In this document: positions 1 to 41,626 of the stretch, piece by piece
How positions within the stretch are numbered: position 1 is the stretch's first letter
Layout: each line of letters starts with the position of its first letter
DNA from: Sedimenticola sp.
GTDB taxonomy: Bacteria > Pseudomonadota > Gammaproteobacteria > Chromatiales > Chromatiaceae
Direction: 5' to 3'
Length of the DNA stretch: 41,626 nt
Assembly: GCA_026196475.1 (NCBI GenBank)
Contig: JAPHTA010000144.1
Coordinates: forward strand, 1-41,626
Made by a program: the position numbers and the translations under genes
Notes under the pieces: model-generated
What the model was told of the DNA's origin: nothing
Seen by the model: only the letters and a program-made list of their open reading frames with translations
The model's database searches: none

Positions 1-1
1 A

Positions 2-1078
<1,077 letters not shown>

Positions 1079-1120
1079 ATGCCGACTGGCAACGATCAAG
1101 AGAGAAGAGGCTGATCCCCT

Positions 1121-2056
1121 ATTAAGCCGATCTTTACACAAGGCCCGTCGATTGCCGTCCGCGCGCTGCTCGCCGCGGTGCTTTCGCTCGTTCTGATGGT
1201 CATCGACCACCGCCAGCACCACCTGGAATCGGTCAGATCGGTCCTCTCAACCGCGATCTATCCCCTGCAGTACGTGGCCAACCTGCCGCTCTCAACCGGC
1301 CGCTGGCTGTCGGAAACCTTCGCCACCCGCAACCGGCTGCAGGAGGAGAACCGGGAGCTGCGCCGGAGCAACCTGCTGCTGCAGGGACGGCAACAGAAGA
1401 TGGAGGCGCTGGAGGCGGAAAACATGCGCCTGCGGGACCTGCTCGACTCCTCCTTCAAGATCGGCGACCGGGTGCTGATTGCCGAACTGGTGGCGGTCGA
1501 CATGGACCCCTATCGCCAGCTGGTTCTGCTCAACAAGGGCTCCAGCTCCGGCATCTACAAGGGTCAGCCGGTACTGCACGCCAACGCCGTGATGGGCCAG
1601 GTCATCCACGTCAACCGCTTCACCTCCTCGGTACTGATGATCACAGACGCAAGCCACGCCCTGCCGATCCAGGTCAACCGCAACGGCCTGCGCACCGTGG
1701 CCATCGGCACCGGTCGCATCAACGAGCTGGAGCTACCCAATCTGCCCAACAATGCCGACATCAGAGAGGGGGACCTGCTGGTCACCTCCGGCCTCGGGGG
1801 GCGCTTTCCCTCCGGCTACCCGGTGGCCGTGGTCACCTCGGTGGTACGCGAACCGGGTGAGCCCTTCGCCCGCATCAAGGCGCAACCCAGTGCACACCTG
1901 GAACGGGCCCGGGAGGCGCTGCTGGTGTGGACCCTGAATCCGCCGCTGACCGACGAGGAACCTGCCCGGCCGGAGACACCGGCGCGCCCCGTAGAGGCAC
2001 CATCGGAAGAGACCGGAGCGCCCCCCGCGGATACCCCTCGGGAGGCGGCACAATGA
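1121..2056 (+). CDS. mreC: rod shape-determining protein MreC (probable ATT start; the ORF track's GTG start is 1178)
   Basis: ORF between mreB and mreD; in-frame residues upstream of the GTG, (I)KPIFTQGPSIAVRALLAAVLS, match the E. coli MreC N-terminus MKPIFSRGPSLQIR; coiled coil and beta domain follow. Confidence 0.9.
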   Translation: MKPIFTQGPSIAVRALLAAVLSLVLMVIDHRQHHLESVRSVLSTAIYPLQYVANLPLSTGRWLSETFATRNRLQEENRELRRSNLLLQGRQQKMEALEAENMRLRDLLDSSFKIGDRVLIAELVAVDMDPYRQLVLLNKGSSSGIYKGQPVLHANAVMGQVIHVNRFTSSVLMITDASHALPIQVNRNGLRTVAIGTGRINELELPNLPNNADIREGDLLVTSGLGGRFPSGYPVAVVTSVVREPGEPFARIKAQPSAHLERAREALLVWTLNPPLTDEEPARPETPARPVEAPSEETGAPPADTPREAAQ

Positions 2057-2541
2057 CCCTCTCCCCCCGTCGCGGCGGCCTGATCATCCTGCTCTCGTTC
2101 GCCATCGCGCTCCTGCTCACCATCCTGCCGCTGCCGGACTGGGCGCAGATGCTCAGGCCCCAGTGGTACACCCTGGTACTGATCTACTGGACCCTGGCGC
2201 TGCCGCAGCGGGTCGGGGTCGGGGTCGGCTGGCTGGTCGGCATCATGGTTGATGTACTGAGTGGCACCCTGCTGGGCCAGCACGCCCTGTCACTGGCACT
2301 GATCGCCTACATCGTGCTGGAACTTCACCTGCGGATCCGGCTCTTTCCACTGTGGCAACAGTCGCTGACCATCCTGGTATTGCTGCTGACGGAGAAGCTG
2401 CTCTCGCTATGGGTGATGGGGGCGCTCAGCCAGCCCACGCCACCTCTATCCTACTGGGCACCGCCACTGGTCGGCATGCTGTTGTGGCCCTGGATCTTCA
2501 TCATCCTGCGCGACCTGCGGCGAAAATTCCAGGTCAGCTGA
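2053..2541 (+). CDS. mreD: rod shape-determining protein MreD
   Basis: ATGA overlap with mreC stop; hydrophobic 162-aa protein MTLSPRRGGLIILLSFAIALLL...; position in the mre operon. Confidence 0.9.
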   Translation: MTLSPRRGGLIILLSFAIALLLTILPLPDWAQMLRPQWYTLVLIYWTLALPQRVGVGVGWLVGIMVDVLSGTLLGQHALSLALIAYIVLELHLRIRLFPLWQQSLTILVLLLTEKLLSLWVMGALSQPTPPLSYWAPPLVGMLLWPWIFIILRDLRRKFQVS

Positions 2542-2543
2542 AC

Positions 2544-4388
2544 ATGTACCAGAGCACCCTGAAAGATTACCTGCGCGAGAGCCGCCTGTTCCGGGCACGC
2601 GCCCTCTCCGCGGTAGTGCTGGTGGTGGCGCCACTGCTGCTGCTGGTGTTCCACCTGGCGCAACTGCAGATCATCGATCACGACCACTTCACCACCCTGT
2701 CCCGGGACAACCGGGTCAAGGTGCAGCCACTGCCTCCCACCCGTGGCCTCATCTATGATCGTAACGGGATCATATTGGCGCAGAACCTTCCCACCCACAG
2801 CCTGGAGATTACGCCGGAGCGGGTCAGGGATCTGGAACAGACCATCGAGCAGCTGAAGCAGCTGATCCCGATCAGTGATAACGACCTGAAGCGCTTCAAC
2901 CGCCTGAAAAGTCACCAGCGCCGCTTCGACAGCATACCGATCCGGGTCCAGCTGAGCGAGGCGGAGGTGGCCCGCTTCGCGGTCAACCGGCACCTGTTTC
3001 CGGGCGTGGAGATCGAGGCCAAGCTGCTGCGGGACTACCCGCTGAAAGACGTTACCGCCCACATCCTGGGTTACGTGGGACGCATCAACAAGAAGGAGCT
3101 GCAGACCATCGATGCCTCTGCCTACTCCGGAACCGCCCATATCGGAAAAAACGGCATTGAGAAGTACTACGAAGAGACCCTGCACGGCGAGGTGGGGCTG
3201 CAGCAGGTTGAGGTCAACGCCCTCGGCCGGGTGATCCGTGTCCTGCAGAGCACGCCGCCCTCCCCCGGCATGGACCTGCACCTGACAGTGGATGCCACCC
3301 TGCAGCGTGTCGCCATGGAGGCGTTCGGTGAGGACAACGGGGCTGCGGTGGCAATCGATCCCCGCAACGGGGATATCCTGGCCCTGGTCAGCAAGCCCGG
3401 GTTCGACCCCAATCTGTTCGTGGAGGGGATCTCCACCCAGGACTATAACGCGCTGCAGACCTCCGAGGACAAGCCCCTGTTCAACCGCGCCATTCGCGGC
3501 CAGTACCCACCCGGCTCGACGGTAAAACCGTTTATCGGCCTCGGCGGTCTGGAGGTAGGACTGTTCAACCCGCAGCAGAAAAAATTCTGTCCCGGCTTCT
3601 ACCAGCTCCCCAACCACAGCCACAAGTACCGTGACTGGAAAAAAGGCGGTCACGGCGCGGTCGACATGGCGGATGCCATCATCCAGTCCTGCGACGTCTA
3701 CTTCTACGACCTGGCCCAACAGCTGGGGATCGACCAGATCTCCGCCTACCTGGCCCCGTTCGGCTTCGGCAGCCGTACCGGGATCGATATCACCGGTGAA
3801 CTGGGGGGGCTGTTGCCGACCCGGGAGTGGAAGCGGGAGAGCCGCAACCAACCCTGGTATCCGGGCGAAACATTGATCACCGGTATCGGCCAGGGCTACT
3901 TTCTGATCACCCCGTTGCAACTGGCCAGCGCCACTGCCACCCTGGCCAGCCGTGGCAACCGGATCCGACCACGGATTGTCAGCTCCATACAGCAGGGCAG
4001 TGACGGGCCGCCCCATAACCAGCCAATCACCCCGCTCTCCCCTGTCGAAAAACAGTCTCAGGGCAACTGGGACAGCATCATCGAGGCCATGCTGGAGGTC
4101 ACCGAAGGACTGCGCGGGACCGCCCGGCGAATTCGCAACGATCACTACCGGATCGCCGGCAAGACGGGAACCGCACAGGTATTCACGGTCAAACAGGAGG
4201 AGGAGTACGACGAGGAGAAGATCGACAAGAAGATGCGCGACCACGCCCTGTTTATCGCGTTTGCCCCGGCACTCGAACCGCGTATTGCGGTAGCGGTGAT
4301 TGTCGAGAACGGCGGTCACGGCGGCTCGGTGGCAGCACCCATCGCCAAGGCGATCATGGATCACTACCTGCTCAAGGCAAAGAGCTGA
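2544..4388 (+). CDS. mrdA: peptidoglycan D,D-transpeptidase MrdA (PBP2)
   Basis: Transpeptidase motifs GQYPPGSTVKPF and AGKTGTAQVF; N-terminal TM; between mreD and rodA; ATG at 2544. Confidence 0.96.
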   Translation: MYQSTLKDYLRESRLFRARALSAVVLVVAPLLLLVFHLAQLQIIDHDHFTTLSRDNRVKVQPLPPTRGLIYDRNGIILAQNLPTHSLEITPERVRDLEQTIEQLKQLIPISDNDLKRFNRLKSHQRRFDSIPIRVQLSEAEVARFAVNRHLFPGVEIEAKLLRDYPLKDVTAHILGYVGRINKKELQTIDASAYSGTAHIGKNGIEKYYEETLHGEVGLQQVEVNALGRVIRVLQSTPPSPGMDLHLTVDATLQRVAMEAFGEDNGAAVAIDPRNGDILALVSKPGFDPNLFVEGISTQDYNALQTSEDKPLFNRAIRGQYPPGSTVKPFIGLGGLEVGLFNPQQKKFCPGFYQLPNHSHKYRDWKKGGHGAVDMADAIIQSCDVYFYDLAQQLGIDQISAYLAPFGFGSRTGIDITGELGGLLPTREWKRESRNQPWYPGETLITGIGQGYFLITPLQLASATATLASRGNRIRPRIVSSIQQGSDGPPHNQPITPLSPVEKQSQGNWDSIIEAMLEVTEGLRGTARRIRNDHYRIAGKTGTAQVFTVKQEEEYDEEKIDKKMRDHALFIAFAPALEPRIAVAVIVENGGHGGSVAAPIAKAIMDHYLLKAKS

Positions 4389-5524
4389 TGGCACACTACC
4401 AGCCAAGCGGACTGCCCGAATCCAACCCGACCAAGGCGGAAGGCCTGCTGGCCGACCTGCACCTGGACCTGCCCCTGCTCACTGGCCTGCTGTTGCTGTG
4501 CGGCTTCGGACTGGTGATCCTCTACAGCGCCAGCGGACAGGACATGGCGGTGATGGAACGCCAGGCGATCCGGCTGGCGGTCGCCTTCGTGGTGATGATT
4601 GCGGTTGCCCAGGTACCCCCCACCACCCTGAGACGCTGGGCGCCCTGGCTGTTCGCCGCTGGGATTCTGATGCTGGTGGCGGTACTGGTCGCCGGGCAGG
4701 TGGGCAAGGGTGCCCAGCGCTGGCTCAATCTCGGTCTGTTCCGCTTCCAGCCATCCGAACTGGTAAAGCTGGCAGTGCCCATGATGATCGCCTGGTTCCT
4801 GGCCGAGAAGTCGCTGCCACCGCGTTGGAACCGCCTGTTGATAGCCGGCATCATGATCCTGGTGCCGGTGCTGCTGATCGCCAAACAGCCGGATCTCGGC
4901 ACCTCCCTTCTGGTCGCCAGCGCCGGTATCTTCGTCCTCTTTCTGGCCGGCCTCAGCTGGCGCTTCATCGGCGGCATGCTGATCACCGCGATCCCGGTCG
5001 CCCTGGCGCTCTGGGAATGGGGCATGCGGGACTACCAGCGCAACCGGGTACTCACCTTCCTCAACCCTGAACGGGACCCCCTGGGCACCGGCTACCACAT
5101 CATCCAGTCCAAGATCGCCATCGGCTCCGGCGGGCTCTACGGCAAAGGCTGGCTCAACGGCACCCAGTCCTACCTCGACTTTCTGCCCGAGGGCACCACG
5201 GATTTTATCTTTGCCGTGCTGGCAGAGGAGTTCGGCTTCACCGGCATCCTGATGCTGCTGGCGATCTACCTGTTCATCATCCTGCGTGGCCTCTATATCG
5301 CCAGCCAGGCACAGGACACCTTCAGCCGACTGCTGGGGGGCGCCGTCACCCTGGTCTTTTTCGTCTACCTGTTTGTCAATACCGGCATGGTCAGCGGGAT
5401 ACTGCCGGTGGTCGGGGTACCACTGCCCCTGGTCAGCTACGGTGGCACGTCACTGGTGACCATCATGGCCGGGTTCGGTATCCTGATGTCAATCCATACA
5501 CACCGGAAGCTGCTGCCCACCTGA
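4388..5524 (+). CDS. rodA: rod shape-determining protein RodA (SEDS family)
   Basis: SEDS motifs KGAQRWLNLGLFRFQPSELVKLA and GVPLPLVSYGGTSLVTIM; 1-nt overlap with mrdA. Confidence 0.97.
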   Translation: MAHYQPSGLPESNPTKAEGLLADLHLDLPLLTGLLLLCGFGLVILYSASGQDMAVMERQAIRLAVAFVVMIAVAQVPPTTLRRWAPWLFAAGILMLVAVLVAGQVGKGAQRWLNLGLFRFQPSELVKLAVPMMIAWFLAEKSLPPRWNRLLIAGIMILVPVLLIAKQPDLGTSLLVASAGIFVLFLAGLSWRFIGGMLITAIPVALALWEWGMRDYQRNRVLTFLNPERDPLGTGYHIIQSKIAIGSGGLYGKGWLNGTQSYLDFLPEGTTDFIFAVLAEEFGFTGILMLLAIYLFIILRGLYIASQAQDTFSRLLGGAVTLVFFVYLFVNTGMVSGILPVVGVPLPLVSYGGTSLVTIMAGFGILMSIHTHRKLLPT

Positions 5525-5551
5525 GACGGGCACTTTAACAAGGAACCAGCC

Positions 5552-6556
5552 ATGCCCAAGCGCATTTTGCTCCTCGCTACACTGGCACTCTCAATGCTCG
5601 CCGTGCCGCTTACCGGCACCACCAGCCAGCAGCCCGAGACAGTCGAACTGGTGCAGGAGCTGGTCGAGGAGCAAGGCTACGACGCCGAAACCCTGCGGCG
5701 GCTGCTGGCCACTGCACAACGTAGTCAGCGGGTGATCGACAGCCTGGACCGACCAGCAGAGACGGTACTCACCTGGAAGACCTACCGCCCGATTTTCCTC
5801 AAGCAGAGCCGTATCGAGGCCGGCGTGGCGTACTGGCGCAAGCATGAGACCACCCTGAAACGGGCCGAGGAGGTCTACGGAGTGGCGCCGGAGATGATCG
5901 TCGCCATTATCGGCGTGGAGACCTTTTACGGCCGTCGCCCGGGAAACATTCCGGTCCTGGACGCCCTCTACACCCAGGCCTACCACTACCCCCGGCGCCA
6001 CAAGTTCGGTCGCTCACAGCTGAAGGCGTTTCTGCAGATCCTGATGGAGGAGGAGATGGAGCCGGGGATGGCGGTGGGTTCCTACGCCGGGGCCATGGGC
6101 ACGCCCCAGTTTATCCCCACCAGCTACCTCCACTTCGCGGTGGATTTCGACCAGGATGGCAAGCGGGATATCTGGAACAACGATGTCGATGTCATCGGCA
6201 GCGTGGCCAACTATTTCAAGCGTCACCAGTGGCAGAAAGGTGCGCCGGTCGCCCTGCCGATCGATCCCCTGGCGGCGGACTCCCCGCACTACGTAGAGCC
6301 GGCCCAACGCACCGCCCGGCCGGAGGTCACCCTGGCCGAACTGAAAGCCGAGGGCGTGGCGCTTCCGGACCACCTGCCGGATGAGTACAAGGCAACGGTT
6401 ATCAACCTGCAGGGAGCGGACGGCAACGAGTTCTGGCTCGGGCTGGATAACTTCTACACCATCACCCGCTACAACCACAGCAATCTCTACGCCATGGCCG
6501 CCTACCAGCTGAGCCAGGAGATCCTGCAGCTGAAGACGAGGACCGATCCAAAGTGA
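5552..6556 (+). CDS. mltB: lytic murein transglycosylase B
   Basis: MltB/SLT_2 motifs IVAIIGVETFYGRRPG and GSYAGAMGTPQFIPTSYLHFAVDFDQDGKRDIW. Confidence 0.95.
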   Translation: MPKRILLLATLALSMLAVPLTGTTSQQPETVELVQELVEEQGYDAETLRRLLATAQRSQRVIDSLDRPAETVLTWKTYRPIFLKQSRIEAGVAYWRKHETTLKRAEEVYGVAPEMIVAIIGVETFYGRRPGNIPVLDALYTQAYHYPRRHKFGRSQLKAFLQILMEEEMEPGMAVGSYAGAMGTPQFIPTSYLHFAVDFDQDGKRDIWNNDVDVIGSVANYFKRHQWQKGAPVALPIDPLAADSPHYVEPAQRTARPEVTLAELKAEGVALPDHLPDEYKATVINLQGADGNEFWLGLDNFYTITRYNHSNLYAMAAYQLSQEILQLKTRTDPK

Positions 6557-7389
6557 ATCCCGGCCGACTTCTGTGCGCACTCTGCCTGGCGACACTGGTC
6601 GCCGGATGCTCCGTACGCCCGCCTGCCCCGCCGGGGGAGATCGGGGATGGCGCACCGGCGCGCCGACTCAACCCGGCACAGATCGCCGATGCCGTCCCCC
6701 GTGCCGAGCCAAGAAGCAAACGAGGCAACCCGGCCTCTTACGTAGTCATGGGACAGCGCTACCACACCCTGGCCAGCAGCCGCGACTACGTTGAGCGCGG
6801 CATCGCCTCCTGGTACGGCACCAAGTTCCATGGCCGCACCACCAGTAGCGGCGAGCCCTACGACATGTATGCCATGACCGCCGCCCACAAGAGCCTGCCA
6901 CTGCCCACCTACGTGCAGGTGACCAACCTGCGCAACGGTCGCAGTGCCGTGGTCAAGGTCAACGACCGGGGACCGTTCCACGACAACCGGCTGATCGACC
7001 TCTCCTACGCCGCCGCCACCAAGCTGGGCATCCTGGCCCAGGGTACCGGCCTGGTCGAGGTACGGGCGATCGATCCCGGGGCGCCCCTGCGCCAGGCCAG
7101 CCTGCCGGCCGGCGACACCACAATTACAACAAGGCCGACGCCCTCTGCGGTGGAGCCCGGCCTGTTTATCCAGGTCGGCGCCTTCAGTAACCGCATCAAT
7201 GCCGACCGCCTGCAGCAGAAGCTTGCCCGCTCCCTTGGCGAGCGGATCCGGATCCAACAGGCCGACCACCAGGGACAGGCCATCTTCCGGGTGCAGATCG
7301 GCCCTCTGGCCAGTGTCGACCAGGTAGACAACCTGACCCTCGACCTGCCACGCCTTGGTATCCTGGAGACCCAGGTGGTGATTGACTAG
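6553..7389 (+). CDS. rlpA: septal ring lytic transglycosylase RlpA family lipoprotein
   Basis: Lipobox LVAGC; DPBB motif GIASWYGTKFHGRTTSSGEPYDMYAMTAAHKSLPLPTYV; C-terminal SPOR-like domain; GTG start overlapping mltB stop. Confidence 0.94.
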   Translation: MNPGRLLCALCLATLVAGCSVRPPAPPGEIGDGAPARRLNPAQIADAVPRAEPRSKRGNPASYVVMGQRYHTLASSRDYVERGIASWYGTKFHGRTTSSGEPYDMYAMTAAHKSLPLPTYVQVTNLRNGRSAVVKVNDRGPFHDNRLIDLSYAAATKLGILAQGTGLVEVRAIDPGAPLRQASLPAGDTTITTRPTPSAVEPGLFIQVGAFSNRINADRLQQKLARSLGERIRIQQADHQGQAIFRVQIGPLASVDQVDNLTLDLPRLGILETQVVID

Positions 7390-7556
7390 AAGTCCCGGCA
7401 ACGCCCCACGCTTCAAAACACCCACAGCATGGCGCGTGAAGCCCGCTTCAGTTTTCCAGCTGCATTCAGGTTAGAATGGCCGCACACCGGACCGAACCAC
7501 ACCGGTGCCAGGCTGTCTCAAGCTGCTCAGATACCAGCAACGGAATAAGGAATAAA

Positions 7557-8708
7557 ATGTTCGTACGTGCCATCCGACCACCTGTTCTCCTGCTCCTCGC
7601 TCTTGTCGCCCTGTGCCTGCCGTGGCTTGTCGCGGCAGCCCCGATACCGGCTCCGCCCAGTATCGCCGCCAGCGGCCATCTGCTGATCGATTTCGACAGC
7701 GGCCAGGTGCTCTCCGAATCCAATGCCGAGCAACCCCTTGAACCGGCCAGCCTGACCAAGATCATGACCGCCTACGTGGTGATGCGGGAATTGAAAGCCG
7801 GTAACGTGAAGCTGCAGGACCAGGTGCATGTGAGCAAGAAGGCGTGGCGCACTCCGGGGTCCCGGATGTTCATCGAGGTGGACACCAGAGTGACCCTGGA
7901 GGATCTGCTCAAGGGAATGATCATCCAGTCCGGAAACGATGCCAGCGTGGCCCTGGCGGAACATATCGCCGGTAGCGAGGAGACCTTCGCCAACCTGATG
8001 AACGAGCACGCCAGACGCCTGGGCATGAGCAACACCCACTTCGCCAACAGCACCGGCCTGCCTGCCGAGGGCCACCTGACCACGGCGCGGGATATCGCCC
8101 GGGTGACCCGGGCCACGATCCACGAGTTTCCCGAGCTTTACCGCTGGTATGCGGTACGCGAGTTTACCTACAACGACATCAAGCAGCACAATCGGAACAA
8201 ACTGCTGTGGCGGGACGACGCGGTGGACGGCGTCAAGACCGGACATACCGAGGCCGCCGGTTTCTGCCTGGTAGCATCGGCACAGAAAGAGGGCATGCGC
8301 CTGATCTCGGTGGTGATGGGAACCAGCAGCGAAGACGCCCGTGCCAGGGAGAGCCAGGCACTGCTCAATTACGGATTCCGCTTTTTCGAAACCCACCGCC
8401 TCTACGGCGCCGGGGACAAGCTGGCCGACAGCCGGGTCTGGAAAGGCGAGCGTGAGCAACTGGCGCTGGGCCTGTCCCAGGACCTGCATATCACCATACC
8501 GCGCCGTCAATACAAGAACCTGAAAGCCAACATGACCATCAAGCCCAGGATCATGGCCCCGGTCAGCCAGGGCGAACTGCTGGGCAAGGTGACCATCGAG
8601 CTGGAGGGCGACACGGTGGCCGAGAGTGACCTGGTGGCACTGCAATCGATCGCTGAGGGAGGGATCCTGCAGAATATCAAGGACACCGTGCTGCTGTGGC
8701 TGGAGTAG
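7557..8708 (+). CDS. dacA: D-alanyl-D-alanine carboxypeptidase (PBP5/6 type)
   Basis: SxxK motif EPASLTKIMTAYV, SGN motif (QSGNDASVALAEH), KTG motif DGVKTGHTEAAGFCLVAS; signal peptide; ATG at 7557. Confidence 0.95.
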   Translation: MFVRAIRPPVLLLLALVALCLPWLVAAAPIPAPPSIAASGHLLIDFDSGQVLSESNAEQPLEPASLTKIMTAYVVMRELKAGNVKLQDQVHVSKKAWRTPGSRMFIEVDTRVTLEDLLKGMIIQSGNDASVALAEHIAGSEETFANLMNEHARRLGMSNTHFANSTGLPAEGHLTTARDIARVTRATIHEFPELYRWYAVREFTYNDIKQHNRNKLLWRDDAVDGVKTGHTEAAGFCLVASAQKEGMRLISVVMGTSSEDARARESQALLNYGFRFFETHRLYGAGDKLADSRVWKGEREQLALGLSQDLHITIPRRQYKNLKANMTIKPRIMAPVSQGELLGKVTIELEGDTVAESDLVALQSIAEGGILQNIKDTVLLWLE

Positions 8709-8724
8709 GGAGACGACAGGCACC

Positions 8725-9606
8725 ATGTCCGATGCAACCCTGCCTCTTGTCTACCTGAACGGCCGGTTCCTCCCGCCCGACGAGGCCAGAATCCCGGTCA
8801 TGGACCGGGGGTTCCTGTTTGGCGACGGGGTCTATGAAGTGATCCCCTGTTACGGCGGCAGGCTGTTCCGCCTGCAACACCACCTACAGCGGCTGGACAG
8901 CAGCTTGCGGGCAATCCGTATGCAAAACCCCCTGGCCCACGACCAATGGCAGGCGCTCCTCGAGAAGCTGGTGCAGCAGTTACCGGGTGCTGACCAGTCG
9001 GTCTACCTGCAGGTGACCCGGGGCAGCACCGGGCAGCGCGACCAGGCGATACCGGCCGGGGTCGCACCAACCCTGTTCTGCATGACCCAGCCAGCGGTCT
9101 ACCCGGACCCCGATACCCTGGTCCGGGGCGTCAGCGCGGTAACCCGGCCGGACATCCGCTGGCAACGCTGCGATATCAAGGCGATCACCCTGCTGGCCAA
9201 TGTCCTGCTACGCAGCGAGGCCACCGAGCTGGGCGCGGCGGAGGCGATCCTGATTCGTGACGGCAACGCTCTCGAGGGCGCTGCCAGCAACCTGTTCATG
9301 GTGCGCGACGGCACCATCACCACGCCACCGAAAAGCGCTCACCTGCTGCCGGGCATCACCCGGGACCTGGTAATCGAACTGGCCGCGGCCCATCACCTGC
9401 CCTTCCGGGAGGCGGATATCCCGGTAGCGGAACTGCAGCAGGCGGAGGAGATCTGGATCACCAGCTCCAGCAGGGAGGTGACCGCAGTGGTGGAACTGGA
9501 CAGCCGGCCGGTTGGAAACGGCACACCCGGCCCCATCTACAGGCGCATGACCGGGCTCTACGGAGACTACAAACAGCGCCTGCAAACCCCTGACGACGTT
9601 ACCTGA
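8725..9606 (+). CDS. dat: D-amino acid aminotransferase (class IV PLP aminotransferase)
   Basis: VYLNGRFLPPDEARIPVMDRGFLFGDGVYEVI and EAILIRDGNALEGAASNLFMV are typical class IV motifs; exact substrate inferred. Confidence 0.85.
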   Translation: MSDATLPLVYLNGRFLPPDEARIPVMDRGFLFGDGVYEVIPCYGGRLFRLQHHLQRLDSSLRAIRMQNPLAHDQWQALLEKLVQQLPGADQSVYLQVTRGSTGQRDQAIPAGVAPTLFCMTQPAVYPDPDTLVRGVSAVTRPDIRWQRCDIKAITLLANVLLRSEATELGAAEAILIRDGNALEGAASNLFMVRDGTITTPPKSAHLLPGITRDLVIELAAAHHLPFREADIPVAELQQAEEIWITSSSREVTAVVELDSRPVGNGTPGPIYRRMTGLYGDYKQRLQTPDDVT

Positions 9607-9607
9607 G

Positions 9608-9880
9608 ATGAACAGCGATAACGAAACCCTGATGCAGTTCCCCTGCCACTTCTCGGTCAAGGCAATGGGGCTGGCATCCCACGACGACTTCGAAGCCCTT
9701 GTGGTGGAGATCGTCTCCACCCATGTTCCGGACCTGGAGCAGGACGCCAGTCGCGCCCGGGCCAGCAAAAACGGCAAATACTTGTCGGTCACGGTCACCT
9801 TCCAGGCCACCAGCAAGGCGCAGCTGGACGCCATCTACTACGCCCTGACCGAGCACCGGGATGTGCTCATGAGCCTGTAA
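9608..9880 (+). CDS. ybeD: UPF0250/DUF493 protein YbeD
   Basis: 90-aa protein with [11 protein letters not shown]; located directly before lipB. Confidence 0.9.
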
Positions 9881-10548
9881 TGGCGGGCCGCCCGCCAGCC
9901 CCTCGCATCCGCCGGCTCGGCACCCGGGACTACGAACCCGTGTGGCACGAGATGCAGCACTTCACGGACCACCGCAACGACTCCACACCGGACGAAATCT
10001 GGCTGCTGCAGCATCCGCCTGTATTCACCCTGGGCCAGGCCGGCAAACCGGAACACCTGCTCGACCCCGGTGACATACCGGTGGTCCGCAGCGACCGCGG
10101 TGGCCAGGTCACCTACCATGGCCCGGGACAGCTGGTGGCCTACCTGCTGCTCAACCTGCGCCGCCACCGGCTCGGAGTGCGGCAACTGGTGAACCTGATC
10201 GAACAGGGCCTGGTCGACCTCCTTGCCGACTACCGGATCGAGGCTGCGGCACGGCCCGACGCCCCGGGAGTCTACGTGGAGGGGCGCAAGATCGCCTCCC
10301 TCGGCCTGCGGGTGCGGCGTGGTTGCAGCTTTCACGGCCTGGCGCTGAACGTGGACATGGATCTTGAACCGTTCAGCCGCATCAACCCCTGCGGTTATCC
10401 CGACCTGGAAGTGACCCAACTGAAAGAGCTTGCCGGCGCAGTCAGCATCGACAAGGTGGCCGAGCAGCTGACTGACCACATCCTGCGGCGTCTCGGCTAC
10501 AATCAGGACCAACAGGCCAGGCATAACAACGAGACATCCACCCCATGA
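9880..10548 (+). CDS. lipB: octanoyltransferase LipB
   Basis: Motifs [63 protein letters not shown]. Confidence 0.96.
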
Positions 10549-11531
10549 GCAAAGCAGACGACCATACCGCGCCCTCCCGTCTCACCCCGGAGACCCACCA
10601 GCGTGGCAGCGAGAAGCTGTCCCGCATCCCGGTCAAGGTGGAACAGACCCGGGAGATGCCGCGCAAGCCGGCCTGGATCCGGGCCAGGATGCCCACCGGC
10701 GAACGAGTCGGGCAGATCAAGAAGATCCTGCGCCAGAGCCATCTCAGCTCGGTGTGCGAGGAGGCCGCCTGCCCCAACCTGGGTGAATGCTTCAGCCACG
10801 GCACCGCCACCTTCATGATCATGGGTGATATCTGCACCCGGCGCTGTCCGTTCTGCGACGTGGCCCACGGCAAGCCGCTGCCACTGGATCCGAACGAGCC
10901 GGAGGAGTTGGCCCAGGCGGTGAAGGCGATGCAGCTGCGCTACGTGGTGGTCACCTCGGTGGACCGGGACGACCTGCGGGACGGCGGCGCAGGCCACTTC
11001 GTGGCCTGCATCGAGGCCCTGCGCCGACTCAACCCGGAGACCCGGGTGGAGATCCTGGTACCCGACTTCCGGGGCCGCATGCAGCCGGCCCTGGCTGCTT
11101 TTGAAGAAACCCGGCCCGACGTCTTCAACCACAATCTCGAAACCGTACCCCGGCTCTACCGCCAAGCCCGACCCGGAGCCGATTACCAAGGATCGCTCGA
11201 CCTGCTGGACCGGTTCAAGACGGCCCACCCCGAGGTGCAGACCAAATCCGGGCTGATGCTGGGTCTGGGGGAGGAGATCGACGAGGTGCTGCAGGTGATG
11301 CGGGACCTGCGCCGGCACCAGGTCAACATGCTGACCCTGGGCCAGTACCTGCAGCCGAGCCGGGACCACCTGCCGGTGGCCCGCTTTGTCACCCCGCAGG
11401 AGTTTGACCAGCTACGCCAGGCCGGCGAGGAGATGGGCTTCTCCAACGTCGCCAGCGGCCCCATGGTACGCTCCTCCTACCACGCCGACCTGCAGGCCAA
11501 CCCCCTGCTCGACACCCATCTCGAGGAGTGA
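10545..11531 (+). CDS. lipA: lipoyl synthase LipA
   Basis: Cluster motifs [12 protein letters not shown] and [11 protein letters not shown]-terminal MVRSSYHAD. Confidence 0.97.
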
Positions 11532-11534
11532 ACC

Positions 11535-12293
11535 ATGCCCCAGGAGATCGTCTGGACCCTGAAAACCCTGATCCTGCCCCCGGGCATCCTGATTCTGCTC
11601 GGCCTGCTCGGGCTGTTCATGGCCCGACGCCTGCTGGGCCGGCTCCTGGTCCTGGTGACCCTGGCGGCGCTCTATCTCTTCTCGACCCCCTTTTTCGCCC
11701 AGCAATTGATGGGTTCCCTGCAGGTGGTGGGGGCCCTGACCGAGGCGCAGATCGGTGCCAGTGACGCCCAGGCGATCGTGGTACTGGGTGCGGGGCGGCG
11801 TGAGGCGGCACCGGAGTTCGGCGATCGGGACACGGTCAATGCCCTGGCCCTGGAGCGACTGCGTTACGCCGCCTGGCTATCGAGAAAGAGCGGGCTGCCG
11901 GTAATTCCCAGCGGCGGCAAGCCGATGAGCGACGGCCCGAGCGAGGCCGCCATGGGACGACAGATCCTGGAGCAGGAGTTCGGAGTCAAGGTCCTGGCAA
12001 TCGAGGATAGGAGTCGCACCACCCGGGAGCAGGCGCTGCTGCTGGCGGACCTCCTGGAGAAGCGCGGCATTCGCCGGATCATGCTGGTAACCCACGCATG
12101 GCACATGCTGCGCGCGCTGGACGTATTCGAGGGCGCCGGGATCGATACCCAGCCGGCGCCAACCGGGTTTGTCCCGTCCGGCTCAAGCCGTTCAGCTTAC
12201 AGCGACTGGCTGCCAGATGCGGGGGCCCTGAGAAACAGCTACTTCGCCCTGCATGAGCACCTGGGACGCTGGTGGTACCGGCTACTGGGATAA
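11535..12293 (+). CDS. YdcF/ElyC-like DUF218 membrane protein
   Basis: N-terminal TMs plus AIVVLGAG...RLRYAAWLSRKSGLPVIPSGG...RSRTTREQALLLADLL...MLVTHAWHM, typical DUF218. Confidence 0.85.
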   Translation: MPQEIVWTLKTLILPPGILILLGLLGLFMARRLLGRLLVLVTLAALYLFSTPFFAQQLMGSLQVVGALTEAQIGASDAQAIVVLGAGRREAAPEFGDRDTVNALALERLRYAAWLSRKSGLPVIPSGGKPMSDGPSEAAMGRQILEQEFGVKVLAIEDRSRTTREQALLLADLLEKRGIRRIMLVTHAWHMLRALDVFEGAGIDTQPAPTGFVPSGSSRSAYSDWLPDAGALRNSYFALHEHLGRWWYRLLG

Positions 12294-12315
12294 ACCCAAC
12301 CGCAAGCCGCGGAGA

Positions 12316-12771
12316 TCAGGTCCGATCTTCGTCGTCGCGGTGAAACTCCCCCTCAATGGTACGCTGCTCACCGGAACGTGGCCGCTCACCGGGCGGAGGC
12401 GCCGGATGCAGGGCACCGGCACGCTTCAGAAAACCAACGATCAGGGTTCGCCGTATTGGCGGCACCAGGCAGAGGAAACCGAACAGATCGGTGAAGAAAC
12501 CCGGCAGCAGCAGCAGGATACCGCTCACCAGCAACACCACCCCCTCCAGCATCTCCACCGCCGGCACCTCTCCCCGCTCCATTCCCGCACGCACCCGCAG
12601 GGCCGTGGAAAAACCCTGTAGCCGTACCAGAAACCCGCCCAGCAGGGCGGTAAAAATGGTCAGCAGAATGGTCGGCATGGCGCCGATTACGGAGCCAACC
12701 TCGATCAGGAAATAGAGTTCGACCAGAGGGACACCAACAAACAACAACAGGAGCAGGACCAGGGGATTCAT
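12316..12771 (-). CDS. fxsA: membrane protein FxsA
   Basis: MNPLVLLLLLFVGVPLVELYFLIEVGSVIGAMPTILLTIFTALLGGFLVR...LLLLPGFFTDLFGFLCLVPPIR typical of FxsA; internal Met at 12771 fits the family start. Confidence 0.9.
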   Translation of the reverse strand: MNPLVLLLLLFVGVPLVELYFLIEVGSVIGAMPTILLTIFTALLGGFLVRLQGFSTALRVRAGMERGEVPAVEMLEGVVLLVSGILLLLPGFFTDLFGFLCLVPPIRRTLIVGFLKRAGALHPAPPPGERPRSGEQRTIEGEFHRDDEDRT

Positions 12772-12868
12772 GGGGGCAGAGCTTACGCCCACCCCGCGGG
12801 CGATTCAAGGCGCCGGATGGCTGTTTTCCTGCTTTGCGTGAAACCGGGCAATCCTGTATCTTCCCGCA

Positions 12869-13198
12869 ATGCCTGTGGACAAGCTTGTGATCTATTGCAC
12901 CTGCCCGGACCGGTCCATTGCCGAACGGATTGCCGGCAAACTGGTCGAGGCACACCTTGCGGCCTGCGTCAGCATCATGGCGCCGGTCTCCTCGGTGTAC
13001 AGCTGGCAGGGGAAGATCGAGACGGAGGAGGAGTGTCTGCTCATGATCAAGACCCGGCAAAGCCGGTATCCTGACCTGGAACAGACCCTTACCTCACTCC
13101 ATCCCTATGAACTTCCGGAGATCATCGCGGTCCCTGTAGTGCGCGGACTGCCGGCCTATCTCCACTGGATTGACGAATGTACACAACAACAAGACTGA
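12869..13198 (+). CDS. cutA: divalent-cation tolerance protein CutA
   Basis: CTCPDRSIAERIAGKLVEAHLAACVSIMAPVSSVYSWQGKIETEEECLLMIKT and HPYELPEIIAVPV. Confidence 0.95.
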   Translation: MPVDKLVIYCTCPDRSIAERIAGKLVEAHLAACVSIMAPVSSVYSWQGKIETEEECLLMIKTRQSRYPDLEQTLTSLHPYELPEIIAVPVVRGLPAYLHWIDECTQQQD

Positions 13199-15504
13199 AC
13201 CGGTTTCTCCTGCTCATCCTGCTGCTATGGATCCCGTTCTCCGGCCAGGCCCAATCCCAGGAGGAGGAGTACCTGCTGCCGCAGCAGGCTTTCCGGCTCT
13301 CCGCCCAGCCTCTCGACAGCGACACCCTCCAGGTCACCTGGGACATCGCCCCGGATTACTACCTCTACCGCAGCAAGATCCGACTCGACAGCCAGACCCC
13401 CGGCATCGATCTGGGCGAGGCCCGCTTCCCTGCGGGGAAGATCAAGCAGGACCCCTATTTCGGTGATCAGGAGGTATACCGCAACAAGGTCAACATCGAG
13501 GTGCCGCTCAGGCGCTCGGCGGACGCCGGAGAGAGCCTCACCCTGGCCACGGTCTCCCAGGGCTGTGCCGATGCCGGACTCTGCTACCCGCCGCAGAAGG
13601 AGTCGGTTACGATCCAACTGGCAGCCCTTAGCACGGCAGCTCCACCGGCAGCCAAGACCAACGGTCTGGCTGCACTGGGCAACCTGGGCCAGGCACTGGG
13701 ACTGCAACAGCAGGACGATATCCCGACCCCGGAGCAGGCCTACCAGTTGAGCGCCCGGGTCGAGCAGCCCGACCGCCTGCTGCTGGAGTGGAAGATCGCC
13801 CCGGGCACTTACCTCTACCAGGACAAGCTCAAGGTGGCACTGGCAGAGGGCGAAGAGGTGCAACTGGGCCCCATCCAGCTGCCCCCGGCCGAGATCAAAC
13901 AGGATGCGCTGCGACCGGATGGCACCCTGGGCGACCTGCCGGTCTACCACGACCGGATCTCGCTACCGGTCCCTCTGTTGCGGGGACGCCAGGCCGGTGG
14001 ACCGATCACCCTGCAGGTCAACTACCAGGGCTGCGCCGAGGTCGGCGTCTGCTACCCGCCGATCAGCAAGCGGGTGAGCCTCGACCTGCCGCCGCTGGCC
14101 AGCGCCCCCTCTCCCCTGCAGCAGGCCCAGCAGGCGGTGATCGCCAGTGAATCCGCTCTGCCTCCGGAGCCGGCGGAACCGGCGTCCAACGCGCCGGTCT
14201 CCGAACTGGACCAGATCACCTCCACCCTGGCCGGGGGCGACACCTGGCTGATCATCCTGCTCTTCTTCGGCCTTGGGCTTGCGCTCTCCCTGACGCCCTG
14301 CGTGTTCCCGATGATACCGATCCTCTCCGGCATCATCGCCGGGCAGGGCAGCAGCATCACCACCCGCCGCGCCTTCACGCTCTCCCTGGTCTACGTGCTG
14401 GCGATGTCGATCACCTACACCGCCGCCGGAGTTCTCGCCGGCATCTTCGGGCAGAACCTGCAGGCCGCTTTCCAGAACCCCTGGATCCTCAGCTTTTTTG
14501 CCCTGGTCTTCGTCCTGCTGGCGCTCTCCATGTTCGGCTTCTACGAGCTACAGTTGCCGAGCCGATGGCAGAGCCGGCTGGCCGAGACCAGCAACCGGCA
14601 GCGCGGCGGCAGCCTGACCGGCGTTGCGGTGATGGGCTTCCTGTCGGCACTGATCGTCGGCCCCTGCGTGGCACCGCCCCTGGCCGGGGCCCTGATCTAT
14701 ATCGGCCAGACCGGTGACGCCGTGCTCGGTGGGGTGGCGCTGTTCACCCTGGCCATGGGCATGGGCGCACCGCTTATCCTGATCGGCACCTCCGCCGGCA
14801 AATACCTGCCCCGGGCCGGCAGCTGGATGGACAAGGTCAAGGCGGTATTCGGCGTCGGCATGCTGGCCGTTGCCATCATCCTGCTGGAACGGATCCTGCC
14901 GGCAGCGATCTCCATGCTGCTGTGGGGCGTTCTGATGGTGGTCAGCGCCATCTACCTCGGCGCCCTGAAGGAGCTGGAGGTGGAAGCCTCCGGCTGGGAC
15001 CGGCTGTGGAAAGGCCTTGGCGTGGTGATCCTGATCTACGGCACCCTGATGCTGGTGGGGGCCGCCGCCGGCGGCAAGGACACGGTGCAGCCCCTGCGCG
15101 GCCTGATCGCCGCCAGCGGCGGCAGCGAGGCGGCTCACCTGCAGTTCAAGCGGATAAAGAGCGTCGATGACCTGCAACGGGAGGTGACCGCGGCGAGCGC
15201 CGCCGGCAAGCCGGTGATGCTGGACTTCTACGCCGACTGGTGTGTCTCCTGCAAGGAGATGGAGCGCTACACCTTCAGCGATCCCAAGGTGATCAGCGCG
15301 CTCTCCGGCGCCGTCCTGCTGCAGGCCGACGTCACCGCCAACGACGAGCAGGACATTGCCCTTCTGCAGGGACACTTCGGGCTGCCCGGCCCACCCAGCA
15401 TCATGTTCTACGGCCGCGACGGGGTGGAACGCAAGGGCTACCGGGTGGTCGGCTTCAAGGGCCCGGATGAGTTTGCACAACACGTGAGGAGCGCCCTGCA
15501 ATGA
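13177..15504 (+). CDS. dsbD: thiol:disulfide interchange protein DsbD with two tandem N-terminal DsbD-alpha domains
   Basis: Two QGCADxGxCYPP-type motifs, TM core (LTPCVFPM, VGPCVAPPL), C-terminal thioredoxin-like DWCVSCKEME. Confidence 0.95.
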   Translation: MYTTTRLNRFLLLILLLWIPFSGQAQSQEEEYLLPQQAFRLSAQPLDSDTLQVTWDIAPDYYLYRSKIRLDSQTPGIDLGEARFPAGKIKQDPYFGDQEVYRNKVNIEVPLRRSADAGESLTLATVSQGCADAGLCYPPQKESVTIQLAALSTAAPPAAKTNGLAALGNLGQALGLQQQDDIPTPEQAYQLSARVEQPDRLLLEWKIAPGTYLYQDKLKVALAEGEEVQLGPIQLPPAEIKQDALRPDGTLGDLPVYHDRISLPVPLLRGRQAGGPITLQVNYQGCAEVGVCYPPISKRVSLDLPPLASAPSPLQQAQQAVIASESALPPEPAEPASNAPVSELDQITSTLAGGDTWLIILLFFGLGLALSLTPCVFPMIPILSGIIAGQGSSITTRRAFTLSLVYVLAMSITYTAAGVLAGIFGQNLQAAFQNPWILSFFALVFVLLALSMFGFYELQLPSRWQSRLAETSNRQRGGSLTGVAVMGFLSALIVGPCVAPPLAGALIYIGQTGDAVLGGVALFTLAMGMGAPLILIGTSAGKYLPRAGSWMDKVKAVFGVGMLAVAIILLERILPAAISMLLWGVLMVVSAIYLGALKELEVEASGWDRLWKGLGVVILIYGTLMLVGAAAGGKDTVQPLRGLIAASGGSEAAHLQFKRIKSVDDLQREVTAASAAGKPVMLDFYADWCVSCKEMERYTFSDPKVISALSGAVLLQADVTANDEQDIALLQGHFGLPGPPSIMFYGRDGVERKGYRVVGFKGPDEFAQHVRSALQ

Positions 15505-16019
15505 AAGCCCGCCTAGCGAAACTCTCCCTTCTGCTCCTGCTGCTTCTGCCGCTGGCAGGCTGTGAACAGGAACCGGCCGGTCCGCAACTGACCGGTGGCG
15601 CGGAAGCCACCCTGCCGGCATTTCAGTTTCCAGACCTGGAGGGGGAGATCCGCCAAAGCAGCGACTGGCAAGGCAAGGTGCTGGTGGTCAACTACTGGGC
15701 CACCTGGTGCCCACCCTGTCGCAAGGAGATGCCACTCTTTGTCGAGACCCAGAAACGCCTTCAGGAGCGGGGCCTGCAGTTTGTCGGTATCGCCATCGAT
15801 GACCTGCACCTGGTACAGGATTTCGTGGACGTGTACAACATCAACTTTCCGATTCTGATCGGCAACGCGGAAGCCGTGAGACTCTCCACCCGGATGGGAA
15901 ACCGCTTCGAATCGCTCCCCTTCACCGCCATCTTCGACCGCGAGGGTAACACCCGCTACATTCAGGCCGGCGAGGTGACCGCCGAGGTACTGGAGCGGGA
16001 ACTGGAGCCCCTGCTGTAA
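15501..16019 (+). CDS. TlpA/ResA-type thioredoxin-fold lipoprotein
   Basis: Lipobox LPLAGC; WATWCPPCRKEMP motif; overlaps dsbD end. Confidence 0.9.
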   Translation: MKARLAKLSLLLLLLLPLAGCEQEPAGPQLTGGAEATLPAFQFPDLEGEIRQSSDWQGKVLVVNYWATWCPPCRKEMPLFVETQKRLQERGLQFVGIAIDDLHLVQDFVDVYNINFPILIGNAEAVRLSTRMGNRFESLPFTAIFDREGNTRYIQAGEVTAEVLERELEPLL

Positions 16020-16231
16020 CGCAGAGTGCGCAGCAGCGCACAGAATTTGCTCCTGAATCATTTAATTCTTGTTGAATTTTCGCCGATAATGAGGTGATCT
16101 TGCGTAAAATCTGGACATAGACACCGCGTTCCTTCAAAATTGGCCGATAAAGCGTAGAACAGCACCAGCCGGCCGAGCGCCGTCAAAACCTGCGCCGCAA
16201 CAGCGCAAACCATCTGTCGGGACACGAGATC

Positions 16232-16672
16232 ATGGCAACCATCCTGGTATTGAACGGACCCAACCTCAACCTGCTGGGCACCCGCGAGCCGGACAAGTAT
16301 GGCCACGACACCCTGCAGGAGATCGAGCAGCGACTGCAGCAGCTGACCCAGGGTGCGGGGCACGGCCTTGCCTTCACCCAGAGCAACGCCGAACACGAAC
16401 TGATCGACCGTATCCACCAGGCCCGGGAAGAGGGCATCGCCTTCATACTCTTCAACCCGGCCGCCTTCACCCACACCAGCGTAGCCCTGCGGGATGCCCT
16501 GCTGGCGGTGGAGATACCCTTTATCGAGGTTCACCTGTCCAACGTCCATGCGCGTGAGACGTTCCGCAGGCACTCCTATTTTTCCGATATCGCTGAAGGT
16601 GTTATCAGCGGCCTCGGGGTGCAGAGCTACGAGCTCGCCCTCGCGGCTGCCCTGAAACGCCTCAGTCTCTAG
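16232..16672 (+). CDS. aroQ: 3-dehydroquinate dehydratase, type II
   Basis: [54 protein letters not shown]. Confidence 0.97.
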
Positions 16673-16698
16673 CCACCAAACCAGGATCTGCAAGCACA

Positions 16699-17148
16699 AT
16701 GGATATCCGTAAAGTAAAAAAACTGATTGAGCTGATCGAAGAGTCCGACGTCGCGGAAATCGAAATACACGAGGGCGAGGAGTCGGTCCGGATCAGTCGT
16801 ACCAGTTCCGTCGCCCCTGCCGTTCAGATGGCCGCCGCACCGGCCCCGGTCGCCACCGCGCCGGCCGCACCTTCCCAGGAGCCCGCAGCCGTTGAGGCGA
16901 AACCGGAGATCAGCGGCCATTCAGTCAACTCGCCGATGGTGGGCACCTTCTACCGCGCCCCCACGCCGACCTCGAAACCGTTCGTGGAGATCGGTCAGCA
17001 TGTCAGTGTCGGCGAGACCCTCTGTATCATCGAGGCGATGAAGATCCTGAACCAGATCGAGAGCGACAAGTCGGGTGTCATCAGCCAGGTCCTGGTGGAG
17101 AACGGCCAACCGGTGGAATACAACGAACCCCTGTTCGTGATCGAGTAA
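16699..17148 (+). CDS. accB: acetyl-CoA carboxylase biotin carboxyl carrier protein
   Basis: Biotinylation motif [15 protein letters not shown]; followed by accC. Confidence 0.97.
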
Positions 17149-17160
17149 AGGCGACCCCTA

Positions 17161-18504
17161 ATGATTGAGAAGATCGTAATCGCCAACCGCGGCGAAATCG
17201 CACTCCGCATTCTCCGCGCCTGCCGCGAGCTGGGCATCAAGACCGTGGCCGTCCACTCCGAGGCGGATCGCGACCTGAAACACGTCCGGCTGGCCGACGA
17301 GACGGTCTGCATCGGGCCGGCCCCGTCCGCCGAGAGCTATCTCCAGGTGCACTCCATCATCAGTGCCGCCGAGGTGACCGACGCGGTGGCCATCCACCCC
17401 GGATACGGCTTCCTCTCCGAAAACGCCGACTTCGCCGAGCGGGTCGAGGAGAGCGGATTCATCTTCATCGGGCCAAAGCCGGAGACCATTCGCATGATGG
17501 GTGACAAGATCACCGCCATCGAGGCGATGAAGGCGGCCGGCGTCCCCTGTGTACCGGGCTCTGACGGCCCGCTGGACAGCGACGAGCGGCGAACCCTGGC
17601 GATGGCCAGGGAGATCGGCTACCCGGTGATTATCAAGGCCGCCGGTGGCGGTGGTGGTCGTGGAATGCGGGTGGTGCACTCGGAGGCGACCCTGCTCAAC
17701 GCCATCTCCCTGACCCGGGCCGAGGCCGGCTCGGCATTCGGCAACGACACCGTGTACATGGAGAAGTACCTGGAGAATCCGCGCCACGTGGAGTTCCAGG
17801 TACTGGCCGACACCCACGGCAACGCGATCCACCTGGGCGAACGTGACTGTTCCATGCAGCGCCGCCACCAGAAGGTGGTGGAAGAGGCTCCGGCGCCGGG
17901 CATCGACGAGGAGACACGACAGCGGCTGGGCGAGCGCTGTGCCGAGGCGTGCCGCCGGATCGGTTACCGGGGAGCCGGTACCTTCGAGTTCCTGTACGAA
18001 AACGGCGAGTTCTACTTTATCGAGATGAATACCCGGATCCAGGTGGAGCATCCGGTTACCGAGATGATTACCGGCGTGGATATCGTCAAGGAGCAGTTGC
18101 GGATCGCCTCCGGCGAGGCGCTTGCCTACCAGCAAAGTGACATCGAGGTGCGCGGTCATGCCATCGAGTGCCGTATAAACGCCGAGGACCCGGACACTTT
18201 CATGCCCTGTCCGGGTGACATCACTCACCTGCATATTCCGGGAGGCCCGGGCATCCGGGTCGACACCCACATCTACGACGGCTACCGGGTACCGCCTCAC
18301 TACGACTCCATGATCGGCAAGCTGATCGCCCACGGCGAAACACGCCACTCGGCGCTGATGAGGATGAAAACCGCGCTTTCCGAGATGGTGATCGATGGAA
18401 TTCGGACCAATATTCCGCTGCAGATGCGAATCATGCAGGACGAGGCCTTTGCCAAGGGTGGTGCCAACATCCACTACCTGGAGAAGAAGCTGGGTATCAA
18501 CTAA
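17161..18504 (+). CDS. accC: acetyl-CoA carboxylase biotin carboxylase
   Basis: [61 protein letters not shown]. Confidence 0.98.
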
Positions 18505-18527
18505 CCGCCCTGACAAAGGATCACGGC

Positions 18528-19406
18528 ATGCCCTGGATACAGGCCCACCTCACCACCGGCAAGCAACAGGCACCGCTGATCGAGCTGCTGTTTGAGAACC
18601 TTGGTGCTCTTTCCACCTCGCTGGCGGACGCCGAGGATGAGCCCCTGCTGGAGCCTGCACCCGGCGAGCTGCCGATCTGGCAGCGGACCCGGGTCAGCGG
18701 CCTGTTCGAGGGCAGCACCGACAGTGACGACCTGCGCCAGCGTATCAACCAGGCCCTGAACCGGGATGTGACCCGCAACCTGCAAATGGAGGTACTGCAG
18801 GACCAGGCCTGGGAGCGGGCCTGGCTGGACAATTTTCACGCCATGCGGTTCGGCCAGCGCCTCTGGATCTGCCCGAACGGGAAACGGCCGCGGCAGCGCG
18901 ACGCGGTGATTATCGAGCTCGACCCCGGTCTCGCCTTCGGTACCGGCACCCACCCTACCACCGCCCTCTGCCTGGAGTGGCTTGATCGGCACCCCCCCGG
19001 GGGACTCAGGGTGATCGACTTCGGCAGCGGCTCCGGCGTGCTCTCGCTGGCCGCCCTGAAGCTGGGCGCAGAGAGGGTGTATGCCACCGACCACGACCCG
19101 CAGGCGATGCAGGCCAGTGCCGACAATGCCGACCGCAACGACGTCAGTGAACGGCTCGAACTGTGCCGGGGCGAACAACTCCCGCAACAACCGGTCGACC
19201 TGTTGATGGCCAACATCCTGGCCGGCACCCTGATCGAACTTCAACCTCTGCTGACCCGCCTGGTCCGCCGCGGCGGCAGCCTGATCCTCTCCGGCATCCT
19301 GGAGGAACAGGCAACCCGGGTGGCGGACGCCTATACCGGCCCGTTCCGGGTGGCTCCGCCCCGGCAGCGGGAGGAGTGGATACTGCTGGAAGCCGTGCGA
19401 TGCTGA
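18528..19406 (+). CDS. prmA: ribosomal protein L11 methyltransferase
   Basis: LAFGTGTHPTTALCLEWLD and VIDFGSGSGVLSLAALKLGA SAM-binding motifs; accC neighbour. Confidence 0.95.
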   Translation: MPWIQAHLTTGKQQAPLIELLFENLGALSTSLADAEDEPLLEPAPGELPIWQRTRVSGLFEGSTDSDDLRQRINQALNRDVTRNLQMEVLQDQAWERAWLDNFHAMRFGQRLWICPNGKRPRQRDAVIIELDPGLAFGTGTHPTTALCLEWLDRHPPGGLRVIDFGSGSGVLSLAALKLGAERVYATDHDPQAMQASADNADRNDVSERLELCRGEQLPQQPVDLLMANILAGTLIELQPLLTRLVRRGGSLILSGILEEQATRVADAYTGPFRVAPPRQREEWILLEAVRC

Positions 19407-19423
19407 ACGGGGCCCCCTGACCG

Positions 19424-20590
19424 ATGTATACCCAGTGCCCCCACTGCCAGACCCTGTTCCGGATCAGTGCCGAACAGCTCAAGGCCGCCGCCGGAAAAGC
19501 ACACTGCTGTCGCTGCGATCAGGTGTTCAGCGCCCTGGAAAACCTGCGGGAACCCGAACAGGAGGAGACCTGGCCGGAGTCCCGTCTGATTGACGATTAT
19601 CCAGAACCACAAAACCTGGAGCTGCCGTTCGACCTGCCGGAGCGGGACAACGGGCCGGCAGACGACGAACAGGATATCAGCGACCTGCTCCAGAGCCTTA
19701 CGTTCGAAGCCGGGCCCAACACCCCGCCGGAAGATGAAGGGAATCAATCACCCGCGCTGGCAAGCGACGACATGCGGGACCCGTTCGAGCCGATTTACGA
19801 CCTCAGCGACACCGGCATGGACAGCATCCAGATCGGCCTCGACTCCCGCCTCCACGAGCTCCCACCAGACCCGCTCAGCAGCCAGCCGGCAGCGGGACCT
19901 GTCGAGCAACCTGACACTCCGTTGCAGACGACCGACCCCGAGTCGCTGGACCCTGACACGGAACCGGGAGGCACGGAACCGGGAGGAGATGAAGCAGATA
20001 ATATTGAACCCGCCAGCCCGGATCCGGCGCCACCCCCGTTCCCGATCCCGGACAACCTGCCGGCACTGGAGCCCACCGAGCAGGAGCCGTTGGCCCCGGA
20101 GGAGGCACTGGCAGCTGCTGCTGAGGAGAGAAAGGGGATTGTCGGCTGGTCACTGGCGATCCTGCTGCTCCTGCTGCTGGCCGGCACCCAGCTGGCCTGG
20201 TTCGGACGCGATCACCTGCTACCCTACCCGGCAGGCCGGGCCCTGCTGGAGCACGCCTGCGAGCTGCTGCCATGCACCCTCCCGGTACGTCACAGCCCGC
20301 AAGATATCAGGGTGGTCTCCCGCTCCATAAGTAGTCACCCGGAGCAGGATGGCGCCCTGCTGGTACTGCTCACGATGCGCAACCAGGCGACTTTCGAGCA
20401 GGCCTACCCGACACTGGAACTGAGCCTGCTGGACGCCCGGGGAGAGGTACTGGCGAGACGCAGTTTCAGTCCCGATCTTTACCGTGGGGACGGCCGGGAC
20501 CTGCTGCAGCCCGGGGTACCGGTATCCGTGCGCCTGGAACTGACCGATCCCGGTGAAGAGGTTGTCGGTTTCCGTTTCGACTTCTACTAG
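19424..20590 (+). CDS. zinc-ribbon, DUF3426 membrane protein
   Basis: N-terminal MYTQCPHCQTLFRI...CCRCDQVF zinc ribbon, acidic/Pro-rich middle, one TM, DUF3426-like C-terminus; conserved prmA-dusB position. Confidence 0.85.
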   Translation: MYTQCPHCQTLFRISAEQLKAAAGKAHCCRCDQVFSALENLREPEQEETWPESRLIDDYPEPQNLELPFDLPERDNGPADDEQDISDLLQSLTFEAGPNTPPEDEGNQSPALASDDMRDPFEPIYDLSDTGMDSIQIGLDSRLHELPPDPLSSQPAAGPVEQPDTPLQTTDPESLDPDTEPGGTEPGGDEADNIEPASPDPAPPPFPIPDNLPALEPTEQEPLAPEEALAAAAEERKGIVGWSLAILLLLLLAGTQLAWFGRDHLLPYPAGRALLEHACELLPCTLPVRHSPQDIRVVSRSISSHPEQDGALLVLLTMRNQATFEQAYPTLELSLLDARGEVLARRSFSPDLYRGDGRDLLQPGVPVSVRLELTDPGEEVVGFRFDFY

Positions 20591-20749
20591 GGCCTGTCAG
20601 CCCACCCGGCCGGAATTGGGGCATTTCACACACTCCGCATCGAACCCGCCACCGACAGGCCTCCGGCTGCTTGTCGCCTGCTGGAGAACGTCGTACCATA
20701 ACCGCCTCTTTTCGAGACCGCTCCTTAATCTGTCCGGCATGGAACGACT

Positions 20750-21736
20750 ATGCGCATCGGCCCGTTGCAACTGGAAAACAATCTGCTGCTCGCTCCGATG
20801 GCAGGCGTGACCGACCGGCCTTTTCGCCAGCTATGCCGCGACCTCGGCGCCGCTATGGCGGTCTCCGAGATGATCTCATCCAACAGCGCCCTGCGCGCCA
20901 GCCGCAAGACCCTGCGCCGACTCGACTTCGAGGGTGAGAGCGGCCCGGTCTCGGTACAGATCATGGGCGCCGACCCGGCAACCATGGCCGATGCGGCCCG
21001 GGTCAACGTGGAAAACGGTGCCCATATCATCGACATCAACATGGGCTGCCCGGCGAAAAAGGTATGCAAGGTGGCGGCAGGTTCGGCCCTGCTGATGGAT
21101 CCACCGCTGGTAGGTCGAATCCTGGAGGCCGTGGTGAAGGCGGTCGAGGTACCGGTCACCCTGAAGATCCGGACCGGATGGGATCCGCAGCACCGAAACG
21201 GGGTGGAGATCGCCCGTATCGCTGAGGCGAGCGGCGTCCAGGCCCTGGCGGTACACGGGCGCACCCGGGCCTGTGGCTACGCCGGCAACGCAGAGTACGA
21301 GACCATCCGCCAGATCAAGCAGGTGGCGGGAATACCGGTGATCGCAAACGGCGACATCGACTCGCCGGAGAAGGCGAGGCTGGTACTGGAGCAGACCGGG
21401 GCGGACGCCCTGATGATCGGTCGCGCGGCCCAGGGCAGGCCCTGGATTTTCCGCGAAATCCTCCACTTTTTGCGTACCGGGGAAAAACATTCCGCTCCCC
21501 AACCGGGGCGGATTCGCGCTATTCTATTGGGGCATCTGGAGAACCTGTACGAATTCTATGGCGAGTTTCAGGGGGTGCGGGTCGCACGCAAACATATCGC
21601 CTGGTACAGCAGAACCCAGCCGGGAGGGGCGCTGTTCAGACAGCGTATCAATAACACCGACTCAGCGGAAAAACAAAAAGCCCTGATTGACGAGTTCTTC
21701 GATCAGCTGGCAATAAACAAGGAGCGGGCAGCATGA
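20750..21736 (+). CDS. dusB: tRNA-dihydrouridine synthase B
   Basis: LLLAPMAGVTDRPFRQLCRDLGA, DINMGCPAKKVCKVAAGSALL, ALAVHGRTR, ANGDI. Confidence 0.96.
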   Translation: MRIGPLQLENNLLLAPMAGVTDRPFRQLCRDLGAAMAVSEMISSNSALRASRKTLRRLDFEGESGPVSVQIMGADPATMADAARVNVENGAHIIDINMGCPAKKVCKVAAGSALLMDPPLVGRILEAVVKAVEVPVTLKIRTGWDPQHRNGVEIARIAEASGVQALAVHGRTRACGYAGNAEYETIRQIKQVAGIPVIANGDIDSPEKARLVLEQTGADALMIGRAAQGRPWIFREILHFLRTGEKHSAPQPGRIRAILLGHLENLYEFYGEFQGVRVARKHIAWYSRTQPGGALFRQRINNTDSAEKQKALIDEFFDQLAINKERAA

Positions 21737-22029
21737 CAATGGAAGCCTTACTGGGCCAGGAACCGAACCAGCCACACTTCAGCGTAGCAAAGAACAAGAC
21801 AACGGAACCCCTGCGGGAGTGCGTGAGGTCAGCCCTCTCCGGCTACTTCCGCCAACTGGACGGGCACAGCGCCGCCAATATCTACCAGATGGTGCTGGCC
21901 GAGGTGGAGCAGCCGCTGCTGGAGACGGTGATGGCGCACACCCAGGGCAACCAGACCCGTGCCGCGGAGATCCTTGGCATCAGCCGCAGCACCCTCAGGA
22001 AGAAACTCGCGCTCTACGACCTTGACTGA
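21733..22029 (+). CDS. fis: DNA-binding protein Fis
   Basis: C-terminal VEQPLLETVMAHTQGNQTRAAEILGISRSTLRKKLALYDLD; dusB-fis linkage. Confidence 0.96.
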   Translation: MTMEALLGQEPNQPHFSVAKNKTTEPLRECVRSALSGYFRQLDGHSAANIYQMVLAEVEQPLLETVMAHTQGNQTRAAEILGISRSTLRKKLALYDLD

Positions 22030-22032
22030 GGC

Positions 22033-22055
22033 GCCGGCCAACAACCGGCATTTTT
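22033..22055 (+). terminator. candidate intrinsic terminator after fis
   Basis: GCCGG-CCAACAA-CCGGC followed by ATTTTT. Confidence 0.6.
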
Positions 22056-22068
22056 AATAATACCTGAC

Positions 22069-22090
22069 GCGGCCGGTTGGCCGCGTTTCC
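22069..22090 (+). terminator. second candidate hairpin between fis and purH
   Basis: GCGGCC-GGTT-GGCCGC followed by GTTTCC (short T run). Confidence 0.4.
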
Positions 22091-22122
22091 ATTAATCATC
22101 CAGCAGAAGCAGGATCAGGATA

Positions 22123-23682
22123 ATGACAGCAATCAGTCGCGCCCTCATCAGCGTCTCCGACAAGACCGGCATCGTGGAGCTTGCCCAGTCCCTCAACCAG
22201 CGTGGAGTGGAGATTCTCTCCACCGGCGGCACCGCCAGGCTCCTGGCCGACAAAGGGATACCGGTCACAGAGGTCTCGGCCCACACCGGTTTTCCAGAGA
22301 TGATGGACGGCAGGGTCAAGACCCTGCATCCGAAGATCCATGGCGGCATACTGGGTCGTCGTGGCACTGACGACCAGGTGATGGCGGACAACGATATCGC
22401 CCCGATCGACATGATCGTGGTCAACCTTTACCCGTTCGAACAGACCGTGGCCAACCCCGATTGTGACCTGGCCACCGCGATCGAGAACATCGATATCGGC
22501 GGCCCAACCATGCTGCGGGCCGCAGCCAAGAATCACCGCGACGTAACCGTGGTGGTGGACGCGGCGGACTACCCCCGGGTGCTGCAGGAGATGGATGACA
22601 ACAATGGCGCGGTAAGCGACGCCACCCGCTTCGACCTGGCGGTAAAGACATTCGAACACACCGCCGGTTATGACGGCGCCATCGCCAACTATCTGGGAGC
22701 CAGACTGGAGAGTGAGCTGGCAGACTTTCCACGCACCATCAACCTCCAGTACCGCCAGGTGCAAACCATGCGCTACGGTGAAAACCCGCACCAGAAGGCG
22801 GCCTTCTTTGTCGAGCGCGAGCAGGCTGAGGCCTGCATCTCCACCGCCCGGCAGCTGCAGGGCAAGGAGCTCTCCTACAACAACATCGCGGATACCGATT
22901 CCGCCCTGGAGTGCGTCAAGCAGTTTGACGAGGGCCCGACCTGCGTCATCGTGAAGCACGCCAACCCCTGCGGCGTGGCACTCGGCAGCAACCTGACCGA
23001 GGCTTACGAACGCGCCTTCAGCACCGACCCGGAGTCCGCCTTCGGCGGCATCATCGCGGTCAACCGGGAGTTGGACGGCGACACCGCCAGGGCGATCGTG
23101 GAGCGGCAGTTTGTCGAGGTGATCATCGCCCCCAGCGTCTCCGATGAGGCAGTTGAGGTTGTGGCGGCAAAGAAGAACGTGCGTCTCCTGACCTGCGGCG
23201 CCTGGGACAAGGAGTCGATCCACCGCCTCGACCTGAAGCGGGTCAACGGCGGCCTGCTGGTGCAGGATGCGGATCTGCAGCTGAACAACGAACTCAAGGT
23301 GGTGACCCGGCGGACACCCAGCGAGCAGGAGATGCAGGACCTGCTGTTCACCTGGCGGGTGGCCAAGTTCGTCAAGTCCAACGCCATCGTCTACGGCCGC
23401 GACGGCATGACCATCGGAGTCGGCGCCGGCCAGATGAGCCGGGTCAACTCGGCACGCATCGCCGGCATCAAGGCGGAACACGCCGGCCTGGAGGTCCCGG
23501 GTTCGGTAATGGCCTCGGACGCCTTCTTCCCGTTCCGTGACGGACTGGACAATGCAGCGAAAGCCGGCATCCGGGCTGTCATCCAGCCGGGTGGCTCGAT
23601 GCGCGACGAGGAGGTGATCGCCGCTGCCGACGAGCACGACATCGCCATGGTGTTCACCGGCATGCGCCACTTCCGCCATTGA
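22123..23682 (+). CDS. purH: bifunctional AICAR transformylase/IMP cyclohydrolase
   Basis: [55 protein letters not shown]. Confidence 0.98.
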
Positions 23683-23735
23683 TCCTGCCGGGCGGGCCCT
23701 GTTGTAACGAGTGCCCGCCCGGCCGCCAATAACCA

Positions 23736-24512
23736 ATGAGCATCCATCCCACCGCCCTGGTCGACCCGTCCGCCTCGCTGCACCCCAGCGTCGAGGTCGG
23801 CCCCTACTCCATTATCGAGTCCGACGTGGTGATCGGCGCCGGCTGCGTTATCGAGAGTGGCGTGCGAATCTTTGCCGGAACCCGCATGGGATGCGACAAC
23901 CGGGTCTGCCACGGGGCGGTTCTGGGGGCCGAACCCCAGGACCTGGGGTTCAACCCGGAGAACAGTCGACCACTGCTGATCGGCGACCACAACCGGTTTC
24001 GCGAAGGGGTCAACATCAGCCGGGGGGTAAAGACCGAGGGCGGCACCCAGATCGGGGACCACAACTACTTCATGTGCGGCTTTCACGCTGGCCACGACTG
24101 CCGCCTCGGCAGTCACAACGTATTCGGACCCAACAGCACGGTGGCCGGGCACGTCGAGCTGGGCGAGCATATCTTCATATCCGGCCTGGTGGCGATACAC
24201 CAGTTCTGCTTCATCGGCGACCACGCCATGATCGCCGGCTGCGCCAAGGTGGTAAAGGATATCCCCCCCTACGTCACCTGCGACGGCAACCCGGCGCGGG
24301 TAGTGGGACTCAACTCGATCGGCCTGCGCCGGGCCGAGTTCCCGGGAGCAACCCGGGCCGCCATCAAGCGCGCTTACAAGATAATCTATCACCAGCAGCT
24401 CAACACCCGCCAGGCTCTGGAACAACTGGCCGAAACGCCGGCCGATGAAGAGACGAGGCGGATAATCGATTTTTTCCAGCAGAGCGAACGGGGAGTTACC
24501 ACCCATCGCTGA
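23736..24512 (+). CDS. lpxA: LpxA-like UDP-N-acetylglucosamine (or GlcNAc3N) acyltransferase
   Basis: Left-handed beta-helix hexapeptide repeats; catalytic FHAGHDC (E. coli H122/H125), AGHV (H144), [10 protein letters not shown] (H160); C-terminal GLRRAEF...IKRAYKIIY. Confidence 0.88.
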
Positions 24513-24566
24513 TCCCGGCTCTGCGGCGAAGCGAGATTTTGAACCTGAACAAGCAAGGTTGAACAG

Positions 24567-25856
24567 ATGAACATCCTGATAATCGGCGGCGGTGGCCGCG
24601 AACACGCCCTGGCCTGGAAAGCGGCCCAGTCCCCCCTGGTGGAGAAGATCTACCTGGCCCCCGGCAACGCCGGCACCGCCCTGGAACCGAACATGGAGAA
24701 CGTGGCGATCGGCGTCGAGGAGATCCCGGCCCTGGTCGAATTCGCCCGGGAGCAGAACATCGGCCTCACCATCGTCGGTCCTGAAGCCCCCCTGGTGCTG
24801 GGCGTGGTGGACGCCTTCAAAGAGGCCGGCCTGAAATGCTTCGGTCCGAGCAGGGGTGCCGCGCAACTGGAAGGTTCAAAGGCCTTCACCAAGGACTTTC
24901 TGGCGCGCCACAAAATTCCCACCGCCGCCTACGGCAACTTCACCGATATCGATCAGGCGATGGAGTACCTGCACCACGTGGGGGTACCGATCGTGATCAA
25001 GGCCGACGGCCTGGCCGCCGGCAAGGGGGTGATACTGGCCCACGATATGGAGACCGCCGAGGCGACGGTGCGCGATATGCTGGCGGGCAACAGCTTCGGC
25101 GAAGCCGGGCACCGGGTGGTGATCGAGGAGTTCCTGAGCGGCGAGGAGGCAAGCTTCATCGTCATGGTCGACGGCGAACACATCCTGCCGATGGCCAGCT
25201 CCCAGGACCACAAGGCGCGGGACAATGGCGACCAGGGACCCAACACCGGCGGCATGGGCGCCTACTCACCGGCGCCGGTTGTCACCCCGGAGATGCACGA
25301 GCACATCATGCAGCAGGTGATCCGGCCGACGGTGCAGGGCATGGCCGACGAGGGTCTGCCCTACACCGGCTTTCTGTATGCCGGGGTGATGATCGACAGC
25401 GAGGGCGTGCCCAAGGTACTGGAATACAACTGCCGTTTCGGTGACCCGGAGACCCAGCCGATCATGCTGCGCATGCGCTCCGACCTGGTGGCCCACTGCC
25501 TGGCCGCACTCGAGGGCAACCTGGACCGGGAAAAGGCGGAGTGGGATCCCCGGGCCTCCCTCGGCGTGGTGCTGGCCGCAGGCGGCTATCCCGACAGCTA
25601 CCGCAAGGGCGACCCGATCAGCGGCCTACCGAAGGGTGAGCAGGAGGGGCGCAAGGTGTTTCATGCCGGAACTGCGTCCAGGAATGGCCAGGTGGTGACC
25701 GCCGGTGGCCGGGTCCTGTGCGCCACCGCCCTGGGCGAAAGCGTGGTCGAGGCGCAACGCAACGCCTACGCTTTGGCCCACAGAATCCAGTGGGACAACG
25801 TCTACTATCGCACTGACATCGGTTATCGGGCGGTGGCCCGGGAACAGGCCGGCTGA
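24567..25856 (+). CDS. purD: phosphoribosylamine--glycine ligase
   Basis: [64 protein letters not shown]. Confidence 0.98.
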
Positions 25857-25905
25857 TCGCGAGGCACCGGCCTATAGGCAGGATCCCGCCTTACCGTGCC
25901 CGTGG

Positions 25906-26889
25906 CTACAGGCGGGGCAGTACCCGGTCCCGGACCAACCGGCCCAGCCCCTCCAGCTCCGGGTAGCGCCCCGCAACCTCGACGATATAGCCCAGGGTCC
26001 GTGGAATATCCGCCAGGTAGGCCGACTTGTGGTCACGGTGCTTGAGGCGAGCGAAGATCCCGCTCGCCTTGAGGTGACGCTGCACCCCCATCAGGTCGAA
26101 CCAGCGCAGGAAGCGCTCCTCCTGCACGGACTGCAGCACCCCCGACTGCAGCGCCAGCTCAAAATAGCCCAGCGCCCAGTCGTGAACCCGCTGCAGCGGC
26201 CACTCGACGTAGCAGTCCTTGAGCAGAGAGACCAGGTCGTAGGTGACCGGCCCCAGCACCGCGTCCTGGAAATCGATAATGCCTGGTGAGGGTGAGTCGG
26301 TGACCAGCAGGTTGCGGCTGTGATAATCCCGGTGCACGCATACCCGGGGCTGCTCCAGGGCACACTCCACCAGCAGGCCCATGACCTGCGACAGTATCCG
26401 TGATTCCGCGTCATCCAGGCTCAACCCGAGGTGCCGGGCCAGCAACCACTCCGGGAACAGCGCCATCTCCTGGCGCAGCAGGGCTTCGTCATATGGCGGC
26501 AACCCCTCCCGCGGACCGACCGACTGCAGAATCACCAGCGCTGCCAGGGCGTCGCCGTACAGGCGGTCGGCGGTAGCCGGACTCAGCACGTCCAGGTAGT
26601 GGGTGCTGCCGAGATCCTCCAGCAGGAGGAAACCCCGGGCCGGATCGGCCGCATATACCCGCGGCACGTGCAGGCCAAGCACGGAGAACCGCTGCGCCAG
26701 GTCGAGAAAGGGTCCGCAATCCTCGCGCCCGGGTGGAGCATCCATGGCGATACGGCTCTCGCCACCAGGCAGGGTCACGCGGAAATAGCGCCGGAAACTG
26801 GCGTCATCCGAGGCCGGCTCGATTGAGAAGCCGCCCCCCCCGATAAGCCCTTTCAGCCATTCCTGCAGTACCTGCTCCCGTTCCGCCAT
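25906..26889 (-). CDS. amgK: AmgK-like cell-wall sugar (MurNAc/GlcNAc) kinase, APH family
   Basis: APH fold motifs VCVHRDYHSRNLLV and GIIDFQDAVLGPVTYDLVSLLKDCYVEWP; divergent from lptD; internal Met at 26889 preferred. Confidence 0.85.
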   Translation of the reverse strand: MAEREQVLQEWLKGLIGGGGFSIEPASDDASFRRYFRVTLPGGESRIAMDAPPGREDCGPFLDLAQRFSVLGLHVPRVYAADPARGFLLLEDLGSTHYLDVLSPATADRLYGDALAALVILQSVGPREGLPPYDEALLRQEMALFPEWLLARHLGLSLDDAESRILSQVMGLLVECALEQPRVCVHRDYHSRNLLVTDSPSPGIIDFQDAVLGPVTYDLVSLLKDCYVEWPLQRVHDWALGYFELALQSGVLQSVQEERFLRWFDLMGVQRHLKASGIFARLKHRDHKSAYLADIPRTLGYIVEVAGRYPELEGLGRLVRDRVLPRL

Positions 26890-27233
26890 ACCTCTCTCCG
26901 GATTGGTGGCCGCGCCACTCTGGCAAGCGCCCTGAAGCACAGGAAACGCCCTCTCAAAAGTGCGACGGCCATTGAAGAAATGCCGATTCTATGCGATTTT
27001 ATGCGGTTCGTGCCACGGCTTCTCCGGTAAGCCTGTCAAGTAACGGCCGATCCCGCGACGGGGAGCGAAAAGGGGTCCCACCGGGACCACCCGTCCCAGG
27101 GACTGAACGCCGTGCAGACAGGTGTCCCGTAAACGAGCTTCCGGGGCAGGCCGCCACAGGGGAGCGGCACAGGGTGGGCCCGGCCGGTGCGGTCTCACCA
27201 ACCCGACAAACCAGAATAATTCAGAGATATGTC

Positions 27234-30200
27234 GTGCCTGGAATAAGAAGGATTCTACCGCTTGCCATCAGTGGACTGCTGCTGATTCCGAACGTCCACG
27301 CCGCTGCCAAGTGGGATTGCCGGGCCACTGTCAGCGGCGAATGGGAATGCCTGAAAGACGGCATTCCGGTCGCCGCTGAAAGCGGGCCGGGCGGCACGAT
27401 CACTCCCGAACGACAGGCGGACGAACCCGCCGAAGAGCAGCCGACCAGCCGCGAAGAGTCCATGGCCCTGCCTGGCCCGACCCCGCTGGTTGCCGCCGAC
27501 CCCACTGCCGAAGCGGATAGCCAGGCAGATGCGGACGTTCCCTCGCCACCCCCGGGCGGGACCGGCAACAGCGATACACCAACTGCTGACACCACGGCCC
27601 AGCCGGCCACCGAAGCGTCCCTGACGGCACAGGAGACCGGCGAAGCCGCCACCGGAACGGAGACAGAAGCGCCGACCGAAACGCTGACGCCAGCCGCGTC
27701 GACAGATCGTGCCGGGCCCGGGAAGCGCGACACTTCAGACAACAGCGCATCCGTCAAAGCCGCCCGGGAAGCCCCAGCTCAACCCACCGCCGATGCAGGG
27801 GCAATCGAAAACGCGAAGCGAAGGGCTGAGCCGGAGATGACAGCCCCAACGCAGGCAACAATGCCCGAGTCGTCGACACTCCGGGCAGAGAACAAGAGTA
27901 GCGATACCACCGATGGCGGCGCGGCCGCCTCAACCACTCCGGCCGTCTCCAGCCAACCCGCCGCCGATGCCCCGTCAGCGGCCGTGGAAACCGGCAACCG
28001 GTCCGCCAAGGCGGCGAGCGAAACAGTGCCGCCTGCCATCGCAGCGCCGGCCAGCCCGGTCCTGCCTGAAGCCACTGCGGCCGATCCACGTCTCGACCGC
28101 GGCCTGAACTGGAACCAGTGCAGCGGCGGGCGCCTGCCGCTGATCGCACGGCCGGCACCGGCTGACGACGACAGCACTCGCATCGAGGCCGATGCCGCCG
28201 ACCTCTACCGCAACGAGAACCGGGCCGAGTTTGCCGGTAACGTCCGGATCGAGCACGCCAACGAACGCCTCGAGGCCGACCGCGTCGACTACGACCGGAA
28301 CAGCAATACCCTGGACGCCGAGGGCAGGGTCTACCTGGAGCAGCCGGGGCTGCGGATCAGCGGCGACCGGCTCCACTACCAGTTGGACCAGCGGTCGGGC
28401 AACACGCAGCAGGCCGAGTTCCGGCTCACCGACGCCGCGGCACGGGGCACCGCCGCCAGCGCCGAAATGCTCAACGCGGAGCAGTCCCGTTACAGCCAGG
28501 TCACCTACACCACCTGCCCGCCCGGCAACAGCGACTGGCTGATCAACGCCGGAGAGCTGGAGATCGACCAGGAGACCGGGGTCGGCGTCGCCCGCGACGC
28601 CAGCGTCAGCTTCAAGGGGGTACCGTTCATCTACCTCCCCTATGCCACCTTCCCGATCGATGACCGCCGGAAATCGGGCTTCCTGCCACCCTCGATCGGC
28701 ACCTCCGAGAATACCGGTGCCGACATCTCGATCCCCTACTACCTCAACATCGCCCCGGCCATGGACGCCACCCTGACCCCGCGCATCATGAGCAAGCGGG
28801 GGCTGATGCTGGGCGGCGAGTTCCGCTACCTGACCGAGAAGAGCAAGGGGGTCGTCCAGGCCGAACTGCTGCCCAATGACAGCGAGCGGGCCACGGGTCA
28901 AAGCAGCAGCCGGGGCGCGCTCAATATCAAGACCGACGGCAGGCCGGGAGACCGCTGGTACTACGACGTCGATCTAAACTATGTTTCGGACGATGACTAC
29001 CTGGACGATCTGGGCAACAGCCTGGCCGCCACCAGCGCCAGGCACCAGGAGCGGCGGGGCGACATCCGCTACCAGGGGGATGGATGGAGCCTGCTTGGCC
29101 GCGCCCAGCACTTCCAGACCATTGACCGCTCAATCGCCATCACAGACCGTCCCTACTACCGGCTGCCGCAGCTGCTGCTGAACCTGGAGAAGCCGGACCA
29201 GGCCATGGGACTGACCTACCACCTGCAGTCCGAGTACGTGCAGTTCGATCACAGCTCGGAGAGCAAGGTGAAGGGACGTCGCCTGGACCTGCAGCCCGGG
29301 ATCAGCCTGCCACTGCGACAGCCATGGGGTTTCATCACGCCCAAGCTGAGCCTGCGCCATACTCGCTACGACCTGGAGAACCAGACACCCGGACTGGACA
29401 GCAGCCCGAGCCGCACCCTGCCGACCCTGAGCCTGGACGGCGGGCTCTACTTCGACCGCCCGGCGAACTGGTTCGGTAACGCCATCACCCAGACCCTGGA
29501 GCCGCGCCTGTTCTACCTCTACACCCCATACGAGGACCAGAACGCGATCCCCGACCTGGACACCAGCGAGCTCGGCTTCAGCTTTGCCAACCTGTTCCGC
29601 GAAAACCGATTCAGCGGTGGCGACAAGGTCGGCGACGCCAACCAGCTGACCACCGCCCTCACCACCCGCAGCCTGGACCGCGCGAGCGGCGAGGAACTCT
29701 TGCGCGCCAGTATCGGTCAGATCTTCTATTTCAGGGACCGGGACGTACAGCTGCAGTCCACGGGAGCGGCCGTTAACGACGACAGTTCGGCCATCGTCGC
29801 CGAAGCATCAGCCCGGCTGAGCCGGAGCTGGCGACTGCAGGGCGGACTTCAATGGAATCCCCACGAACTGGGCGGCAGGACCGAGCGGAGCGCCCTCGGT
29901 TTGCACTACGACGACCGCAAGGGGCGTATCCTGAACCTGACCTACCGCTACACCGAGAGCTCGATCGAGCAGACCGACCTTTCGGCGCGCTGGCCGGTCA
30001 GTTCCCGGGTACACCTGGTGGGACGCTGGAACTACTCACTGCTGCATGAGAAATCCATGGAGCGCTTTGCCGGCATCGAGTACGACAGCTGCTGCTGGAT
30101 CACCCGTTTCGTGGTCAGGGACTACCGCTCTGATGCCAACAGCGAGGGCAACCTGGCGCTGTTCCTGCAGCTGGAGCTGAAGGGACTGACCAGCCTGGGC

Positions 30201-30257
30201 GACAAGATTGACCAGCTCCTTGAGCGCGGCATCCTCGGCTATCGCAGCGACGACTGA
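27234..30257 (+). CDS. lptD: LPS-assembly protein LptD with long disordered N-terminal insert
   Basis: Signal peptide after GTG 27234 (VPGIRRILPLAISGLLLIPNVHAAAKWDC); OstA domain; TYTTCPPGNSDW and YDSCCWITRF match conserved LptD cysteines; followed by surA. Confidence 0.93.
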   Translation: MPGIRRILPLAISGLLLIPNVHAAAKWDCRATVSGEWECLKDGIPVAAESGPGGTITPERQADEPAEEQPTSREESMALPGPTPLVAADPTAEADSQADADVPSPPPGGTGNSDTPTADTTAQPATEASLTAQETGEAATGTETEAPTETLTPAASTDRAGPGKRDTSDNSASVKAAREAPAQPTADAGAIENAKRRAEPEMTAPTQATMPESSTLRAENKSSDTTDGGAAASTTPAVSSQPAADAPSAAVETGNRSAKAASETVPPAIAAPASPVLPEATAADPRLDRGLNWNQCSGGRLPLIARPAPADDDSTRIEADAADLYRNENRAEFAGNVRIEHANERLEADRVDYDRNSNTLDAEGRVYLEQPGLRISGDRLHYQLDQRSGNTQQAEFRLTDAAARGTAASAEMLNAEQSRYSQVTYTTCPPGNSDWLINAGELEIDQETGVGVARDASVSFKGVPFIYLPYATFPIDDRRKSGFLPPSIGTSENTGADISIPYYLNIAPAMDATLTPRIMSKRGLMLGGEFRYLTEKSKGVVQAELLPNDSERATGQSSSRGALNIKTDGRPGDRWYYDVDLNYVSDDDYLDDLGNSLAATSARHQERRGDIRYQGDGWSLLGRAQHFQTIDRSIAITDRPYYRLPQLLLNLEKPDQAMGLTYHLQSEYVQFDHSSESKVKGRRLDLQPGISLPLRQPWGFITPKLSLRHTRYDLENQTPGLDSSPSRTLPTLSLDGGLYFDRPANWFGNAITQTLEPRLFYLYTPYEDQNAIPDLDTSELGFSFANLFRENRFSGGDKVGDANQLTTALTTRSLDRASGEELLRASIGQIFYFRDRDVQLQSTGAAVNDDSSAIVAEASARLSRSWRLQGGLQWNPHELGGRTERSALGLHYDDRKGRILNLTYRYTESSIEQTDLSARWPVSSRVHLVGRWNYSLLHEKSMERFAGIEYDSCCWITRFVVRDYRSDANSEGNLALFLQLELKGLTSLGDKIDQLLERGILGYRSDD

Positions 30258-30316
30258 TTCGCGGTGCCTGTGAACACCATGCAGCCATCAACTGACAGAG
30301 ACCAATCCAGAACTCC

Positions 30317-31633
30317 ATGACCATCCGACTTCTACTGGCCAAAGCTTTCACTACCCTGCTTGCCGGCCTCATCCTTGTGCAAGGCCCCGCACTCGCCCAG
30401 TCCACAGCGGTAGAGCCGGTGGACGAGATCATCGCAGTGGTGGATGAGGATATTATTGTGCGCAGCGAACTGGAGAGCGCGATAATCAAGATCGTGACCC
30501 AGCTGCGCCAGCAGGGCCAACAGCTGCCACCGCGCACGATTCTCGAAAAACAGGTACTCGGCCGGCTGATCCTGAGAAAACTGCAGATGGCCGCGGCGGC
30601 ACGGGCCGGTATCACCGTGGGCGAGGAGATCGTCGCCCAGGCGATCAACAATATCGCCCAGAACAACAACCTGAGCCTGTCCGAATTCCGCCAGACCCTG
30701 GAGCAGAGCGGCATCAGCTTCAAGCATTTCCGCGAGGACATACGGGAAGAGATCACCATGCAGCGCCTGCAGGACCAGGAGGTGCGCCGACGTATCCGGG
30801 TCACCGACCAGGAAGTGGACACCTACCTGGCACGCCAGGCCGGGGAGCTGGGCAAACGCTCCGCCTACCATCTGCAACACATTCTGATCGCCACCCCCGA
30901 AGCCGCCTCACCGGAGCAGGCGGAAGAGGCCCGGCAGCGGGCGGAATCGATTGTTCGCTCCCTGCGTGAAGGAGCCGACTTCGCCAGCACCGCAATTGCC
31001 GAGTCTGACGGTCGCCAGGCGCTGGAGGGTGGCGACCTGGGCTGGCGACCCGCCGACCAGCTACCGACCCTGTTTGCCGACCTGGTGATCAGCATGGAAC
31101 GGGGCCAGATCAGTGACCCGATTCGCACTGCCAGCGGCTTCCACATCATCAGGCTCGACGACTTCAAGGGGGGTGAGCGCCAGATCATCACCCAGAGCCA
31201 CGTGCGCCATATCCTGATCAGCACCAACGAGGTCACCTCCAACCAGGATGCCCGGACCCGGCTGGAGCAGCTTCGCCAGCGCATCGAGGGAGGCGACGAC
31301 TTTGCCGCACTGGCCCGCTCCCACTCCGACGACAAGTCATCGGCCATCAAAGGCGGAGACCTGGGCTGGATCACACCCGGTGCCCTGCTGCCGCGCTTCG
31401 AGGAGGAGATCGACAAGCTGGCTCCCGGCGAGCTGACCCAACCGTTCCGCACCGAGTTCGGCTGGCACCTCGCCCAGCTGCTGGAACGGCGGGACCATGA
31501 CAGCACCGACGAGGTACGCCGGGCCGAGGCCCGCAAGGCGATCAGCGACCGCAAGGTAGCCGAAGAGAGCGAGCTCTACCTGCGCCGCCTGCGGGACGAG
31601 GCATATATCGATATCCGCCTCTCCGACTCCTGA
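30317..31633 (+). CDS. surA: periplasmic chaperone/peptidyl-prolyl isomerase SurA
   Basis: Two parvulin domains ([38 protein letters not shown]), SurA_N domain; lptD-surA-pdxA order. Confidence 0.96.
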
Positions 31634-31646
31634 GGCCACCCGATCG

Positions 31647-32630
31647 ATGGACATCATGCCGGCACCACTGGCACTGACCCCCGGCGAACCGGCTGGAGTC
31701 GGGCCCGACCTGTGCATCGAACTGGCCCTGTCTGACCGTGACTACCCGGTTGTCGCCGTCGCCTCTCCCGACCTGCTGGAACAGCGGGCCGCCCTGCTCG
31801 GGCAACGCATCGAGCTCCTTGTCTACAACGGCGAAAACCCCGTAACCACCCGCGCCGGCAGCCTGAGCGTACTCCCGGTGGAGATGGCAGCGACGGCCGA
31901 ACCCGGCAGGCTGGATCCGCGAAACGCCCACTACGTCCTGGAGTGCCTGAGCCGCGCGACAGAAGGGTGCCTCTCGAAGCAGTTCGGTGCACTGGTCACC
32001 GGCCCCATTCACAAGGGAATTATCAACGACGCCGGGATCGGATTCTCCGGCCACACCGAGTTTCTTGCCACAATCACCGGTGGCTACCCGGTCATGATGC
32101 TGGCCTGTCCCGGGCTTCGGGTAGCGCTGGCCACCACCCACCTGCCATTGCGGGAAGTCAGTGACGCCATTACCCGGGAGACGCTGGAACGGGTGCTTCG
32201 CATCCTGCAGCAGGACCTGCGCGACCGCTTCGCCATCGCCAGACCAAGAATCCTGGTCTGCGGACTCAATCCCCATGCCGGCGAAGGGGGTCACCTCGGC
32301 CGGGAAGAGATCGAGGTAATCACTCCGGTTCTGCAGCGCCTGAGGCAGGAGGGGATGCACCTGGAGGGGCCACTGCCGGCCGACACCCTGTTCACGCCGC
32401 CCCATCTCGAACGGGCTGATGCGGTCCTGGCCATGTATCACGACCAGGGCCTGCCGGTGCTCAAGCACCTGGGCTTTGGCAAAGCGGTGAACATCACCCT
32501 GGGCCTGCCGATCATTCGCACCTCGGTCGATCACGGCACCGCCCTGGATCTGGCCGGTAGTGGGCGCGCCAGCAGCGGGAGCCTGCATGCCGCGTTGGAA
32601 TGTGCCCGCCAGCTGGCCGGCAACGGGTAA
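31647..32630 (+). CDS. pdxA: 4-hydroxythreonine-4-phosphate dehydrogenase
   Basis: [66 protein letters not shown]. Confidence 0.97.
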
Positions 32631-32669
32631 TCGTCCGCGCCTATGCCTACTCCGGACCACCGGATCCGC

Positions 32670-32759
32670 GTGGGCACAAAAAACGTGCCCACCCCACCTG
32701 GCCTGGACCCAGGGGTTTCGCAGGTTGGGGTGAATGAAACGAACCCCAACGGACCAGGT
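32670..32759. repeat. REP/MITE-like cluster of perfect hairpins
   Basis: GTGGGCAC-AAAAAAC-GTGCCCAC (32670-32692), GTTGGGGT-GAATGAAACGA-ACCCCAAC (32724-32750), outer ACCTGG...CCAGGT (32696-32701/32754-32759). Confidence 0.6.
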
Positions 32760-32881
32760 AGAGAGGCAAAACCAGATGCCTCATTATTCCAGTCCCACCC
32801 CAGCCTGTGGACTGTTCTACTTACCCGTATTCAAGGCACGGCTGGACAGACTCCGGCCAAGGCCGGCACCCGCAATGAGAT

Positions 32882-32906
32882 AAAAAAAAGCCCGGACGAA
32901 CCGGGC
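32882..32906 (-). terminator. intrinsic terminator for the leftward DsrC-like gene
   Basis: On the minus strand GCCCGG-TTCGT-CCGGGC followed by TTTTTTTT. Confidence 0.8.
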
Positions 32907-33001
32907 AAAGGGAGGTATAACTCGGTAAAGGGCAGTGCCCTGAAACTGTCTCTGCCTTGCGGCAGTCGGCTCACGCTGCTGGGCGGAACCGGATTATTCA
33001 A

Positions 33002-33355
33002 TCAGGCCATGTAGGCCTTGGCTTCCTCACCGGGATTGGGCAGGCCGGCAATCCTCCAGACCTGGAGGCAGCCACCAAACAGGGTCCTGGCCTCCTCGGC
33101 CGAGAGTTCGCTGCTGCGGCAGATACTGCGTATCGGCGGTATCGCCCGCAGGCGATCGTAATGCCCGCGCACGAAATCGATAACCCGCCAGTGCGCGGCA
33201 CCCAGTGGCGAAACCCCCTCCTGCGCGGCCAGCGTCTCCGCCAGCTGCCGGTTCCAGTCCTCCGGATCAAGCAGGAAGCCATCCTCGTCGAATACCACGC
33301 CACCCCGGGGGATCGACTGTTGATGGAACGTGTAACCGGTCTCTAGTGCACTCAT
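33002..33355 (-). CDS. DsrC/TusE/DsvC-family sulfur relay-like protein lacking C-terminal redox cysteines
   Basis: VFDEDGFLLDPEDWNRQLAETLAAQEGVSPLGAAHWRVIDFVRGHYDRLRAIPPIR...WRIAGLPNPGEEAKAYMA; internal Met at 33355 fits the family start. Confidence 0.88.
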   Translation of the reverse strand: MSALETGYTFHQQSIPRGGVVFDEDGFLLDPEDWNRQLAETLAAQEGVSPLGAAHWRVIDFVRGHYDRLRAIPPIRSICRSSELSAEEARTLFGGCLQVWRIAGLPNPGEEAKAYMA

Positions 33356-33502
33356 CGCTATATTTCCTACAATCTCCAAGAGTGGCCACCCCGAAGGAAT
33401 GCTGCATGTATTTCGAAGGATGGAGTTGCAAAGAACTATAGCGGGGCGTGACAATACATCAAAATAACTTTTCCGTCTATAGAAATAGTTGATTGTTATA
33501 AA

Positions 33503-33521
33503 GGTAATGAGAATTATTCTT
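33503..33521 (+). promoter_or_regulatory. Fur-box-like sequence upstream of cysB
   Basis: GGTAATGAGAATTATTCTT matches GATAATGATAATCATTATC at 14 of 19 positions by manual comparison. Confidence 0.4.
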
Positions 33522-33537
33522 TATACTGGCAGGCCAT

Positions 33538-34512
33538 ATGAAACTACAACAGCTGCGCTTTCTTCTGGCGGTCGCCCAGAACGACCTCAACATCACCGCC
33601 GCTGCCGAGCGCCTGTTCACCTCGCAACCCGGGGTCAGCAAGCAGATCCGCCTGCTGGAGGAGGAGCTGGGCGTTACCATCTTCGAGCGCACCGGGCGCC
33701 AGTTGACCGGGGTTACCGACGCTGGCAAGGCAATACTGGAGCGGGCCGAGGCGGTTCTCAGGGAGGTTGACTCGATCCGGGACGTGGCCAGCGAGTTCAG
33801 CGATCCGAGTGCCGGCAGCCTGTCGATCGCCACCACCCATACCCAGGCAAGGTACGTGCTACCCACGGTAATCAAGGCGTTTCGCGCCCGCTACCCCGCC
33901 GTGGACCTGCAGATGCACCAGGGCAACCCGGAACAGATCTCCGAAATGGCCGCCGGCGGAGCGGTCGATTTCGCAATCGCCACCGAGGCCACTGCCGATT
34001 TCGGCAATCTCATCATGATGCCCTGCTACCACTGGAACCGGACCATCATCACTCCATGCGATCACCCTTTGCGAGAGGTCCGGCCCCTGACCCTGGAGGC
34101 GGTCAACGAGCATCCCATCGTCACCTACGTGTTCGGCTTCACCGGCCGATCCCAGCTGGACAAGACCTTTCGCCGCCGCGGACTGGAGCCCAACGTGGTG
34201 TTTACCGCCACCGATGCGGACGTCATCAAGACCTACGTCCGGCTTGGGGTAGGGATCGGGATTCTTGCCCGCATGGCCTACGACCCGGCACTCGATCCCG
34301 ACCTGTGTGCACTCGATGCGACCCGGCTGTTCCCTCCCAGCACCACCCGCCTCGGGTTCCGACCCGGGCTGTTCCTGCGTAGCTACCATTACGATTTCAT
34401 CGAACTGTTTGCCAGCCACCTTACCCGGGAGGTGGTACAGAGCGCCGTCGAGGCCGCCTCTGAGCAGGAGCGCAACGCTCTTTTCAGCGACCTGGAACTG
34501 CTCGAATACTGA
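33538..34512 (+). CDS. cysB: LysR-family transcriptional regulator CysB
   Basis: MKLQQLRFLLAVAQNDLNITAAAERLFTSQPGVSKQIRLLEEELGVTIFERTGRQLTG; CysB-like effector domain (ATTHTQARYVLP, VFGFTGRSQLD). Confidence 0.93.
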   Translation: MKLQQLRFLLAVAQNDLNITAAAERLFTSQPGVSKQIRLLEEELGVTIFERTGRQLTGVTDAGKAILERAEAVLREVDSIRDVASEFSDPSAGSLSIATTHTQARYVLPTVIKAFRARYPAVDLQMHQGNPEQISEMAAGGAVDFAIATEATADFGNLIMMPCYHWNRTIITPCDHPLREVRPLTLEAVNEHPIVTYVFGFTGRSQLDKTFRRRGLEPNVVFTATDADVIKTYVRLGVGIGILARMAYDPALDPDLCALDATRLFPPSTTRLGFRPGLFLRSYHYDFIELFASHLTREVVQSAVEAASEQERNALFSDLELLEY

Positions 34513-34594
34513 CTCTGCCAGCCACCGGGTATGGCCACGTCGCCAGCTCAAGCCACCCACTCTCAAATGCCCGCAACCGGGGTTGATCAGGCTA

Positions 34595-34623
34595 TTGTCG
34601 AAAGAATATTTTTAAAATAAGAT
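34595..34623 (+). promoter_or_regulatory. candidate sigma-70-like promoter
   Basis: TTGTCG - 17 nt - TAAGAT in an AT-rich gap upstream of the 34738 ORF. Confidence 0.3.
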
Positions 34624-34737
34624 CAGGCCGTCTCAAGTCGTTCGAACGGCGGCTGAAGCGGGCCTCTCGAACGCCTCTTCCGCGCTTGCCGGAGCCGGCT
34701 CGTTGATTAACTTTTTTCGCTGACGTGTGTGGATAAA

Positions 34738-35130
34738 ATGGCCAAAAAAAACTACTGGCACGGTTACCTGGAGGCCGGGAAAAAGAGCTCCCCGGTGTTG
34801 CGTGACCTGAACCTGGAGACGGGCAGTGACGACACCATCTACCTCTACTCGCTGAACCGGGACAGGATCCTGGAGTACCAGATCGCGATTGTCGAATCGA
34901 AGCTGCGCGAGCTGAGGGAGGACGAGGCCGATCTGGTATCCTCCCTCAACAAGAGCTACACCAAGGCGAAGAAGGATTTCACACCGCGTGGTTCGTTGCC
35001 GTTAAAACAGGTGGAGATCACGCCCCAGGCGAGCGGCGACAAGGAGCCGGACCTGTCCGATCTGGATGATGACGATATCGACGACGACCTGGACACGGAC
35101 CTGGATATCAGCATCGATGATGACGACTGA
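34738..35130 (+). CDS. small protein of unknown function with Asp-rich C-terminal tail
   Basis: MAKKNYWHGYLEAGKKSSPVLRDL...; Asp-rich tail; own terminator-like hairpin; ATG at 34738. Confidence 0.75.
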   Translation: MAKKNYWHGYLEAGKKSSPVLRDLNLETGSDDTIYLYSLNRDRILEYQIAIVESKLRELREDEADLVSSLNKSYTKAKKDFTPRGSLPLKQVEITPQASGDKEPDLSDLDDDDIDDDLDTDLDISIDDDD

Positions 35131-35132
35131 GT

Positions 35133-35160
35133 GAAGCGGCCGCTGACGGCCGCTTCCCTT
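35133..35160. terminator. bidirectional hairpin between convergent genes
   Basis: GAAGCGGCC-GCTGAC-GGCCGCTTC, perfect 9-bp stem; weak T tract. Confidence 0.6.
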
Positions 35161-36275
35161 CAAACCGAAGCGACCAGTTCACACACCCGTGCCACCTGCT
35201 GTTCGCTGATGGCGGGATAGATCGGCAGCGAAAGCGTCTCTCCACAAATACGGTCAACCACCGGCAGATCCCCGGGGACATAGCCCAGCGACGCAAAAAC
35301 CGCCTGCAGATGCAGCCCCAGGGGGTAACACTGGCTGTTGCCGACCTTGTGCTCGTTGAGGCAGGCACGCAGGGCGTCCCGGCGCGGATGCCTGACGGTG
35401 TAGAGATTGAACGCATGGCGCCCGCTTTCCGGTCTCTCCGGCAGGGCCAGATCGAGCCCCTCAAGGCGCTTGTCGTACCAGCCGGCGACCCGGTTGCGTG
35501 CCGCCACGTCCTGCTCCAGTTTCTCCAGCTTGAGCCTCAGCAGGGCTGCCTGGATCTCGTCCAGACGGCTGTTATAGCCGAGTTCATCATGGGTAAAGGG
35601 GGCCGTCGCACCATGGTTGCGCAACTTGAGGAGTCGCTCATACAGGTCATCATCGCTGGTGGTCACCAATCCCCCGTCACCGTAACAGCCCAGGACCTTT
35701 GTGGGGTAGAAACTGAAACAGCCTGTATCCCCGAGACTGCCCACCACCGCCTCGCCACAGCGAGCGCCGAAGGCCTGGGCAGCGTCCTCGACCAGCTTCA
35801 GTCCGTGATGATCGGCCAGGCTGCGCAGACTTTCCATTGGCGCCGGGTTACCGAAAATATGCACCGGCAGCAGCGCCCGGGTACGCTCACCGATACGCTG
35901 CTCCACGCTATCCGGGTCGAGGTTGAAACTGGCCTCGTCGATATCAGCGAACACCGGCGTTGCGCCAACGATCGATATCGCCTCGGCGGTGGCGAAGAAG
36001 GTAAACGGAGAGGTGATCACCTCGTCGCCGGGACCGATATCCAGTGCCCGCAGCGACAGGACCAGTGCGTCGGTTCCATTGGCCACTGCCACCGCATGCC
36101 GGGTGCCCACATAGGCCGCCGCCTCCTGCTCAAAGGCGCGAACGTTGGGACCCAGAATGAAGGCGCCCGAGGCCCCGATCTCCTCAATACGGCTGAACCA
36201 CGCCTGCTGCAACGAGTGAAACTCCTCCTGCAGACTGAGGTAGGGTACGCCTTCCAGGGGTTTTGGTTGTGTCAT
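35160..36275 (-). CDS. DegT/DnrJ/EryC1 PLP-dependent sugar aminotransferase (GnnB-like)
   Basis: VPYLSLQEEFHSLQQAWFSRIEEIGASGAFILG, SFYPTKVLGCYGDGGLV (PLP lysine), EDAAQAFGA; start at 36275 by family N-terminus. Confidence 0.92.
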   Translation of the reverse strand: MTQPKPLEGVPYLSLQEEFHSLQQAWFSRIEEIGASGAFILGPNVRAFEQEAAAYVGTRHAVAVANGTDALVLSLRALDIGPGDEVITSPFTFFATAEAISIVGATPVFADIDEASFNLDPDSVEQRIGERTRALLPVHIFGNPAPMESLRSLADHHGLKLVEDAAQAFGARCGEAVVGSLGDTGCFSFYPTKVLGCYGDGGLVTTSDDDLYERLLKLRNHGATAPFTHDELGYNSRLDEIQAALLRLKLEKLEQDVAARNRVAGWYDKRLEGLDLALPERPESGRHAFNLYTVRHPRRDALRACLNEHKVGNSQCYPLGLHLQAVFASLGYVPGDLPVVDRICGETLSLPIYPAISEQQVARVCELVASV

Positions 36276-36348
36276 GACTATCCAGAATTTCCCAACAATT
36301 CGGTGACGGCGCGAGTGCTTCGCGCCGGTATCGGAGACAAAAAGGCCC

Positions 36349-37296
36349 TCAGGACTCCAGCCGCTGCATGATCTCCCGCTTGACCCGCATGGCAACCTGC
36401 AGCGCCTCCTGACCGACCCGCCCGTCAACCAGTGGTGGAGTACCGGTGGCAACGGAATCGACAAAGGCGGCCAACTCCGCATCCAGCGGCTTGACCGGCT
36501 CAATATCCAGTGTCTCCATCACCACCTCGGGCCAGGTTTCACCGGGGCGCGGTTTGGGGTAGGCGGTTTCGATACGCTGATCGATGAAATCGAGCGACTC
36601 GTAGCGATTCTGCTCGAACACCCGGATCCGGCGCATCTTCTTTTCCGACACCCGGCTGGCGATCACGTTGGCGACGGTGCCGTTGGCGAACTCCAGCCGC
36701 GCATTGGCGATATCCACGTGCTCGGTCAGGACCGGCGTGCCCACCGCGGAGATGGCGGTGATATCCGACTTCACCAGGGAGAGGATGATGTCTATATCGT
36801 GGATCATCAGATCCGACACCACGTCCACATCGGTGGCCCGCTCCACGAATCCACCCATCCGATGGGCTTCAATGAAGCGCGGTTTTCGAATCCGCTCGGC
36901 CAGCGCCATCACACCGGCATTGAACCGCTCCAGGTGCCCCACCTGCAGGATCACTCCTGCCTCATCAGCCAGCCTGACGATCTCCTCACCATCCTCTACA
37001 GTGGAGGCAATCGGCTTCTCCAGTAGCATGTGGACACCGGCCCGCAGAAAGGGGCGTGACTCATCCAGGTGCGCACTGGTCGGTACCACGATGCTGACCG
37101 CGTCCACCTTGCCCAGCAGCTGGCCGGCCTGCTCAAGGCCTTCACAGCCACACTCTCCAGCCACCCGCAGAGCGGTTTCACGGTTGCTATCCACCACACC
37201 AACCAATTCCACGTTCGGCATGCGGGAGTAGATCAGGGCATGGAAGCGACCCAGGTAGCCGACCCCCACCACGCCCACTCGAATTTTTTTACTCAT
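36349..37296 (-). CDS. Gfo/Idh/MocA-family NAD(P)-dependent oxidoreductase (GnnA-like)
   Basis: IRVGVVGVGYLGRFHALIYSRMPNVELVGVVD, LEKPIAST, VGHLERFNAGV, ATDVDVVSDLMIHDIDIILSLV. Confidence 0.93.
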   Translation of the reverse strand: MSKKIRVGVVGVGYLGRFHALIYSRMPNVELVGVVDSNRETALRVAGECGCEGLEQAGQLLGKVDAVSIVVPTSAHLDESRPFLRAGVHMLLEKPIASTVEDGEEIVRLADEAGVILQVGHLERFNAGVMALAERIRKPRFIEAHRMGGFVERATDVDVVSDLMIHDIDIILSLVKSDITAISAVGTPVLTEHVDIANARLEFANGTVANVIASRVSEKKMRRIRVFEQNRYESLDFIDQRIETAYPKPRPGETWPEVVMETLDIEPVKPLDAELAAFVDSVATGTPPLVDGRVGQEALQVAMRVKREIMQRLES

Positions 37297-37400
37297 TGGC
37301 CACCCGGCTTCAATTGTCCGCCCCCGCGCTGGGGAGCGAAGCGAAAAAACCCGGCAATTCTAAACCATCTTGGCACCCGGTGGCAGCCGCAAGGGGTGAA

Positions 37401-37562
37401 TCAGAAGCGCTGTTCGCTCAGCAGCTGATGCGGGTCAACTCCTGCTGGCTGGTCCAGCAGATGGAAATGGACGCTCAGGGTCGCCAGCAGGGCAACACCG
37501 ACCAGGGCGAACAGGATGGAAAGCAGGTCAGGCCGACGCCGGCCATGGGAAAGTTTCAACAC
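37401..37562 (-). CDS. small single-TM membrane protein, 53 aa (not in supplied ORF track)
   Basis: Translation from GTG: MLKLSHGRRRPDLLSILFALVGVALLATLSVHFHLLDQPAGVDPHQLLSEQRF*; strong SD GGGAGGAGGT about 5-6 nt upstream. Confidence 0.65.
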   Translation of the reverse strand: MLKLSHGRRRPDLLSILFALVGVALLATLSVHFHLLDQPAGVDPHQLLSEQRF

Positions 37563-37751
37563 TTGACACCTCCTCCCGCTGCAGAACCGGGGCGAGAGAA
37601 CAAAAGGGGATGATCACCGGCTGAATAATGGCCTACCTGAAACGCTCCGGACCGGACTTGATTCACACTGCACGTTGCGCCTCCCGCGCCGCACCTGAAA
37701 ACGAGAGCCCGGCCACAGACGGGCCAAACCTGGCGCACACCCGCGGCGACA

Positions 37752-38213
37752 TCACTCAGCCGCTTCCTCCGTGGCCCCGGCCTCCTCCAGCAGTTTCGCC
37801 ACCCCGGCATGGCGCCCCAGGTTGGCCCGCTTCAGGGCGCCGAGACCCGCCTGGTTCTTCAGGTTGACATCGGCACCGGCCCTGATCAGCGCCTCCACCG
37901 CCCCGCCATGCCCGAAGGCAGCCGCCTCCATCAGGGCCGTGTTGCCGACACCATCCGCTCCGTTGACATCGGCCCCGGCCGCCAGCAACGCCTTTACCGT
38001 GCGCTCGTTTCCGTTGAAGGCCGCCATTACCAGGGCCGGTCGACCGGCCGTATTCCTGGCATTGGCATCGACACCCTGGGCCAGCAGAGCCTTGACCTGC
38101 TCCACCTGCCCCAGGCTGGCAGCGGAGAGCAGCATCTGCTCGGAACCGGCAGCCGGCAGGGCGATGCTGGACAGGACAAACAGCAGAATTCCCACGCGCA
38201 TTGTCATCGGCAT
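37752..38213 (-). CDS. secreted ankyrin-repeat protein
   Basis: Signal peptide MRVGILLFVLSSIALPAAG; ankyrin repeats (NTAGRPALVMAAFNGNERTVKALLAAGADVNGADGVGNTALMEAAAFGHGGAVEALIRAGADVN). Confidence 0.88.
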   Translation of the reverse strand: MPMTMRVGILLFVLSSIALPAAGSEQMLLSAASLGQVEQVKALLAQGVDANARNTAGRPALVMAAFNGNERTVKALLAAGADVNGADGVGNTALMEAAAFGHGGAVEALIRAGADVNLKNQAGLGALKRANLGRHAGVAKLLEEAGATEEAAE

Positions 38214-38356
38214 CTTCACTCTATTCGTTCTCATTGCTGATCCTATCCTAATTGCAGCGACCGGCCCGGGCAAAGCTGAAGCAAACAGGCCGTGCCACTG
38301 CGATCCGGATTCAGCTAGAATTGCCGCTGTTTTTTCTAGCGGGCAGAATACACGTC

Positions 38357-38734
38357 ATGAGCGACCAGAACCGTATCCAGGTGGACGTGGAGACAACCTA
38401 CGTGGAATCACAATCCGATCCGGCAGAGGATCACTACGTCTTCGCGTATACGATCACTATCCGCAATACCGGCAAAACGGCCGCACGACTGATCAGCCGG
38501 CACTGGCTGATCACCGATGCCAACGGTGATGTACAGGAGGTATTCGGTGAGGGCGTGGTCGGGCAGCAGCCCTTCCTGCAACCGGGGGAGGATTTCAGCT
38601 ACACCAGCGGAACCACCCTGCCCACGCCTGTAGGAACCATGCAGGGCAGCTACCAGATGCGCAACGAGGCGGGGGTCCATTTCGACGCCACCATCGAGCC
38701 CTTCTCGCTGGCCATCCCCGGCATGCTGCACTGA
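38357..38734 (+). CDS. apaG: Co2+/Mg2+ efflux protein ApaG
   Basis: YVFAYTITIRNTGKTAARLISRHWLITDANGDVQEVFGEGVVGQQPFLQPGEDFSYTSG. Confidence 0.96.
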   Translation: MSDQNRIQVDVETTYVESQSDPAEDHYVFAYTITIRNTGKTAARLISRHWLITDANGDVQEVFGEGVVGQQPFLQPGEDFSYTSGTTLPTPVGTMQGSYQMRNEAGVHFDATIEPFSLAIPGMLH

Positions 38735-38806
38735 GCGGGAGGCCCCATCAATTCCGTCACCCGCTCCCCGTCGGAACCCGCACTGCTGCTGGCGGCAGTC
38801 ACCCTG

Positions 38807-39370
38807 ATGCTCCTCCTGAGCGCCATCGACCCGGTCGCCGACCGCTACACCTGGTTTCTCGAGACCGCCCCGGTGATGATCGGCATCGGCCTGCTACTGT
38901 GGAGTCGTACCCGTTTCCCCCTTACCCCCCTGCTCTACCGCCTGTTGGCACTGCACGGAGTGATCCTGATCATCGGCGGCCACTACACCTATGCCGAGGT
39001 CCCCCTGTTCAACTGGTTGCGCGATACGCTCGAACTGTCGCGCAACCACTACGATCGGGTCGGTCACCTGGCTCAGGGCTTCATCCCGGCCATCCTGGCC
39101 CGGGAGATCCTTCTGCGCCGCTCCCCACTCACCCGGGGCGGCTGGCTGACGCTCTGCGTAACCAGCATCTGCCTTGCCTTCTCCGCCTTCTATGAGATGA
39201 TCGAGTGGTGGACCGCACTGCTCAGCGAAGAGGCCGCGGCGGCATTCCTCGGCACCCAGGGAGACGCATGGGATACCCAGTGGGACATGTTCCTGGCCCT
39301 TCTCGGTGCCCTGTCGTCACAGTGGCTGCTGGGCCGCATCCACGACAGACAACTGACCGCGTACAGATGA
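38807..39370 (+). CDS. YjdF-like DUF2238 inner membrane protein (true start may lie upstream)
   Basis: LFNWLRDTLELSRNHYDRVGHLAQGFIPAILAREILLRRSP, FYEMIEWW, GDAWDTQWDMFLALLGA. Confidence 0.87.
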   Translation: MLLLSAIDPVADRYTWFLETAPVMIGIGLLLWSRTRFPLTPLLYRLLALHGVILIIGGHYTYAEVPLFNWLRDTLELSRNHYDRVGHLAQGFIPAILAREILLRRSPLTRGGWLTLCVTSICLAFSAFYEMIEWWTALLSEEAAAAFLGTQGDAWDTQWDMFLALLGALSSQWLLGRIHDRQLTAYR

Positions 39371-39386
39371 ACCAGAGGATCCGAAG

Positions 39387-40220
39387 ATGGCCGTCTACGC
39401 CATAGGAGACGTCCAGGGCTGTTACCGTGAACTGTTGCAGCTGCTGAAAAAGCTCAACTACAAGCCCGACCGGGACCGGCTCTGGTTCGCCGGCGATCTG
39501 GTCAACCGGGGACCGGAATCGCTGCAGACCCTGCGCTTCGTCAAGGGACTGGGGGATGGCGCCACTGTGGTACTGGGCAACCACGACCTGCACCTTCTGG
39601 CAATGTCCCAAGGCAACCTCAAGCACGCCGACAAGGACCACACCCTGGACGATATCCTGCAGGCCCCGGACCGGGATGAGCTGCTGGAGTGGCTGCGACA
39701 ACAGCCCCTGATGCACCACTGTACGGAACGTAACTTCAGCATGATTCACGCCGGACTGCCGCCCCAATGGGACCTGCAGAAGGCGCTGGACTGCGCCGCC
39801 GAGGTGGAAGCGGTACTGCGCGGCGACCAGCTGCACGGATTCTGCATGGCCATGTACGGTAACCAGCCGGAGCGCTGGTCCGAGTCGCTGCAGGGGATGG
39901 ACCGGCTGCGCTTCATCACCAACTGCTTCACCCGGCTGCGCTACTGTGACCAGGAGGGCAACCTGCTGCTGAAGGCGAAGCAGGCGCCGGGGCAGCACGA
40001 TCCGGCCTGCCAGCCCTGGTTTTCCCTGCCGCAGCGGGCCAGCCGGGACCAGCGCATCGTCTTCGGGCACTGGTCCACCCTCGGTTACCACGTCAGTCAC
40101 AATACCTGGTGCCTGGATACCGGCTGCCTGTGGGGGGGGCAGCTGAGCGCGCTGCAGATCCGCCGGGAGAAACCGCCCCGGGAGACCCACGTGGATTGCG
40201 CCGGACACCGGCAACCGTAG
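39387..40220 (+). CDS. apaH: symmetrical bis(5'-nucleosyl)-tetraphosphatase
   Basis: YAIGDVQGCYREL, FAGDLVNRGPESLQTLRFV, VLGNHDLHLLA, HAGLPPQWDL, FGHWSTLGY. Confidence 0.97.
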   Translation: MAVYAIGDVQGCYRELLQLLKKLNYKPDRDRLWFAGDLVNRGPESLQTLRFVKGLGDGATVVLGNHDLHLLAMSQGNLKHADKDHTLDDILQAPDRDELLEWLRQQPLMHHCTERNFSMIHAGLPPQWDLQKALDCAAEVEAVLRGDQLHGFCMAMYGNQPERWSESLQGMDRLRFITNCFTRLRYCDQEGNLLLKAKQAPGQHDPACQPWFSLPQRASRDQRIVFGHWSTLGYHVSHNTWCLDTGCLWGGQLSALQIRREKPPRETHVDCAGHRQP

Positions 40221-40286
40221 TGCCCCGAACAGAAGGGGACCGGGCAAGCGCCGCCACGAAGTGACTACCGGACAGACGAAATCGAC

Positions 40287-40790
40287 TCAGCGAACCCGCT
40301 CGTAGGTCAGGAAGCTGTAGTCGAACGGGTTGCGCTCATCCGCAGGATGGTCACTGCGCGCGACCTCCTGCCACTCGCTCCGGTCAAACGCCGGGAATCG
40401 GGTATCACCACCCTCAACCCGGGTGCACACCCGGGTCAGGTAGAGCCGGTCGGCCAGCGGCAGCAACTGGGCATAAAGGTTGGCGCCGCCCACGATCATC
40501 ACCTCGTCCACATCCCCTGCCGCGGCCAGCGCCGCCTCCACCGAGGAGACCACCCGACAGCCGGGCGCCCGGTATTCCGGATTGGCGCTGATCACGATAT
40601 GCGGCCGGTCCGGCAACAGGCCGGGCAGGGACTCCCAGGTCTTGCGCCCCATGATGATCGGCTTGCCCAGAGTGAGTCGCTTGAAGTGCTGCAGGTCCGC
40701 CGGCAGGCGCCAGGGCAGCCGATTGTCAACACCGATCACCCGCTCCTCGTCCATCGCGGCGATCAGTGAAATAGTGGCTCTGTGGGTCAT
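40287..40790 (-). CDS. folA: dihydrofolate reductase
   Basis: ISLIAAMDEERVIGVDNRLPWRLPADLQHFKRLTLGKPIIMGRKTWESL, EVMIVGGANLYAQLLPLADRLYLT; start at 40790. Confidence 0.96.
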   Translation of the reverse strand: MTHRATISLIAAMDEERVIGVDNRLPWRLPADLQHFKRLTLGKPIIMGRKTWESLPGLLPDRPHIVISANPEYRAPGCRVVSSVEAALAAAGDVDEVMIVGGANLYAQLLPLADRLYLTRVCTRVEGGDTRFPAFDRSEWQEVARSDHPADERNPFDYSFLTYERVR

Positions 40791-40812
40791 GGCTGGCACC
40801 TCTGGACCTGCC

Positions 40813-41607
40813 TCATACCGCCACCGGCGCCTTGATGTGGGGGTGCGACTGGTACTCCTCAAGGGTGAAGTCATCGTAGACGAAATCGAACAAAGAGGTG
40901 ACATCCGGGTTCAGCTTCATCCGGGGTAGCGGGAACGGCTCACGGGCCAGCTGGGTCTCTACCTGCTGCATGTGATTGCTGTACAGGTGGGCGTCACCAA
41001 AGGTGTGAATGAACTCTCCCGGCTGCAGCCCGGTGACCTGGGCGATCATCAGGGTCAGCAGGGCGTAGGAGGCGATGTTGAACGGCACCCCGAGAAAGAT
41101 GTCAGCGCTGCGCTGGTAGAGTTGGCAGGAGAGCCGCCCATCGGCCACGTAGAACTGGAACAGGCAGTGGCAGGGTGGCAATGCCATCCGCTCCACTTCA
41201 GCCGGGTTCCAGGCCGAGACCAGCAGGCGGCGTGAATCGGGATTGTTTTTGATCTGTTCGATCAGCCCGCTGATCTGGTCAATACTCCCACCCCGGGGGT
41301 CGGGCCAGGAGCGCCACTGCGCACCATACACCGGTCCCAGGTCACCGTTCTCATCCGCCCACTCGTCCCAGATACTGACCCCGTTCTCCTTCAGGTAGCG
41401 GATATTGGTATCCCCCTTCAGGAACCACAACAACTCGTGAATGATCGAGCGCAGGTGAACCTTTTTGGTGGTGACCAGGGGAAAGCCCACGGCCAGATCG
41501 AACCGCATCTGGTAACCGAAAACACTGCTGGTTCCGGTACCGGTCCGGTCCTCCTTGCGAATACCGTATTCCTGTACGTGGCGCATGAGATCGAGATATT
41601 GGCGCAT
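40813..41607 (-). CDS. thyA: thymidylate synthase
   Basis: [67 protein letters not shown]. Confidence 0.98.
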
Positions 41608-41626
41608 GATTCAGCCTGTCCTTTCG

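Follow-up and report, generated by a model that had tools for sequence, protein, structure and literature searches.

Functional context of a DsrC-like gene without arm cysteines

DsrC carries sulfur and partners dissimilatory sulfite reductase. Its arm has two C-terminal cysteines in the motif CxxxGxPxPxxC (PMC8190135). The window analysed here, a 41,626-nucleotide contig from a Sedimenticola sp. MAG, encodes a DsrC-like protein that has neither of them, which raises the question of what such a protein could do. The gene, for which the initial annotation had named no strand, is read from the minus strand (Table 1), the plus strand at 33002-33355 not being the DsrC-like gene, and its product ends in FGGCLQVWRIAGLPNPGEEAKAYMA, exactly as written in that annotation. 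The assignment to the DsrC/TusE family made there was borne out: the protein has the DsrC fold and exceeds the curated cut-offs of both Pfam DsrC (PF04358; 2.8e-19, 70 bits versus 24.9) and TIGR03342 (57.2 bits versus 53.5). The arm core R-x-A-G-L-P-x-P is retained, as in DsrC, but the inner arm cysteine is replaced by Trp100 and the terminal one by the tail PGEEAKAYM, and there is no cysteine beyond residue 96. The protein is thus not DsrC proper.

A 7-8 residue insertion has been described as a further requirement for DsrC (PMC4164917). The 7-residue insertion found before LF in DsrC is missing from the window protein, in which PPIRSICRSSELSAEEARTLF spans 21 residues versus 28 in DsrC, and from its relatives, as it is from the separate TusE present in the genus (locus L117). 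TusE (NF008562), which acts in the tRNA 2-thiouridine relay, has the same fold, but identity with TusE was ruled out by score (37.8 bits versus a cut-off of 191) and by the missing terminal relay cysteine. Because this cysteine is gone, labelling proteins of this kind "sulfur relay protein TusE/DsrC/DsvC" is misleading. The dsrC_1 product of SUP05 phages likewise lacks an arm cysteine and the insertion, but it is phage-borne and only its second C-terminal cysteine is missing (PMC4164917). Phage or plasmid cargo was rejected as an origin for the window gene, as no relative was found in the viral contigs searched and the plasmid set gave TusE-like matches only (32-35%).

Table 1. Features of the DsrC-like gene and cysB region of the window
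Feature	Position	Strand	Details
DsrC-like gene	33355 to 33002	-	ATG at 33355, TGA at 33004-33002; complete ORF, 117 aa plus stop
cysB, LysR-type regulator of cysteine biosynthesis	33538..34512	+	NCBIfam CysB equivalog, 500 bits (cut-off 436)
Near-invariant intergenic block of ~65 bp between cysB and DsrC-like gene	33426..33493	-	Alignment of 7 Sedimenticola sequences, positions 68-135 of the window row
CysB-box-like motif TCTATAGACGGAAAAGTTATTT, abutting the -35	33462..33483	-	Only exact match in the genome
Predicted promoter of DsrC-like gene	33435..33462	-	-35 TTGATG, 16-nt spacer, -10 TATAGT; invariant in the genus
Intrinsic-terminator-like hairpin downstream of DsrC-like gene	32890..32906	-	6 GC pairs followed by T8

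Conservation of the clade

Relatives were gathered in two sets. The first contained 171 relatives, 80 of which were kept, and the nearest named ones were Sedimenticola species; the second consisted of 40 further loci fetched from HMM matches. Tail conservation was partly selected by the search peptides of the first set, which included parts of the arm, and it recurs in the HMM-drawn set, for which no such peptides were used. The HMM scores are bimodal, with the clade at 89 bits or above and all other DsrC proteins at 70.5 bits or below. In a quick tree of 122 rows, made from a short alignment, 108 clade members were split from 14 other DsrC-family proteins (SH-aLRT 99). The loss of the arm cysteines noted in the initial annotation extends across this alignment: the inner arm column is tryptophan (W100) in 108/108 clade rows versus cysteine in 7 of the 14 others, and the tail PG-E-A-x-x-Y-M (P108 in 108/108 rows, G109 in 107/108) replaces the terminal cysteine. 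The window protein belongs to a conserved clade of the DsrC family whose members lack the arm cysteines.

Two other cysteines to which attention had been drawn, C79 and C96, are specific to this clade, as their columns are never cysteine in the 14 other DsrC-family rows. C79 is present in 105 of the 108 clade rows and C96 in 83. Both are found in 42/42 members of the subclade to which the window protein belongs (the CysB subclade, below), and C96 is kept in 41 of the 66 remaining members.

The missing arm cysteines and the fragmented state of the MAG (399 contigs) might suggest that the paralogue is decaying and without function, or that the assembly is wrong here. Conservation already refutes this reading, which we consider extremely improbable. 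All good orthologues from congeners have the same ending at 67-75% identity, the promoter is conserved, and 171 relatives occur in other genomes. No frameshift of the kind that the initial annotation had asked to be checked was found; genus orthologues and the wider clade share the end point and the tail, and a frameshift or pseudogene is ruled out by an ending conserved in the genus and in more than 100 relatives.

Two other arrangements were observed within the clade. In a Chromatiaceae MAG (L094:7998-8654), a clade protein continues in frame into a C-terminal domain with a resemblance, judged by eye, to pterin-4a-carbinolamine dehydratase. In another genome, two diverged clade members lie ~3 kb apart (L189:2992-6341), and the genome total is four.

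Other DsrC-family proteins in Sedimenticola

Four DsrC-family proteins are encoded in the 399 contigs of the MAG. Its dsrA is cut off at a contig end (C191:5-979), and the missing canonical dsrC is therefore probably due to incompleteness. A near-complete congener (G004) encodes six: DsrC (ending QACRFAGLPKPTGCI), TusE, a form with the inner cysteine only, types ending in KRKGGY and TKGEH, and the window type. The search for canonical dsrC and tusE that had been recommended thus found both in the genus. The form with only the inner arm cysteine has the tail PRxALDLSFGSVH (L003, L118). The Cys-less TKGEH type ends in NRLAG..TKGEH (L001, L116, L025, L032) and is extended at the N-terminus in L025 and L032. 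The Cys-less KRKGGY type ends in GLPETKRKGGY (L115:3232-3576, L002:777-1121); in a congener it is encoded ~6 kb away from canonical dsrC, on the other strand.

Cys-less DsrC-family proteins reportedly received the name RspA, "regulatory sulfur-related protein", in a 2014 review by Venceslau and co-workers. The window protein is likewise a DsrC-family protein without either arm cysteine, and the name may cover its clade; the TKGEH type or the GLPETKRKGGY paralogue may be the protein meant instead. RspA proteins have been described as putative regulators. The window protein has helix-turn-helix (HTH) geometry in its predicted structure, but it is acidic with a variable recognition helix, and its clade differs further in keeping two other cysteines and a link to CysB.

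Linkage to CysB

Unlike dsrC, the window gene is not part of a dsr operon. It lies between pdxA, of a surA-pdxA pair, and cysB, from which it is divergent, and this order is kept across Sedimenticola and recurs in certain other genera. A CysB-family LysR regulator (called in scanned representatives where the CysB equivalog or a CysB-family model was the best match) occurs in 22 of the 80 loci of the first set, in 20 of them immediately adjacent and divergent, and in 7 of the 40 independently drawn loci. All 30 CysB-linked rows, one of them a congener on a truncated contig, fall within a single 42-row subclade (SH-aLRT 91). Other neighbours of the clade genes vary between lineages. Since the majority of genes in the wider clade have no CysB neighbour, control by CysB is not general.

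In two related loci (L057 and L058) the order is cysB, divergent cysH, a small protein, a NirA-type sulfite reductase, a TauE-like exporter (recognised by eye) and the DsrC-like gene. In L057 the stretch at 4926-7858 is an assimilatory cluster that encodes the NirA-type sulfite reductase-like protein and the TauE-like exporter and adjoins cysH and cysB. In the window, a small ORF beside cysB (34729-35130) with an acidic, Asp-rich tail is kept in Sedimenticola and had no match in Pfam or NCBIfam.

The predicted promoter of the DsrC-like gene directly follows TCTATAGACGGAAAAGTTATTT and points towards the gene. The downstream hairpin suggests a monocistronic unit, which is weak evidence alone, since one such hairpin was found versus 1.3 expected by chance. 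Beyond the genus, five loci (L041, L044, L046, L047 and L048) have related forms of the motif. In L057 and L058, where 4.3 kb separate the DsrC-like gene from cysB, the motif still sits directly in front of the DsrC-like gene. In the cysH loci of three Sedimenticola species, the best motif matches lie just upstream of cysH; they scored above 200/200 dinucleotide shuffles in two species and above 197/200 in the third, with a motif that was learned from the same loci and whose scores are inflated by AT-richness. A genome-wide census allowing two mismatches gave a count no higher than the control, and use was therefore restricted to the exact site and those upstream of cysH. Loci with Cbl-like regulators have a different common block, ATTATTTYACNTGAT. 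The window gene thus has both an adjacent CysB-family gene and a promoter motif that also stands before known cys genes. From these features we infer that CysB would bind the motif sites, and control of the gene by CysB in the window's subclade is strongly suggested by sequence.

Co-occurrence with dsrA

In the gammaproteobacterial sample the clade, like DsrC, was always found with dsrA: all 39 clade-bearing genomes have dsrA versus 125 of 370 overall (hypergeometric P about 4e-21, a value too small because of relatedness, with an equal pattern at the family level). These carriers span 23 family codes. Of 18 further carrier genomes, traced from loci of a second collection, 15 have dsrA, including alpha- and betaproteobacteria (Hyphomicrobiaceae, Sulfuricella); the other three are 2.0-2.2 Mb assemblies that are possibly incomplete. 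The clade is bound to dsrA genomes. Neither this link nor that to cysB had been mentioned in the initial annotation. As 86 dsrA genomes of the 370 lack it, the protein is accessory.

Predicted structure and possible mechanisms

The AF2 model (70 sequences) has a mean pLDDT of 85.6 and helices (DSSP) at 36-45, 53-69, 75-82, 86-93, 96-102 and 110-116. In the PDB it matches DsrC proteins, most closely 2v4j_C, DsrC bound to DsrAB (TM 0.81 by target length, 1.4 A). In the model, C79 lies within the first helix of an HTH-like pair, C96 starts the helix leading into the arm, and the end of the arm is predicted to be helical.

This geometry raises the possibility of a small transcription factor: the DsrC fold includes an HTH, compact in this protein (helices 75-82 and 86-93), and together with CysB the protein would regulate sulfur genes, as the name RspA implies. 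The segment C79-R-x-x-x-G/E-L-x-R-x-x-V-x-x-L fits classical HTH spacing, both helices are assigned by DSSP, and the gene is divergently paired with cysB. Winged-HTH fold matches are weak (LexA and TetR, E above 1, as for all HTH proteins among the fold matches), and scattered weak Pfam HTH matches occur in a few members (HTH_IclR 0.007, LexA 0.009), but the window protein itself matches no HTH family. It is also acidic (net charge -5, with 0 for the HTH), and variability is among the highest at positions 87, 90 and 91, which are exposed on the recognition helix, whereas the arm is almost invariant. We regard this role as unlikely. Because the exposed HTH positions vary, the protein is acidic, and the arm and tail form the most conserved surface, we prefer a mechanism involving a protein partner to DNA binding.

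If C79 and C96 had taken over as the active thiols, the protein could still be a sulfur or redox carrier, which would either pass sulfane sulfur from the Dsr relay to assimilation or run a C79-C96 disulfide cycle. This reading accords with the near-invariance of C79 in the clade, the presence of both cysteines throughout the CysB subclade, their absence from other DsrC-family rows, and the position of the gene at the end of the assimilatory cysH/sulfite reductase/TauE cluster in L057 and L058. However, outside the CysB subclade 25 of 66 clade members have lost C96, which means that the clade does not generally work through a dithiol, and C79 sits inside the first HTH helix, where its side chain is probably buried. 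A carrier seems to us a little less probable still than a transcription factor.

Our leading, though tentative, proposal is that the protein is a DsrC paralogue with a regulatory action on the Dsr pathway, restricted to organisms that have a (reverse) Dsr sulfur-oxidation pathway and, in the window's subclade, a target of CysB. When cysteine or reduced sulfur is short, CysB would switch the gene on. The product keeps the DsrC body and arm core, and its arm would be unable to accept sulfur; it could dock on a partner of DsrC (DsrEFH, DsrAB or DsrMKJOP) or on a regulator. Docking would damp or redirect flow through the Dsr pathway, leaving sulfur for biosynthesis, and C79 and C96 may tune the effect through their redox or persulfide state.

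The invariance of C79 and C96 in the subclade was counted against a pure decoy and suggests chemistry. Of the initial description of the protein as non-catalytic and probably regulatory, the second part is favoured by the CysB linkage; the first is weakened, as these strictly kept cysteines might serve as sulfur carriers or join in a disulfide. A more specific and more doubtful version of our proposal is that the CysB-induced paralogue senses or captures sulfane sulfur with its relocated C79 and C96, and throttles the reverse Dsr pathway or diverts its sulfur, protecting the cysteine supply as a switch between dissimilatory and assimilatory metabolism.

In sulfur oxidisers, energy and cell sulfur come from the same sulfane pool, and we are aware of no established connection between the regulators of sulfur oxidation and of assimilation. 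One concrete candidate for such a link, open to test, is a DsrC paralogue that is found only with the Dsr pathway and is placed under an assimilation regulator; it probably lets sulfur-oxidising bacteria coordinate sulfur oxidation with sulfur assimilation.
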